Below, one piece after another: positions 1 to 51,094 of a stretch of DNA of 51,094 bases (its first letter is position 1; every line of letters begins with the position of its first letter). The stretch lies in NCBI GenBank assembly GCA_015523465.1, contig WAKF01000048.1:1-51094 (forward strand). The letters are read 5' to 3'. Below the pieces are notes generated by a model that made no database searches, was not told the origin of the DNA, and was given only the letters and a program-made list of their open reading frames with translations. Position numbers and translations under genes: made by a program. This stretch comes from Aeropyrum sp. GTDB taxonomy: Archaea; Thermoproteota; Thermoprotei_A; Sulfolobales; Acidilobaceae.

Positions 1-19
1 AGATGTGTATAAGAGACAG
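1..19 (+). other. Tn5/Nextera mosaic-end adapter remnant
   Basis: Bases 1-19 match the 19-bp Tn5 mosaic end used in Nextera tagmentation libraries (AGATGTGTATAAGAGACAG) at every position. It sits at the extreme edge and carries an in-frame TAA (10-12) for the coding frame that follows, so it is not part of that gene. It is best read as untrimmed library adapter at a contig end. Genomic sequence begins at base 20. Confidence 0.95.
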
Positions 20-21
20 AT

Positions 22-426
22 GTAAGGCCTGGTAGCAGCGACGTAGTACTCCTAGGCAAGAAGGTCTCTGGGAGTGCTCAGCTCAGGACCTCAGAGTTCC
101 TCCTACAGCATGGGACGCTCCTTCTAAGATTTAACCCTGAAGAGTGGCTATCTATCATACCGGTAGAGGGCCTAACGCCGCAGTCCCTCTCCTCCAAGGT
201 TTCAGGGCTCTTCGATGTACTAGGGGAAGAGGTCCCTATCGGAAAGGTTATAGATGCCATGATTCAAGGGTTTACAGAGTCATTAGGGTATAGAGAGTGG
301 TTTAGGGATAGCTTAGACCCTCGAGAGGTGGAACTATCACTGATGCTCTTCAGAGAGAAGTACTCCAGCGATGCATGGAACCTGCGGGGAGAGGCTTCCC
401 GACTCGAGTTGAAGGTGGGCATCTGA
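22..426 (+). CDS. lplA: Lipoate-protein ligase A family protein, 5'-truncated
   Basis: An open frame without a start codon runs from the adapter junction to TGA at 424-426, giving about 134 residues. It contains GKKVSGSAQ, the lipoate-ligase motif with the lysine that contacts lipoyl-AMP, followed by QHGTLLL, then KVSGLFDVLGEEVP and a KYSSDAWN-like C-terminal element. These appear in the order seen in the LplA/BPL catalytic fold. The family attaches lipoate to E2 or glycine-cleavage H proteins, in two steps through lipoyl-AMP. The N-terminal part, with the RRxSGGG substrate loop, is missing because the contig ends here. A biotin or octanoyl transferase relative is less likely given the GKKxSGSAQ motif. 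No lipoate-dependent dehydrogenase gene is visible in the window. Confidence 0.85.
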   Translation, partial: VRPGSSDVVLLGKKVSGSAQLRTSEFLLQHGTLLLRFNPEEWLSIIPVEGLTPQSLSSKVSGLFDVLGEEVPIGKVIDAMIQGFTESLGYREWFRDSLDPREVELSLMLFREKYSSDAWNLRGEASRLELKVGI

Positions 427-728
427 ATAGTATAACTATTATCAAATTACGTGAACAGTTTACTTGATACTTAATAATCTGGAATCCGGTTCACACTAAT
501 AAAATTTTCGTAACCTAGATTACCTCTCAAACTTGAGAATTAAACGGTGTCTCTTATGGCTTCAAGTGAGGGGAACGGGAGGTACTCCTCGCACCCCTCA
601 CTTGTAAAAGGGAAATGCAATAAATACGCAGACCTAGCCTTCCAGGCCCTCCAAAAGGCTAGAAAGGGCTGAAGCGAGGACACCTTCATTCTCGCTTATA
701 GAACTGAGGCGGCGTTCACTACGCCTCT
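427..728. other. Intergenic stretch, AT-rich then mixed
   Basis: Between the ligase stop and the convergent stop of the next gene there are about 300 bases with no confident gene. The first half (430-545) is AT-rich, with possible A-box sequences near 500 and 541. The second half contains only the doubtful 38-codon frame listed separately. I see no tRNA or strong hairpin. Confidence 0.5.
556..672 (+). CDS. Possible 38-residue small protein
   Basis: An ATG at 556 opens a 38-codon frame ending TGA at 670-672. The product is basic and Ser/Gly/Lys-rich (starts MASSEGNGRYSS, ends FQALQKARKG) with one cysteine. An AT-rich stretch (GAATTAAACG, about 536-546) lies just upstream, too close for a typical leaderless promoter spacing, and there is no clear ribosome site. 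I do not recognise it, and a frame this short can arise by chance. Confidence 0.2.
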   Translation: MASSEGNGRYSSHPSLVKGKCNKYADLAFQALQKARKG

Positions 729-1127
729 CTAACTAGTTTCTTCCTCGTAGGCGTCTATAGCCTCGTACACGTCAAAGACTGTAGAGCGTGTATCCCTCTT
801 AACTCTTAGTCCTGCTGCTTCCGCAGTACGGGCTGCATAGTCTACTATAGCTAGTGCTGTCTCTAACACCTCTTCTACCGCTTCCCTAACGTTCTCTATT
901 CCCTCGCTCTCGGCGTACTCCCTAACGCCCTCTTCTAAATCGCCACTAGCATAGAGTCGTACGACCGCCTCACCCCCGCTCACAGACACCTCCACACCTA
1001 TAGGAAGCTCCCCGCTGACGGCTTGAAGCCTATTCCCTTCAACCTCAACCTTAAACCCACGCCTCTCGGCCTCCCTAGCTATCTCCTTAAAGATAGACGA
1101 GGCCCCGGCCTCTCCCACGCCTATCAA
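729..1127 (-). CDS. Uncharacterised 132-residue acidic protein
   Basis: The open frame on this strand extends past 1700, but the part above about 1130 is antisense to the TIP49 gene and has shadow composition. The plausible protein starts at TTG 1127, about 25-30 bases from an AATTAA A-box, which fits a leaderless message. The 132 residues begin LIGVGEAGASSIFKEI. They contain a beta-rich middle (GVEVSVSGGEAVVRLYAS) flanked by an N-terminal helix and long C-terminal acidic helices. There are no cysteines, membrane spans or signal peptide. I do not recognise the family. It is divergently transcribed from the TIP49-like ATPase with a 73-bp gap. Confidence 0.6.
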   Translation of the reverse strand: MIGVGEAGASSIFKEIAREAERRGFKVEVEGNRLQAVSGELPIGVEVSVSGGEAVVRLYASGDLEEGVREYAESEGIENVREAVEEVLETALAIVDYAARTAEAAGLRVKRDTRSTVFDVYEAIDAYEEETS

Positions 1128-1147
1128 CCCTAAAGGCCTCTCTAGCT

Positions 1148-1200
1148 GTGAGAGGTTAATTAGGTGAAGTCCCCCCGGACCTCCCGGGAGGTGGGCTGCG
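1148..1200. promoter_or_regulatory. Bidirectional promoter with 14-bp palindrome
   Basis: The 73-bp divergent gap holds one AT-rich core, GGTTAATTAGG (about 1154-1164), that is nearly symmetric. It lies at suitable distance for both flanking genes. Downstream on the plus side is a perfect 14-bp palindrome, ACCTCCCGGGAGGT (1179-1192). Its right half, GGGAGGTG, is the likely ribosome site of the TIP49 gene (TTG at 1201). Pairing would hide that site. Confidence 0.5.
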
Positions 1201-2556
1201 TTGGAGGGCGAGGATGTGAGGGTCGAGGTTGAAAGGAGGGCAACAAGGGTATATGCCCACAGCCACATCTCTGGGCTGGGGCTCGACAAGAAGGGTAGGG
1301 CTAGGAGGGTTGGAGGGGGGCTTGTAGGGCAGGAAGAGGCTAGAGAGGCTGCTGGGATAGTTGTTGAGATGGTTAAGGAGGGGAAGCTTAGTGGCAGGGG
1401 GGTTCTGCTTGTAGGTCCTCCCGGGACCGGGAAGACTGCTATTGCCATAGCTATTGCTAGGGAGCTGGGCCCCGACACTCCCTTCGTGGCCCTCAACGCT
1501 GGGGAGCTATACTTTGGCGGCGATAAGATCGAGAGGCTAATGCAGGCTTTGAGGAAGGCTATTGGCGTGAGGATTAGGGAGAAGAGGGAGGTCCTTGAGG
1601 GGGTTGTCACAGAGTTTAAGCTTAGGAGGGGCCGGACACCCTTCTCGCCATACCCGGTAATAGCTGGCGCTAGGATTACCCTTGAGACTAATGATGATAG
1701 TTTCTCGTTCACTGTGGGCCCCGAGATAGCAGAGCAGCTAGTTAGCCTCGGGGTTAAGAAGGGCGATGTTATAATGATCGATGTGGAGACTGGAGCTGTA
1801 AGGATCGTTGGGAGAGGTAAGGGGAAGGGGGTTCACTACGATATAGACCTTTACAGGGAGGTTGAGATTCCGTCTGGGCCTGTGAGGAAGTACAAGGAGA
1901 TAGTGAAGACCGTCACTCTACACGACGTGGATATGAGTGTGGCCGCTCAGAGGACCGTTATAGCCGGCATAACAGCCTTCTTCGAGGCTGAAAGGGGGAT
2001 TACGAGTGATGATAGGAGGAGGGCGGACGAGATCGTGAAGAAGTGGGTGGATGAGGGTAGGGCTGAGATCGTCGCCGGAGTTATGTTCATAGACGACGCC
2101 CACCTACTCGACCTAGAGGCCTTCGCCTTCCTAACAAAGGCTATGGAGAGCGAGTTTAGCCCTGTAATAATACTCGCCACTAACAGGGGGATAACGAAGG
2201 TTAGAGGCACAGACATAGAGTCACCTCACGGAATACCTAGAGACCTACTTGACAGGCTCCTAATAATAACCACGAGACCCTACACCAGGGAGGAGATCAA
2301 GGAGATACTGAGGATAAGGGCCGAGGAGGAAGAGGTGCCCCTATCGGAGGACGCCCTAGAGAAGCTAACTGAGATAGGCTATGAAAAGAGTCTGAGGTAC
2401 GCCGTGCAACTTATGGAGCCTGCAAGGATCATAGCATTGAGGGAGGGCGAAACCAAGGTTAAGGCGAGGCACGTGGAAGAGGCTGCAAAGCTCTTCGCCG
2501 ACTTGAGTAGGAGTGTGGAGCTCGTGGAAAAGTATGGCGAGTTAATGTTGAAGTAG
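1201..2556 (+). CDS. TIP49/RuvB-like AAA+ ATPase (RuvBL family)
   Basis: This 451-residue protein matches archaeal TIP49-family AAA+ ATPases. It has the family N-terminal SHISGLGLD motif (about residues 21-29), Walker A GPPGTGKT (about 73-80), a long OB-like insertion domain after the first ATPase half, Walker B MFIDDAHLLD with the family's D-D-x-H form (about 297-306), sensor 1 ILATNRG (about 326-332), and a C-terminal lid helix region. The eukaryotic relatives RUVBL1/2 form hexameric rings used in chromatin remodelling and assembly of RNP and kinase complexes; the archaeal role is poorly known. It starts at TTG 1201 behind GGGAGGTGGGC. The gene converges on trpS with only 4 bases between stops. 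Confidence 0.9.
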   Translation: MEGEDVRVEVERRATRVYAHSHISGLGLDKKGRARRVGGGLVGQEEAREAAGIVVEMVKEGKLSGRGVLLVGPPGTGKTAIAIAIARELGPDTPFVALNAGELYFGGDKIERLMQALRKAIGVRIREKREVLEGVVTEFKLRRGRTPFSPYPVIAGARITLETNDDSFSFTVGPEIAEQLVSLGVKKGDVIMIDVETGAVRIVGRGKGKGVHYDIDLYREVEIPSGPVRKYKEIVKTVTLHDVDMSVAAQRTVIAGITAFFEAERGITSDDRRRADEIVKKWVDEGRAEIVAGVMFIDDAHLLDLEAFAFLTKAMESEFSPVIILATNRGITKVRGTDIESPHGIPRDLLDRLLIITTRPYTREEIKEILRIRAEEEEVPLSEDALEKLTEIGYEKSLRYAVQLMEPARIIALREGETKVKARHVEEAAKLFADLSRSVELVEKYGELMLK

Positions 2557-2560
2557 ACTG

Positions 2561-3685
2561 CTAGAACCTTGGCGCCTCTACTACCCTCCAAGCAATATCC
2601 TTAGCTTTCTCGAGCTTCCTCCTATGATCTTCTAGGAACCTCTCTAGCTTGCTCCAGGCTAGTAGCTTGCACTCGCCGCATAGTAGCCTCCCTGACTTGC
2701 AGTCCCTATACACCCTCCCTACTTCCTCCTCGGAGGGCATTAGGTGGTAGAGGTCCATGTGGTAGACCGTGCACACCTCTGGCACCCCACCCAGTTTTCT
2801 TTGCTCTTCGGCCGTAGCCCTCCCTCCGGTGAGCGCCTTGAAGAGTTTCCTTCTAGCCTCCCCTGGGGGGTCTGTGAGGAATATCGTGGAGTCGGGTCTG
2901 CTACTACTCATCTTCTTCCCATCCAGCCCTGGCTGTAGCTTGTGGTAGGTGCTTGCGGGTCTCTCTAGCTCGACCACGCCCTTCATCCTATCCGCAATGT
3001 CCCTTGTGAGCCTCAGGTGGGGGTCTTGGTCTGCGCCTACGGGGACTACCACCCACCTATATCCCCCGTACTCGTCTAGTTGGACGTGGAGTATGTCGGC
3101 TGCCTGGGTGAGGGCTGCCATCATCTTAGCCGGCGATACGTCGCCATAGATCGCCTCCATCTCGGCTGCAGTCACTTTCCCCGCGAATAGCTGTATGAGC
3201 CTGTAGTATGCTGTGCCCCTATTAGTCTGGAAGTAGAATACAGTGTCTTTAGGGTCTAGCCCGAGAGCTATCATATTAGCTATGTACTCTTCAACAGCTA
3301 TCCTTACAGCCTCCTCCCTGGGAATCCTCCTCACGATGTAAGCCTCAGCGTCAGCTATGACTACGTGCACCTTGAACCCGTGTCTCTGAAGGTAGACTAG
3401 CTGGTCCACAACCATCTTGTGCCCGAAGTGGAATTTTCCGCTAGGCATGAAGCCTGTTAGCACTGCCACAGGCTCGCCCCTAATCTTGGCCTCAAGCACC
3501 TTATCGAAGTCCCTATGCCCGAAGATTATGCCCCGGGCTATGAGGTGGCTGGGCTCCATGCCAGCACGCTTAAGGAGGGGTAGGACCTCGCTAAAGGGCC
3601 TTATACCAAAGACCTTGTATAGCCTATCATAATCCTTTATTTCGATGTGACCCCAAGGGTCGAGCCTAAAACCTTCTTCCGCCAC
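2561..3685 (-). CDS. trpS: Tryptophanyl-tRNA synthetase
   Basis: Class I synthetase charging tRNA-Trp. The sequence shows the HIGH-type motif as GKFHFGH, the KMSSS loop, and an archaeal/eukaryotic-type core (FRLDPWG near the N-terminus, GADQDPHLRLTRDIA, YHKLQPGLDGKKMSSS). A cysteine-rich C-terminal segment (CTVYHMDLYHLM, then CKSGRLLCGECK) could bind metal. The frame is open back to ATG 3793, but that extension is atypical. I prefer GTG 3685 (374 residues), placed 40-50 bases from an A-box-like GGTTTATGG at about 3727-3735 on this strand. ATG codons at 3793, 3751 and 3730 are alternatives. The gene is convergent with the TIP49 gene. Confidence 0.93.
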   Translation of the reverse strand: MAEEGFRLDPWGHIEIKDYDRLYKVFGIRPFSEVLPLLKRAGMEPSHLIARGIIFGHRDFDKVLEAKIRGEPVAVLTGFMPSGKFHFGHKMVVDQLVYLQRHGFKVHVVIADAEAYIVRRIPREEAVRIAVEEYIANMIALGLDPKDTVFYFQTNRGTAYYRLIQLFAGKVTAAEMEAIYGDVSPAKMMAALTQAADILHVQLDEYGGYRWVVVPVGADQDPHLRLTRDIADRMKGVVELERPASTYHKLQPGLDGKKMSSSRPDSTIFLTDPPGEARRKLFKALTGGRATAEEQRKLGGVPEVCTVYHMDLYHLMPSEEEVGRVYRDCKSGRLLCGECKLLAWSKLERFLEDHRRKLEKAKDIAWRVVEAPRF

Positions 3686-3821
3686 AAACGCAGACCACCG
3701 TAAGACTCCAAGGGAGATACTATCCACCATAAACCTTTCGCTAATAAACATGAAGCCGGAATATAGATTGGTTAAGCTAGGATTGGGTTGCATGCAACGC
3801 GGGAATGTATTGCACCTGCTC

Positions 3822-5744
3822 CTATAAGGCCCTCGACAACATTGCTCCTAGGGCTGCGCCGAGGATTATTGATACTATCGCTACTGCGAGTAAGAGTAGT
3901 GCTATCGGGTATCTGCTCGGGGCTTCTTGGCCTATAGCGCCTTCCCCTCCCCTACTAGTTGTAGCTGTTTGAGGACTTGGTGTCTCGGTTGACCCTGCAG
4001 TAGTAGTTTCTAGAGGCTGGGTAGCTTCTGAGGACTTCTTTTCGAATAGTGTTGAGACGGCTATGATGTATAGTAGCGCCTTACTAGCTGTGGCTAGGGT
4101 CTCTATAGGATCGTTGAAGCCCTCTAGCGAGGCTAGCGCCAGCTTAGGATATAATAGTGCCCCTGAGGGGGCGTTGGATGCGAGGGCTAGTGCAAGCTCT
4201 TTAACCCCCTCTACAGCGTTACCCGCATCCACTCTGAAGGCTTGGTATAGGTACGTGGAGGCGGCTGCTATGGCCTCGATAGAGTAGCCTGCAGCCTCTA
4301 AGGGGTTCTTGGCTGAGACTGCGAGGCTAGCCAGGTAAGCCACCCTCTCGTAGCCACCCTTACCAGTCTCTTCTCCCAGTTGGATGGCGTAGGCTGCGGT
4401 TGACGAGGCCTGGGCTTCTAGGAGGGATGCGAGGGACTCAAGCTGGCTTCCACTTATTCTCTCCCCGCTAGCCTCCGACGCTAGTCCCGCCCAGAACGTT
4501 GACCAGCTTGATAGGGATAGTGCTAGGGCTGCATGGAGGGCTCCAGTAGCGTCTACGCCTCTAAAGGGGGACACTGGCAGGTAGTACCGGTCGCCCTCCT
4601 TGACGAGCGTTTCCAAAGCTTGCTTGAACTCGTAGGAAGCCTGGGCTAAGACACCGTAAGCCTTCAATGCAGAATCTAGCCCTTCCAGCGTCGGGGCGTC
4701 TAGAGCCTTCAATTCCTCTTCCGCAGCCGAATAGGCTTCCTCGGCCTTCTCGACTAGGCTCGTTACATCATAGCTTCTCGAGGCTATAGCTTCTTCAACG
4801 CTCTGCGCAGCTACTGCATAGGCTAGTGCTATGGTGGCTTTCACGGCGGCCGAATACAACAGCCCTTCTTCCACGTCTCTCAGGGAAGCATCACGGAGCC
4901 TAACCGCCTCCTCTTCAAGCTCGTTATAAGGCTCCGAGACTAGCCTCTCAACCTTTCCCAGCGTATTAGACACGTAATCCTTTAGAGCTTCTTCAGCGTA
5001 ACTTGGGGCCTCGAGGTTATAGCCTCCCACAGAAGGCGTCATAAGTCCTAGAGCCTTCGCAGCGTCTAAGAGCGTAGATACCGATAGGACCTCCACTCCA
5101 AGGCTCTTCCCATACTTTACTAGGTCTAACTCTACGGGCCTTCTCTCCACGACTACGATAGGCCCGATCTTCCTGGTGACTTTCTCGACGTAAATGTACT
5201 TTTCCTGCCCCCGAGGTATTATGAAGACGCCTATCCCCGCGTCTGCTGCGGCTTCGAGCTTCTCTTTAAGCCCTCCTACAGGTCCTACAGTGCCGTCAGG
5301 CAGTATCATGCCCGTTGCCACGAACCGTTTCTGCGGGCATTCGCCGCTAGATAGTAGGGCGTATGTGGCTATCGCCATAGCGAGCCCCGCGCTTGGGCCC
5401 CCGACTATTATGCTGGGGGACTCTATCTCGTAGTAGAAGTTGTAAAGCCTCATGTCAACGCCTGCTGTAGCACTCGCTGCAAACGCTGCAACCCTAGCAC
5501 TACCCAGAGTGTCTATCCTGGTAGCCGGGCTTGTAGATATGAATACCTTCCCGGATCCCGGGTACTCTACGGTCACCCTTAACTTGCCGAGAACACCCTC
5601 GCCAGAGCCAGCAACCGCTGCTATGGGAGTCTCACACGATAGAATAGTGAGGTCGGATTTCGCTGTGGACGGCTGGGCTTCTAAGGGCATGGGTAATAAA
5701 AGTGCCATGAGCATGATGATGGCGAGTAGATTGGTGTGCTTCAA
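3822..5744 (-). CDS. Secreted, membrane-anchored Lon-type (S16) serine protease
   Basis: This 640-residue protein carries an N-terminal signal peptide (hydrophobic residues about 5-22), then a Lon-type protease domain (about 30-230) with the Ser-Lys dyad visible as GGPSAGLAMA (Ser118) and PVGGLKEK (Lys160). About 300 residues of alanine-rich helical repeat follow, then a Ser/Thr/Pro-rich linker (about 575-605) and a C-terminal transmembrane helix (about 610-635). No AAA+ ATPase domain is present, so this is an ATP-independent relative rather than LonB. Topology suggests the protease faces outside the membrane. Similar proteins occur in crenarchaea; substrates are unknown. It is divergent from the M16 peptidase, across 150 bp. 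Confidence 0.85.
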   Translation of the reverse strand: MKHTNLLAIIMLMALLLPMPLEAQPSTAKSDLTILSCETPIAAVAGSGEGVLGKLRVTVEYPGSGKVFISTSPATRIDTLGSARVAAFAASATAGVDMRLYNFYYEIESPSIIVGGPSAGLAMAIATYALLSSGECPQKRFVATGMILPDGTVGPVGGLKEKLEAAADAGIGVFIIPRGQEKYIYVEKVTRKIGPIVVVERRPVELDLVKYGKSLGVEVLSVSTLLDAAKALGLMTPSVGGYNLEAPSYAEEALKDYVSNTLGKVERLVSEPYNELEEEAVRLRDASLRDVEEGLLYSAAVKATIALAYAVAAQSVEEAIASRSYDVTSLVEKAEEAYSAAEEELKALDAPTLEGLDSALKAYGVLAQASYEFKQALETLVKEGDRYYLPVSPFRGVDATGALHAALALSLSSWSTFWAGLASEASGERISGSQLESLASLLEAQASSTAAYAIQLGEETGKGGYERVAYLASLAVSAKNPLEAAGYSIEAIAAASTYLYQAFRVDAGNAVEGVKELALALASNAPSGALLYPKLALASLEGFNDPIETLATASKALLYIIAVSTLFEKKSSEATQPLETTTAGSTETPSPQTATTSRGGEGAIGQEAPSRYPIALLLLAVAIVSIILGAALGAMLSRAL

Positions 5745-5894
5745 GCCCTATAGCCCTATAGTAGACTGCTATCCCAACCAAAACCCTTTAATACTATGGA
5801 GAGCTTTGAAGCCTGTCTGTAACGTGACTTGCCCCCGCTTTTTAACTAAAAGGTTTTAGGGCGGAGGACCTCCGGGTATGGTCTAGGAGATGGT

Positions 5895-7100
5895 ATGGAG
5901 GACAGCGTCAGCCTTGTAGAGCTTAATAATGGCGTGGTCGGCGGATACTATCGTGTACAGTCTGAGAGCGCTGCTATATGCGTAGCCGCGAGAGCTGGCA
6001 GCAGCTTCGAACCCCCGGGGAAGTATGGGTTAGCTCACCTAGTGGAGCACATGCTCTTCAAAGGCAACGAGTACTTCGAGTCAGGGGAGCTTGATAGGCT
6101 TGTAGAGCTGAGCGGGGGTGAGGCTAACGCTTATACTACTAGGGAGGTTATAATGGTGTGTGCCGAGTCAGTTCCCGAAAGCATAGTAAGGGTTTCACAG
6201 GCCCTAGCTAAAGCCCTCTCAGCCAAGGTTATGAGGGAAGACGAGTTCGAGGCCGAAAAGAAGGTTGTTATAGCTGAGGCCCGAGGCTACCAGTCTAGCC
6301 CAGAGGCCCTCATATTCAGGCTAGCGGCCCAGAGCGTCTGGGGCGATAGTTACCTGGGGAGGCCTATAGAGGGCTACCCTGAGACACTCGAGTCCCTGAG
6401 CGTTGAAGATGCTATGGAGTATAAGGTGAGGGGCTTCAGCTCGGAAAGAGTTTCCGTAGCAGTTGTAGGTAGCATTTCCCGAGACGACGCCCTAAACGCT
6501 ATAAGGAGCTTTGAAGGCCTTGAGCCCCTAGGGGGCCTTATAGAACCCACTCCCGTGAACCCAAGCACCTCTAGGATCGTGGAGGAGAGAGACGTTGAAG
6601 CAGCCTATATAGCCCTTTCAATCCCCATGCCCCCCCGCTACGTTGTAAAAAGCCTCCTACCCCAGCTCAGGGGGTTCATATTCAACCTTGAGGCGGGAGC
6701 CACGAGCATACTATTTAGAAAGTTAAGGGAAGAGAAGCCCCTAGCCTACAGCTACACTGTGGACTCGCAACTGACGAGTTGGGGAGGTACGCTGAGCATA
6801 GTAGCCCTTGAGGTTAGGAGGGATAGTGTGGAGGAGGCTATAGGCGAGTTGGAGGCTGCGGTTGATGAGGCCTCTCGGGGGGGTTTAGATGATGAGGAGT
6901 GGAGGGCTGGTAGGAGGAGGCTCTACAGGTTCCTTACTAGGAGGGAAGCCATTAGCAACACGGAGAGGGCTGATAATCTGGCTGCGAGCCTCCTACTATA
7001 CCGTGAGCCTCTCACGTCTGAAAGGCTTGTCGAGGAGACTTTAAAAAGCGAGTGGACTCTGCCACTCCCTAAGGCTCGAGGAGTAGCTGTTATCGTTTAG
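5895..7100 (+). CDS. M16 family zinc metallopeptidase
   Basis: The 401-residue protein contains the inverted zinc motif HLVEH (His48, Glu51 general base, His52) followed by MLFKG, and EANAYTTREVIMVCAE, both diagnostic of pitrilysin/insulinase-type M16 peptidases. A downstream acidic segment (EAEKKVVIAEA, about 116-126) supplies the third ligand in this family. The second half has the inactive M16 fold with the LREEKPLAYSYTV segment typical of the R/Y pair region. No signal peptide is visible, so the protein is probably cytosolic. The ATG at 5895 follows GGAGATGGT. Its stop overlaps the stop of the convergent permease gene. Confidence 0.88.
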   Translation: MEDSVSLVELNNGVVGGYYRVQSESAAICVAARAGSSFEPPGKYGLAHLVEHMLFKGNEYFESGELDRLVELSGGEANAYTTREVIMVCAESVPESIVRVSQALAKALSAKVMREDEFEAEKKVVIAEARGYQSSPEALIFRLAAQSVWGDSYLGRPIEGYPETLESLSVEDAMEYKVRGFSSERVSVAVVGSISRDDALNAIRSFEGLEPLGGLIEPTPVNPSTSRIVEERDVEAAYIALSIPMPPRYVVKSLLPQLRGFIFNLEAGATSILFRKLREEKPLAYSYTVDSQLTSWGGTLSIVALEVRRDSVEEAIGELEAAVDEASRGGLDDEEWRAGRRRLYRFLTRREAISNTERADNLAASLLLYREPLTSERLVEETLKSEWTLPLPKARGVAVIV

Positions 7101-8503
7101 CCGCCCTCCTTTATTACAGCGTGTATCTCGGGGAGCGAGATGAAGTATGCTGCGAAGATGAGCGCTATGATCACTATCACGGGGTTGAGCTCCTTCCACC
7201 TCCCAGTAGCAGCCTTGAGCACCACGTAGCTTATGAAGCCTAGGCCCATGCCGTCTGAGATGCTGTAGGTGAAGGGTATCCCGGCTAGGATCATGATGGC
7301 TGGGATTGCCTCTGTCGGGTCGTCTAGCTTAACTCTACTAAGCGTGGACATCATTAGCAGGCCCACTATTATCAGAGCGGGGGCTGTAGCGTAGGAGGGG
7401 ACTGCTGTTAGTACGGGCGTGAATACTAGCCCCAGCAGGAATAGTATGGCGACGACTAGGGCTGTTAGGCCCGTCCTACCTCCGCTTTCAATCCCTGCAG
7501 CACTCTCGATATAAGTCGTCACGGTGCTCGTCCCCATTACAGCTCCAAAAGTCGTTCCTAGAGCGTCGCTGAGCAGCATCCTACCTATCCCAGGGATCCT
7601 ACCCTCCTTATCCATTAACCCGGCCTTCGCCGAAAGACCTGTAATAGTACCCAACGTGTCGAAGAAGTCCACCATGAAGAAGGTGAAGACTAGGGCTAGG
7701 GCGACTGCAGGACCTAGGGATATGAGGCCCGTGAAGTCTAGCTTGAAGGCTGCTGAGAACTGAGGTAGAGAGACGACTCCCTGCGGCGGCTCTGAAACCC
7801 CTAGGACCCAGCCTAGGACCATAGCGGCTATGATCGAAATCAACAGGGCTCCAGGGACTCTCAGGGCCATTAGAGCCCCTGCAACGAGCGTGAACGCTAG
7901 AGCTATCAAGACGTCAAGACTCGTAAGCCTTTCAACGTTAAGAGCTACCCCCGGCTCGGGGCCCGCAGGTCCTACGAGATCAATAATGTTAAAGCCTATA
8001 AGCGTGAGGAACAACCCTATCCCAGCGGCTATCGAGTACTTAAGGCTCGACGGTATACTATTCGCTATAAGCTCCCTTAGCCCTGATACGCTGAGCAGTA
8101 TGAAGAGTATCCCCTCGAGGAAGACAACGGTAAGTGCTATCTGCCAGGGCTCCCTACCCTCGAGGCCTTTAGCAGCGAGGGCTGAGGCTATGAGAGGGGT
8201 AGCTACAAAGGCAAAGAAGCTGTTGAGCCCCATGCCGGGGGCGAGGGCGAAGGGGGCTCTGGCATAGAGGGCCATGATTAGGGTTGCGAAGGCAGATGAT
8301 ATAGCTGTAGCGGCTACAACACCCTCCTTCGGCACCCCCGCAGCCGAGAGTATAGCCGGGTTGACAAATAAGATGTAAGCCATTGTCATGAAGGTTGTAA
8401 GCCCAGCTATAACCTCAGTCCTAACCGTCGAGCCCTTCTCGCTGATGCCAAAGAACCTGTCTAGAGCCTCGTATAAGTTACTCACCTTACCCACCATAGA
8501 CAA
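7097..8503 (-). CDS. NCS2 (AzgA/PbuG-type) purine permease
   Basis: A 468-residue polytopic protein with about 12-14 hydrophobic segments. The N-terminus (DRFFGISEKGSTVRTEVIAGLTTFMTMAYI, given here as two overlapping signatures: RFFGISEKGSTVRTE and AGLTTFMTMAYILFVNP) is characteristic of the AzgA-like branch of the nucleobase:cation symporter-2 family. GMGLNSFFAF and the FFDTLGTITGL and GTSTVTTYIESAAGI segments carry residues that line the substrate site in the family. The expected substrates are adenine, guanine or hypoxanthine, imported with protons. The gene for GMP synthase lies about 1.2 kb beyond its 5' end but is separately transcribed. It converges on the M16 gene with overlapping stop codons. 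Confidence 0.92.
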   Translation of the reverse strand: MSMVGKVSNLYEALDRFFGISEKGSTVRTEVIAGLTTFMTMAYILFVNPAILSAAGVPKEGVVAATAISSAFATLIMALYARAPFALAPGMGLNSFFAFVATPLIASALAAKGLEGREPWQIALTVVFLEGILFILLSVSGLRELIANSIPSSLKYSIAAGIGLFLTLIGFNIIDLVGPAGPEPGVALNVERLTSLDVLIALAFTLVAGALMALRVPGALLISIIAAMVLGWVLGVSEPPQGVVSLPQFSAAFKLDFTGLISLGPAVALALVFTFFMVDFFDTLGTITGLSAKAGLMDKEGRIPGIGRMLLSDALGTTFGAVMGTSTVTTYIESAAGIESGGRTGLTALVVAILFLLGLVFTPVLTAVPSYATAPALIIVGLLMMSTLSRVKLDDPTEAIPAIMILAGIPFTYSISDGMGLGFISYVVLKAATGRWKELNPVIVIIALIFAAYFISLPEIHAVIKEGG

Positions 8504-8597
8504 AAATCCTCGGCAAGCATAAGAAAGGATTTAACCCTAATTCTTTACATCACCATGTTAACGAAAATTGAAGGAGCCGATTGAGGCTTGTAAAGGA

Positions 8598-8610
8598 AAA
8601 CCTTATAAAC
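8598..8610 (+). promoter_or_regulatory. Archaeal promoter (BRE plus A-box)
   Basis: AAACCTTATAAAC has a purine-rich BRE-like block followed by a strong crenarchaeal A-box. Transcription would start near 8628-8634, 165-170 bases before the GPN-loop GTPase start. The promoter therefore drives either a long leader or a separate RNA. Confidence 0.55.
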
Positions 8611-8627
8611 ACTACATGCAGATAATG

Positions 8628-8740
8628 GCTTGGAGTGTACCCCGGTCCCGTGCAAATTAACCCCGAGTCTCGGGGCTAGATGTGCACGGGGCGGGTCACT
8701 CCCGGCCGCCTCCATTCGAACGCCAACTCCTCCCCCCATC
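8628..8740 (+). ncRNA. Candidate structured non-coding RNA or leader
   Basis: Downstream of a good A-box, the plus strand can form a stem CCCGTGCA (8647-8654) with TGCACGGG (8683-8690). This encloses a hairpin CCCCGA/TCGGGG (8661-8666 with 8670-8675), with two unpaired strands (AATTAA and CTAGATG) between the stems. A further CGGG/CCCG hairpin follows at 8692-8704, and then a pyrimidine run (8727-8737). No convincing protein is encoded on either strand. The arrangement of two stems around an internal loop recalls H/ACA-type guides, but I see no ACA box at the expected place and no tRNA fold. It could equally be the 5' leader of the GTPase gene. Confidence 0.35.
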
Positions 8741-8797
8741 ATCTAGGGTTAATCAGGCTACCCTAGCCTAACACATGGTTATGGGTGTTACTTAAGG

Positions 8798-9598
8798 TTG
8801 GACACCAAGTTTATTGTATTGACTGGCACTGCAGGATCCGGGAAGAGCACTCTCACGGCCGCTTTAGCCAGATTTATGGAGGAGAGGGGCTCTATTGTGG
8901 CTAGGGTTAACCTTGACCCTGCGGCCGAAAAGCTTCCCTACGACCCTGCAGTAGATGTGAGAAGCTATGTCTCTGCGGCTAGCTTCATGGAGGAGGGTCT
9001 AGGTCCTAACGGCGCCCTTATCGCTGCTGTCGATAGCCTTATCGAGTACGTTGACAGTATTAGGAGCGAGATTGACGAGTATAAGGCTGACTACTGCGTG
9101 ATTGATACCCCCGGGCAACTAGAGTTGTTCGCCTACCGTTATGGAGCCCCCTTAGTGCTTAAGGCGCTCATAAGAGACTCTCAAGCCGTCAACGTCTTCC
9201 TTATCGATGCTGTCTTCGTTGATACTGCAGCCAACATAGTATCGGCTTTAACGCTAGCTAGCAGTGTAGCCCTCAGGCTAGGGCTACCTCAGGTTAACGT
9301 TGTAAGCAAGGCTGACATACTACTACCGGAGGTCAGGGAGGAACTTATACCCAGGCTAGGGGAGCCCGGCTTCCTAGAGTACCTGCTAGAGAAGGATAAA
9401 ACAGTTGAGGGGTGGAGGAGGGCTCTCATAGAGGCTCTAGCTAACGCTGTAGAGAGCGTAGGCTTCATAGGAGAGGTCCTACCCGTCTCGGCTAGGGAGG
9501 ACGAAACCCTCGCAGCACTATACGCCAAGATACAGCAGGTCCTAGCTGGGGGTGACGACTATAGGGTATATGATGCTAAGCCTCCCGAAGAGTCTTGA
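8798..9598 (+). CDS. GPN-loop GTPase
   Basis: This 266-residue cytosolic GTPase has G1 GTAGSGKST (about residues 9-17), the defining Gly-Pro-Asn loop in GLGPNGALIAAVD (about 66-78), G3 DTPGQLELF, and G4 VVSKADIL with the lysine-aspartate pair. In eukaryotes GPN paralogues assist assembly and nuclear import of RNA polymerase II. Archaea keep one homodimeric copy whose role is unsettled. The start is TTG 8798, after AAGG. A long untranslated region with predicted RNA structure lies upstream. Confidence 0.9.
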   Translation: MDTKFIVLTGTAGSGKSTLTAALARFMEERGSIVARVNLDPAAEKLPYDPAVDVRSYVSAASFMEEGLGPNGALIAAVDSLIEYVDSIRSEIDEYKADYCVIDTPGQLELFAYRYGAPLVLKALIRDSQAVNVFLIDAVFVDTAANIVSALTLASSVALRLGLPQVNVVSKADILLPEVREELIPRLGEPGFLEYLLEKDKTVEGWRRALIEALANAVESVGFIGEVLPVSAREDETLAALYAKIQQVLAGGDDYRVYDAKPPEES

Positions 9599-9664
9599 GC
9601 CTGAGGGAGTATGACATTTTCTTTAAGCCCGTTGGGTTAAGTATAGTCTGGGGATGCCGGGGGT

Positions 9665-11200
9665 TTGAGGCCTAGGAGAGGCCATATAGTGGTAGTCGAC
9701 TTCGGGGGGCAATACGCCCACCTCATAGCTAGGAGGATAAGGGAGCTTGGCAGGTTTAGTGTCATCGTCTCAGCGGCCCAGGGGAGGGAGGAGCTTGAGA
9801 GGGAGGCTGAGGGCGCTTCAGGCATTGTGTTAAGTGGAGGTCCTGGAAGCGTCTGGGAGGAGGGCCATGACTGGATAGCTGAGTGGGCTGTCTCAAGCGG
9901 TAAGGCGGTGCTAGGCATATGCTACGGCCACCAGCTACTGGGCAAGGTCCTTGGAGGCAGGGTTGGAAGGGCTTTGAAGCCCGAGTTCGGCCCTACCCCG
10001 GTAAGGGTGGTGAGGGAGGACTCCCTCTTCGACGGGATGCCCAGAGAGTTCACTGTGTGGATGAGCCATAACGACGCTGTTCTCGAGCCCCCGCCAGGGG
10101 CTGAGGTCCTAGCTGAGAGTCCGGGTAGCCCTGTAGCTGCTATGAGGTGGGGTGATAGGGTCTACGGGGTTCAATGGCATCCCGAGGTCTACCATAGCGA
10201 GTGGGGGATGGAGCTTCTAGATAACTGGCTAGGCATCGCTGGCGCCCCTCGCACCTGGGCTCCAGGCGATCTTGTGGGGGAGCTCGTAGAGTACGTTAGG
10301 AAGGAGGTAGGGGGTTCTAGGGCTATTGCCGCTGTGAGTGGAGGCGTTGATAGTACTGTAGCGGCTTTGATAGCTAAGAGGGCCCTCGGAGACAGGCTGA
10401 TGCCAGTGTTTATCGATCACGGGCTACACCCTGAGGGTGAGGTGGAGAGGGTTACTAAGCTCCTAAGGAGGATTGGCCTTGAGCCGCTAGTCGTAGACGC
10501 TTCAGATAAGTTCCTCACCAGCCTAAAAGGCGTTGTAGACCCTGAAGAGAAGAGGAGAATCGTTGGTAGGGTATACGGGGAGGTCCTTCGTGACGCTGCG
10601 AGAGAGCTGGGAGCAGAGGCTCTGATACAGGGCACTATATACCCTGATGTGATAGAGAGCGGGGGGAGACCGGGGGCTGATGTGATAAAGACCCACCACA
10701 ACGTTGGAGGACTGCCTAGGGACCTGGGGTTGAAGGTTGTCGAGCCACTCAGGTGGTTCTACAAGGATGAGGTGAGGGCCATAGCTAGGGTGCTAGGAGT
10801 GCCTAGAGAAATATACGAGAAGCAGCCCGTACCCGGCCCGGGCCTAGCTGTCAGGGTTGAGGGCGAGGTCACCCGGGAAAAGCTTAAGATCGTGAGGATG
10901 GCCGACGCCATAGTAAGGGAGGAGGTTGAGAAGGCCGGGCTCTCGGGGAAGCTCTGGCAGTATTTCGCGGTCCTTACATCCTCTAAGGCTACGGGTGTTA
11001 AGGGTGATAGGAGGAGCTACGGGTACGTAATAGCCGTTAGAATGGTTGAGAGTGTGGACGCCATGACGGCTAGAGCTGCTAGACCGCCCTGGGAGGTTCT
11101 AGAGAGGATCGCCTGGAGAATAACAAGCGAGGTTCCGGGGGTCGTGAGGGTAGTGTATGACGTGACAAGCAAGCCCCCCGCTACCATAGAGTGGGAGTGA
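9665..11200 (+). CDS. guaA: GMP synthase (glutamine-hydrolysing), single-chain
   Basis: Converts XMP, ATP and glutamine to GMP, the last step of GMP synthesis. The 511 residues contain a class I glutamine amidotransferase domain (about 1-190) with the nucleophile elbow GICYGHQLLG and the catalytic His-Glu in GVQWHPEVYH. These precede the ATP pyrophosphatase domain with P-loop AVSGGVDSTVAAL (about 222-234) and a C-terminal dimerisation domain with the family's PGPGLAVRV segment. Glutaminase and synthetase are fused here, unlike the two-subunit enzymes of many euryarchaea. The TTG start at 9665 follows GGGGG. The gene is convergent with the zinc-ribbon gene across 20 bp. Confidence 0.95.
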   Translation: MRPRRGHIVVVDFGGQYAHLIARRIRELGRFSVIVSAAQGREELEREAEGASGIVLSGGPGSVWEEGHDWIAEWAVSSGKAVLGICYGHQLLGKVLGGRVGRALKPEFGPTPVRVVREDSLFDGMPREFTVWMSHNDAVLEPPPGAEVLAESPGSPVAAMRWGDRVYGVQWHPEVYHSEWGMELLDNWLGIAGAPRTWAPGDLVGELVEYVRKEVGGSRAIAAVSGGVDSTVAALIAKRALGDRLMPVFIDHGLHPEGEVERVTKLLRRIGLEPLVVDASDKFLTSLKGVVDPEEKRRIVGRVYGEVLRDAARELGAEALIQGTIYPDVIESGGRPGADVIKTHHNVGGLPRDLGLKVVEPLRWFYKDEVRAIARVLGVPREIYEKQPVPGPGLAVRVEGEVTREKLKIVRMADAIVREEVEKAGLSGKLWQYFAVLTSSKATGVKGDRRSYGYVIAVRMVESVDAMTARAARPPWEVLERIAWRITSEVPGVVRVVYDVTSKPPATIEWE

Positions 11201-11220
11201 AGCCCAGGTCCCCGGGGTGT

Positions 11221-11523
11221 TTAGAGCGGCTCTACGTCGTCTAGCTCTGAAAGGTCGATCTCGATTACTTGTCCCTCCCTCTTCTCCCGTTTGCCTTTCT
11301 CGCCGCTCTCTTCCCCCCCAACCTTCATTTTCTGTATGGCTGCGTTCCATCGTTTACCACATGAAGGGCACCTGAATGCAGCCATGATCGTCATTGTTAT
11401 CCTGCCGAGCCTGTCTGGCATCGGCGATACTAGAGTCCATGTTCTCTCAGGCTCCTTAACCTTGGTTCCGCAGTTGGGGCAAGTGTACGGGTCCCTCCCG
11501 CCCCTCCTCCTACCCCTACTCAA
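11221..11523 (-). CDS. Archaeal zinc-ribbon protein
   Basis: A 100-residue protein whose N-terminal half is a two-knuckle zinc ribbon, CPNCG (about 16-20) and CPSCG (about 53-57). The segment between them, PMPDRLGRITMTIMAAFRC, is strand-rich. The C-terminal half is lysine/glutamate-rich and ends in an acidic tail. Proteins of this layout are widespread small unknowns in crenarchaea; a nucleic-acid-binding role is plausible but unproven. It overlaps the upstream channel gene by 8 bases, so the two are co-transcribed, with the channel gene first. Confidence 0.7.
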   Translation of the reverse strand: MSRGRRRGGRDPYTCPNCGTKVKEPERTWTLVSPMPDRLGRITMTIMAAFRCPSCGKRWNAAIQKMKVGGEESGEKGKREKREGQVIEIDLSELDDVEPL

Positions 11524-12391
11524 CCGCCGCCCACCTCTGCTCGTATCCTTCAGGCTCCTCGAAGGTTATTGAGTGGCTTATACCCTTAGACCTAAGCCTG
11601 GCTGAGAGCTCCATTATAAGCTGGCTAACCTTCTCCGGCTTTGGCTCGGGGTCTTGGGTCGAGAATATGATCCTGAGGGTTATGCTGTCTTCGGAGATCT
11701 CGTCTACCAGTATGCTATGGGATGTCATGCTACCGTATGCAAGCTCTCGTAGCGCCTGCTCCACCTCCTCCGCTATCATGACCTTAATCCTCTCTATGTA
11801 AGGCTGGTCCGTGAGCCCCCAGAGCCTAACGCTGAGCCTGAAGTAGCTGAGCTCCTTCCTAGAGAGCTTGCCACTCCTAACTATCTGGGTGTTAGGGACC
11901 ATGTAGTAGCCGTACCTGTTCTCGAGGAGTATGTAGAAGGGCCTGATATCCTTCACCTTCCCATGTATCCCGTTAGGGAGCACAATATATTCGTCCTTGC
12001 TCACCATCCTAGAGCCTAGTATCACATAGTAGCTTACCAGGTTGGCTAGGGCGTCCCAGCTTGACAGGAATACCGCTGCCGCGCCCACAGTAACTAGGAT
12101 CAGCAGAAACCTGCTCCCAGTGAGTATGTAGACTGCAGCTAGGAGAGCGGCTAGGAGTATAAGGTTCCTCGTGAAGGGGTAGACGTAGCTCAGGCTACCG
12201 GGGTCTAGGACCTTAGCCCTGACGAGCCCCCTAAAGAATCCTTTCGCCGCCCCAAGGAGTAGTAGCGTGACGACTCCTAGAACCGCTATTTCAACAGCTT
12301 TGATAGCCGTCGTTTGAACCCATCCGCTATCCTCTACCATCCTCGACAGGCTAGATACAATGCCTTCAACATCAACCATATCCCTTGACAC
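11516..12391 (-). CDS. MscS-family mechanosensitive channel
   Basis: A 291-residue protein with three hydrophobic segments in the first 115 residues (about 34-53, 70-90, 92-115). These are followed by the conserved MscS beta-domain (VSKDEYIVLPNGIHGKVKDIRPFYILL, seen as EYIVLPNGIHGKVKDI) and a mixed alpha/beta cytosolic C-terminus. MscS-type channels open under membrane tension to release solutes on osmotic downshock. The pore-lining helix 3 region (FLSSWDALANLVSYYVIL) has the expected position but fewer glycines than E. coli MscS. It is the first gene of a two-gene unit with the zinc-ribbon protein. Confidence 0.85.
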   Translation of the reverse strand: MSRDMVDVEGIVSSLSRMVEDSGWVQTTAIKAVEIAVLGVVTLLLLGAAKGFFRGLVRAKVLDPGSLSYVYPFTRNLILLAALLAAVYILTGSRFLLILVTVGAAAVFLSSWDALANLVSYYVILGSRMVSKDEYIVLPNGIHGKVKDIRPFYILLENRYGYYMVPNTQIVRSGKLSRKELSYFRLSVRLWGLTDQPYIERIKVMIAEEVEQALRELAYGSMTSHSILVDEISEDSITLRIIFSTQDPEPKPEKVSQLIMELSARLRSKGISHSITFEEPEGYEQRWAAVE

Positions 12392-12511
12392 CCTCCACGC
12401 TACGGCCCGATAACCTAAGTCCTAAGTCTAAGACTAAGGCTAGAGGGTTTAAAATAGGGGTGGGGCTCCCTATACGCTATGTAGATGTGTTACCTTAAAC
12501 AGTTACTACAT

Positions 12512-13153
12512 CTACTCTAGCACTCCTACGACTCTCACGGGCGCCCCACTACCACCCTCCACCTTGAGCGGTAGTATGACAACATTAAAGCTCCTTCCAG
12601 CGAGCTCTACCAAGCCTGAAAGGTTCTCAATTATAACTATACTCTTTGGGAGTAGTTTCTTGTGCACGTTGAAAGGCGAGAGGTCGGGGCTCGGAGTATC
12701 CACCCCTATACCTTCAACCCCCAGCTCGACGATCAAGTCACCTACATCATCCTCCAAGTAGGGATACTTCAGCCAGTCCTCGAATCTCTCAACCCTATCC
12801 CACCCGAAGGCAAAGAATACGTACCACCCCTTGCCGACCTTTACTCCAGTATCACTTAGAGCTTCCTCAACCTCCCGGCGTGAAACAGGCTCTCCGGGCT
12901 TCTTCTTAAACCCCAGTACTACAGCCCGCGCAAAGAACTTCTCTAATGGAAGCTTGTCTATAGTAGGCGCCCCCTCTACGAAGTGAGCGGGGCTATCCAT
13001 GTGAGTGGCTGTATGCTCCACAAATACTAGGAGGTTGCTGAAATAGCCTTCCTCCCTTATGGTAGTCCACTTGTGCACTATAGGCTGAGGATACCCCGGG
13101 AACACTCTAGTCGAGGGGCTTATAGGCTGAGTCAAGTCAACGTACCTAGCCAT
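12512..13153 (-). CDS. Cyclase-family (kynurenine formamidase-like) metal hydrolase
   Basis: This 213-residue protein has the hallmark HTATHMDSPAHF (about residues 47-58). It is a form of the HxGTHxDxPxH motif that binds divalent metal in the PF04199 cyclase family (kynurenine formamidase, isatin hydrolase and relatives). The N-terminus DLTQPISPSTRVFPGYP and the segment GIGVDTPSPDLS also fit. The motif's usual glycine is alanine here. The family hydrolyses amide or lactam bonds, but the substrate cannot be read from sequence. No tryptophan-degradation genes are adjacent. It appears to be a single-gene unit. Confidence 0.85.
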   Translation of the reverse strand: MARYVDLTQPISPSTRVFPGYPQPIVHKWTTIREEGYFSNLLVFVEHTATHMDSPAHFVEGAPTIDKLPLEKFFARAVVLGFKKKPGEPVSRREVEEALSDTGVKVGKGWYVFFAFGWDRVERFEDWLKYPYLEDDVGDLIVELGVEGIGVDTPSPDLSPFNVHKKLLPKSIVIIENLSGLVELAGRSFNVVILPLKVEGGSGAPVRVVGVLE

Positions 13154-13279
13154 CCCATAACACCGTTAAGAGTCTAGTCTAGCAGACTACCACTTAACCA
13201 TATCGCAGCTTGCAGGCTTAGCCGCTTCGAGATAAGAAATATGCGAGGCGGGGCTAGACGTGACTACTATAGATGAGAC

Positions 13280-13837
13280 ATGCGCGTGCGCAGGACCTAC
13301 AGCCTTCCCAGGGAGTTCACGGTAGTCGTGGTTAGAGGCCCCCTTATAGAGCTTGAGGGGTGGAGGAGCATTGCCGAGAGCGACGTGCTACTGCCTGCGG
13401 GGTTCCTCGAGTCTCCCGGGGATTTTAGTGATAGATTTATGGTCGTATTCATGAAAGCTAGGAGCGAGGGCCTTCTAGGGAGGGCTATGAAGATTATGGG
13501 CTACTCTTTCACCCTAGCCACCCCGCTAGCGGTGCTCTGCCTAGCACTCTATGCCATAACCGGGGGTGAGGGGGGCTGTGGCAACCTCCTTAGCCTAGCA
13601 TTAGGTGCCATAAGCACCTTCAGCTTTATATTCTCTCTGGCGACAAGGGAAGTGGTACCGAAGTTCATATATAGGAGCATGGAGAGCAGGGCTTTAGCGG
13701 AGGTCCTAGCCCGCGAGACCTGGAAGGCTACTATGTCCGGGCCCCACAGCACCGTAGTCAATGAGACTGTTTACAGGCTTGAGGTGGAGAGAGGTAAAGG
13801 CTATGTGAGGGTGGTGTGGAGGAGGGTGGGTTGGTGA
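13280..13837 (+). CDS. Uncharacterised two-helix membrane protein
   Basis: A 185-residue protein with a soluble N-terminal part of about 70 residues and two adjacent hydrophobic segments (about 76-94 and 103-123) joined by a short GGEGGCG loop. A basic soluble C-terminus ends VRVVWRRVGW. I do not recognise a family. The stop lies inside the following methyltransferase frame (about 22-bp overlap), which implies co-transcription. It probably heads a run of four genes to 15739. Confidence 0.65.
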   Translation: MRVRRTYSLPREFTVVVVRGPLIELEGWRSIAESDVLLPAGFLESPGDFSDRFMVVFMKARSEGLLGRAMKIMGYSFTLATPLAVLCLALYAITGGEGGCGNLLSLALGAISTFSFIFSLATREVVPKFIYRSMESRALAEVLARETWKATMSGPHSTVVNETVYRLEVERGKGYVRVVWRRVGW

Positions 13838-14391
13838 GCGGAAAGGGGCGTATTATCAGGGAGAGGTATGAGGCTACTTGCAAGGGCTACGACGAGCTGT
13901 ATAGGGCTGAGCAGTACGCGAAATACGCAGTTGCTCTCAAAAAGGTGCCTCCAAGGGGTAAGGTGCTTGATGCAGGCTGTGGCACAGCGCTCCTCGCAGA
14001 GTACATGAAGGTTGCAGGCCTCCTAGATAGCGTAGAAGTCTACGTCTGCCTAGACTACAGTCCCTGCATGCTAAATATAGCATTGTGGAGGCTATCAACC
14101 CTCTGCTCTCCCGGCAAGTGCGTGGGAGTCCTGGGTAACGTTGAGAAGCTCCCCCTACCCTCGAAGCACTTCGACGTAGTCTATAGCTTCACGGTCCTAG
14201 ACCTGGTAGACGACTTGCATTCCTCCGTGTCAGAGTTGCTGAGAGTTTCTCGGGGGCCTGTAATAGCTTCTCTACTCAAAAGGCTAAGTTACAAGGATTC
14301 GTTGCTAGAGCTAGGAGCGGAGGTCGTGGGGATAACTGACAAGGACGTCATACTCCTTCTCAACACTATCAACCTCCACAGGGTACACTAG
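13816..14391 (+). CDS. SAM-dependent methyltransferase (class I)
   Basis: A 191-residue protein with SAM-binding motif I VLDAGCGTALL (about 51-61), an acidic motif II in YVCLDYSPCMLN, and a motif IV-like FDVVYSFTVLDLVDDLHS. This is the Methyltransf_11-type Rossmann fold. The opening GYDELYRAEQYAKY resembles small-molecule and quinone methyltransferases, but the substrate is unknown. The start is uncertain between GTG 13816, TTG 13831 and GTG 13834, all overlapping or near the end of the membrane-protein gene. Confidence 0.8.
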   Translation: MEEGGLVSGKGRIIRERYEATCKGYDELYRAEQYAKYAVALKKVPPRGKVLDAGCGTALLAEYMKVAGLLDSVEVYVCLDYSPCMLNIALWRLSTLCSPGKCVGVLGNVEKLPLPSKHFDVVYSFTVLDLVDDLHSSVSELLRVSRGPVIASLLKRLSYKDSLLELGAEVVGITDKDVILLLNTINLHRVH

Positions 14392-14428
14392 ATAGCCTTC
14401 AAAACTCAACCTGTATCAGGGGGTCGTT

Positions 14429-15031
14429 ATGAGTGAGGGTAGAAGGATAGAGGTGAAGGCCTTCATAGAGGCTGAGAAAGCCTCTAAGCTTTCCAAGCTA
14501 GCTGAGGAGCTGGGAACCGACTTGAATACCATAACGTATAATCTACTAGATGTGCTTGCAACCTACGCGGGCGAAGTGACAGCGTGGGCTAGGGTACTAA
14601 GGGTTAAGAAACACAACAAGCCCATAAGCATATTCGAAGAGCTGATATACTATGGCGTTGAGGCTTGGAGGGGGATAGTCGCTAGGGTGCTTGAGAGGCT
14701 CAACGCTAAGGGGCGCTACGAGCTTGAGGAGCTAGAATTCGACCCAGATGAACCATCGATCGAAATGGAGCTAGTAGCCCTTGAAGGGAGCGACTTAAAG
14801 GCTGACAGGCTCAGGATCTACTGGAGCATGAAGGGCGTAGTGCTAGAAGCCTACTACTACCTGGAGGAGGGGGAGGAGCCTCCGCACCCAGAGAAGGAGT
14901 CACCCTTCAAGTGGGACTACCTGCCGGACGAGCACGCAGTAGTCATAACTGTGTCTGGCGAGCAGCTTAGAGACCTGCCACCCGTCCACGTACTAGATAA
15001 AGTCGCATCCGAAGTCCTAGAGGCTGCCTGA
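14429..15031 (+). CDS. Uncharacterised 200-residue acidic protein
   Basis: A soluble, acidic protein starting at ATG 14429 behind GGGGGTCGTT. The N-terminal 60 residues are helical and begin like a ribbon-helix-helix or coiled-coil segment (EKASKLSKLAEELG). The rest alternates strands and acidic turns, with a proline-rich EEPPHPEKESPF stretch. I do not recognise a family. The next gene, a nucleotidyltransferase, starts 4 bases after its stop, so the two are likely one transcriptional unit. Confidence 0.65.
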   Translation: MSEGRRIEVKAFIEAEKASKLSKLAEELGTDLNTITYNLLDVLATYAGEVTAWARVLRVKKHNKPISIFEELIYYGVEAWRGIVARVLERLNAKGRYELEELEFDPDEPSIEMELVALEGSDLKADRLRIYWSMKGVVLEAYYYLEEGEEPPHPEKESPFKWDYLPDEHAVVITVSGEQLRDLPPVHVLDKVASEVLEAA

Positions 15032-15034
15032 GCA

Positions 15035-15739
15035 TTGGCTGGAGACAGCGTTGAGGTGGTCTACAGCGAGGAAAGGTGGAGGCTATTACGGGAGAAGAGG
15101 AGGAAGGCTATAGAGGTCATGGAGACCCTTTCTTCGACAGTCCCCTTAGGCTTGATGGTAGTGCACGGTAGCGTGGCTAGGGGCGACGTGGATGAGGATA
15201 GCGATGTTGACATAGCCATCCTAGAGCCTCTCCCGCCTACGCTGGTGGAGTTCGCCCTAGCTAGAGCTGGTCTAAGGCCCGTAGCCAAGCTGATAGTACA
15301 AGCGACTCCCTCCAATACGCCCAAAGCCTATTTAATATTAGATTACAGGGAAGAGAGAGTGGTAAGCCTCCCCTTAGCTCCCCTCAGACCCCGGGAGAGA
15401 GAGTTCTATAAGTGGGGGGGCGAGGTAAACTACGAAGAACTTAAAAGAGGGGTAAGAGTCCCCGGCGTAGACAAACACCTCCACCTGATCAAGCCCACCA
15501 CCAGAGGCCACCTAGAGATGCCTGTTAGAGGCAACGAGGGCTTAGTAGCCAGAGTTCTTGGGATAAGCCTGGAAACCGTAGCCGAGAGAGTCAGGGTTCT
15601 CACGCGAAGAAGGGAGCATGGACATACCGGTGTTTTCCTAAAAGAGGAGGTCCCCCCAGAGACGCCCATAGAAGAGGCTGTAAAAGATCTCTCAAAGGAG
15701 AACCCGGTATTCAGAAGAGCCCTGAGAGGATGGATATAA
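15035..15739 (+). CDS. Nucleotidyltransferase-domain protein
   Basis: A 234-residue protein with the polymerase-beta-type nucleotidyltransferase signature HGSVARGDVDEDSDVDIAIL (about residues 41-60). The glycine-serine pair and the two metal-binding aspartates are spaced as in the family. The remainder is unusual for a minimal MNT toxin-antitoxin nucleotidyltransferase, which is usually about 100 residues. It includes VKLIVQATPSNTPKAY-like and a C-terminal basic helix (VAERVRVLTRRREHGHTG). I read it as an archaeal standalone enzyme of unknown substrate. It starts at TTG 15035, 4 bases after the previous stop. Confidence 0.78.
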   Translation: MAGDSVEVVYSEERWRLLREKRRKAIEVMETLSSTVPLGLMVVHGSVARGDVDEDSDVDIAILEPLPPTLVEFALARAGLRPVAKLIVQATPSNTPKAYLILDYREERVVSLPLAPLRPREREFYKWGGEVNYEELKRGVRVPGVDKHLHLIKPTTRGHLEMPVRGNEGLVARVLGISLETVAERVRVLTRRREHGHTGVFLKEEVPPETPIEEAVKDLSKENPVFRRALRGWI

Positions 15740-15932
15740 GATATAACCGCTTTATCCGTGATAGAGTGGAGGGCTATGACCAAGCGTTCCAGCGCTGACC
15801 CTAACCGGGGGGAGTGATGTTACCTTCCGCCCCTGGGGAGCCCTCCCCCAACTTCATTATGGTCTAAGCACGACGTAAGACGCGCTAGCTGTTTATCCTT
15901 ATCACCTCCTAACTGAGTAGCATTAAGTTGGG

Positions 15933-16029
15933 AGCCCGGCCGGCGCTGGGGGTGAAGAGCCAACACCTAGAACGAGGCAAGCCGATGACTTCTTCCCTGC
16001 GGCTCGACCCGAAGGCTGCCGGCCGGGCT
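15933..16029. ncRNA. Candidate structured RNA closed by a 12-bp GC stem
   Basis: AGCCCGGCCGGC (15933-15944) is perfectly complementary to GCCGGCCGGGCT (16018-16029). Inside this, GGGT (15950-15953) pairs with ACCC (16007-16010), and GAGCC (15957-15961) pairs with GGCTC (16001-16005), separated by a GAA bulge opposite one G. The 39-base apical part is not strongly paired. Nested stems of this strength in an intergenic region are typical of hyperthermophile RNA genes. I cannot match it to tRNA, SRP RNA, RNase P RNA or a C/D guide, and strand is unresolved because A-boxes lie on both sides. Confidence 0.4.
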
Positions 16030-16075
16030 TCCAGGTCGTCCTCTACATAATAATTCATCCGCCCTGATCCATAGT

Positions 16076-16090
16076 GTTCTATATAAATTT
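16076..16090 (+). promoter_or_regulatory. A-box upstream of the oxidase operon
   Basis: TCTATATAAATTTT is the strongest A-box in the region and precedes subunit II. Its predicted start site is near 16109, leaving a leader of about 78 bases before ATG 16187. A second weaker element, GAAACCCTTAAAC (about 16117-16129), lies closer to the gene. Confidence 0.5.
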
Positions 16091-16186
16091 TCAATAGTTA
16101 ATATTGAGTTGCCTTTGAAACCCTTAAACAAGTATTCCGTCCTAAATGGGTTCCGCTGTAGGAGAGGGGGCTGTGGGGGCTTAGAT

Positions 16187-16891
16187 ATGAATGATATCAT
16201 TCCTACCTATGACGTGTGGTGGAGCCTCTTCAAGCTATTCACCACAGTGGGTCTTGTCATAGCAGGCGGCGTAACCCTCTTCTATATATACACGCTATTC
16301 AGGTACAAGTCGGATACCACTCCAGAGGACGTTAGTCTTAGGGAAGCCGCTACGGGTATAAGGAGGATTCTAATAGAGACTAAGCCTAGAGGGGTTACGA
16401 GGGTAATATTACTTCTAACGGGAGTTGTAGTCTTCACTCTCATAGTGACTACTATAGACGAGACCATTTACCTCGAGTATACGCCCACCGAAGATGCCTT
16501 CCCCGTGTGGGTTACAGGTTTCCAGTTTGGCTGGGAGTTCGAGTATGAAGTTGACGGTGAGACTGTGAAGACTGTGGGCTACGTGGTACTCCCCGCCGAT
16601 ACCGTCATAGAGTTTAAGGTGACTAGCCGCGACGTCTTCCACACTTTTGGAGCGGCCGAGTTTAAAGTTAAGGTTGACGCGATCCCAGGGATCCTAAATA
16701 CCATGTGGACTAAAACGCCCCCAGAGCCGAGCGTCTTCACAGCTTACTGCTATGAACTATGTGGCGTGGGTCATAGCTTCATGACTGCTAAGGTAATAGT
16801 CGTTGATAAGGATGAATTCTTCCAAGCCTATAACGCTGGTCCCGAGAAGTTCAAGGCATACATTGAGGAGGTAGCTGCTAAGTATAGGTAG
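16187..16891 (+). CDS. Haem-copper oxidase subunit II (CuA-binding)
   Basis: This 234-residue protein delivers electrons from its donor to subunit I through the CuA centre. Two N-terminal transmembrane helices (about 15-38 and 70-95) precede an extracytoplasmic cupredoxin domain. CuA ligands are visible as His in DVFHTFGAAEF and the CYELCGVGHSFM cluster (two Cys, Glu carbonyl, His, Met). GFQFGWEFEY is the aromatic electron-entry region. I start at ATG 16187 behind GTGGGGGC. The upstream extension to TTG 16109 adds an unusual Cys/Gly/Arg-rich segment. No haem-c motif is present, so this is not a caa3-type fusion. The fused subunit I+III gene follows 10 bases downstream. Confidence 0.93.
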   Translation: MNDIIPTYDVWWSLFKLFTTVGLVIAGGVTLFYIYTLFRYKSDTTPEDVSLREAATGIRRILIETKPRGVTRVILLLTGVVVFTLIVTTIDETIYLEYTPTEDAFPVWVTGFQFGWEFEYEVDGETVKTVGYVVLPADTVIEFKVTSRDVFHTFGAAEFKVKVDAIPGILNTMWTKTPPEPSVFTAYCYELCGVGHSFMTAKVIVVDKDEFFQAYNAGPEKFKAYIEEVAAKYR

Positions 16892-16901
16892 CGGGGGGTG
16901 A

Positions 16902-19355
16902 ATGGTAGTGGTGAATACCCAGTTCTTAAGGGGATTTGGACGCTGGCTCCTCCACTGGCTAACCACCACTAACCACAAGGACATAGGGCTACTCTACCTT
17001 GTAACCAGCACGGGCTTCCTAATCGTAGCTGGAATCTTAGCACTCCTATTCAGGATACAGCTTGCCAGGCCCGAGGATCAATTCCTAGTCGGGAACGAAT
17101 ACTACCAGGCAGTCACAGTTCACGGGCTCATAATGCTACTGTGGTTCGCATCCCCCTTCGCCCTAGGCCTAGCCAACTACATAGTCCCCCTGCAGATAGG
17201 AGCCAGAGACCTAGCATTCCCGAGGCTAAACGCTCTCAGCTACTGGCTCTACCTACTAAGCGGTATCCTACTGATCATGGGGTTCTTCACCGAGGGCGGG
17301 GCTGTTAATGTAGGTTGGACCCTCTACGCTCCGCTCACGTCTAAAGAGTTCACTCCCAGCGTTGGCGTAGACCTAGCAGCTCTAGCTATATTCCTCCTCT
17401 CAGTTAGTATCACAGTAGGTACCATCAACTTCTTAGTAACAGTAGCCGCTATGAGAGCTCCTGGCATGAGCTGGATGAGGCTACCGATGTTCACGTGGAG
17501 CATAGTGTTCACCATGATATTAATGCTATGGGCCTTCCCGCCCCTTATGGTAGGCGCCGCCCTACTCTGGCTCGACAGGAACACGAGTATCGAGGTGCTG
17601 AGCAACCCTGCAGGCGGAGCCTTGCTATGGGATCACTTATTCTGGTTCTTCGGCCACCCAGAAGTCTATATACTGCTCTTCCCCGCCTTGGGCGCTATAG
17701 CTGATATAGTTGCCACGTTTAGCGGGAGGCCCATCTACGCGAAAAAGTATATTATAACGGCGTTTCTTATAGCCACCGCGCTAAGCTATCTTGTCTGGAT
17801 GCACCACATGTTCGTTACTGGCACTAACCTCTACACTAGGCTGTTCTTCAGCATAACCACTATATTCATCTCGATACCATTCGAGATGGCCACTATGTCA
17901 CTAATATTCACCATGTACAAGGGCACGATCAGGTTCACAGTGCCAATGATCCTAGCGGCGGCAGCGATCTTCCACTTCATACTAGGAGGGGCTACGGGAG
18001 TATATCTAGGCAGCATAGCCATAGACAAGAACCTAAGGGGCACTTACTGGGTCGTAGCCCACTTCCACTACATACTAGTGGGTACGATGCTACTCGGCCT
18101 TATGGCAGGGCTCTATTACTGGTTCCCCAAGATCACGGGTAGGATGTATAATAGGAGGCTAGGCATACTCCACATTATACTAGCAGTAATCGGAGTCAAC
18201 CTAACATTCTTCCCACAGTTCATAGCCTACGAGATGCCTAGGAGGTACTTCACCTACGACAATCCCGCATGGCTACTGCCTAACGAGCTTTCAACCATCG
18301 GGGCCTACATATTCGGTCTCTCCTTCATAGTATTCCTAGTCAACATGATATGGTCCGCTATCAGGGGCCCCAAGGCGCCTGAGAACCCCTGGGGAGCGTG
18401 GACTCTCGAGTGGTTCACTAAGAGCCCGCCACCGCCGGAGAACTTCGAGGGAGTCCCTGTCGTGAAGAACGACGGCACCGTAGTATTCGTCTCCGAGGAG
18501 GTTGTGGAGAAGTACGGGGCCGAGAAAGTAGTGTCAGGCGAGATCCCCGCAACAGCCCTTAGGGGTGGAGGCCACGCATCCAATGGTAACGGCCATAAAC
18601 ACCACTACACTATAGATCCCTTCCTAGTGGCGATTGCATCCTTCATACTACTAGCAGGCCTAGCGCTTAATAAAGTGCTACTGGTTGTCGGCGCAGCATT
18701 CCTCGTATTCACACTTATAAGGTGGGCCGCCAAGGACGTCTACAACAAGTTCTTCGAGCCCCTGCCACCTTACCACGAAACATGGCCTTTCAGCAGAGAC
18801 AAGATTAGAACCGCACTCTGGGTATTAGTAGCTAGCGAGGTCATGGTGTTCGGAAGCATATTCTCGGCCTACTTCTTCATAAGGTTCAACCCCGTCGGTA
18901 AGGTGCTCACAGAGGCATGGCCTCCAGGCTATCTCATACACGATGTAGGCGTTGGCCTGATAAACACGGTAGTGCTGTTCACGGGCACGCTACTCTACAG
19001 CCTCGGCTACATAGCCTTGAGAGCCGGGTTGAGGAATGCAGCCATAGCTGGGTTCATAGGAGCAGTATTCTTCAACGTGCTCTTCCTAGTTATCAAGTAC
19101 TTTGAGTGGGGAGAGCTATTCGCCCAGGGCTACGGGTTGGACCATAGTCTTGCTATGCAACTCTACTATATAACTACTGGTGCTCACGGGCTTCACGTCT
19201 TCATGGGGGTCTTGATGACCCTATACATACTCGCTAAGGTGTTTGCCAATACCATCAACGAGAGGAACATGAACGAGGCGCTAGCCGTAGGGATCTACTG
19301 GGGTATAGTAGAGATAGTGTGGGCCTTCGTATTCCCACTGTTCTACCTAGTCTAG
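16902..19355 (+). CDS. Haem-copper oxidase subunit I+III fusion
   Basis: An 817-residue fusion. The first part (about 1-560) is subunit I, with the haem-a His in TVHGLIMLLWF, the CuB/active-site motif FFGHPEVYIL (His ligand, Glu of the D-channel, crosslinked Tyr), the two CuB His in MHHMFVTG, and HFHYILVGT with the haem ligands. GHPEVY with glutamate marks an A1-type oxidase. The last part (about 600-817) is subunit III (LPPYHETWPFSRDKIRTALW, then helices ending HGLHVFMGV). An overlapping Gly/His-rich linker (HASNGNGHKHH) joins them. Aeropyrum has the same fusion. The family reduces O2 to water while pumping protons. The start ATG 16902 follows GGGGGGTGA. Confidence 0.95.
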   Translation: MVVVNTQFLRGFGRWLLHWLTTTNHKDIGLLYLVTSTGFLIVAGILALLFRIQLARPEDQFLVGNEYYQAVTVHGLIMLLWFASPFALGLANYIVPLQIGARDLAFPRLNALSYWLYLLSGILLIMGFFTEGGAVNVGWTLYAPLTSKEFTPSVGVDLAALAIFLLSVSITVGTINFLVTVAAMRAPGMSWMRLPMFTWSIVFTMILMLWAFPPLMVGAALLWLDRNTSIEVLSNPAGGALLWDHLFWFFGHPEVYILLFPALGAIADIVATFSGRPIYAKKYIITAFLIATALSYLVWMHHMFVTGTNLYTRLFFSITTIFISIPFEMATMSLIFTMYKGTIRFTVPMILAAAAIFHFILGGATGVYLGSIAIDKNLRGTYWVVAHFHYILVGTMLLGLMAGLYYWFPKITGRMYNRRLGILHIILAVIGVNLTFFPQFIAYEMPRRYFTYDNPAWLLPNELSTIGAYIFGLSFIVFLVNMIWSAIRGPKAPENPWGAWTLEWFTKSPPPPENFEGVPVVKNDGTVVFVSEEVVEKYGAEKVVSGEIPATALRGGGHASNGNGHKHHYTIDPFLVAIASFILLAGLALNKVLLVVGAAFLVFTLIRWAAKDVYNKFFEPLPPYHETWPFSRDKIRTALWVLVASEVMVFGSIFSAYFFIRFNPVGKVLTEAWPPGYLIHDVGVGLINTVVLFTGTLLYSLGYIALRAGLRNAAIAGFIGAVFFNVLFLVIKYFEWGELFAQGYGLDHSLAMQLYYITTGAHGLHVFMGVLMTLYILAKVFANTINERNMNEALAVGIYWGIVEIVWAFVFPLFYLV

Positions 19356-19373
19356 CGGGGGTGAATAGAGATA

Positions 19374-19682
19374 GTGAAGGCTGAAATCGCATTAAACACT
19401 CGTAACGTCGTGCTCTATGTAGGCGTTTGGGTAGTGCTAGTGGTATCCGCTATACTAGAGACCATAGTGATACTTGAAGGGATAGCGGTAAACCCGCTGG
19501 CATTCGTAACGTCAGTAGCTATATTCCAGGCAGCCCTCATAGCACTCTTCTTCCAGCACCTGAGGGAGGAGGGCTTCGCGATAAAGGGCATGACAATATC
19601 TGGTGGTGCACTCGTAGCAGTGCTCATTCTAGCAGCAGTTACCAGCGTGCTAACATGCACCCCCTACTTCCCTGCAGGGTAG
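19374..19682 (+). CDS. Oxidase subunit IV-like membrane protein
   Basis: A 102-residue protein with three hydrophobic segments (about 12-32, 39-60, 73-95) in the arrangement of prokaryotic cytochrome oxidase subunit IV (COX4_pro), including the FQHLREEGFAIKG loop, where that family has a conserved FxHL sequence. It lies 18 bases after the I+III gene, behind another GGGGGTGA, and starts at GTG 19374. Subunit IV is a small stabilising or assembly subunit; it binds no cofactor. Confidence 0.82.
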   Translation: MKAEIALNTRNVVLYVGVWVVLVVSAILETIVILEGIAVNPLAFVTSVAIFQAALIALFFQHLREEGFAIKGMTISGGALVAVLILAAVTSVLTCTPYFPAG

Positions 19683-19694
19683 GGGGTGACTTTA

Positions 19695-19802
19695 ATGAGC
19701 AGGTACGCCCTAACCGCTATAATACTCGGACTAGCTGTAACCCTAGCAGTCACGGGCTACATAGTGGCTAGGCTACTCGGCTATGCACCCCCACTTTTTT
19801 AA
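19695..19802 (+). CDS. 35-residue single-helix membrane peptide of the oxidase operon
   Basis: ATG 19695 opens a 35-codon frame ending TAA 19800-19802, preceded by the ribosome site GGGGGTGA (19683-19690) that also precedes the other oxidase genes. The product starts MSRYALTA and is one hydrophobic helix (about residues 5-27) followed by LLGYAPPLF. It begins 12 bases after the subunit IV stop. Size, operon position and shared ribosome site argue for a real small subunit or assembly peptide. I do not recognise it by sequence. GTG 19686 is a possible earlier start. Confidence 0.7.
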   Translation: MSRYALTAIILGLAVTLAVTGYIVARLLGYAPPLF

Positions 19803-19854
19803 CCTAACCATTATCTACCCTCCTCTTAAAACGGTTTATAGGGTGTAACCTAGC

Positions 19855-20619
19855 ATGTCCGAGTTCATAAAGAGTAAGTTCGGCGACGTTATTAAGGTTG
19901 TAGGTCCCTTCAAGTGGCCTGTAGCCGTGATCCTCCTCTTATTCATGATAGGCTACACTATAAACCTATACACAGCCCTTACCGGAGGGTATCCAAGGGC
20001 TGAGGACGAACAGTTAAAGGGGCTCGATAGGTATGTTGACATATACTATGTCAATTCGAAGCTATTCCCCTCAACCTACACTTCCACGAGCGGTCCTGTT
20101 AGAGTTCCCGTGGAAGGTGTGATAAACGTTATAGTCCCTCAATACGTGAGGTGTCCTGATATATGTCACATGGAAACCTATATGATGCTCTACGCCTCCG
20201 AAAGGCTAGCTGAGGATGGCCTCTTAGACAAGATTGTCTTCGTCACTATCGACGTGGATCCTTGGAGGGGTACTCTCGATGAGGCTAGAAGCTATATAGC
20301 CACTATGACAGAGAAGGCTAAGGCCAAGCCTAGGTGGATCTGGATCCTCGACTCTACTGATAAGATGGAGAGGCTCTACAAGCAGCTAGGCTTGGTAGTG
20401 CAATTTGATAAGGAGACGGAGTTGATAGTCCATACTGCAGGCTTTTACATAGTCACCGAGAAGGGAACGCTGCTCTATTACATTAGGATAACCGATGACG
20501 GCTGGAACAACCTCGATAGGGTGGGTGAAGCCCTCTACCTTGTATTGAAGATAGTGGCTGAGGGTGGTAGGCTACCCGCCGAGATACTAAATATCGGTCT
20601 CCCTGGAACAGGCGCTTGA
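19855..20619 (+). CDS. Sco/SenC-family copper chaperone, membrane-anchored
   Basis: A 254-residue protein with an N-terminal transmembrane anchor (about 19-40) and a thioredoxin-fold extracytoplasmic domain. The copper-binding CxxxC is RCPDICHME (about residues 101-109) and the third ligand His is in VHTAGFYIV (about 202-210). This is the full ligand set of Sco proteins that load copper into the CuA site of subunit II. An A-box (CTTAAAAC, about 19825-19832) lies 25 bases upstream of ATG 19855, so it may be transcribed separately as a leaderless mRNA as well as with the oxidase genes. The 3' end overlaps the convergent trmY by 33 bases. Confidence 0.87.
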   Translation: MSEFIKSKFGDVIKVVGPFKWPVAVILLLFMIGYTINLYTALTGGYPRAEDEQLKGLDRYVDIYYVNSKLFPSTYTSTSGPVRVPVEGVINVIVPQYVRCPDICHMETYMMLYASERLAEDGLLDKIVFVTIDVDPWRGTLDEARSYIATMTEKAKAKPRWIWILDSTDKMERLYKQLGLVVQFDKETELIVHTAGFYIVTEKGTLLYYIRITDDGWNNLDRVGEALYLVLKIVAEGGRLPAEILNIGLPGTGA

Positions 20620-21210
20620 GAGGCGGATCGCCTCTATGAAGGCTACAGCGTGCTCCGTATGATAGCTTACCGGGCCTAACGAGACCTCTAGGTCTGAGTA
20701 GGACCTCACAACCCTTTCCTCGCCCGGAGGTATATCTAAGTGCGAGCCCAGGACGAAGAGCGCCTTAGAGCATACCGTCTCCAAGGCCTTGCCCTCCATC
20801 ACATCCACCCCGCCCTCTCTCAGGTACACTATCCTGTGGCTTCTAGAGGCTAGGGATAGTACGTCCCTCAAGCCCACACCCCTAAAGACTTGGGGGCAAC
20901 CGGAACCCCCCGTGAGGGCTTTGAGATACCACTGAATGAACCCTCTCTCACCCCCCAGCCTAGCCCTACACCCAGAGTCAGCAACAACCGTTACCGGGGG
21001 CTCTGGAGGGCCTAGGAGCACAGCTACAGCTAAGGCCTTATCCTCTACTACAGCCTCGAAAGCCCGGGCGACTACATCAAGCCTCCCGCTAGGACCTGCA
21101 TAGCCCCTAAGTGGTATGTTGTCGGGGGAGGTCCTACCGGTGGGGGATACTATCAGGAAGGCTGCTGGGGAGGACCTAAGCGCTTCCCTGAGGCCCACCA
21201 TCCCTAACAC
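20587..21210 (-). CDS. trmY: tRNA (pseudouridine-54 N1)-methyltransferase TrmY
   Basis: This 207-residue SPOUT-class enzyme resembles archaeal TrmY, which methylates pseudouridine 54 in the T-loop of tRNAs. Family features visible are PSGRLDVVARAFEA near residue 42, ALFVLGSHLDIPPGEE (a form of the FVLGDHxGxxPEEE SAM-binding knot segment, with Ser for Asp) and VSLGPVSYHTEHAV. The C-terminal cysteine-serine stretch SSACSRETDI is non-conserved. The start is uncertain: ATG 21210 overlaps the upstream gene by 35 bases, and ATG 21201 is equally possible. Co-transcribed with the DHPS-like gene. Confidence 0.82.
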   Translation of the reverse strand: MLGMVGLREALRSSPAAFLIVSPTGRTSPDNIPLRGYAGPSGRLDVVARAFEAVVEDKALAVAVLLGPPEPPVTVVADSGCRARLGGERGFIQWYLKALTGGSGCPQVFRGVGLRDVLSLASRSHRIVYLREGGVDVMEGKALETVCSKALFVLGSHLDIPPGEERVVRSYSDLEVSLGPVSYHTEHAVAFIEAIRLSSACSRETDI

Positions 21211-22444
21211 CCAGGGCTTCGAGGTACATCCTCAGGCCCTCCCAGCTTAGGGTGCATGGGGTAGACCCTGCAGCACCCTCATTCTCCCTCTTACCCTTCC
21301 AGGGGAGCAGGTTGAAACCTAGGTCCTTCGGGGGGGTTCCTGTATGGAGGCTTATGGACGCCATGTCAGCCGCTAGCCTCGCCTCTAGGGTAGCCCACCT
21401 AGACTTCCAGCTCTCCTCCCCCACTAATAGCAGTGATGCTCCCGCCTCCCCCGCTAGCATCGTGAGGGCTGCTATTGAGCCCTGAGTGTCGGCGTCTAGC
21501 ATCTCGTACACGTTATTTAGGCCTAGCATTACCGGGCATCGTAGGTCCTTCCCCGCCATGAGTGTCGAGGCGAGGGCCACTAGAGGGCCTCTCGGGGCTC
21601 CCGGCCTGAGGACTACCGGGTCTACTATAGCGTTGACTCCGACCTCCAAGGCGCGCCTACAGGCTCCTTCCATCCACGATACTGTATCCCAGACGCCCAT
21701 ATCTATGGGGGACGGCGGGATGAGTACTATGCCGGCGTCGCTCGGCACCCAAGAAAGGTCTGGGGGGTTCTTGGGGTCTAGCTCCAGGCTCATTAGCAAG
21801 TCGGCACCAATACTGGCTAGAGTCCTAAGTAGGCTCCTATTAGCCGGGTCAACCCCTATGGGGGCTTTTACAGCGTCCTTCACTCTATCCAGAGCCCTTA
21901 GGAGACCTTCCTCCCCCGCCCCCAAGGCCCCCAGAACTACTATGTCGGCACCCTCAGCTAGCCTCCACGAAGCCTCCACCACCATATCAACCCCCCGGTT
22001 AACGTAGACTTCAGATGCTACTAGTATGGGGGGAGGCTTGAGGGGGACCCCGAGACCCCTGATGTTGAAGGCCCTCTCGTAGGACCTCCGGAGCCCCTGT
22101 AGGATCCTAGCGAAGACCCTGGCTACGGTGTCTGGGGGTAGGACCTTCTCCGCTGGAATGATAGGGCTGAGTCTTGAAGGCTCGACCTCCTCGAGGAGGT
22201 ACGGGAGAGTTAGGGGGGAGTAGGTTCCTTTAACCACCCTCGAGCCTTCAGGGTACTTGTATGGCGTTGAGCCGGGGACTATTACCATGCAGTCCCTGCA
22301 GGACCTTGCAAGCTCTAGGGGCTCCCTCTCCAAGTCGTAAACGACAGCAACCTCAACCTCGAAGCCCATGCCCTCAATCCTCTCAACAACATCCCGGGGC
22401 ACGCTACTAGGGGTTGCCAGTACAAGCCTCAAAGCTACCCCCAC
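21176..22444 (-). CDS. Dihydropteroate synthase-related protein (archaeal)
   Basis: A 422-residue protein matching the archaeal dihydropteroate-synthase-like family (TIGR00284 type) rather than true FolP. It has an N-terminal Rossmann-like domain (about 1-150) and a TIM-barrel pterin-binding-like domain (about 155-380), with VASEVYVNRG (a variant of the DHPS N-terminal motif), APIGVDPANRSLLRTL, NAIVDPVVL and VMLGLNNVYEMLDAD. Members are thought to act in archaeal pterin cofactor metabolism, but the reaction has not been settled to my knowledge. Its 3' end overlaps trmY, so the two form one unit. It is divergent from the acyl-CoA synthetase gene. Confidence 0.8.
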   Translation of the reverse strand: MGVALRLVLATPSSVPRDVVERIEGMGFEVEVAVVYDLEREPLELARSCRDCMVIVPGSTPYKYPEGSRVVKGTYSPLTLPYLLEEVEPSRLSPIIPAEKVLPPDTVARVFARILQGLRRSYERAFNIRGLGVPLKPPPILVASEVYVNRGVDMVVEASWRLAEGADIVVLGALGAGEEGLLRALDRVKDAVKAPIGVDPANRSLLRTLASIGADLLMSLELDPKNPPDLSWVPSDAGIVLIPPSPIDMGVWDTVSWMEGACRRALEVGVNAIVDPVVLRPGAPRGPLVALASTLMAGKDLRCPVMLGLNNVYEMLDADTQGSIAALTMLAGEAGASLLLVGEESWKSRWATLEARLAADMASISLHTGTPPKDLGFNLLPWKGKRENEGAAGSTPCTLSWEGLRMYLEALGVRDGGPQGSA

Positions 22445-22511
22445 AAACGTATCCTCAACCCGAGCTTATCACCCACCCACATGCACTATCTAACCCTGGA
22501 GGGCCCTAGTC

Positions 22512-24479
22512 TTGAAGGTCTGGGAGCCTCTTAGGGAGGTTGTAGAGAGGAGCAACGTTAAGAGGTTCATGGAGGAGCACGGCTTCGAGAAATACGAGGA
22601 TCTAGTTAGAAGGAGTACCGAGGATATAAGATGGTTTTGGGGAAACCTGCCATCGTGGCTCGGAGTGGAGTGGTTCCGGGAGCCGAGGGAGGTTCTAGAC
22701 CTCTCCCAGGGGCCTGAGTGGGCTAAGTGGTATCGTGGCGGCTTGCTAAACGCTGCGTACAACGTAGTCGACAGGATAGTCTCTATGGGACTCGGGGAGA
22801 GAGAGGCCTTCACCTGGGTTGGGGAGGATGGGGAGGCTAGGACCTACACCTACCTACAGCTCAAACACGAGGTTGACAGGCTGGCAAACTTATTCAGGGA
22901 GGACTACGGGCTCAAGCCTGGGGATGTGGTGGCCATCTACGCCCCCATGATGCCGGAGAGCATTGTAGCCATGCTAGCTGCAATGAAGATAGGGGTCATC
23001 GCAACCCCCATCTTCTCCGGCTTCGCCCCCCCAGCAGTGGCTGAGAGGCTCAGGCTAGGCGAGGCTAAGGTCCTAGTCACAGTTGACGGCTACTACCGAA
23101 GAGGGAGGCTGGTAAGGCTCAAGGAGCAGGCGGACGAGGCAGTGAAGCTTTCCGGCGGCGTAGTAGATCACGTGCTAGTCGTTAGGAGGGCGGGGATAGA
23201 CATCCCCTGGGTTGAAGGGAGGGATGAGTGGCTTGATAGAGCTGTAGCAGGTAAGAGGCCGCAGGCGGAGCCCGAGGAAGTAGACCCGGAGCACCCCGCC
23301 CTGCTACTCTTCACCTCTGGCACCACAGGGAGGCCTAAGGGTGCTGTGATAAGCCACGCCGGGGCCCTGCTACAGCCCGCTAAGGAGCACTACTTCAACC
23401 TAGACATCAAGCCTGGGTGGGAGGAGCCCGGGGATAGGCTATGGTGGATCACGGATATAGGCTGGATGATGGGGCCTTGGCAGGTAATGGGCTCCCAGTT
23501 CCTAGGGGCTAGCCACTTAATGGTTGAGGGGGCTATAGACTACCCGAGCAGGGGTAGGACCTGGGAGCTCATACAAAAGTATCGGGTGACGCACTTCGGC
23601 TTCGCAGCTACAGTCGCCAGGATGCTTAGGAGGATAGCGTCGGACCTGGTAGGCGAGTATGACTTATCCAGCATAAGGGCCTTCGGCAACACGGGAGAGC
23701 CGATCGACTATGCTACGTGGATGTGGGTAATGGGCGACGTGGGGGAGTGGAAGAGACCCTTGATAAACCTCAGCGGAGGCACCGAACTCTTCGGATGCAT
23801 ACTACTCCCGAGCCCAGTAGTACCTCTAAAGCCTACAACCCTCTGGGGCCCGGGGCTTGGCATGGATGCTGACGTGTTCGACGACGAGGGGAGGCCCGTG
23901 AGGGGGGTTCCCGGGTACCTGGTTGTGAAGAAGCCGGCTCCCAGCATGACACGGGGGCTGTGGAGGGAGCCTGAGAGGTACATTAAGACCTACTGGAGCC
24001 GGTTCCCCGGGGTCTGGTATCACGGAGACTATGCTCTGATAGACGAGGACGGGTTCTGGTACATACTGGGTAGGGCTGACGACGTGATAAAAGTTGCTGG
24101 TAAGAGGATCGGTAGTGCCGAGATAGAGTCGACCGTCACCCTACACCCCCAGGTAGCAGAGGCAGCCTGCATAGGGGTGCCACACGAGGTTAAGGGCGAG
24201 GTTATAGCGTGCTTCGTAGTAGCCCGGGGCGAGGTCGAGGAGGCCCGTCTAGCTGAGGAGGTTAAGAAGCTAGTGGCCGAGAGACTCGGTAAGCCCTTCA
24301 CCCCAGAATACGTGATCCTAGCCCCGGAGCTACCCAAGACTAGGAGCGGCAAGATAACGAGGAGAGTGATAAGAGACCTAATCTACGGGAGACAACCTGG
24401 AGAGCTGAGCGTGCTAGAGAACCCAGAGTCTATAGAGAAGATAAGGAAACTAGTGGAAGAGAAGCTGGGTAAGTCTTAG
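22512..24479 (+). CDS. AMP-forming acyl/acetyl-CoA synthetase
   Basis: A 655-residue member of the ANL superfamily. The adenylation P-loop LLFTSGTTGRPKGAVISH (about 264-281), the WWITDIGWMMGPW segment, NLSGGTELFG (A5), WYHGDYALIDEDGFWYILGRADDVIKVAGKRIG (seen as YHGDYALIDEDG then GRADDVIKVAGKRI, motifs A7-A8) and the C-terminal lysine region KTRSGKITRRVIRD (A10) are all present. An N-terminal ACAS-type extension (WFREPREVLDLSQG) supports acetyl-CoA synthetase or a short-chain acyl relative. The tryptophan that limits the acyl pocket in Acs cannot be placed with certainty. TTG start at 22512 behind GGAGGG. Confidence 0.9.
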   Translation: MKVWEPLREVVERSNVKRFMEEHGFEKYEDLVRRSTEDIRWFWGNLPSWLGVEWFREPREVLDLSQGPEWAKWYRGGLLNAAYNVVDRIVSMGLGEREAFTWVGEDGEARTYTYLQLKHEVDRLANLFREDYGLKPGDVVAIYAPMMPESIVAMLAAMKIGVIATPIFSGFAPPAVAERLRLGEAKVLVTVDGYYRRGRLVRLKEQADEAVKLSGGVVDHVLVVRRAGIDIPWVEGRDEWLDRAVAGKRPQAEPEEVDPEHPALLLFTSGTTGRPKGAVISHAGALLQPAKEHYFNLDIKPGWEEPGDRLWWITDIGWMMGPWQVMGSQFLGASHLMVEGAIDYPSRGRTWELIQKYRVTHFGFAATVARMLRRIASDLVGEYDLSSIRAFGNTGEPIDYATWMWVMGDVGEWKRPLINLSGGTELFGCILLPSPVVPLKPTTLWGPGLGMDADVFDDEGRPVRGVPGYLVVKKPAPSMTRGLWREPERYIKTYWSRFPGVWYHGDYALIDEDGFWYILGRADDVIKVAGKRIGSAEIESTVTLHPQVAEAACIGVPHEVKGEVIACFVVARGEVEEARLAEEVKKLVAERLGKPFTPEYVILAPELPKTRSGKITRRVIRDLIYGRQPGELSVLENPESIEKIRKLVEEKLGKS

Positions 24480-24544
24480 CAGTCTACACAGCTTTATTTA
24501 AGAGTAGCCGTTACACAACCTACCTAGTTGTTGAGGGTAGAGTC

Positions 24545-24970
24545 TTGCTGACATCCAGGATTGTTTTTGCAGGAATAATAGGTCTACTAGGCCTGCCACT
24601 CTACATAGCCTCGCTCTACAGCTACTACTGGGTCATAGCTATCCCGGAGGGCTCTGGCAACACGCTGAGGGCTGCGATGGGGTTTGGGATAGGCTTTGGA
24701 GCCGCCTTTATATCCTCGGTCCTCCTAGCCCTATCAGCCCTAATTTCGGGGTCTAAAGTATGTAGGGTATCCCTAGTCGTCCTTTGGATAGTGGGGGTTC
24801 TAGCCGCCGTAATTCTATCCTATGACGTGCTTCTAGGCCGTGAACCCGATATTTTAGAGAGGGGGTTTTCAGAGATCGTGAGGAACGTTTTATTCATTGA
24901 AACCCTAGTCCTCTCCAGCATCCCCTATACCCCCTTAATACTAGTCGTCTTATACGGGGCGAGGCGCTGA
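24545..24970 (+). CDS. Uncharacterised four-helix membrane protein
   Basis: A 141-residue protein with four hydrophobic segments (about 6-28, 45-68, 73-94, 112-136) and short loops, including a conserved-looking GIGFGAAF in helix 2. An A-box-like CTTTATTTAAG (about 24491-24501) lies upstream. I do not recognise the family. It ends 8 bases from the stop of the convergent DMT transporter. Confidence 0.6.
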   Translation: MLTSRIVFAGIIGLLGLPLYIASLYSYYWVIAIPEGSGNTLRAAMGFGIGFGAAFISSVLLALSALISGSKVCRVSLVVLWIVGVLAAVILSYDVLLGREPDILERGFSEIVRNVLFIETLVLSSIPYTPLILVVLYGARR

Positions 24971-24978
24971 GAAGTGCG

Positions 24979-25887
24979 CTAGACTCTGCGCGTCACTACC
25001 AATATAATCCCTATGACTATAAGTAGGCCTCCTAGGACCTGGATTGGAGTCAGCACCTCTCCTAAGAGGATCCATGCAAGTATAGTGGCGGTTAGAGGTA
25101 CGAGAGGGATGAATATTGATGGGAGCACGGGGCCCGAGAGCTTGACGCCGAGGTTCCATGCAGCATATCCTACTGCTCCAGGAACTATGGCCACGTAGAC
25201 TATAAGCGCTATCGACAAGTAGGTTATTCTGGCATGCTCTAAGCCCTCAAGCGAGAGGGGCGCTACTACTAGGGTTCCTAGGAGGCTAGACCAGAATAAC
25301 GCTGCAGTGGGCCCCATTCTCGATGCAACACCCTTCACTGCCAGCGTGTAAACAGTCCATGAGAGCGCCGCGCCGAATGCCAGCAGAGCACCAATCAAGT
25401 TTATGCTGGATGAGCCGGGGTTTAGGACTAAGTATGTGCCCCCCACAGCTAGGAGTACCCCGGCAACGCCGCGTGTATCCAGCTTATCCATGCCAAGGAT
25501 CACACCGGCGATGTAAGTCATGGGGGTTATCAGGGAGGTTATGAGGGATACGAGCGCAGCCTCCATGTAGCCTAGAGCCGTGTAGAAGAACACGTTAAAC
25601 CCTGAAACGCCTAGGAGGCCAAGAATAGCAGCTATTGCCACGTCTCTCGGCTCACCCCTAACCTTCTCGCCGAGAGCTGATGCTGCTAGGAGTATTAGGG
25701 GGGTTGCTAGGGCGAACCTAACGAATGTGAGGCTAACTCCGTCAATGTAGCCCCCTCCTACTAGTATCCTACCAGCTACAGCGTTAGTCCCCCAGCTCAC
25801 GGTAGCAATTAGAGGGAAAACTATGGGCTGTAGCCTGCTCACGATTCCTCTCCAAAGCTGGGTCCTATGGGAACCTGTTATCTCCAC
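24979..25887 (-). CDS. EamA/DMT-superfamily transporter
   Basis: A 302-residue protein with ten predicted transmembrane helices arranged as two EamA repeats. The first repeat begins at about residue 17 (ATVSWGTNAVAGRIL, the SxWGxxxxxxK-like entry of the family) and the second at about 165 (GALLAFGAALSWTVYTLAVKG), ending in the typical PLTATILAWILLGEVLTPIQVLGG stretch (signature ILLGEVLTPIQ). Family members export amino acids or other metabolites, or act in nucleotide-sugar transport. Substrate not predictable. Confidence 0.9.
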   Translation of the reverse strand: MEITGSHRTQLWRGIVSRLQPIVFPLIATVSWGTNAVAGRILVGGGYIDGVSLTFVRFALATPLILLAASALGEKVRGEPRDVAIAAILGLLGVSGFNVFFYTALGYMEAALVSLITSLITPMTYIAGVILGMDKLDTRGVAGVLLAVGGTYLVLNPGSSSINLIGALLAFGAALSWTVYTLAVKGVASRMGPTAALFWSSLLGTLVVAPLSLEGLEHARITYLSIALIVYVAIVPGAVGYAAWNLGVKLSGPVLPSIFIPLVPLTATILAWILLGEVLTPIQVLGGLLIVIGIILVVTRRV

Positions 25888-25930
25888 CGACTTTGCCGGT
25901 AGATAATGGGATAGGATGGTAAAAATATTG

Positions 25931-26152
25931 CTAGCGTCCTTCGAGCCTCTTCAAAGCCTTTAAGAGACTGCTTATCCTTAGCTCGATCAACTCGAGAGCC
26001 CTTGATTTATCGACTTCTACAAAAAGAGAGCCGACCTGAGCATATATCTTCCCAACCTTAGATTCTTCGAGCCACCTTCTAACTAACTTTAACTCTTCAA
26101 CCTCGACAGCTAGCCGTGCTAGGACCTCTTCGCGAGGCTTTTCCTCAGCCAC
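25931..26152 (-). CDS. Miniature prefoldin-beta-like protein
   Basis: A 73-residue helical protein overlapping the end of prefoldin alpha by 8 bases. Its core IYAQVGSLFVEVDKSRALEL and following helix (RISSLLKALKRLEG) closely resemble the beta-hairpin plus C-terminal coil of prefoldin beta/KE2 subunits. The N-terminal coil, however, is only about 30 residues, against about 50 or more in normal beta subunits of about 120 residues. It may be a short third prefoldin subunit that caps or alters the alpha-beta hexamer, or a solo coiled-coil protein. The assignment rests on motif similarity only. Confidence 0.6.
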   Translation of the reverse strand: MAEEKPREEVLARLAVEVEELKLVRRWLEESKVGKIYAQVGSLFVEVDKSRALELIELRISSLLKALKRLEGR

Positions 26153-26570
26153 CTTCCTCCCCGGCCTCTCTCACTTGCTCAATAAGCTCGCTTATCTTAG
26201 CATTTATCTCTTCCAGCTTGCGCCTAAGGTCGAGGCGTAGCTTCTCTAACGCGCTTATCCTATCGCTAATAAGCTTCCTAGCCTCGTCTATGCTAGCCTC
26301 TACGCTCAACCTTCCCCCAACACCCATAATAACTCTCTCAGTATCCACTACCTTCGCTCTTATGAAGTTGCCCGCGCCTATAGGTACGAGGACAACCTTA
26401 TCTTTACCCTCACTCTTTATGAAATCTAGCGTCTCCAACACGCTGGAAAGGTCTAATATAGTATTATCTATAACGCTGATCTGCTGCCTCAAGCTTTCTT
26501 GCTGGCCAAAAAGGGTTCTTAACTCTTCTTCCACCTTATTCATATCAACCTTCTTCTCGTTCTCAGCCAT
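26145..26570 (-). CDS. pfdA: Prefoldin subunit alpha
   Basis: A 141-residue protein with the prefoldin alpha layout: an N-terminal coiled coil (about 8-55), two beta-hairpins (KVVLVPIGAGNFIRAKVVDTERVIMGVGG, recognisable by LVPIGAGNFIRAKV) and a C-terminal coiled coil (about 92-137). Prefoldin delivers unfolded proteins to the thermosome, whose gene lies further along the window. It precedes the mini beta-like gene in the same unit. The A/T-rich upstream region contains an inverted repeat. Confidence 0.9.
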   Translation of the reverse strand: MAENEKKVDMNKVEEELRTLFGQQESLRQQISVIDNTILDLSSVLETLDFIKSEGKDKVVLVPIGAGNFIRAKVVDTERVIMGVGGRLSVEASIDEARKLISDRISALEKLRLDLRRKLEEINAKISELIEQVREAGEEGG

Positions 26571-26618
26571 GCAAGAATCACCGATAAGTTATAAATTAAG
26601 CTGCGTATATTTAACCAT

Positions 26619-26642
26619 TTGGTTTATATATTATATAACCAA
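26619..26642. promoter_or_regulatory. TTGGTT/AACCAA inverted repeat over A-boxes
   Basis: TTGGTT (26619-26624) and AACCAA (26637-26642) flank a 12-base TATA-rich core in the 149-bp gap between divergent pfdA and the DUF2175 gene. The core could act as A-box in either direction. The symmetric arms suggest a dimeric regulator site, but the spacing of about 50-80 bases to both starts leaves the exact promoters uncertain. Confidence 0.4.
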
Positions 26643-26719
26643 AAGTATAAGTTAACTGGTTCCTTTAGACTTCACGCCTAGACTCATTAAGTCTGTCATA
26701 CATATAGAATGCTATCTCG

Positions 26720-27034
26720 GTGGCAGCAATGCCTGGGAAGAAGTGGACCTGCGCTCTATGCGGCGGCGAAGTAGTGGAAGGCCAAAGATTCACCTTCCTA
26801 CCTGGAATGGGGGCTGTTCATGTGGAATGCTTGAACGAGAGGCTCCTTAGGAAGGGTGGAGAGGCTGCAGCGCTAGCTGCAGCCAACGAGGTGCTACTAT
26901 ACGCCATAATAAGGCTTAAGGAGGCTGAAAGGGCTGCAGAGGAGGGGGAGGTTAGAAGCAAGATAGCAGAGGTTAGAAGGGAAGTCGAGAAGGCAGCCGG
27001 TAGCCTAGCCCAGCTCCTATCAAAACATGTATAG
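26720..27034 (+). CDS. DUF2175-like zinc-binding protein
   Basis: A 104-residue protein with KKWTCALCGGEVVEGQRFTFL and AVHVECLNERL, the CxxC...HxxC zinc-binding arrangement of the DUF2175 family found in Sulfolobales, Desulfurococcales and relatives. The C-terminal half is a helical, alanine/glutamate-rich segment (about 45-104). Function unknown. GTG 26720 and ATG 26729 are alternative starts. Confidence 0.75.
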   Translation: MAAMPGKKWTCALCGGEVVEGQRFTFLPGMGAVHVECLNERLLRKGGEAAALAAANEVLLYAIIRLKEAERAAEEGEVRSKIAEVRREVEKAAGSLAQLLSKHV

Positions 27035-27122
27035 TCTGCGACGGCATTGAGGCCCTCTAAGAGACCTCACATTTGTGAGTCTCCCTTAAAGCTACCCTTA
27101 ACCCCTTCCTTAAGAGTGGAGC

Positions 27123-27821
27123 GTGAGAGCAATGGAGGGTAGAACCCTCGCGTACGTGCTGGCGGCCTCGGCCCTAGTCTTGCTCGCAGGGCTAGGAGGG
27201 TATGCTGTGTGGGCTACAACCACAGCCCAGGCTCACGGAGAAGGCTCTGACGAAACCGTAGGCTACCAGGGCTGGATCGGTATGGGAGGAATGATGGGAG
27301 AGGGAATGATGGGAATGGGCGGCGGAATGGGTAGAGGAGCCCCCGGCATGGGAGGCTACGGGGACCACGACGAAGCGCCTTTCGCCAGCGGTAGGATGGG
27401 CGGCGACGAGCACGGTTACATGGATCGCGGCTATGGAGAGGGATTCATGGATGAGTGGTGCTGGGAGGCTATGGGCGATATGGGCTTCCCCATGTACCCT
27501 GACATGCCATTCGGGCCTATAAGCCTTGAAGAGTTCGAGGCTACTGTGAAGGAGGTTGACGTTGAGAGCATGATAATAGTGGTTGAGACCGAGGACGGGG
27601 AGACCATAACCCTCAAGGCCCTATCCAGGTATGTTGACATGGAGAGTGGAGCCTTCACCTTCGGGCCTTGGATACTGGCTCAACTAGAGCCTGGGGACGA
27701 TGTAGCTGTAAAGGCTGTCGTAAGGGGTGGTGACAGGGGCGTAGCCCTCGGCATCGGCTTCGGCGGCAACGAGTACCTGCATCCAATGCTGGCTTTCAAG
27801 GAGCTAGCAGGCGGGCACTAG
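27123..27821 (+). CDS. Exported Met/Gly/His-rich protein, probable metal binder
   Basis: A 232-residue protein with an N-terminal signal anchor (about 8-30). Next comes a low-complexity Met-Gly region (about 50-80, repeats of the type GGMMGEGMMGMGGGMGRG), then His/Asp/Met-rich stretches (GYGDHDE, GDEHGYMDRG, WCWEAMGDMGFPMYPDM). A compact C-terminal domain (about 135-225) reads like an OB-type or small beta-domain (ATVKEVDVESMIIVVETEDG). Dense methionine and histidine outside the membrane is typical of Cu(I)/Cu(II) or Ag binding proteins, but the metal is inferred. First gene of a four-gene operon; GTG 27123 or ATG 27132 start. Confidence 0.65.
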   Translation: MRAMEGRTLAYVLAASALVLLAGLGGYAVWATTTAQAHGEGSDETVGYQGWIGMGGMMGEGMMGMGGGMGRGAPGMGGYGDHDEAPFASGRMGGDEHGYMDRGYGEGFMDEWCWEAMGDMGFPMYPDMPFGPISLEEFEATVKEVDVESMIIVVETEDGETITLKALSRYVDMESGAFTFGPWILAQLEPGDDVAVKAVVRGGDRGVALGIGFGGNEYLHPMLAFKELAGGH

Positions 27822-27836
27822 GGGGTCTGAGGGTTT

Positions 27837-28391
27837 ATGCCCTCCAAGGTCTCCCCCCTAACGCTATTTTTCGTGCTCCTATCGTTAGTAATCCCTATCA
27901 TAGCCTACGCCTACTACCCCGACTCCGCGCCCTCAGCATCCGAGGTCCTACGCGGTCTCGGAGTTGAGTCGGGTGGCGTGGCAGGGCGCCTGGGGGAGGC
28001 TGTATCATCGGCTCTCTATACTAAGAGGGACGTTGTCTGGGGAGAGCCTCATAGGATTGGAGGGATGATGGTTAGGGTTGGGGACGCCATAGTAATGCCA
28101 TCTCCGGGGCTGTGGGTGACGGAGCATGGTAGGACTTTGAGGCCTATGGAGGTGATGTTGCTGCTAGCCAAGGCTGAGAGGGTACGAGCTGAGGGCTATG
28201 AGGCTGTTTGGTACATGGGGCCTCATGGGAGGGTTAAGGTGCTTGTGGCCGAGAAGATCGAGGTGGTTATAAACGGCGTCAGCGTGGACCTAGAGCGCGT
28301 CGAAGATGCTGAGAGGTGGGGTGAAGAATGGGGCTATCCTATGGGGCCTATGGGCATGCCAATGCACCACCATCACGGCAGCGGGAGGTAG
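27837..28391 (+). CDS. Exported protein with Met/His-rich tail
   Basis: A 184-residue protein with a signal peptide or anchor (about 8-26). The soluble domain repeats the pattern GEPHRIGGMMVRVGDAIVMP, with short helices following. The last 22 residues form a metal-binding-like tail, GYPMGPMGMPMHHHHGSGR, with four consecutive histidines and four methionines. No family recognised. The ATG at 27837 is 15 bases after the preceding stop, behind GGGGGTCTGAGGG. The shared Met/His enrichment with its neighbour points to one extracytoplasmic metal-handling function. Confidence 0.6.
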   Translation: MPSKVSPLTLFFVLLSLVIPIIAYAYYPDSAPSASEVLRGLGVESGGVAGRLGEAVSSALYTKRDVVWGEPHRIGGMMVRVGDAIVMPSPGLWVTEHGRTLRPMEVMLLLAKAERVRAEGYEAVWYMGPHGRVKVLVAEKIEVVINGVSVDLERVEDAERWGEEWGYPMGPMGMPMHHHHGSGR

Positions 28392-28397
28392 CCTACG

Positions 28398-28970
28398 TTG
28401 CCCTCCGAGCTATCCTACGCCCTAGCCACAATAAACCTCCTAGGAGCCCTGGGCTTCGGGTATATTGCGTATAGGTTCTACATCCTCTCAACGAGGGCTG
28501 GCTCCAGGCTAGACCCTCCAGTAGCCTTCACTCTACTACTAGCTTCACAGCTCGCGGGGGCCATCGCACAGCTAGCCCCTGAAAGGCTGTCATTCGCATC
28601 CTATGTAGCCACAGGCACCTTCACAGCAGGGGCCCTAGCAACACTCCTAGCCCAGAGGAGTAGAGGGTACGCGGCTATAACAGTGCCATACATACCACCA
28701 GCACTCCTAGCAGCAGCTTCCGACGCGATAGCAGCACTAGTCTCCGCCCTAGGAGCTATGAAGTTCCGGGGTGAAGCCCGGCTACTCTCGGCAGTCCTAG
28801 CCCTAGCCTTCACCCTGAGGCTAGCAAGCATACCACTACTACCAAGCCCCCTAGGTGTAGCCCTCCTAACTGGGGGCGAGGGACTGAGGGCCCTTGGGGC
28901 TGCCGCGTTAGCTATCCGATACGCCATCCCAGCCGCATCGGTGAGAAGTCATGGGGAGGAAGAGAAGTAG
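28398..28970 (+). CDS. Uncharacterised polytopic membrane protein
   Basis: A 190-residue protein with about six hydrophobic segments (about 8-28, 38-58, 62-80, 88-115, 122-142, 150-178) and alanine/leucine-rich composition. There are no clear transporter motifs and few charged residues in the helices. It starts at TTG 28398, 6 bases after the preceding stop, and overlaps the next gene by 20 bases. In context it could be the membrane partner of the two Met/His-rich exported proteins. That role is inferred from position only. Confidence 0.6.
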   Translation: MPSELSYALATINLLGALGFGYIAYRFYILSTRAGSRLDPPVAFTLLLASQLAGAIAQLAPERLSFASYVATGTFTAGALATLLAQRSRGYAAITVPYIPPALLAAASDAIAALVSALGAMKFRGEARLLSAVLALAFTLRLASIPLLPSPLGVALLTGGEGLRALGAAALAIRYAIPAASVRSHGEEEK

Positions 28971-29232
28971 GATCGAGATCATAGCAGACATACTGGAGGC
29001 TGTTGACAATGCCCCCCAGAACCCTACCAGGCTAGCAACGATAGCAAACCTACCCTACGACAGGCTCCAGCCCATACTCAGAGACCTGGAGGCCCGGGGG
29101 GTAGTCACTGTTACCCCGGCCCCCGACGGTAAGGGGAGTATAGTGGAGCTCACAGAGAAGGGTAGAGTGCTTCTCTGGGAAATAAGGAGGCTCAGGAAGG
29201 TCCTGGAAGACTTCGGCCTCGACATACTCTAG
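28951..29232 (+). CDS. Winged-helix DNA-binding protein (HTH_45-like)
   Basis: A 93-residue protein with the layout of archaeal HTH_45 regulators: helix SRIEIIADILEAV, then NPTRLATIANLPYDRLQPILRDLEARGVV as the recognition region (signature ANLPYDRLQPILRDLE), a wing (TVTPAPDGKGSIVELTEKG) and a C-terminal dimerisation helix (LLWEIRRLRKVLEDFG). It overlaps the end of the membrane-protein gene by 20 bases. It is probably the local regulator of this operon, but no metal-sensing Cys/His cluster is visible in it. The stop shares a CTAG with the stop of the convergent peroxiredoxin. Confidence 0.82.
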   Translation: MGRKRSRIEIIADILEAVDNAPQNPTRLATIANLPYDRLQPILRDLEARGVVTVTPAPDGKGSIVELTEKGRVLLWEIRRLRKVLEDFGLDIL

Positions 29233-29693
29233 GGGCTGGCGGCGAGCTTCCTAACCTCCTCCAGCGCTAGGTCAGCGTGCTTCTCAGCAGGCCTGATATT
29301 GCGGAGCACAGCCCTAACCCTACCCTCACGGTCTATAACGAAGGTAACCCTCTCCGCCGACAGGCTCTTACCCTCCCCCCTCAAGACCCCGTAGGTCCTC
29401 GCAATGTTACCCTCAGGATCGCTTAGGAGCTTAAACTTGAACCCCATCCTCTCCGCAAACCTCCGGTTAACCTCCACAGGATCCGTAGAGACACCAAGTA
29501 CGACCGCGCCAAGCTTCTCGAACTCGCCAAGCAGCTCATTGAATCTCACACCCTCCCTAGTGCACCCAGGCGTCATGGCGCGGGGGTAGAAGTAGAGGAC
29601 CACTATCCTACCCTTAAAGTCGCTTAGCCTAACCCTCTCGCCAGTATGAGCGGTAGCCTCGAAATCGGGAGCAGGACCTCCAACCTCAACCAA
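29229..29693 (-). CDS. Bcp-type peroxiredoxin with a single cysteine
   Basis: A 154-residue thiol peroxidase of the PrxQ/Bcp group. It has the peroxidatic loop FYPRAMTPGCTREGVRF with Cys44 and the upstream APDFEATAHTGERVRLSDFKG strand (signature PAPDFEATAHTGE), plus VTFVIDREGRV. The resolving cysteine usually found five residues after the first is a valine here, and the protein contains no other cysteine, so it must use an external thiol. The family reduces H2O2 and organic peroxides. It converges on the metal-operon regulator gene with overlapping stops. Confidence 0.9.
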   Translation of the reverse strand: MVEVGGPAPDFEATAHTGERVRLSDFKGRIVVLYFYPRAMTPGCTREGVRFNELLGEFEKLGAVVLGVSTDPVEVNRRFAERMGFKFKLLSDPEGNIARTYGVLRGEGKSLSAERVTFVIDREGRVRAVLRNIRPAEKHADLALEEVRKLAASP

Positions 29694-30066
29694 TCCAGCC
29701 CACCACGAAAACCAGTGTTAGCCTCCGGAAGGGGAAAAACCCCTGTAAGAACCTTCAACCACATTAGTATGTAACCCGACAAACATATACTAACATAAAA
29801 TCTACATTATATTAGAATTTAAAGTTGTCTTAAAAGATCCATTCTGTATATTGGCTGGAAAGTGGGGTATAAAAATTTCAACTTGCGTGGGGCCTTAGAT
29901 CTACGATACCCCTTGAAGGCCGGAGAGAGGCTTTGGACTCTGACTTTAACGTCGGTCTAAGCTTTATTATCCCCTACTTTAACCTTCTACCTAGCATGGT
30001 GGGGGCCTCTCCCCGCTGACGCCCGCGTGATCGCGGGGGTGTGATGCGGGGCTCCGTCTGGCGCGT
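29694..30066. other. Intergenic region with promoters and GC hairpins
   Basis: About 370 bases without a supported gene. The left part is AT-rich. A clear plus-strand A-box GGTATAAAAAT lies at 29866-29876, and a second CTTTATTATC at about 29958-29967. Toward the right are two strong hairpins, GGGG-CCTCT-CCCC (30002-30014) and CCCGCG-TGAT-CGCGGG (30022-30037). The hairpins may form a terminator after the minus-strand gene ending at 30067, or a small RNA on the plus strand. Confidence 0.45.
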
Positions 30067-30987
30067 TCACATCACGCTTCCCCTCGGCCTGTATAGTATG
30101 CTCTCACCCCTGCAGCCTGGCTGTGCTATCGCCCCGCCGGAGGCTAGGAACCCCCGAACTAGAGGGTCTCCCAGCTCTCCGGCGAAGACGGCTCCAGCCT
30201 CGGCGGCCTTCTTGAGCCCTTGGGCTTCTACATGCTCCTCCATAACTGCTGGCGTTCCGAGGGCGCAGGCTACTACCCTGCCGTCGGGGAGCGTCGAGGC
30301 TCCTCTTAGGGGTGAGGTCCTAGCCACCACTGCTACTAGGTCCCCGTTAAGCTCTACTCCTTGGGGGCACGTGTAGCAGTATGGCATTGAGGCTGTGAGT
30401 GTAAGGGTTACGAGGGCTCCAGCAGGGCCTAGGCCTGCTAGTAGGCCCGCGAGTAGTGAGGCTGGGGTTGAAGTTGTGTGAAGCGACGCTGCCAGCGCGC
30501 CAGTCACAGCCCATAGCGCTGGCATATAGCTTAGCTCATCCTGGTAGGTTAGGGGTCCCGCGAGCCAAAAGAAGACTAGTGATATCGAAGCTGCCGCTAG
30601 CGGCGTGGGCCTAGGCCTAGCACCCCAGGCTAAGGGCTCTAATACAGGGTCTATAGTGGGGCCCCTCCTAGGCGAGGTCATAGACGCCGCTAAACCCAGT
30701 AGAGCCCCCAGAGTGAATGTTATGAGGGGGTGGGAGAGGGGGTATGGGACCTCGACTAGCTCCCAGGGCGATCCATACCAGGCCGAGGACCATACTGCAA
30801 CAGCTATCAGCGGGCTCCCGACCATCCTCCCCGCTATGATGCTTGCCGCAAGCATTGCACCTAGCGTGAGAGGGCCGTGTAGGCCCGTAAAGGGTAGGTA
30901 GAGCGAGAGGGCCGCTATGGGTGTTGAGGCTAGCAGCCCCTTAACCCACCACCTCCCGCAACGAGCCTCCAGGATACTACCCTTCAA
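30067..30987 (-). CDS. Uncharacterised polytopic membrane protein with soluble tail
   Basis: About 306 residues from TTG 30987, which lies about 25 bases from an AGTATAAG A-box and suits a leaderless message. Upstream ATG 31074 would overlap the divergent helicase start. Seven or so hydrophobic segments fill residues 15-230, mostly Ala/Leu/Pro-rich. The C-terminal 80 residues are soluble: CYTCPQGVELNGDLVAVVAR, then helices, then IAQPGCRGESILYRPRG. The CxxC and a later cysteine could bind metal. I do not recognise the family, and the high GC wobble leaves some doubt about the exact frame at the ends. Confidence 0.6.
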   Translation of the reverse strand: MKGSILEARCGRWWVKGLLASTPIAALSLYLPFTGLHGPLTLGAMLAASIIAGRMVGSPLIAVAVWSSAWYGSPWELVEVPYPLSHPLITFTLGALLGLAASMTSPRRGPTIDPVLEPLAWGARPRPTPLAAASISLVFFWLAGPLTYQDELSYMPALWAVTGALAASLHTTSTPASLLAGLLAGLGPAGALVTLTLTASMPYCYTCPQGVELNGDLVAVVARTSPLRGASTLPDGRVVACALGTPAVMEEHVEAQGLKKAAEAGAVFAGELGDPLVRGFLASGGAIAQPGCRGESILYRPRGSVM

Positions 30988-31055
30988 GCTCCCGGGCACC
31001 CACAGCTTATACTGGCGCCCCCAGGGCTTCTGGGGGCTTAGGGTGGTGGTGGCTT

Positions 31056-33929
31056 GTGGGTAGCGCCTTGGCAATGCTACACCCCAGGCTGAGGGAGGCT
31101 ATGGCTAGGCTAGGGTATGGGAAGCTGTTGCCTATACAGGAAAAAAGTATCCCAGTGGTGCTTAGGGGTATGGATGCCATCATAGTAGCGCCTACGGGCT
31201 CGGGGAAGACGGAGGCAGCCCTCTTCCCCATACTTTCTATGATGGTGTCTAGGGGCGAGCCTAGCGGGGGAGGCGTTAAGCTAGTCTATGTCACGCCGCT
31301 AAGGGCGCTTAATAGGGACCTAGAGCTGAGGATAGCTAGACTTGCAGAGAGCGTAGGCTACAAGGTAATGGTTAGGCACGGCGACACGGGGCCCAGTGGT
31401 AGGCGAAAGTTCCTCTCTGAGCCCCCGGACATTGTCATAACTACGCCTGAGAGTTTCAGCCTCCTAATCACGGTAGAGAGGGCCCAGAAAGTCTTCAAGG
31501 CTGTAAAGTGGGTCGTGGTGGACGAGTTCCACGAGCTAATGGAGAGTAAGAGGGGAGTAGAGCTTATGCTAGCCTTGAAGAAGCTGGAGCTGATAGCCGG
31601 TAGGAGGCTTCAACGGATAGCGTTGTCAGCCACGTTATCACGGAATACCCTGAGAGAGGCTGCTAAGCTACTCTCACTAGACAGCCATGTAGAGGTTGTC
31701 GAGGATACTGGGGGTAGGGAGCTTGAGTATAGGGTGGTCGTTATTGAGGGCGAGCTAGACTCTGAGAGTCGAGGCTCCTTCTGGGAGAGGAGCGTAAAAG
31801 TTATAGCCGACATCATAAGGGGCGAGAAAGGGTCTACCCTGATATTCACCAATACTAGGAGCACAGCGGAAATGCTTGCCTCCAGCCTCTCCGAGGAGCT
31901 TGGAGAGGAGGTTCCAGCCCATCACGGAAGCCTATCTAGACATGTCAGGGAGGATGCTGAGAGAAGGTTTAGGAGTGGGGAGGCTAAGGCTATAGTTGCT
32001 ACTAGCAGCCTCGAGCTCGGCATAGATATAGGGCATGTTAACCTGGTGATCCAGTTCCTCTCCCCCAGGCAGGTCATATCTTTGACTCAGAGGGCTGGGA
32101 GGTCGGGGCATAGGTATGGGGGTAGAAGCAGGGCCGTGATAATAGTGCCTAGGAACCTCTACGAGATCATGGAGGCCGGTGTGATAGGCTTTAGGGCTTC
32201 CAGGGGCCATCTAGAGGATCTAAAGATTCCTCCGAAACCTTATGATGCTCTAGCACACTTTACTGTAGGTGCTGCAATAGACGGCACACCGCCTAGTGGG
32301 GAGGATGTGTATAAGCTCGCCACGTCAACGTATCCTTATAGCCGCCTGAGCTATGAAGAGTTCGAGTCGATCATAGACTACCTAGGCTCGGTTAGGCTAG
32401 TCAGGCTGGATGATGGGAGGCTTAGGCCGGGTAGGAGAGCTATGAAGTACTTCTATAAGACCTCCATGATACCTGACGAGAGGACCTACACGGCTGTAGA
32501 CATAGTTTCAGGCAGGGAGGTAGGTGAGCTTAGTGAGAGGTTTGTCGTGTTTAGGCTAATGAAGTCCGAGTCCCAGAGGATAGAGTCTAGGCCCACAGTA
32601 GTCCTCGGAGGGCGCTTGTGGAGGATCCTAGACATAGACTTGGATAGGCTGAGGGTCACGTTATCGCCCGTAGCCGAGGGTGTGGCTGCAGTGCCTATGT
32701 GGGAGGGGGAGCTAATACCAGTGGACTACAAGGTTGCGAGGGAGGTCTGCTCGATCATAGCCCTGGCAATGGAGGACGAAGAAGCTGCTAGGAGGCTACT
32801 AAAGGCGCGGGGGCTTGGCGGCGAGGCAGACTACATAATAGGTGTTGCGAGGGAGGCGGCGAGGGCCTGGGGAGGTCCTCCGGGCCCTGGGGAGGTGATA
32901 GTAGAGTCTCTGGAGGGCGGTGCTATACTCTATGCTTGCTTGGGGAGTAAGGGTAACTTCGCCCTAGCCCTCCTAATATCCAAGATCATGTCTGGGATGG
33001 GTGTAGAGGCTAGCTTCAACTACATACCATACGCGATAGTCTTCAGGTCGACCTACTCCTACAGGATTGGAGGTCACGTTAAGAGGGCTATGGAGCTTGC
33101 TAAGGCTATGGATGAGGCTACTAGGCTCTCTATGATACACGACGCTGTGAGAAATACTACAGCATACCTGGTAAGATTCTACCACGTGGCTAAGAGGATG
33201 GGCGCCATAGACCCCGACGCTAACATATCATTACATCAGGTTGAAAAGATGGCTGAAGGGCTTAGGGGGAGCCCTATAGACGTTGAGACTCTTAGGGAGA
33301 TCGTATATGAGAAGCTAGATATTGATGCTATGAACTCCTTCCTGGAAGAGACAGATAAGGTTAGGGTTGTCGAGGCAAGACATATAAGCAGGCTGGGAGT
33401 GGAGGTCCTGGGCAACCCGTACCTAAGGGCTGAGAGGGGTGTCAATGCCAAGCTCATAGGGGTGAACGTGCTGATAGAGGCTAAGAAGAGGAGCCTATCG
33501 TCCAAGACCGTGAGGCTCCTATGCCTAACATGCCTCAAGCATCACGAAGCGAAGATATCGTCTATTCCCTATAAAACCGTATACAGGTGCCCCAACTGCA
33601 GTTCACTAGCCCTAGCCCCTCTACCCCCAGGGGAGAGGGGAGAGGCGATGATTACTGCCTACATGAAGAGAAGGAGAGGCGAGAAGCTGAGCAGAGAGGA
33701 GAAGAAGCTAGCAGAAGAGCTAGTAGAGAGGGCTGAAGTCTACATAAACTACGCGCAGACAGGCCTCTCAAGGCACGTTCTAGAAGCATTCACAGCACTC
33801 GGAGTAGGACCTAAAAGGGCTAAGAAGCTACTTTCAGACCTCCAAGTCCTAGGGGAGGAAGAGTTCTACCTAGGATTGATAAGGGCTGAGGAGGAATACG
33901 TAGCCTATAGGAGGTTCTGGAACAAATAG
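31056..33929 (+). CDS. lhr: Lhr-family ATP-dependent helicase
   Basis: A 957-residue superfamily 2 helicase. Motifs include Q-like LLPIQEKSIP, Walker A APTGSGKTEA (about 45-54), Ia YVTPLRALNRDL, II VVVDEFHEL (D-E-F-H, about 154-160), III SATLS, IV LIFTNTRSTAE, V VATSSLELGIDIG and VI QRAGRSGHR. After the RecA-like core come a winged helix and the long Lhr-specific domain, and a C-terminal zinc finger CLTCLKHH...CPNCSS (about residues 825-850). Archaeal Lhr proteins unwind DNA and DNA-RNA forks in repair or RNA metabolism. The 957-residue size with Zn finger is in the archaeal Lhr range. GTG start at 31056. Confidence 0.93.
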   Translation: MGSALAMLHPRLREAMARLGYGKLLPIQEKSIPVVLRGMDAIIVAPTGSGKTEAALFPILSMMVSRGEPSGGGVKLVYVTPLRALNRDLELRIARLAESVGYKVMVRHGDTGPSGRRKFLSEPPDIVITTPESFSLLITVERAQKVFKAVKWVVVDEFHELMESKRGVELMLALKKLELIAGRRLQRIALSATLSRNTLREAAKLLSLDSHVEVVEDTGGRELEYRVVVIEGELDSESRGSFWERSVKVIADIIRGEKGSTLIFTNTRSTAEMLASSLSEELGEEVPAHHGSLSRHVREDAERRFRSGEAKAIVATSSLELGIDIGHVNLVIQFLSPRQVISLTQRAGRSGHRYGGRSRAVIIVPRNLYEIMEAGVIGFRASRGHLEDLKIPPKPYDALAHFTVGAAIDGTPPSGEDVYKLATSTYPYSRLSYEEFESIIDYLGSVRLVRLDDGRLRPGRRAMKYFYKTSMIPDERTYTAVDIVSGREVGELSERFVVFRLMKSESQRIESRPTVVLGGRLWRILDIDLDRLRVTLSPVAEGVAAVPMWEGELIPVDYKVAREVCSIIALAMEDEEAARRLLKARGLGGEADYIIGVAREAARAWGGPPGPGEVIVESLEGGAILYACLGSKGNFALALLISKIMSGMGVEASFNYIPYAIVFRSTYSYRIGGHVKRAMELAKAMDEATRLSMIHDAVRNTTAYLVRFYHVAKRMGAIDPDANISLHQVEKMAEGLRGSPIDVETLREIVYEKLDIDAMNSFLEETDKVRVVEARHISRLGVEVLGNPYLRAERGVNAKLIGVNVLIEAKKRSLSSKTVRLLCLTCLKHHEAKISSIPYKTVYRCPNCSSLALAPLPPGERGEAMITAYMKRRRGEKLSREEKKLAEELVERAEVYINYAQTGLSRHVLEAFTALGVGPKRAKKLLSDLQVLGEEEFYLGLIRAEEEYVAYRRFWNK

Positions 33930-33999
33930 TTTCCATTTAAAGCCCCATCCTAAGACTAGACTAAGTACATCAAACCCTCAGATTCAGACTAATTCTCTC

Positions 34000-34070
34000 T
34001 TATAAAGGTGTACATGGCCTATACTAGCAAACAGTATATTCATAGTACATTTATGTTACTACTATAAAAG
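34000..34070 (+). promoter_or_regulatory. Two orphan A-boxes in the gap after lhr
   Basis: TCTTATAAAGG (33999-34009) and CTATAAAAGCG (34062-34072) are good plus-strand A-boxes, but the next plus-strand gene is more than 1 kb away. Transcripts from them would be short RNAs or run antisense into the DHH gene that ends at 34137. No stable fold is obvious. Confidence 0.3.
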
Positions 34071-34136
34071 CGCTTCCAGCCTAATAACGTCCCTCGTCCG
34101 AGCGCCTCTATAACATAATATATAATTTAGTAGATG

Positions 34137-35168
34137 TTAGACTTTTCTCCCTCTCTTTACTATCACCGCTATCGAGGCTCTGTGTAGAGCCTCTACTAGC
34201 CTCTTAACTGTTGTTTCCTCCGCTAGCCTGCCAGTAGCTACGTTCTCGTGGCCTCCCACGTCCTCCACTATTCCCATTGAATTCAATTCCTCCATTAATG
34301 CTTTAGCCTCGCCCTTGCTAGACCTTATAACAAGCACTCTAGCGCCATCCTCTCTTTCTATCAGCAAGGCTACGGGCCTCTTAACGATCCTCTGTATCTG
34401 CGCCGCCAAGGCTGAAGCCCCAGGCCTCTTCCACTTCCTCCGCGCATCTACGAAGACAACCATTCCTATCGTGGAGGCCGACATTGCCAATTCCATCGCA
34501 GCATTCCTGATCTCCTTGTCAGACTCCTCAACCTCTTCGCCTCCAACCCCTGCTCCCGGTATAGGTGGAGGCTGAGGCTGGGGTAGGACCTCGCTAACCC
34601 ATAGTACGTATCTCCTCCACACTTCCTCGTCCCTAGCACGGTTCATTGCTTTAGATATCCCGGCTACAACGTCGACCTGGCTCCTCTCAACACCGCCCCT
34701 AGCCCCCTCTAAAACGCCTACAGCATCCACGAAGCCTTGAAGCCTTGGGTGTAGCTTAACCCCCATGTTCTCAAGCATCCTCTTAACCAGCATGCTAGTA
34801 GGTTCGCGCCCAGCAACCACAAGAACCCCCAGAGCTTCTAGCTTCTTAGACGAGCCCCTCGTGCTGTCGTGGTGGTCAACGTAGATGATAGTCGAGTTCT
34901 TACACCTAGCCCTATAGGCTGAGAGAGCTTCGATAACCTCTTCTGTGACGGGGATATCTAGTACCACCAGGTAGTCCCAGCACCCCCCACTAAGCCTCTT
35001 ACCGATACCTCTAGGCCCTGAGGGGGCTATATTGACATTAGCCTCGCCCCGGAAGGGGAATTTATGGGCGTTCCGCTGAGCATAATATACGAGGGCGGAC
35101 GCCACGACTCCATCAGCATCCCAGTCTCCAACAACCATGACTTCAGGCCTTCTAGCACCTCTGCTCAT
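34137..35168 (-). CDS. DHH-family phosphoesterase
   Basis: A 343-residue protein with the DHH phosphoesterase motifs: VVGDWDADGVVASAL (motif I, DxDxDG form), the IYVDHHDST DHH motif (about residues 95-103) and the C-terminal DHHA1-type GGHENVATGRL (about 305-315) that binds substrate. Archaeal members are RecJ-like single-strand nucleases or nanoRNases and cyclic-dinucleotide hydrolases. Which one this is cannot be decided from sequence alone. A charged EEVEESDKEIRN linker separates the two domains. Confidence 0.85.
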   Translation of the reverse strand: MSRGARRPEVMVVGDWDADGVVASALVYYAQRNAHKFPFRGEANVNIAPSGPRGIGKRLSGGCWDYLVVLDIPVTEEVIEALSAYRARCKNSTIIYVDHHDSTRGSSKKLEALGVLVVAGREPTSMLVKRMLENMGVKLHPRLQGFVDAVGVLEGARGGVERSQVDVVAGISKAMNRARDEEVWRRYVLWVSEVLPQPQPPPIPGAGVGGEEVEESDKEIRNAAMELAMSASTIGMVVFVDARRKWKRPGASALAAQIQRIVKRPVALLIEREDGARVLVIRSSKGEAKALMEELNSMGIVEDVGGHENVATGRLAEETTVKRLVEALHRASIAVIVKRGRKV

Positions 35169-35314
35169 CTAAACCCCCCGTTAGAGTAATGGATAGAGTC
35201 TTTAAAACCGGAGCGCTTCAATTGCTAGAAGCTGAAAGCTCTAATCATGAACCCGGAAGGATTACTAGTTAAACCCCTTTGACACAATCTAACGGGTTCT
35301 GGAGGGGAGAGTTA

Positions 35315-35680
35315 ATGGTCGAGAGTGGGGAGCTTGAAGTCAAGTATACCTCAACAGTATTCTACGTTAAGTTCCCCGACGGCAGCAAGGCTTTCTTAAG
35401 GTATAAGATCGATGACGGTAGAATGGAACTCATAGAGACATACACTCCGCCCCAGCATAGAGGTAAAGGAGTCGCTAGGAAAATGGTCGAGAAGGCTCTA
35501 GAGGTTGCTAGAGAGAGGGGGTTGAAGATAGTCCCTATATGTAGCTACGCAGTATACTACTTTATCAAACACCCTGAAGCTAGAGAGATGCTTGCAGAGC
35601 CCTACAAGTCCATGAGCGAGGAGGAGCTTAAGAGGTATTACGAGGAGAGGCTTGAGGCTGAGAGGAGGAAGTCGAGCTAG
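35315..35680 (+). CDS. GNAT-family acetyltransferase (COG2388-like)
   Basis: About 121 residues from ATG 35315, which follows a strong ribosome site GGAGGGGAG (35301-35309). An upstream TTG 35279 is in frame but less likely. The acetyl-CoA-binding segment is PPQHRGKGVARKMV, followed by a helix and LKIVPICSYAVYYFIKHPEA, typical of the small YidJ/Gcn5-like N-acetyltransferases. The substrate is unknown. The 3' end overlaps the convergent zinc-protein gene by 53 bases. Confidence 0.83.
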   Translation: MVESGELEVKYTSTVFYVKFPDGSKAFLRYKIDDGRMELIETYTPPQHRGKGVARKMVEKALEVARERGLKIVPICSYAVYYFIKHPEAREMLAEPYKSMSEEELKRYYEERLEAERRKSS

Positions 35681-36380
35681 CCTTCTCAGCCTTAACTCTT
35701 TCTAAAGCTTTTTCTAAGATTTCCCTTTCGGACCTAGAGAGGAATACCTGAAGCCTCAGCCTGCTCCCAGGCTCGCTGGGAGCCTTAATCTCTCCATCCT
35801 CGTAGTAGACGTACCCAGCCCTAATAGCCTCCTCTACTAGCTGGAGCGGGGCTCTTAGTGCCCAGGCTTCAAGCAGCCTCTCAAAGGCTATGCGAGCCTT
35901 AAACTCACTCTCACCCACACTAGCCCCGCAAACTACGCAAGTATAGTCTGGAGTAAGCGCCCTAAAGCCGCAGCGGGGGCATTCGGCCTTTGTAGGGTTG
36001 CCGTAGAGACTCCATAGGTCTCTCAACGCGGGCATTAGGTGATCTGCGCCGTAGGACCTAGCGACATGGTATAAGAGTGGCGCAGCCCTTCCAGCCACTT
36101 CCGGGGCGTATTGGATTATAAACTCAAGCTCCTCTAGACTAAGTTTTTCTCCCTTCTCGGCTAGCTTGGCAGCAAGGGCCTTAAGCAGGGCATCCCTCTG
36201 TGCTAGAGCCCTCCTAGCTACTGACTCGGGCGAAGGTTTTGACGAGTATTCTCCAGCTATGCTTAGAGCTATATCCTCCAATAGTGGAATTACGTCTTCC
36301 CTGCCAACGCCCATAGCTTCCAGGCCCAGTTGATTGTAAATGCTCTCTGCCGCTTCCTTAGCGATCTGCTCTAGAGTCAA
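35628..36380 (-). CDS. Uncharacterised zinc-ribbon protein
   Basis: A 250-residue protein with a helical N-terminal half (about 1-130), a central zinc ribbon CPRCG (about 134-138) and CVVCG (about 148-152), a further helical segment (AFERLLEAWALRAPLQ), and a basic, Ser-rich C-terminus (SSTSSSQPQASPRNTS). I do not recognise the family. The last residues overlap the convergent GNAT gene. The frame stays open upstream of the TTG start for about 38 codons with an Arg/Ser-rich translation, but offers no other usual start codon. Ribosome site GGAGGGGG precedes TTG 36380. Confidence 0.65.
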   Translation of the reverse strand: MTLEQIAKEAAESIYNQLGLEAMGVGREDVIPLLEDIALSIAGEYSSKPSPESVARRALAQRDALLKALAAKLAEKGEKLSLEELEFIIQYAPEVAGRAAPLLYHVARSYGADHLMPALRDLWSLYGNPTKAECPRCGFRALTPDYTCVVCGASVGESEFKARIAFERLLEAWALRAPLQLVEEAIRAGYVYYEDGEIKAPSEPGSRLRLQVFLSRSEREILEKALERVKAEKASSTSSSQPQASPRNTS

Positions 36381-36517
36381 CCCCCTCCTAATGCCCCTTC
36401 CAACACCCCTCGACGACCTTCTACTCCTAGCTCTCCTTGAACCGCTTCTCCTAGGCGTGACAGTGCACCCCCACCTAGGCTAGGTTCTACGTAACCTTAA
36501 ATTATTGGGAACTGCAA

Positions 36518-37279
36518 ATGCTTATCTCAAACTGGTGGTGTGGAGTGGGGTTCCCGCCTACAAGGCTATTATACCAGGAAGACAGTTATCTCCGCGAGTT
36601 CAAGGCTAGAGTCCTAGGGGCCGTTGACGGCTTGATAGTTCTAGACGCCACAGCATTCCATCCAGGCCCGCATGGGGGTCTCGATACTGATAAAGGCTTC
36701 CTAGTTAAGGGAGAGGAGCGTTTCAGGGTTGAAGAGGCCAAGATGCTCCCAGGGGGAGTTGTAGGCCATAGGGTGGTGGGTGAGGGGCTTGAGCATGGTG
36801 ACGAGGTTATCGGAGTCATAGACTGGGATAGGAGGTATAGGATGATGAAGCTTCACACATTCAGTCACATACTAGCAGCGATACTCTACAACGAATACCA
36901 GGTCCTGGTTACCGGAGGCCATATAACTCCCGAGTACGCGAGGGACGATTTCAGCCTTGATAGGAGCGACTGGAAGGAGGTTCTAGCAAAAGCTGTAGAG
37001 GAGGCTAATGAAATAGCGTCTAGGTGCCTAGAAGTAAAGGTTTACTGGCTACCTAGAGAGGAAGCTCTCAAGATACCAGGCTTAGTGAAGCTAGCCGACA
37101 AGCTACCTCCGGAAGTCGAGAAGCTCAGGATTGTAGAAATACCCGGAGTCGATGTACAAGCCGACGGCGGACCACACGTGAGAAATACATGCGAGATAGG
37201 TAGGGTGAAGATGATAAGGATGGAGAGTAGGGGGAAGAGGAGAAAGAGGCTATACTATACACTCGAGGAAGGAGGCTAG
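36518..37279 (+). CDS. alaX: Alanyl-tRNA editing protein AlaX
   Basis: A 253-residue freestanding editing domain that deacylates mischarged Ser- or Gly-tRNA-Ala. The zinc motif HTFSH (HxxxH), and the downstream GGPHVRNTCEIG carrying the Cys-x-x-x-His-type ligands in a form adapted to this protein, are present, as is an N-terminal beta-barrel segment with FHPGPHGGLDTDKG. The size suits the AlaX-M type (about 240 residues) without the C-terminal oligomerisation domain. The start at ATG 36518 is about 25 bases from an AAATTATTGG A-box. GTG 36545, nearer the typical TRLLYQEDSYL opening, is an alternative. Confidence 0.88.
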   Translation: MLISNWWCGVGFPPTRLLYQEDSYLREFKARVLGAVDGLIVLDATAFHPGPHGGLDTDKGFLVKGEERFRVEEAKMLPGGVVGHRVVGEGLEHGDEVIGVIDWDRRYRMMKLHTFSHILAAILYNEYQVLVTGGHITPEYARDDFSLDRSDWKEVLAKAVEEANEIASRCLEVKVYWLPREEALKIPGLVKLADKLPPEVEKLRIVEIPGVDVQADGGPHVRNTCEIGRVKMIRMESRGKRRKRLYYTLEEGG

Positions 37280-37368
37280 CGGATGATGGTATAGGCGGCT
37301 GGTTAAACCCTTAAACCCTATAAACCTCCACCCCACTCTACTCCCACCCGGGTGGTTGGGGGGTCTCG

Positions 37369-37734
37369 GTGGGTATGAGCGTGTATGAGATGTATGAGGA
37401 GGCCGAGAGGGCGTTGGAGAGGATCGTGAGGGAGAGGTCTAGGAGCCCCTATTCGATTTATACTGGCGATATGGAGGAAGCTCTAGAGGAGGGTAGCGAG
37501 GCGTTTAGGGGGCTAGAAGAGAGGCCTCTAGGATGGTATGCTGTTAGGCGGCTCTATACGGGGGTTCACGTGGAGCTACACCTGCTAGGTAAGATGGCTT
37601 CTGCCTTGAGGATTAGGATGCACGAGGTCAACAGGATCCATATAAGTGGTGTCGACTACTTCCACTGGAGGCTTGATAAGGCTGTGGATAGGGCTAACAC
37701 TTTCCTCTCTGGGTTGAGGAGGCAGGTCTTCTAG
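37369..37734 (+). CDS. Uncharacterised 121-residue helical protein
   Basis: A short, mainly helical, charged protein (MSVYEMYEEAERALERIV opening, then RLYTGVHVELHLLGKMASAL and a C-terminal NTFLSGLRRQVF). It has no cysteines or membrane spans. ATG 37375 and GTG 37369 are both possible starts behind GGGGGGT. No family recognised. It lies just upstream of the thermosome gene but is separated from it by a strong promoter. Confidence 0.6.
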   Translation: MGMSVYEMYEEAERALERIVRERSRSPYSIYTGDMEEALEEGSEAFRGLEERPLGWYAVRRLYTGVHVELHLLGKMASALRIRMHEVNRIHISGVDYFHWRLDKAVDRANTFLSGLRRQVF

Positions 37735-37772
37735 ACTAGCTCTTATAAGCGTTACCCTCGCTCATCTTTAGG

Positions 37773-37788
37773 GCAAAGCTTATATAGA
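37773..37788 (+). promoter_or_regulatory. Strong promoter of the thermosome gene
   Basis: GCAAAGCTTATATAGA combines a purine BRE with a consensus A-box. It places transcription start near 37808, leaving a leader of about 35 bases with the ribosome site GGGGTGAG before GTG 37845. This is the strongest promoter match in the window, as expected for a highly expressed chaperonin. Confidence 0.7.
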
Positions 37789-37844
37789 AGGGCTGCAATG
37801 TAACCCTACCGGAATCTCAAGTGGTACGGGTAACGGGGTGAGTT

Positions 37845-39509
37845 GTGGTGGCGGCTGGAGTTCCAATACTGGTCTTGAAGGAGGGTACCCAGAGGACCTA
37901 CGGTAGGGAGGCTCTGAGGGCTAACATACTAGCTGCCAGGGTGCTAGCGGAGCTCCTAAAGACTAGCCTGGGACCCAGGGGTCTAGATAAGATGCTTGTT
38001 GACGCCTTCGGCGATATAACTGTTACTAACGACGGCGCCACGATAGTTAAGGAGATGGAGGTCCAACACCCAGCAGCCAAGCTTCTCGTTGAGGTTGCTA
38101 AGGCTCAGGACGCTGAGGTGGGCGATGGAACTACTAGTGTCGTTGTCCTTGCGGGCTCTCTGCTGGAGAAGGCTGAGAAGCTGCTAGACGAGAACATTCA
38201 TCCCAGCATTATAATCGAGGGCTTTAACAAGGCTCTTAGGAAGAGCCTTGAGCTGCTAGACGAGACTGCCACGAAGGTTAATATTGATGATGATAGCGTC
38301 CTTAGGAGGATCGTGGAGACCACACTAGCTAGCAAGTATGTGGGTAGCGGGCCCGAGAGGGAGAAGATAATAGAGATGGTCATAGAGGCTATCAGGACTG
38401 TTGCTGAGAAGAAGCCTGATGGAACCTACGATGTTGACTTGGACTACGTTAAGATAGAGAAGAAGAAGGGAGGTAGCCTAGTTGACAGCAAGCTTGTAAG
38501 GGGTATAGTACTCGACAAGGAGGTAGTCCACCCAGCGATGCCTAAGAGGGTAGAGAAGGCTAAGATTCTAGTCCTAGACGCCCCCTTGGAGGTCCAAAAG
38601 CCCGAGCTTACGACTAAGATAAGGGTTACCGATGTAGAGAAGCTAGAGCAGTTCCTCGAGGAGGAGACTAGGCTGCTAAGGGAGATGGTCGAGAAGATCG
38701 CTGCTACTGGGGCTAACGTGGTTATAACTCAGAAGGGTATAGATGAGGTTGCCCAGCACTTCCTAGCCAAGAAGGGTATACTGGCTGTTAGGAGGGTTAA
38801 GAGGAGCGACATAGAGAAGGTCGCGAAGGCTACCGGGGCTAAGATAGTGACAAGCCTGAGAGACCTGAAGCCCGACTATCTAGGCTATGCTGAGCTAGTA
38901 GAGGAGAGGAGGGTCGGAGAGGACAAGATGGTCTTCATAGAGGGCGCCAAGAACCCGAGGAGCGTGACCATACTACTAAGGGGCGCTAACGACATGCTCC
39001 TAGACGAGGCTGAGAGGAACATTAAGGATGCTCTCCACAGCCTTAGGAACATACTGAGGGAGCCTAAGATCGTGGCTGGAGGCGGTGCTGTAGAGGTTGA
39101 ACTTGCTAACAAGCTGAGGGAGTACGCTAGGACTGTAGGCGGCAAGGAGCAGCTAGCTATAGAGGCTTACGCCGAGGCCCTAGAGGTCATACCCACCACG
39201 CTTGCTGAGAGCGCTGGCATGGACGCTCTCGACACGTTACTCAAGCTTAGGAGCTTACACAGCCAGGGCTTCAAGAATGCGGGTGTTAACGTGCTTGAGA
39301 GTAAGGTGGAGGAGGACATGCTGAGGATAAACGTGTATGAACCCGTGCTGGTTAAGAAGCAGGTAATTAAGAGTGCTAGTGAGGCTGCCATAAGCATACT
39401 GAAGATCGATGACGTGATCGCTGCAGCACCGCCGAAGAAGAAGGAGAAGAAGAAGGAAGGCAAGGAAGAGGAAGAAGAGGGCGGAGGCAGTAAGAGCTTC
39501 GAATTTTAA
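37845..39509 (+). CDS. Thermosome (group II chaperonin) subunit
   Basis: A 554-residue subunit of the archaeal CCT-like chaperonin. Signatures include [28 protein letters not shown] (seen here as [12 protein letters not shown] and [10 protein letters not shown]), [13 protein letters not shown] with the ATP-hydrolysing Asp, GGAVEVELA and the conserved helical-protrusion region. The C-terminal tail is Lys/Glu-rich and ends GGGSKSFEF instead of the common GGM repeat. Multiple thermosome paralogues (alpha, beta, gamma) usually occur per genome, and I cannot tell which this is. The gene is monocistronic with its own strong promoter. Prefoldin, which hands substrates to it, is encoded elsewhere in the window. 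Confidence 0.96.
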
Positions 39510-39775
39510 AGACTAACAGGCAAGGTAGACAAACTTAAGTCTCACCCTAGCATTTAACATTTCCCTTTTTAAGCGGGTTTAAAGGGCTTCTATCCTCCTT
39601 AAGGGCCGTAGGTCCTACATCTACAAATCTCAAATTATAATTAAAACTAGGCGTTAGAGCGGCTAGTACCCCCTCCAGGCGATGAAGAAGTCATTTTCGT
39701 TTTGATTGTGTAATACTTAGTTTGGTGCATAGCGGAACTTCTTTCTACTCTAGAGCATACATATTCTTCGTGTAG
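39510..39775. other. Intergenic region between thermosome and SDR genes
   Basis: About 265 bases with no open frame I would support. A poly-T run (39563-39571, CCCTTTTT) about 55 bases after the thermosome stop could terminate transcription. An A-box-like AATTATAATTAAAAC (about 39633-39648) lies near the centre, and a GCGATGAAG resembling a C box follows it without a matching D box. Confidence 0.4.
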
Positions 39776-39778
39776 GTG

Positions 39779-40567
39779 ATGAGTGTGGACTTAGGGATTA
39801 AGGGTAGGCTAGCGGTTGTTACTGGTGGTAGCAGCGGGCTTGGCCTAGCCTCTGCTAAAGCACTTGCTGCTGAGGGGGCCCGGATACTTCTCTTCTCTAG
39901 GTCTGAGGAGAAGCTGAAAGAAGCCGTTAAGGTTATAAGAAGCGAGTTTGGAGTTGAGGTTGAGTATGTGGCTGGTGACCTGAGAAGGAGAGAGGATATT
40001 GAGAGGCTCTTCTCTAGGGCTAGGGAGCTGGGGGGCTCTGATATATTAGTTTATAGCACGGGAGGGCCGAAGCCTGGAGGCTTCTTCGACCTAGGTTGGG
40101 ATGACTGGGAGGAGGCCTACAGGCTTCTAGCATCTAGCGCTATATGGGCTGCGCGCCTCGCAGCCAAGCAGATGATCGAGAAGGGCTGGGGTAGGATGGT
40201 GTTTGTTGGTAGCGTAACCCTCATTAGGCCCTGGCCTAATCTAGCCTTGAGCAATATTATGAGGATGCCTATAGCCGGTCTAGTAAGGACGTTAGCCCTA
40301 GAACTTGCTCCCTACGGAATCACAGTGAACGCTGTGCTCCCCAGCGTTATAATGACGGATAGGGTGAAGAGGCTCGCTGAGGACCTAGCTAGGAGAGAGG
40401 GGATAAGCTTTGATGATGCCGTTAAGAGGCTTGTAGCTAGAGTGCCTATGGGTAGGCCTGGAAAGCCCGAGGAGCTTGGCGCTGTCGTAGCGTTCCTGTC
40501 TTCTGAGAAGGCTTCCTTCATAACGGGGGCCCTGATTCCAGTAGACGGGGGGGCTAGCGTTAAGTAA
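39779..40567 (+). CDS. SDR-superfamily protein lacking the catalytic Tyr-Lys pair
   Basis: A 262-residue classical SDR by fold: dinucleotide loop VTGGSSGLGLASA (about residues 14-26), LLFSRSEEKL, and LELAPYGITVNAVLPS, VIMTDR and the FITGALIPVDGG C-terminus. A STGGP motif replaces the usual NNAG. The active-site region reads GSVTLIRPWPNLALSNIMRM. The Ser is kept, but the YxxxK Tyr and Lys positions hold Leu and Asn (LALSN). Related archaeal and bacterial SDR-like proteins with the same change exist. It may bind NAD(P) without classical catalysis. The start is GTG 39776 or ATG 39779. Confidence 0.83.
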   Translation: MSVDLGIKGRLAVVTGGSSGLGLASAKALAAEGARILLFSRSEEKLKEAVKVIRSEFGVEVEYVAGDLRRREDIERLFSRARELGGSDILVYSTGGPKPGGFFDLGWDDWEEAYRLLASSAIWAARLAAKQMIEKGWGRMVFVGSVTLIRPWPNLALSNIMRMPIAGLVRTLALELAPYGITVNAVLPSVIMTDRVKRLAEDLARREGISFDDAVKRLVARVPMGRPGKPEELGAVVAFLSSEKASFITGALIPVDGGASVK

Positions 40568-40609
40568 CCATTTATCCACTCCAGCTCCAAGCTCTAGGGG
40601 GGACCGGGT

Positions 40610-40930
40610 TTGGCTGGGGAAGAAGAGTTCTACAGCGCCTACCCTAGGGTGGCGAAGGAGGTTAAGATAGGTCCTCCGTTTCTAACGAAATACGAGAGAG
40701 CACGTATTATAGGGGTAAGGGCGCTTCAGATATCGTATGGCGCGCCGCCCCTAGTCGACCCCAAGGCCGTCGGCTCAGCTAACCCCCTAGACATAGCCAG
40801 GTATGAAGTTGACAATGGACTGCTACCAGTCTCAGTATATAGGTACACTGGGAAGGGGAGGTATCAGGCCATACCTTTAAGGACGCTGGTAGAGCTGGGA
40901 AGAAAACTTCTCGGTAAGCCCCCCTATTAG
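40610..40930 (+). CDS. rpoK: DNA-directed RNA polymerase subunit K (Rpo6)
   Basis: A 106-residue homologue of eukaryotic Rpb6, a core polymerase subunit. The hallmark LTKYERARIIGVRALQISYGAPPLVD (recognised by TKYERARIIGVRALQIS) and the C-terminal NGLLPVSVYRY are present. The acidic-poor N-terminal extension of about 20 residues is usual in crenarchaea. TTG start at 40610 behind GGGGGGACCGGG. The M50 protease gene begins 3 bases after its stop. Confidence 0.93.
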   Translation: MAGEEEFYSAYPRVAKEVKIGPPFLTKYERARIIGVRALQISYGAPPLVDPKAVGSANPLDIARYEVDNGLLPVSVYRYTGKGRYQAIPLRTLVELGRKLLGKPPY

Positions 40931-40933
40931 ATT

Positions 40934-42031
40934 GTGAGTGGAGGAACCCCCAGGTTGACTGTAACAGGTGCCCTCGAGGAATGCCTTACGGTAGCCTCAA
41001 CCGAGTTTGAAGTGTTGGAGGCTAGGGGCATCGAGACAAGGGATGGGAGGAGAGTGGTGCGTGTTGTACTGGGGGTGCCTAGGAGCGATTTCGGAGTTAG
41101 CGTTAGAAGGCTGTATAAGAGTCTTGTAAAAGCGGGGTGCTACCCCTACCTTTACCGTAGCGATGAAGGGCTGATACTGGTAATAGCTAGGCCTCCGAGG
41201 GGTAAAGGTAAGGGTCTTCTCGCCCTTGCGCTCGCCCTAGCCACCCTAGCCTCAGTATACATCTCCGGCATGGCGCTCTCGGGGGGAGGGGAGGGGTCAT
41301 GGAGTCCCCTAGCATACCTTATAGGCCTTCTAGCCCCCCTAGCAGTCCACGAGCTCGGCCACCTGGCTGGCATGCTTTTCTACGGCGTCCCCCGGAGCCC
41401 TCCATTCTTTATACCAGCGCCCCCAATACAGCTCGGCTTCCTTGGGACCTTCGGGGCTGTGATAAACCTTAGATGGTTACCACCAACCTCAGAAAGCCTA
41501 GCGATAATAGGCGTTCTGGGCCCCCTAGCGGGCTTCCTCCTAGCACTCCCCCTAGCCGCAATAGGGATCGAGAGTAGCCTAGTGGTGCCCGAGACGTCGC
41601 TACCCGAAGGCACCATAGCCCTGCCGGTAGCCCCTCTGATCTTTGCTGTGATGGGCGCTATGAAGGCTGAGCCGGGCATGGCTGTTATTCTAAGCCCTCT
41701 AGGCTTCGCCAGTTACATAGTACTTCTCATAACCTTCCTCAACTTAATACCGATAGGCAGCCTAGACGGGGGCCACGTGATCAGGGGTCTTACCAGCGAG
41801 AGCGGACACTACATAGCTACTATAATGGCGGCAGCACTTGGCGTCATAGTAGCCCCCTTCTTCCCCCCGGCAACGCTCTTCGTCCTCATAGCTTTCACAC
41901 TCCACATACTAATGGGGGGTAGGCATCCAGGTCCTTCAATGGCTGAAGGGGACTTGAGCCCCCTTTCAGCCCTTACAGCTCTAACCTATGGAGTGCTAGT
42001 CGCCCTCACTCTACCAGTACCAGTAGCGTGA
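40934..42031 (+). CDS. M50 family intramembrane (site-2-type) protease
   Basis: A 365-residue polytopic protein with the zinc motif VHELGHLAG (HExxH, about residue 136) in a transmembrane helix and the second active-site element NLIPIGSLDGGHV (the LDG motif, about 270-283). Together these define S2P-type metalloproteases that cut substrates within the membrane. A soluble region of about 90 residues precedes the first helix (about 95-115). Substrate unknown. It starts at GTG 40934 three bases after rpoK and is translationally linked with it; topoisomerase I follows 9 bases later. Confidence 0.88.
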   Translation: MSGGTPRLTVTGALEECLTVASTEFEVLEARGIETRDGRRVVRVVLGVPRSDFGVSVRRLYKSLVKAGCYPYLYRSDEGLILVIARPPRGKGKGLLALALALATLASVYISGMALSGGGEGSWSPLAYLIGLLAPLAVHELGHLAGMLFYGVPRSPPFFIPAPPIQLGFLGTFGAVINLRWLPPTSESLAIIGVLGPLAGFLLALPLAAIGIESSLVVPETSLPEGTIALPVAPLIFAVMGAMKAEPGMAVILSPLGFASYIVLLITFLNLIPIGSLDGGHVIRGLTSESGHYIATIMAAALGVIVAPFFPPATLFVLIAFTLHILMGGRHPGPSMAEGDLSPLSALTALTYGVLVALTLPVPVA

Positions 42032-42040
42032 GAGGTGTAG

Positions 42041-44161
42041 TTGATGTGGGGTTCCCGGCGGAGGCGCGGGGGAGCCAAGGGGGGTGGCCAGTGCCTTAAG
42101 CCTAGGATCTTTAAGGTGCTAGTTGCCGAGAAGCCCAAAGCTGCAGAGAAGATAGCCCAAGCCCTGTCAACGGGGAGGCTTGTAAAATGTAGGGTTATGG
42201 GGGTACCCTACTGGATAGTGCCCCGCGACGGCGAGATACTAGTGGTGGCTCCCAGCGCAGGCCACTTATTTACACCGGCCTCAGACAGGCCCGGGTTTCC
42301 CGTCTTCGACTTGGTGTGGAAGCCGATATTCGAGGTCGAGAAGGGTAGTAGTCACTTGAGAAAGTTCTACTACATGCTCTCTAAGGTTGTACCCGGGGCC
42401 GTGCTCTACGTTAATGCTTGCGACTACGACGTGGAAGGGAGTGTGATAGGATACAAGATAATCGAGGCTTTCGGAGACGTGAAGAGAGCTAGGAGGATGA
42501 AGTTCTCAAGCCTAAGTAAGACAGAGATCCTTCAAGCTTATCGGAGGCTCGAGCGACTAGACCTGGAGATGGTCGAAGCGGGACTCGCGAGGAACGAGAT
42601 GGACTGGCTCTGGGGCATAAACATCTCTAGGGCTCTAATGGAGGCTGCAAGGAGGGTTACGGGAAGACGTATCTCCCTCAGCGCTGGCAGGGTACAAAGC
42701 CCCACGCTAGTCGAGGCTGCAAGGAGGTGGGTTGAGAGGAACACCTATCTACCTCTTCCGGAGATAAGGCTCACTGCAATCTTGACGGCTGGAAGCGTGG
42801 AGTTCCAAGCCCACCCCTACCGCTGGAAAGTGGAGTCAATAGATGATGCTCTCAGGATCAAGGAGGAGCTTAAAGGGAGTACGATGACAGTGGTGTCTGT
42901 GGAGGAGAAGGAGGAAGTTAGAAAGCCTCCACCACCCTTCAACCTGGGGGACCTTCAGGCCGAGGCTTCGAGGATCTACGGCTACTCTCCCATGGAGACT
43001 CAGAGTATAGCGGAGGACCTATACACTGAGGCCTTGATCAGCTACCCCAGGACTAACAGCCAGAAACTGCCTCCCACTCTAGACTATAAGGGGCTAGTAA
43101 ACACGCTGCTTAGAGGTCCTCACTCAAGCCTCGCAAGGGAGCTGTTAAGGGAGTCTGGGGGGATTCTACGCCCTACACAGGGTAGGAAGGACGACCCTGC
43201 TCACCCCGCCATCCACCCTATAGACGTCCCCCGCTCGCCCCTCAAGGATAAGTACTGGAAGATCTACGACCTCGTCGTTAGGAGGTTCCTAGCAGCGTTC
43301 TCCAAGCCCGCTAGGATAGTACATATAAATATTACGTTAAAGGATGTTAAGGGTAGGCTCTGGCTGGCCTCGGGCGAAGCGGTCGTCTACGAAGGGTGGC
43401 TAAAGTACTATCACTTCGCCAGGCCGAGGGAGAGGGAGGTCCCTCGATTGAAGAGGGGCCTGCCGGTCCCTGTGCTAAGGGTCTCCTACCGTGTCGAGTG
43501 GGTGGGTAGTAGCATCAAGTTGGATAAGATGAGCCTTCTAAAGTGGATGGAGACTGTTGGTATAGGCACAGAATCCACGAGGGCTAGGATCATAGAGAAG
43601 CTGTTTAGCAGGAAGTATTTGAGGGGGGAGGGGAGGAAAGTAGTAGTTACTGATCTCGGTCTTACCGTAGCAGAGATAATAGCTCTGCTATTCCCCGACC
43701 TATCAAACCCCTCTTTAACACGTGAATTCGAGAAGATGCTGGATGATATCAGGTTTGGTAGAAGTAGTAGGGAGGAGGCTCTTAGGGAGACTAGGAGTAA
43801 GATAGCTGAGCTGCTGAGAAAATTCAACGAGAAGCTCCCCTCGGTAGAGAGAAAGTTAGCCTACGTGCTTGGAGCTGAAGAGCCCCCTGTTAAATGCATT
43901 ATATGTGGCAGGGAGGCCTCATTAAGCCTAGGGGGCTACGAGCTGTGCAAGCTCCACGCTAAGGCTGCCTGCCAGGTTGCAGAGAAGATAGGTATAGTTT
44001 CCAAGCGGCTAGGCACGTCCGAGACAGAAGCGCTTAAGGCCATCGCAGGGGGGAAGGGCGGGAGCGGCGTGTGGGTTCAAGAAGTAGCCGCCCTAGCCCT
44101 CAAGGCGCCCAGCTTTCGGAGGGCCCTTACCAAGGCGGAGGCTTCATGCAGGACCCTATAA
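42041..44161 (+). CDS. topA: Archaeal type IA DNA topoisomerase
   Basis: A 706-residue type IA topoisomerase that relaxes or decatenates DNA through a 5'-phosphotyrosyl intermediate. It has Toprim elements VLVAEKPKAAEKIAQ (catalytic Glu) and NACDYDVEGSVIG (DxD), gate region ISRALMEAARRVTG, and LYTEALISYPRTNSQKLPP carrying the catalytic tyrosine. GIGTESTRARII follows. The C-terminal portion has two zinc-finger-like cysteine pairs (CIICG, then a CKLHAKAAC segment). No helicase half is present, so it is not reverse gyrase. Start at TTG 42041 or ATG 42044, after GAGAGGTG. Confidence 0.92.
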   Translation: MMWGSRRRRGGAKGGGQCLKPRIFKVLVAEKPKAAEKIAQALSTGRLVKCRVMGVPYWIVPRDGEILVVAPSAGHLFTPASDRPGFPVFDLVWKPIFEVEKGSSHLRKFYYMLSKVVPGAVLYVNACDYDVEGSVIGYKIIEAFGDVKRARRMKFSSLSKTEILQAYRRLERLDLEMVEAGLARNEMDWLWGINISRALMEAARRVTGRRISLSAGRVQSPTLVEAARRWVERNTYLPLPEIRLTAILTAGSVEFQAHPYRWKVESIDDALRIKEELKGSTMTVVSVEEKEEVRKPPPPFNLGDLQAEASRIYGYSPMETQSIAEDLYTEALISYPRTNSQKLPPTLDYKGLVNTLLRGPHSSLARELLRESGGILRPTQGRKDDPAHPAIHPIDVPRSPLKDKYWKIYDLVVRRFLAAFSKPARIVHINITLKDVKGRLWLASGEAVVYEGWLKYYHFARPREREVPRLKRGLPVPVLRVSYRVEWVGSSIKLDKMSLLKWMETVGIGTESTRARIIEKLFSRKYLRGEGRKVVVTDLGLTVAEIIALLFPDLSNPSLTREFEKMLDDIRFGRSSREEALRETRSKIAELLRKFNEKLPSVERKLAYVLGAEEPPVKCIICGREASLSLGGYELCKLHAKAACQVAEKIGIVSKRLGTSETEALKAIAGGKGGSGVWVQEVAALALKAPSFRRALTKAEASCRTL

Positions 44162-44164
44162 AAG

Positions 44165-44662
44165 CTATATGATGTCTATGAGCTTGTCAGCCACGAGCCT
44201 AAACATCCCAACGTAGGGTATCTTAACCGGTATGTCATTGATCTCCACCACGACGCCTACAATGTCCTCGAAGGGCCTACCGGTAACAACCCCCAGGCCT
44301 GGTGCAACCCTCGAGCCACACACCCTAGGATCTCCCAGGTCGGGGAGCACGTTGTTGTCGCCTTTAGTCACGAAACAGTACTCTCCATTGGGGCCCACAT
44401 ACTTATACACAACCCTATGTATGACATGCTTGCTACCAGACCGAAAAACTACTATATCCCCCACCTCTATATCCTGTGGAGGCTTCTTCCAGAGAGCCAC
44501 TAGATCTCCCGTGTGGAAGAGTGGCTCCATGCTTGTACCCTCAACCACCGCAAACCCCGCTCCAAAGTAGATTGTAGTCAGATACCCCGCCACCAGAGAT
44601 AATGCTAGGAGCGTGACGACAACTTGCACTAGCCTCCCAGCGGTTTTTGAAGCACCTTCCAC
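44165..44662 (-). CDS. Archaeal signal peptidase I (Sec11/SEC11-like)
   Basis: A 165-residue membrane protease that removes signal peptides. The nucleophile is Ser44 in EGTSMEPLFHTG, and SKHVIHRVVYK supplies the histidine that replaces the bacterial lysine, as in Sec11/ER-type enzymes. GDNNVLPDLGDPRVC is the conserved GDxN region. One N-terminal transmembrane helix (about 10-32) is visible. Its stop is 4 bases from that of topoisomerase I, and the two are convergent. Confidence 0.9.
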   Translation of the reverse strand: MEGASKTAGRLVQVVVTLLALSLVAGYLTTIYFGAGFAVVEGTSMEPLFHTGDLVALWKKPPQDIEVGDIVVFRSGSKHVIHRVVYKYVGPNGEYCFVTKGDNNVLPDLGDPRVCGSRVAPGLGVVTGRPFEDIVGVVVEINDIPVKIPYVGMFRLVADKLIDII

Positions 44663-44834
44663 TCTACAGGCTCCCTTGGGACCCTCAAGTGCTTTAGAGG
44701 GTCTATAAGCGTGTCTTGAGGGCTAGGAGCGTAATGCTTGTACTCGGGCTAGACTGTATTTGGCTTGCAAGTTCTTAGGCCTCTACAAGTTTAAAGCCAC
44801 TGCTTCCATAGTTTGGCTTGCGGGGTGTCAAGGG

Positions 44835-44987
44835 ATGCCGATTACCGATCCAGAGTTGATAGCGATCTTCGAGAAGAGGGTGCTTAATAAGAAGGTCTGT
44901 AGGAAGTGTGGAGCCCTCAACCCTCCCTCAGCAGTCAAATGTCGAAGATGCCGTAGCAAGAACCTGAGGCCTAAGAAGAAGAGATGA
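44835..44987 (+). CDS. rpl40e: 50S ribosomal protein L40e
   Basis: A 50-residue zinc ribbon of the large ribosomal subunit. ATG 44835 is preceded by GGGGTGT. The protein begins MPITDPELI and ends in [20 protein letters not shown] and a basic KNLRPKKKR tail, with the four cysteines of L40e. An upstream TTG at 44760 is in frame, but its extension is not L40e-like. An A-box-like AGTTTAAAGCC lies at about 44788-44798. Confidence 0.92.
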
Positions 44988-45049
44988 TAAACCTTCCCTA
45001 ACCTCTTAAGAAACTTCTAAAGCCTCTCTAAGGCTCCGGTGTACCCGGC

Positions 45050-45796
45050 TTGACTTGCGAGTGCTTCTACCCGCAGGTCATAGAGGCAAGGAGGTCCGTA
45101 AGGAAATATAGAGTTGAGGGAGAGATCCCCCGGGAGCACCTAAGGGTTATGATGGAGGCGGCGAGGAGGGCTCCTACCGACGCCACCCTCCACCTCTGGA
45201 GCGCTGTCAGAGTCCCTAGAGGCGATGCTAGGAGGAGGATCTCAGAGGCTATAGGCCAGAGGCACGTGTGGGAGGCTCAGGAGTTCTTCGTGTTCGTGGC
45301 GGACTTATACAGGCTTGAGAGGCTCCTCGAGTATAGGGGGGAGGAGATGGGTGATGTTGACAGGGCTCTTCTAGTCTTTGCAGCCATAGACGCTGGGTTG
45401 GCAGCCGAGAACATGGCGCTGGCTGCGGTGGCTCTGGGCTATGGGACGTGCTTCATCGGGGGTATACAGAATGCGGCCGAGCTTGTTATAAGGCTGCTTA
45501 AGCTGCCTCGTAGGACCTACCCGCTCTTCGGCCTCACTATAGGTGTTCCCGGGGAGGATCCTCCTTTAAGGCCTAGGCTCCCCCTGGATATGCTCTTTCA
45601 CGAGGGAGAGTATAGGGATTATAGTGGAGAGCAGCTTGCGGAGGCCTACAGGGTTATGGCCCCCTACTCTAGGAGGGGCGACTGGCTCAGGATCCTGAAG
45701 AGGTACGTGGCGCGGGGCGGCTACTTTGAGGAGAGGAGTAAGTCTATGTGGAGGCTCCTATCGAGCCAGGGCTTTAGGGGTTTCGGTGGGGATTAG
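45050..45796 (+). CDS. Nitroreductase-family flavoprotein
   Basis: A 248-residue FMN enzyme. The N-terminal ARRSVRKYRVEGEIPREHL (signature RRSVRKY) and the later APTDATLHLW, FCAIDAGLAAENMALAAVALGYGTCFIGG (recognised by AAENMALAAVALGYGTCFIGG) and LFGLTIGVPGEDP match the NADH oxidase/nitroreductase fold. Such enzymes reduce nitro compounds, quinones or flavins with NAD(P)H. A C-terminal extension of about 60 residues (MAPYSRRGDWLRILK) is basic. TTG 45050 starts it behind GGTGTACC. The next gene starts on its last base. Confidence 0.85.
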   Translation: MTCECFYPQVIEARRSVRKYRVEGEIPREHLRVMMEAARRAPTDATLHLWSAVRVPRGDARRRISEAIGQRHVWEAQEFFVFVADLYRLERLLEYRGEEMGDVDRALLVFAAIDAGLAAENMALAAVALGYGTCFIGGIQNAAELVIRLLKLPRRTYPLFGLTIGVPGEDPPLRPRLPLDMLFHEGEYRDYSGEQLAEAYRVMAPYSRRGDWLRILKRYVARGGYFEERSKSMWRLLSSQGFRGFGGD

Positions 45797-46893
45797 TGGG
45801 GGAGGGGAGGTCCTACGCTCGAAAACCGTCTTTCGGGCGTCTTACCCGGCCTTCAGTCAGGCTATCGTCGATCTCGAGGGCTGGGGTCATAACATCTTCT
45901 ATTGCTGCGCTAATAGGGTTTATCCTGGCACCTCTGGAGCCTCCAGTACACATGGCTCTAGCCGGTTTAGGCGGGCTCCTAGCGTTCCCCCTCTCAGTAT
46001 ATATAGTGTTTGTAGGAAGCCTTAGGGGTGGAGGTCCTAGGAGGGGCCTTCGGGCTCTTCCACCTGTGGCGGCTGTAGCGCTCTCGATACTAGCTATACT
46101 AGCAGTCATAGCAGGCTATGATGCTTGGAGGCCCCTAGCAGTAGCCTCGCTGCTCTCACTAACAGCCCATGTATACCTCGAGGTTAGAGTGTGGAAGAGA
46201 AGGGAGCCCAGGCTACCGCTACTATACCCTCCCATAGCTGGCCTCGCATCGTTACTCCCCGAAGCCTCGTTCACTCAGTACATGCTAGCCCTAGCCCTCC
46301 ACTACGCCGCCGGCATGATAATGGTCGTGTCTCCAATGACGTTTGCAAGAAACTATAAGATAGACCCCTCTAAGCCTATAACCTATACCCCTATAGCCGT
46401 GAACGCTGTGTCCCTAGGGATCTACGCTGCCGTAGGTCCTAGCAAGATGTACATCCTAACAGCGTTAGCGTCAGTACTAACATACTTCTACTCGATAAAA
46501 GTGTGGAGGGCACTCCCACTGATCTTACAAGGTCTGAGTAAAGGTGGAGCTGGAGGGTGGGCTCTAGCCTACGGGTCTACTAGCCACATAGCCTCACTAG
46601 CCGCAATGGTACTGGCATCTACCGTCTACGCTGTAGGAAATTTGGACGACCTAATTATGCTACACTTAATAGCTATGGGTTTCGTTGGGGTCCACGTCTA
46701 CATGTACACTCCCTTAATGATCCCGTCAATATTGAGGGTTAGGGTGACCCCCACCATGATCCCGGTACCACCTCTAGGCATGGCTATAGCATCTATATTG
46801 AGGCCCTGGGCCCCCCTGCTCTCCTACGCCTTCCTACTAGCCTCCACCCTATTCCTTATATCGTTCTTCGTCCCCTCGGCGAGAAAGGGCTAG
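45796..46893 (+). CDS. Uncharacterised polytopic membrane protein with conserved-looking histidines
   Basis: A 365-residue protein with about 10 hydrophobic segments, starting at GTG 45796 so that its first base is the last base of the nitroreductase stop codon (TAGTG). Several helices contain histidines (LSLTAHVYLEV, LALALHYAAGMIM, YGSTSHIASLAAM, MLHLIAMGFVGVHVYMYTP). The last segment recalls the haem-binding helices of NnrS-type or cbb3-oxidase-like membrane proteins. I infer possible haem or metal binding, but the family is not established. Coupling with a flavoprotein suggests a membrane electron-transfer role. Confidence 0.6.
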   Translation: MGEGRSYARKPSFGRLTRPSVRLSSISRAGVITSSIAALIGFILAPLEPPVHMALAGLGGLLAFPLSVYIVFVGSLRGGGPRRGLRALPPVAAVALSILAILAVIAGYDAWRPLAVASLLSLTAHVYLEVRVWKRREPRLPLLYPPIAGLASLLPEASFTQYMLALALHYAAGMIMVVSPMTFARNYKIDPSKPITYTPIAVNAVSLGIYAAVGPSKMYILTALASVLTYFYSIKVWRALPLILQGLSKGGAGGWALAYGSTSHIASLAAMVLASTVYAVGNLDDLIMLHLIAMGFVGVHVYMYTPLMIPSILRVRVTPTMIPVPPLGMAIASILRPWAPLLSYAFLLASTLFLISFFVPSARKG

Positions 46894-47129
46894 TACATTG
46901 GCTTGCGTTACCACGCTTTAGGCTTATTAAAGTTCCATGATATATCCCCGGGAGGCTACACCAGTTTTTATGAAGCCTTGCAGGTTCCCGGCGACCCTAC
47001 TTAACACTCTCTAAGTCTAAGAGCACCTCCAAGTCCATGAAAGTTGTTGGCGGACGCTATTCTAACTAGCCCCGCGCACAGTTTTCACAGCGTTAAAGGC
47101 CCTTTCACAGCGTTAAAGGCTAGTGGGAG
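46894..47129. other. Intergenic region upstream of the iron permease
   Basis: About 235 bases. The left part holds A-box-like CTTATTAAAG (about 46922-46931) and CAGTTTTTATG (about 46962-46972). The right end holds the tandem 18-bp repeat. No gene on either strand is supported. Confidence 0.5.
47083..47120 (+). repeat. Tandem 18-bp direct repeat, probable promoter/operator
   Basis: TTTCACAGCGTTAAAGGC occurs at 47083-47100 and again at 47103-47120, identical, with a 20-bp period (about two helical turns) and only CC between. Each copy contains the A-box-like GTTAAAGG. The second copy ends 9 bases before the FTR1 start GTG 47130. Identical copies one face apart suggest a regulator that binds side by side, or two start-competent promoters. 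Iron control is a guess from the gene it precedes. Confidence 0.6.
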
Positions 47130-47960
47130 GTGGAGGGTTTGTCTGCATTTGCAGCATCAGCACTCGTAACGTTTAGGGAAGCGTTCGAGGCGGCACTTCT
47201 CCTCTCAATAATACTAATTGTGTTATCGAGGCTTGGCAGAAAGGAGCTTAGGCCCTATGCCTATGCCGCGACACTAGTATCCATCCTCCTAGGTATAGGG
47301 TTAGGGGGAGGCGTCTACATACTCTATCATGGATTTCCTGAAAAGGCCCTCTTCGAAGCCTTCTCAGCGTACTTGGCGGCTGTCGTCCTGGTCACCGTAA
47401 TAATATGGATGGCCCGTCACGGACCAAATATTAAGCGGGAGGTAGAGGAGAAGCTAGCTAAAGCCTTCACGCCTATATCCGTAGCCATCATATCCTTCAT
47501 ATTCGTGTTCCGCGAGGTACTAGAGACAATACTAATAACAGCTCCCTTCCTAGTCCAAAACCCCCCTGCCACCGTAGCTGGGGTAGTCGTGGGCACAGTA
47601 GGCGCCTTAATCCTCGTCTCACTAATATACCTTGTAGGGCTAAAGATTAACCTCCGCCTGTTCTTCCTTGCAACCTCTATTATGCTCGTCTTCGTTGCTT
47701 CAGGCCTAGTAGGGTACGGCACGCACGAGCTTCTAGAATGGGTTGAAGAGAGGGGCGTAGAGCTGGGAGTACTGGGAGTTAAGGTATACAGTTTAAACAT
47801 ACCAGAATCTAGCCTCCTTCACCCCAATAACCTAATTGGAGGTGTACTCTCAGTCCTCCTAGGATGGTACCATTACATGGAGCTAGCTAGGTTTCTAGCT
47901 CAGTTCATGTTCCTAAGCTTGGGGTTATTCTACGTTCTTAGGTCTTACCGTCTCCTCTAG
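47130..47960 (+). CDS. FTR1-family iron permease
   Basis: A 276-residue polytopic protein with seven predicted helices. The first REAFEAALLLS (residues about 14-24) and the FREVLETILIT in helix 4 are the paired RExxE motifs that bind iron in FTR1/EfeU. No ferroxidase (EfeO/EfeB-like) gene is adjacent. The family imports ferric or ferrous iron, sometimes lead. GTG 47130 is the likely start; TTG 47139 is an alternative. A tandem repeat lies directly upstream. Confidence 0.9.
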   Translation: MEGLSAFAASALVTFREAFEAALLLSIILIVLSRLGRKELRPYAYAATLVSILLGIGLGGGVYILYHGFPEKALFEAFSAYLAAVVLVTVIIWMARHGPNIKREVEEKLAKAFTPISVAIISFIFVFREVLETILITAPFLVQNPPATVAGVVVGTVGALILVSLIYLVGLKINLRLFFLATSIMLVFVASGLVGYGTHELLEWVEERGVELGVLGVKVYSLNIPESSLLHPNNLIGGVLSVLLGWYHYMELARFLAQFMFLSLGLFYVLRSYRLL

Positions 47961-48074
47961 CTGCAGAGGGGCCCTCTAGAGACCCACTCCTCCTTTCAGT
48001 TATTCACTAATCCAACGTTTTGATGTAACGTTTTATAGTGACCGCTCGAAATTTGTTGATTCTGGGGCTAGCAC

Positions 48075-48740
48075 TTGTATAGGTCTCTCGTTGAAGTCAT
48101 GATACCTCGGAAGGATGAGGAAGTATACCTTGAAACCGAGGTTAAGCCCGTCTCAGGCGTCATATACAAGGCTCAAGGTCCTCTCGCGAAACTTAGAGGG
48201 TTAACTCCTAGACTTGTGATTAGCAGCCACAGAGTCGCTGTGCTAGGTAGGAGAATTGCTTCCTTAGCAGGCTTCTACTCCGGGGAATCTATAGAAGTAC
48301 GTGAAGCCCCTCTTAACGTCGGTTACGAGTGGTTTCTCTCAGCTAATATAAGGTATGAGCGGAGGTTAGGCGTAATTAAGACGCCCTTACTAGAAATAAT
48401 CTATGAGGCCCCCGAAGGTCCTACGAAGAAGGCTTTTCTGCGGGTAGCTGAGGCGGAGAAGGTCAGAGACCTTATACTTGAAAGTGCTGACATGTTCCAG
48501 AAGGCTAAGAGTAAGGACGAGGAACTGCCTGTAAAGCTCTTCATGGCGTTCGTCGAGTTCCTACTACTCAATAAGTCCGTGAGGCCCGTGTACTACGATA
48601 GAGTTTCTAGGTGCATACTAGTGGGGGGTAGCTATGCCTGCATAAGGGGGCTTGAGTGGAACATTGAGGGGAGCCCTGTGATCAAGGATAAAGTATCTAA
48701 GTGGATTACGGAGTTCCGGCTTGAGGGAAGAGGGTCATGA
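48075..48740 (+). CDS. Uncharacterised beta-rich protein, possible PH-like fold
   Basis: A 221-residue soluble protein, mainly predicted strands in the first 150 residues (VYLETEVKPVSGVIYKA, RLVISSHRVAVLGRR, YEWFLSANIRYERRLG), followed by helices. The two-cysteine VSRCILVGGSYACIRG lies near the C-terminus. The strand pattern with a single helix recalls bacterial PH-like domains, but I cannot assign it. It overlaps the next gene by 4 bases (ATGA), so the two are coupled. TTG 48075 is the chosen start, and ATG 48099 is possible. Confidence 0.55.
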   Translation: MYRSLVEVMIPRKDEEVYLETEVKPVSGVIYKAQGPLAKLRGLTPRLVISSHRVAVLGRRIASLAGFYSGESIEVREAPLNVGYEWFLSANIRYERRLGVIKTPLLEIIYEAPEGPTKKAFLRVAEAEKVRDLILESADMFQKAKSKDEELPVKLFMAFVEFLLLNKSVRPVYYDRVSRCILVGGSYACIRGLEWNIEGSPVIKDKVSKWITEFRLEGRGS

Positions 48741-49690
48741 TGAGGATTATCAGGCCTAAAGGCTACGTGACAGAGGTATATCCTTCGCTCGAGGAGGGAG
48801 AAATCATTAAAAGGATAATCTTTTATCCCAGGGGCTTTACAGATAGGCAAGAAGAGATCCCCCTGCTACCTCTAGTCTTCACGGTGAGCGGGAGATTTAC
48901 TATACACACTCAGAGGGGCCTCGCAGCCCTAGTATACGTTTACGATCCGGAAAGAGGCACTCTGGTTGTCAGGGAGATCCTGAGACCCTTACCCAAGGGT
49001 TCTTACACCCTAGAGAGCGTGGGCGGCGAGAAGATCGGGCGAGAGATGGACCTAGGAGTTGTTTACGTCAATACCTCGCCAACGATAGTAGCTGAGGACC
49101 TAGTCCTATACTCGGGCGCCTTCAAAGACCTCCTACACGCATCCCTCTCGCTAGCTAGGCTCAAAGTGCGAGTATCTGATCCCTCAAAACTCGTGATATC
49201 TCTCTGGAGGAAATACCTTGACCTCTCCGAAGAAAGGCTTATTCAAGAAGTTAGAGAAGAGCTGGAGAAAATGGCGAGAGACTGGGCCCTTTCTAGAAGC
49301 CTTATAGAGGCCCTTCACGCCATGAACGAACTTGAGGAGACCATAACTTCAACGGCTTCAACTATATTGAATGGGTACGGAGTCGAGGTCCTACGAGCCT
49401 CCGTATCATTAACCCCCGGTGAGGCGGAGAGGGAGAGACTTTATTGGATGCAGATCCACGGGAACTCTCCTAGGTTCGAATACGCAATTAACCTGCTCTC
49501 GAGGTTGCCGTCTAACGTCATAGTCAACTCGCCTGAAGTAGCACTGTTATTAGCAGCATGCGCGCTAGACCCTGAATGCAAGCCTAGCGATATTGTGGGT
49601 AGCATAGCCCAAGCTAGAGCCTTGGCCCTTACAGAGCTGCTTGAACGTGTAAGAATAGCCGAGCAGGCTAGAAGAGGCAATAACGTTTAG
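48737..49690 (+). CDS. Uncharacterised SPFH/Band-7-like protein
   Basis: A 317-residue protein coupled by ATGA to the preceding gene. A beta-rich N-terminal region (about 1-110) is followed by ARLKVRVSDPSKLVISLWR, a long helix, and TSTASTILNGYGVEVLRASVSLTPGEAERE (signature ILNGYGVEVLRASVSL). The order fits the SPFH domain of stomatin-like proteins. There is no membrane anchor, unlike membrane stomatins. The C-terminal helices are Ala/Leu-rich (SIAQARALALTELLERV). SPFH proteins form oligomeric scaffolds, often with partner proteases. No such partner is nearby. Confidence 0.55.
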   Translation: MMRIIRPKGYVTEVYPSLEEGEIIKRIIFYPRGFTDRQEEIPLLPLVFTVSGRFTIHTQRGLAALVYVYDPERGTLVVREILRPLPKGSYTLESVGGEKIGREMDLGVVYVNTSPTIVAEDLVLYSGAFKDLLHASLSLARLKVRVSDPSKLVISLWRKYLDLSEERLIQEVREELEKMARDWALSRSLIEALHAMNELEETITSTASTILNGYGVEVLRASVSLTPGEAERERLYWMQIHGNSPRFEYAINLLSRLPSNVIVNSPEVALLLAACALDPECKPSDIVGSIAQARALALTELLERVRIAEQARRGNNV

Positions 49691-49826
49691 AGGCGTTTCA
49701 AGTCGATCTATAGGCTTACGAGTGTGACAGAATAGCTTCCGACATGACGAGCCTTTGGATCGAGCTACAATCTTCCAACTCTAATAATAATCCATCCCAT
49801 CTTACATATCTTATGGGGTGTGATGG

Positions 49827-50165
49827 GTGGCGGGCGAATATACTGCTAGGCGGAGCCCCCTGGAAGTGGTTGTCGTCATACTCTTAGTTACTGGCTTGCT
49901 TGAGGCTGTATTCGGAGCCTTAGGTCCTATGCCGAAGGAGGTTGTGATAGATATGCCTGAAAGCATATTAAGGGCTTTGAGGATCCTTGCTGGGCTGATA
50001 CTTATAGTTTCAGCTTACCTCGTGTGGACCCTAAGCAGGTGGGGAGGGTATCTTGCAGTAGCATCCATAACTATAGTCTTCTTCGTTGTAGGGTCCATCC
50101 AAGCAGTAGTGCTAGGCTTAGTGGTAATCCTGCTGCTGGCGTGGAAGTGGGATATGTTAAGGTAG
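49827..50165 (+). CDS. Uncharacterised small membrane protein
   Basis: A 112-residue protein with three or four hydrophobic segments (about 13-34, 48-66, 72-90, 91-106), including VVVVILLVTGLLEAVFGALG. GTG 49827 follows GGGGTG. No family recognised. It lies between the SPFH pair and the tryptophan genes with separate spacing on both sides. Confidence 0.6.
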   Translation: MAGEYTARRSPLEVVVVILLVTGLLEAVFGALGPMPKEVVIDMPESILRALRILAGLILIVSAYLVWTLSRWGGYLAVASITIVFFVVGSIQAVVLGLVVILLLAWKWDMLR

Positions 50166-50233
50166 CTGGATATCCTGCTCAGAGCGAGGATAAAGCTTAA
50201 ATATTAGATGCTTTCATCCTACACCCCGGCAAT

Positions 50234-51001
50234 ATGGCAGGTGGTGGGCGTGAACTCGCCCCAATGGCCCTAAAGAGCCCGGGATTCTTCTCCTATTGGA
50301 CTCTAGCCTACCCCTCCCTCGACGAATCCCTGAGAGTCCTCGCATCTCTAAGCGATTGCTCCGACTACCTAGAAGTAGGCCTGCCAACCGCTAACCCCAA
50401 GTACGACGGGCCCACAGTTAAAGGCACACATAGGATCGCTATAGAAAAGGCGCCAAAGCCGCTTGAGCCGTTAAAGCTCCTTGAGAGCCTAGAGAAGAGT
50501 TTCTCTCTGCTAGCATACTTAGAAGACTATGAAGGAGTGCTGAGGGAGCTACTCGAAGCCGCTGCATCCTCCGGTGCTATGTGCGTGCTCCTCCCAGACC
50601 TACCATTCGAGTACCCCCACATGCTCGACTTGTATGTAGAGGAGAGTTTGAGGGCCGGGCTGAAGCCGTGTTTCTTTGCCTCCAGCAGGTTCCCCCACAG
50701 GTGGCTAAAGCTCTACACAGAGTTTAACCCTCTCTACATCTACTTGGGGCTCCAGCCGGCTACGGGTGTAAGGCTTCCAGTCGAGGTTGAGAGGAATGTG
50801 AGTAGGGCTAAGAGTCTCGTGGGCGACGTGTACCTCCTTGCAGGCTTCTCTATAAGGACCCCTGAGACAGCTAGAGCCCTAATCTCCAGGGGGGCCGACG
50901 GGGTTGTGGTGGGCTCTGCAATCATAAGGAAATACGAGGAAGACGGTCTAGGAGCTGCAGCCAAGCTTGCTTGCTCCATAGCTAGAGGGCTGAAAGGATA
51001 G
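50234..51001 (+). CDS. trpA: Tryptophan synthase alpha subunit
   Basis: A 255-residue TIM barrel that cleaves indole-3-glycerol phosphate to indole. YLEVGLPTANPKYDGPTVKG carries the catalytic Glu and Asp in a divergent form of the family's E-x-G-x-PFSDPxADGP segment. VLLPDLPFEY, IYLGLQPATGVRLP and DGVVVGSAII follow (phosphate-binding). The substitution of FSDPLAD by TANPKYD and a short N-terminus make this a divergent archaeal TrpA. An A-box GCTTAAATAT (about 50195-50204) suits a leaderless ATG 50234. trpB2 follows after 25 bases. Confidence 0.9.
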   Translation: MAGGGRELAPMALKSPGFFSYWTLAYPSLDESLRVLASLSDCSDYLEVGLPTANPKYDGPTVKGTHRIAIEKAPKPLEPLKLLESLEKSFSLLAYLEDYEGVLRELLEAAASSGAMCVLLPDLPFEYPHMLDLYVEESLRAGLKPCFFASSRFPHRWLKLYTEFNPLYIYLGLQPATGVRLPVEVERNVSRAKSLVGDVYLLAGFSIRTPETARALISRGADGVVVGSAIIRKYEEDGLGAAAKLACSIARGLKG

Positions 51002-51026
51002 GACGACTACTATGGAGGTGAGTGTC

Positions 51027-51094
51027 ATGGTTGATGTGCCCAGGTACTGGTATAACCTAGTAGCGGACCTACCCCAACCCCTACCCCCACTGAT
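51027..51094 (+). CDS. trpB2: TrpB2-type tryptophan synthase beta subunit, truncated by window end
   Basis: ATG 51027 follows a complete ribosome site GGAGGTGAG (51014-51022) and opens into MVDVPRYWYNLVADLPQPLP, the characteristic N-terminus of TrpB2-type beta subunits (RWYNIVADLPxPLPP in the family). The coding sequence runs off the end after about 22 codons. The 25-base gap from trpA shows an operon, implying the product pairs with TrpA here. Confidence 0.82.
   Translation, partial: MVDVPRYWYNLVADLPQPLPPL

Follow-up and report, generated by a model that had tools for sequence, protein, structure and literature searches.

Introduction

The closest described systems to the locus examined here are the sil and pco silver and copper resistance systems, in which a Met/His-rich metal sponge, SilE or PcoE, is encoded beside SilRS or PcoRS (PMC5008109). 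CusF and SilF, which act as Ag(I)/Cu(I) chaperones (PMC10656224), and CopT and CopR, which are copper regulators of archaea (e.g. PMC7830388), provide further points of comparison. How a signal from outside the cell reaches a transcription factor is largely an open question in this archaeal group.

The window is the whole 51,094 nucleotide stretch of Aeropyrum sp. DNA that was analyzed, and it belongs to an archaeal assembly of 1.80 Mb that is 96.6% complete. Four adjacent genes within it, here called A, B, C, and D, resemble sil and pco in placing a predicted extracytoplasmic protein that bears Met and His beside a membrane protein and a regulator that plausibly control its gene. The parts differ: the exported domain is putatively OB-like, C is not a histidine kinase, D is not a response regulator and an RND pump is absent. 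Neither C nor D gave a Pfam match to histidine kinase or response-regulator domains, and the unit is not a two-component system. SilE and PcoE are characterized by many Met and His residues in repeated motifs; of the two proteins here, A is rich in Met without being rich in His, B carries a Met/His tail, and export is predicted.

A single-sequence model of the A domain was all-beta and resembled OB folds, including those of CspA, IF-1, CusF, and SilF, with low confidence (pLDDT 54, E > 0.03). However, no Pfam CusF match was obtained for A or B, the matches to CspA and IF-1 were better or equal, and the Met and His residues lie outside the domain core. With CopT and CopR the locus shares winged-helix regulation of an archaeal type that is possibly linked to copper, but D contains neither Cys nor an extra metal-binding domain, and its control would run through a membrane protein. 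No part of the unit is a tested member of the sil/pco or CusF/SilF families, and it is the exported domain that may resemble CusF and SilF. The preliminary description knew of no named system with these parts, and the libraries searched likewise contained none. In the open-licence literature that was searched, no paper named DUF7521 or DUF5985, and none was found that dealt with Met-rich copper proteins in Aeropyrum.

Results

Organization of the four-gene unit

All four open reading frames lie on the forward strand. Gene A (27123–27821, 232 aa) encodes a Met/Gly-rich protein, predicted to be exported or anchored, with the OB-like domain at approximately residues 131–232. It is followed by B (27837–28391, 184 aa), predicted to be an anchored exported protein with a domain distantly related to that of A, which ends in the C-terminus MGMPMHHHHGSGR and carries its Met/His tail at approximately residues 169–180. 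Gene C (28398–28970, 190 aa, TTG start) encodes a membrane protein of 5–6 predicted helices, given as six in the preliminary description, and D (28951–29232, 93 aa) a winged-helix protein of the HTH_45, Sso10a-like type without Cys or His. The genes are separated by gaps of 15 and 6 bp and then overlap by 20 bp, exactly as the preliminary description had given them. Its view of a tight unit with a regulator was supported, and the unit was found conserved in other genomes, which rules out a chance arrangement of open reading frames.

The composition of A and B was tested against the 41 other open reading frames of the window. A contained 19 Met where 5.2 were expected (P = 1.8e-6) and 46 Gly where 19.6 were expected (P = 5e-8), while its five His against 3.2 expected gave no enrichment (P = 0.2). 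In B, 10 Met against 4.1 expected and seven His against 2.5 expected gave P values of about 0.01 each, with the residues concentrated in the C-terminal tail. The earlier statement that both exported proteins have Met-Gly and His-rich regions thus holds for Met and Gly in A and for His in the tail of B, but not for His in A.

Each of the two proteins has one N-terminal hydrophobic segment, from which their export is predicted. No credible Pfam or NCBIfam match was found for A, B, or C, with A and B matching no Pfam family at E values up to 1, and a profile search of solved structures with the same three proteins returned nothing credible. The domains of A and B are distant relatives of one another (hhalign probability 88%, E 3.5e-6), and they may, with low confidence, share a distant OB-like fold.

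Conservation of C and D

Relatives of C were found across the class in 20 of 147 genomes by single-sequence search and in 52 of 229 by profile search. A single bacterial match in the contig scan was doubtful and was dropped. When the gene neighborhoods of 54 C loci were compared, D lay directly downstream of C in 53, and at the one remaining locus the contig breaks off after C. The exported proteins near this pair were less constant: B was present at 40 of the 54 loci, A at 19 and an unrelated exported protein, P, at 10, and the exported genes are often divergent from C-D. The conserved core is therefore formed by C and D, with the exported proteins as variable cargo. Several genomes that lack an oxidase (e.g., L029, L030, L032, L034, and L036) also keep B-C-D, with a B that contains few Met and His. 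The preliminary description had named homologs that keep the domains without Met/His enrichment as evidence against a metal role; such homologs exist in part of the set, and Met/His-rich proteins do not define the system. What that description missed is that C and D are a conserved membrane-protein/transcription-factor pair with its own candidate palindromic operator and an exported cargo that depends on lineage.

Several variants of the arrangement were observed. Protein P (L025, L028, L031, L032, L036, L072, L075, L080, L084, and L085) has no Pfam match, is His-rich in some loci and replaces A in genomes lacking a haem-copper oxidase. In a second subtype of C-D (L087, L091, L092, L096, and L097) the exported cargo is a Met-poor protein of 162–174 aa of the "NLTGTISL" type, and the operator variants are TCTCAC/ACTAAC-N5-GTTAGT. 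In one genus (L033, L035, L039, L079, and L083) C-D is followed immediately by, or lies close to, a TauE/SafE-like permease gene, and at L037 and L038, in the two complete genomes of the same genus as the window, a pyridine-nucleotide FAD oxidoreductase gene is located between C-D and A.

Properties of the membrane protein and the winged-helix protein

Residues Y69, D109, R141, and E161 of C are conserved, and R63, R128, and R164 are near-invariant. The protein from the window contains no Cys and one His. Its single-sequence structure model was poor (pLDDT 45), and a comparison of its two halves gave no signal for a 3+3 helix duplication. The window protein gave no DUF7521 match in Pfam. Relatives of C matched DUF7521/DUF5985 weakly over their first half, the best at 6.3e-6 (L104). 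The score of this relative against DUF7521 was 26.9 where the family cut-off is 27, and other six-helix relatives lay near or over the cut-off.

A sample of 300 genomes from across the phylum contained DUF7521 in 60, and the family takes two forms. The short form is about 90 aa long with an adjacent 112-aa winged helix. The long form, of about 210–230 aa, has a D-like winged helix downstream in most cases and an OB-like exported protein upstream in some. DUF7521 genes thus usually adjoin a winged-helix gene as C does, which extends the pairing of membrane protein and winged helix beyond the order of the window. C differs from this family in its length, which is roughly double that of the DUF7521 model. 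In ten sampled genomes of another class (L106–L115) a DUF7521 protein of ~90 aa is followed directly by a winged-helix gene of ~112 aa, in a shorter version of the C-D pairing.

The assignment of D as a winged-helix protein was confirmed by its match to PF14947 HTH_45 (2.5e-16, 59.9 bits, above the family cut-off of 25.5) and by its nearest solved structure, Sso10a (PDB 1r7j, 6e-9). D shares fold, length and sequence with the Sso10a/HTH_45 proteins; it differs from Sso10a in scoring below the cut-off of the Sso10a subfamily NF053610 (53.2 bits, cut-off 60), in being co-encoded with C and in having a candidate specific site. Cys is absent from the last 88 residues in 50 of 53 D relatives. Since D contains no Cys or His and the C of the window no Cys and a single His, neither protein is a classical cytoplasmic metal sensor, and it is more likely that a signal arises outside the cell and reaches D via B or A and C.

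A candidate operator

A palindrome, GAGACCTCACATTTGTGAGTCTC, was identified upstream of A at 27061–27083 (assigned to neither strand), with the core CTCAC-N4-GTGAG at 27066–27079. It ends 2 bp upstream of TTAAAG (27086–27091, forward strand), a putative TATA-like box, and 39 bp before the start codon of A, over the expected BRE position. The 1.8 Mb assembly contains no other exact CTCAC-N4/5-GTGAG. Relatives carry ACTCAC-N5-GTGAGT at the same place just upstream of a TATA-like box, most with the N5 spacing rather than the N4 of the window. The palindrome could also have been read as the terminator of the upstream DUF2175 gene; this was not favored, as no T-run follows it and the palindrome is found again in front of module genes regardless of the preceding gene.

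After removal of near-duplicate loci, and with up to two mismatches allowed, the palindrome was found at 28 of 71 module promoters, compared with 0.2 expected from shuffled sequences and with 13 of 279 other genes; in about half of the module promoters it was not recognizable at this threshold. Among the 13 other matches, those at L034 and L071 stand at the start of ABC operons whose last genes are B-C-D, and those at L087, L091, L096, L097, L101, and L102 precede module cargo genes. Exact sites occurred in 18 of 52 genomes with C and in 12 of 177 without (P = 2e-6), and exact sites for a reversed control pattern were rare. Where the surroundings of an exact site were examined in genomes with C, the site mostly lies ~15–120 bp before genes for A, B, or C, or before A homologs located away from C-D (G074, G082), small CPCMMG-type membrane proteins or a MacB-like ABC ATPase. 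A good palindrome was not found before the copper-associated gene at L086 or the CPCMMG gene of the genome to which the window belongs. The variants ACTCTC/ACTAAC track a change from Ala to Ser or Thr in the segment T[RK][LIV]A of D, in 7 of 7 cases compared with 2 of 20 (P = 4e-5, or 3e-4 after deduplication, neither value being corrected for kinship).

Two further arrangements were seen. At L154 and L155, in two genomes, the palindrome precedes a MacB-like ABC ATPase gene heading an operon that ends in B-C-D. In four genomes without a detectable C (L152, L156, L157, and L159) the gene that follows the palindrome is of the bactofilin type and has an HTH_45/D-like winged helix as its neighbor.

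The occurrence of the palindrome at cargo promoters, including unlinked ones, the D-like neighbors in genomes lacking C and the variants that track changes in D all point to D as the binder, and it is very probable that D recognizes this site. The location of the site, touching or covering the BRE position, leads us to prefer repression that is relieved by a signal to activation, with moderate confidence, as an activator bound immediately upstream of the BRE would give a similar picture.

Possible association with copper and silver

Copper genes adjoin the module at just 3 of the 54 loci, while Cu-ATPases are found elsewhere in most genomes. At L086 the neighbors of C-D are an ArsR regulator and a Cu-type ATPase that carries two HMA domains; L076 has an HMA gene after A-B, and L102 a DUF411 gene after Met-rich cargo. 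Linkage to a Cu-ATPase as a general rule was rejected, as it holds at 2–3 of 54 loci. The cargo of L101 and L102 reaches about 21% Met and His. In B the combined Met and His content was 9.2% in genomes with a haem-copper oxidase vs. 5.0% in those without (P = 8e-4); after correction for kinship the association kept its direction but was not significant (5 independent pairs, median p 0.25). The cargo of oxidase-bearing genomes of the second subtype is Met-poor, and Met/His-rich cargo occurs in some genomes that lack an oxidase.

The soft-metal reading proposed from composition is plausible with respect to the Cu, HMA, and DUF411 neighbors at three loci and the commoner Met and His alongside an oxidase, but the core is also kept without the enrichment. 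Composition, aerobic lineages and the few neighboring metal genes favor a Cu- or Ag-like metal as ligand, a suggestion we regard as quite possible though slightly doubtful. As several anaerobic relatives have no Met/His enrichment, the switch itself is probably more general, with metal handling as one lineage-specific application of it.

Discussion

C and D probably constitute a membrane-coupled transcription switch with A and B as its exported regulon. D would be the winged-helix transcription factor that binds ACTCAC-N5-GTGAGT beside the BRE/TATA box and C its membrane partner, informing D of conditions outside the cell. That C passes a signal to D appears likely, and contact between the two proteins is suggested by gene order. 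The genes under control of the palindrome would be mainly the exported cargo of the module itself, here A and B, held repressed until the signal lifts the repression. Both cargo proteins would be anchored outside the membrane, each combining an OB-like domain with a Met-rich segment in A or a Met/His tail in B. Their most likely task in this aerobic lineage would be to buffer or chaperone extracytoplasmic soft metal, Cu(I) or possibly Ag(I), in the manner of the bacterial SilE and CusF proteins. B, the most constant partner, may double as a sensing domain for C. Taken whole, a transmembrane C-D switch with palindrome-controlled exported cargo and, here, soft-metal buffering is the best explanation of the data, and we hold it with a confidence that is evenly balanced between acceptance and doubt.

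The main competing explanation is that C-D senses envelope or membrane conditions in general, such as redox state, oxygen, membrane damage or toxic compounds, and not metal, with the Met and His of A and B serving a secondary role such as protection from oxidants. The cargo does vary by lineage, from A and P to the MacB-like ABC exporter operon and the Met-poor second subtype, and the core persists without Met/His enrichment; the helices of C conserve charged residues rather than metal ligands, and a peroxiredoxin is a neighbor of the unit in the window. Met-rich cargo nevertheless recurs in two separate cargo types, with up to 21% Met and His, and HMA, Cu-ATPase, or DUF411 genes neighbor three loci, and general sensing in place of metal sensing seems somewhat improbable. 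Supply of copper to the terminal oxidase by A and B, beside the Sco protein of the window and with C-D reporting copper shortage, is unlikely. It would fit the cytochrome oxidase I/III fusion and subunit II that share the window (16109–19355) and the higher Met/His content of B in oxidase-bearing genomes, but elsewhere among the genomes examined the module lies apart from oxidase genes except near contigs of the L086/L087 type, and the oxidase-rich aerobic Sulfolobaceae have no C. We consider it highly improbable that D is mainly a chromatin protein tied to C by gene order alone: Sso10a is its closest named family, but the pairing with C is fixed over many families, and a specific palindrome is present at its own promoters together with a co-varying segment of D.

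The switch outlined above could tentatively represent a new class of archaeal transmembrane signaling, in which a small DUF7521-like membrane protein would relay an external signal to a co-encoded Sso10a-like winged-helix repressor without phosphorylation and through the palindrome, with lineage-specific cargo and, in aerobes, a Cu/Ag response based on anchored OB-fold Met-rich buffers. Dozens of genomes, two complete ones of the same genus (1,669,696 and 1,595,994 bases) among them, reveal the membrane protein, the transcription factor, the candidate DNA site and the target genes jointly, so that the switch and the metal hypothesis can both be tested directly.

Two other genes of the window were recorded. 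The gene immediately preceding the unit (26720–27034), also on the forward strand, encodes a DUF2175 archaeal protein with a CxxC motif. An EfeU/FTR1-type iron permease, scoring below the NCBIfam cut-off, is encoded at 47130–47960 and is a second metal-related gene in the window.
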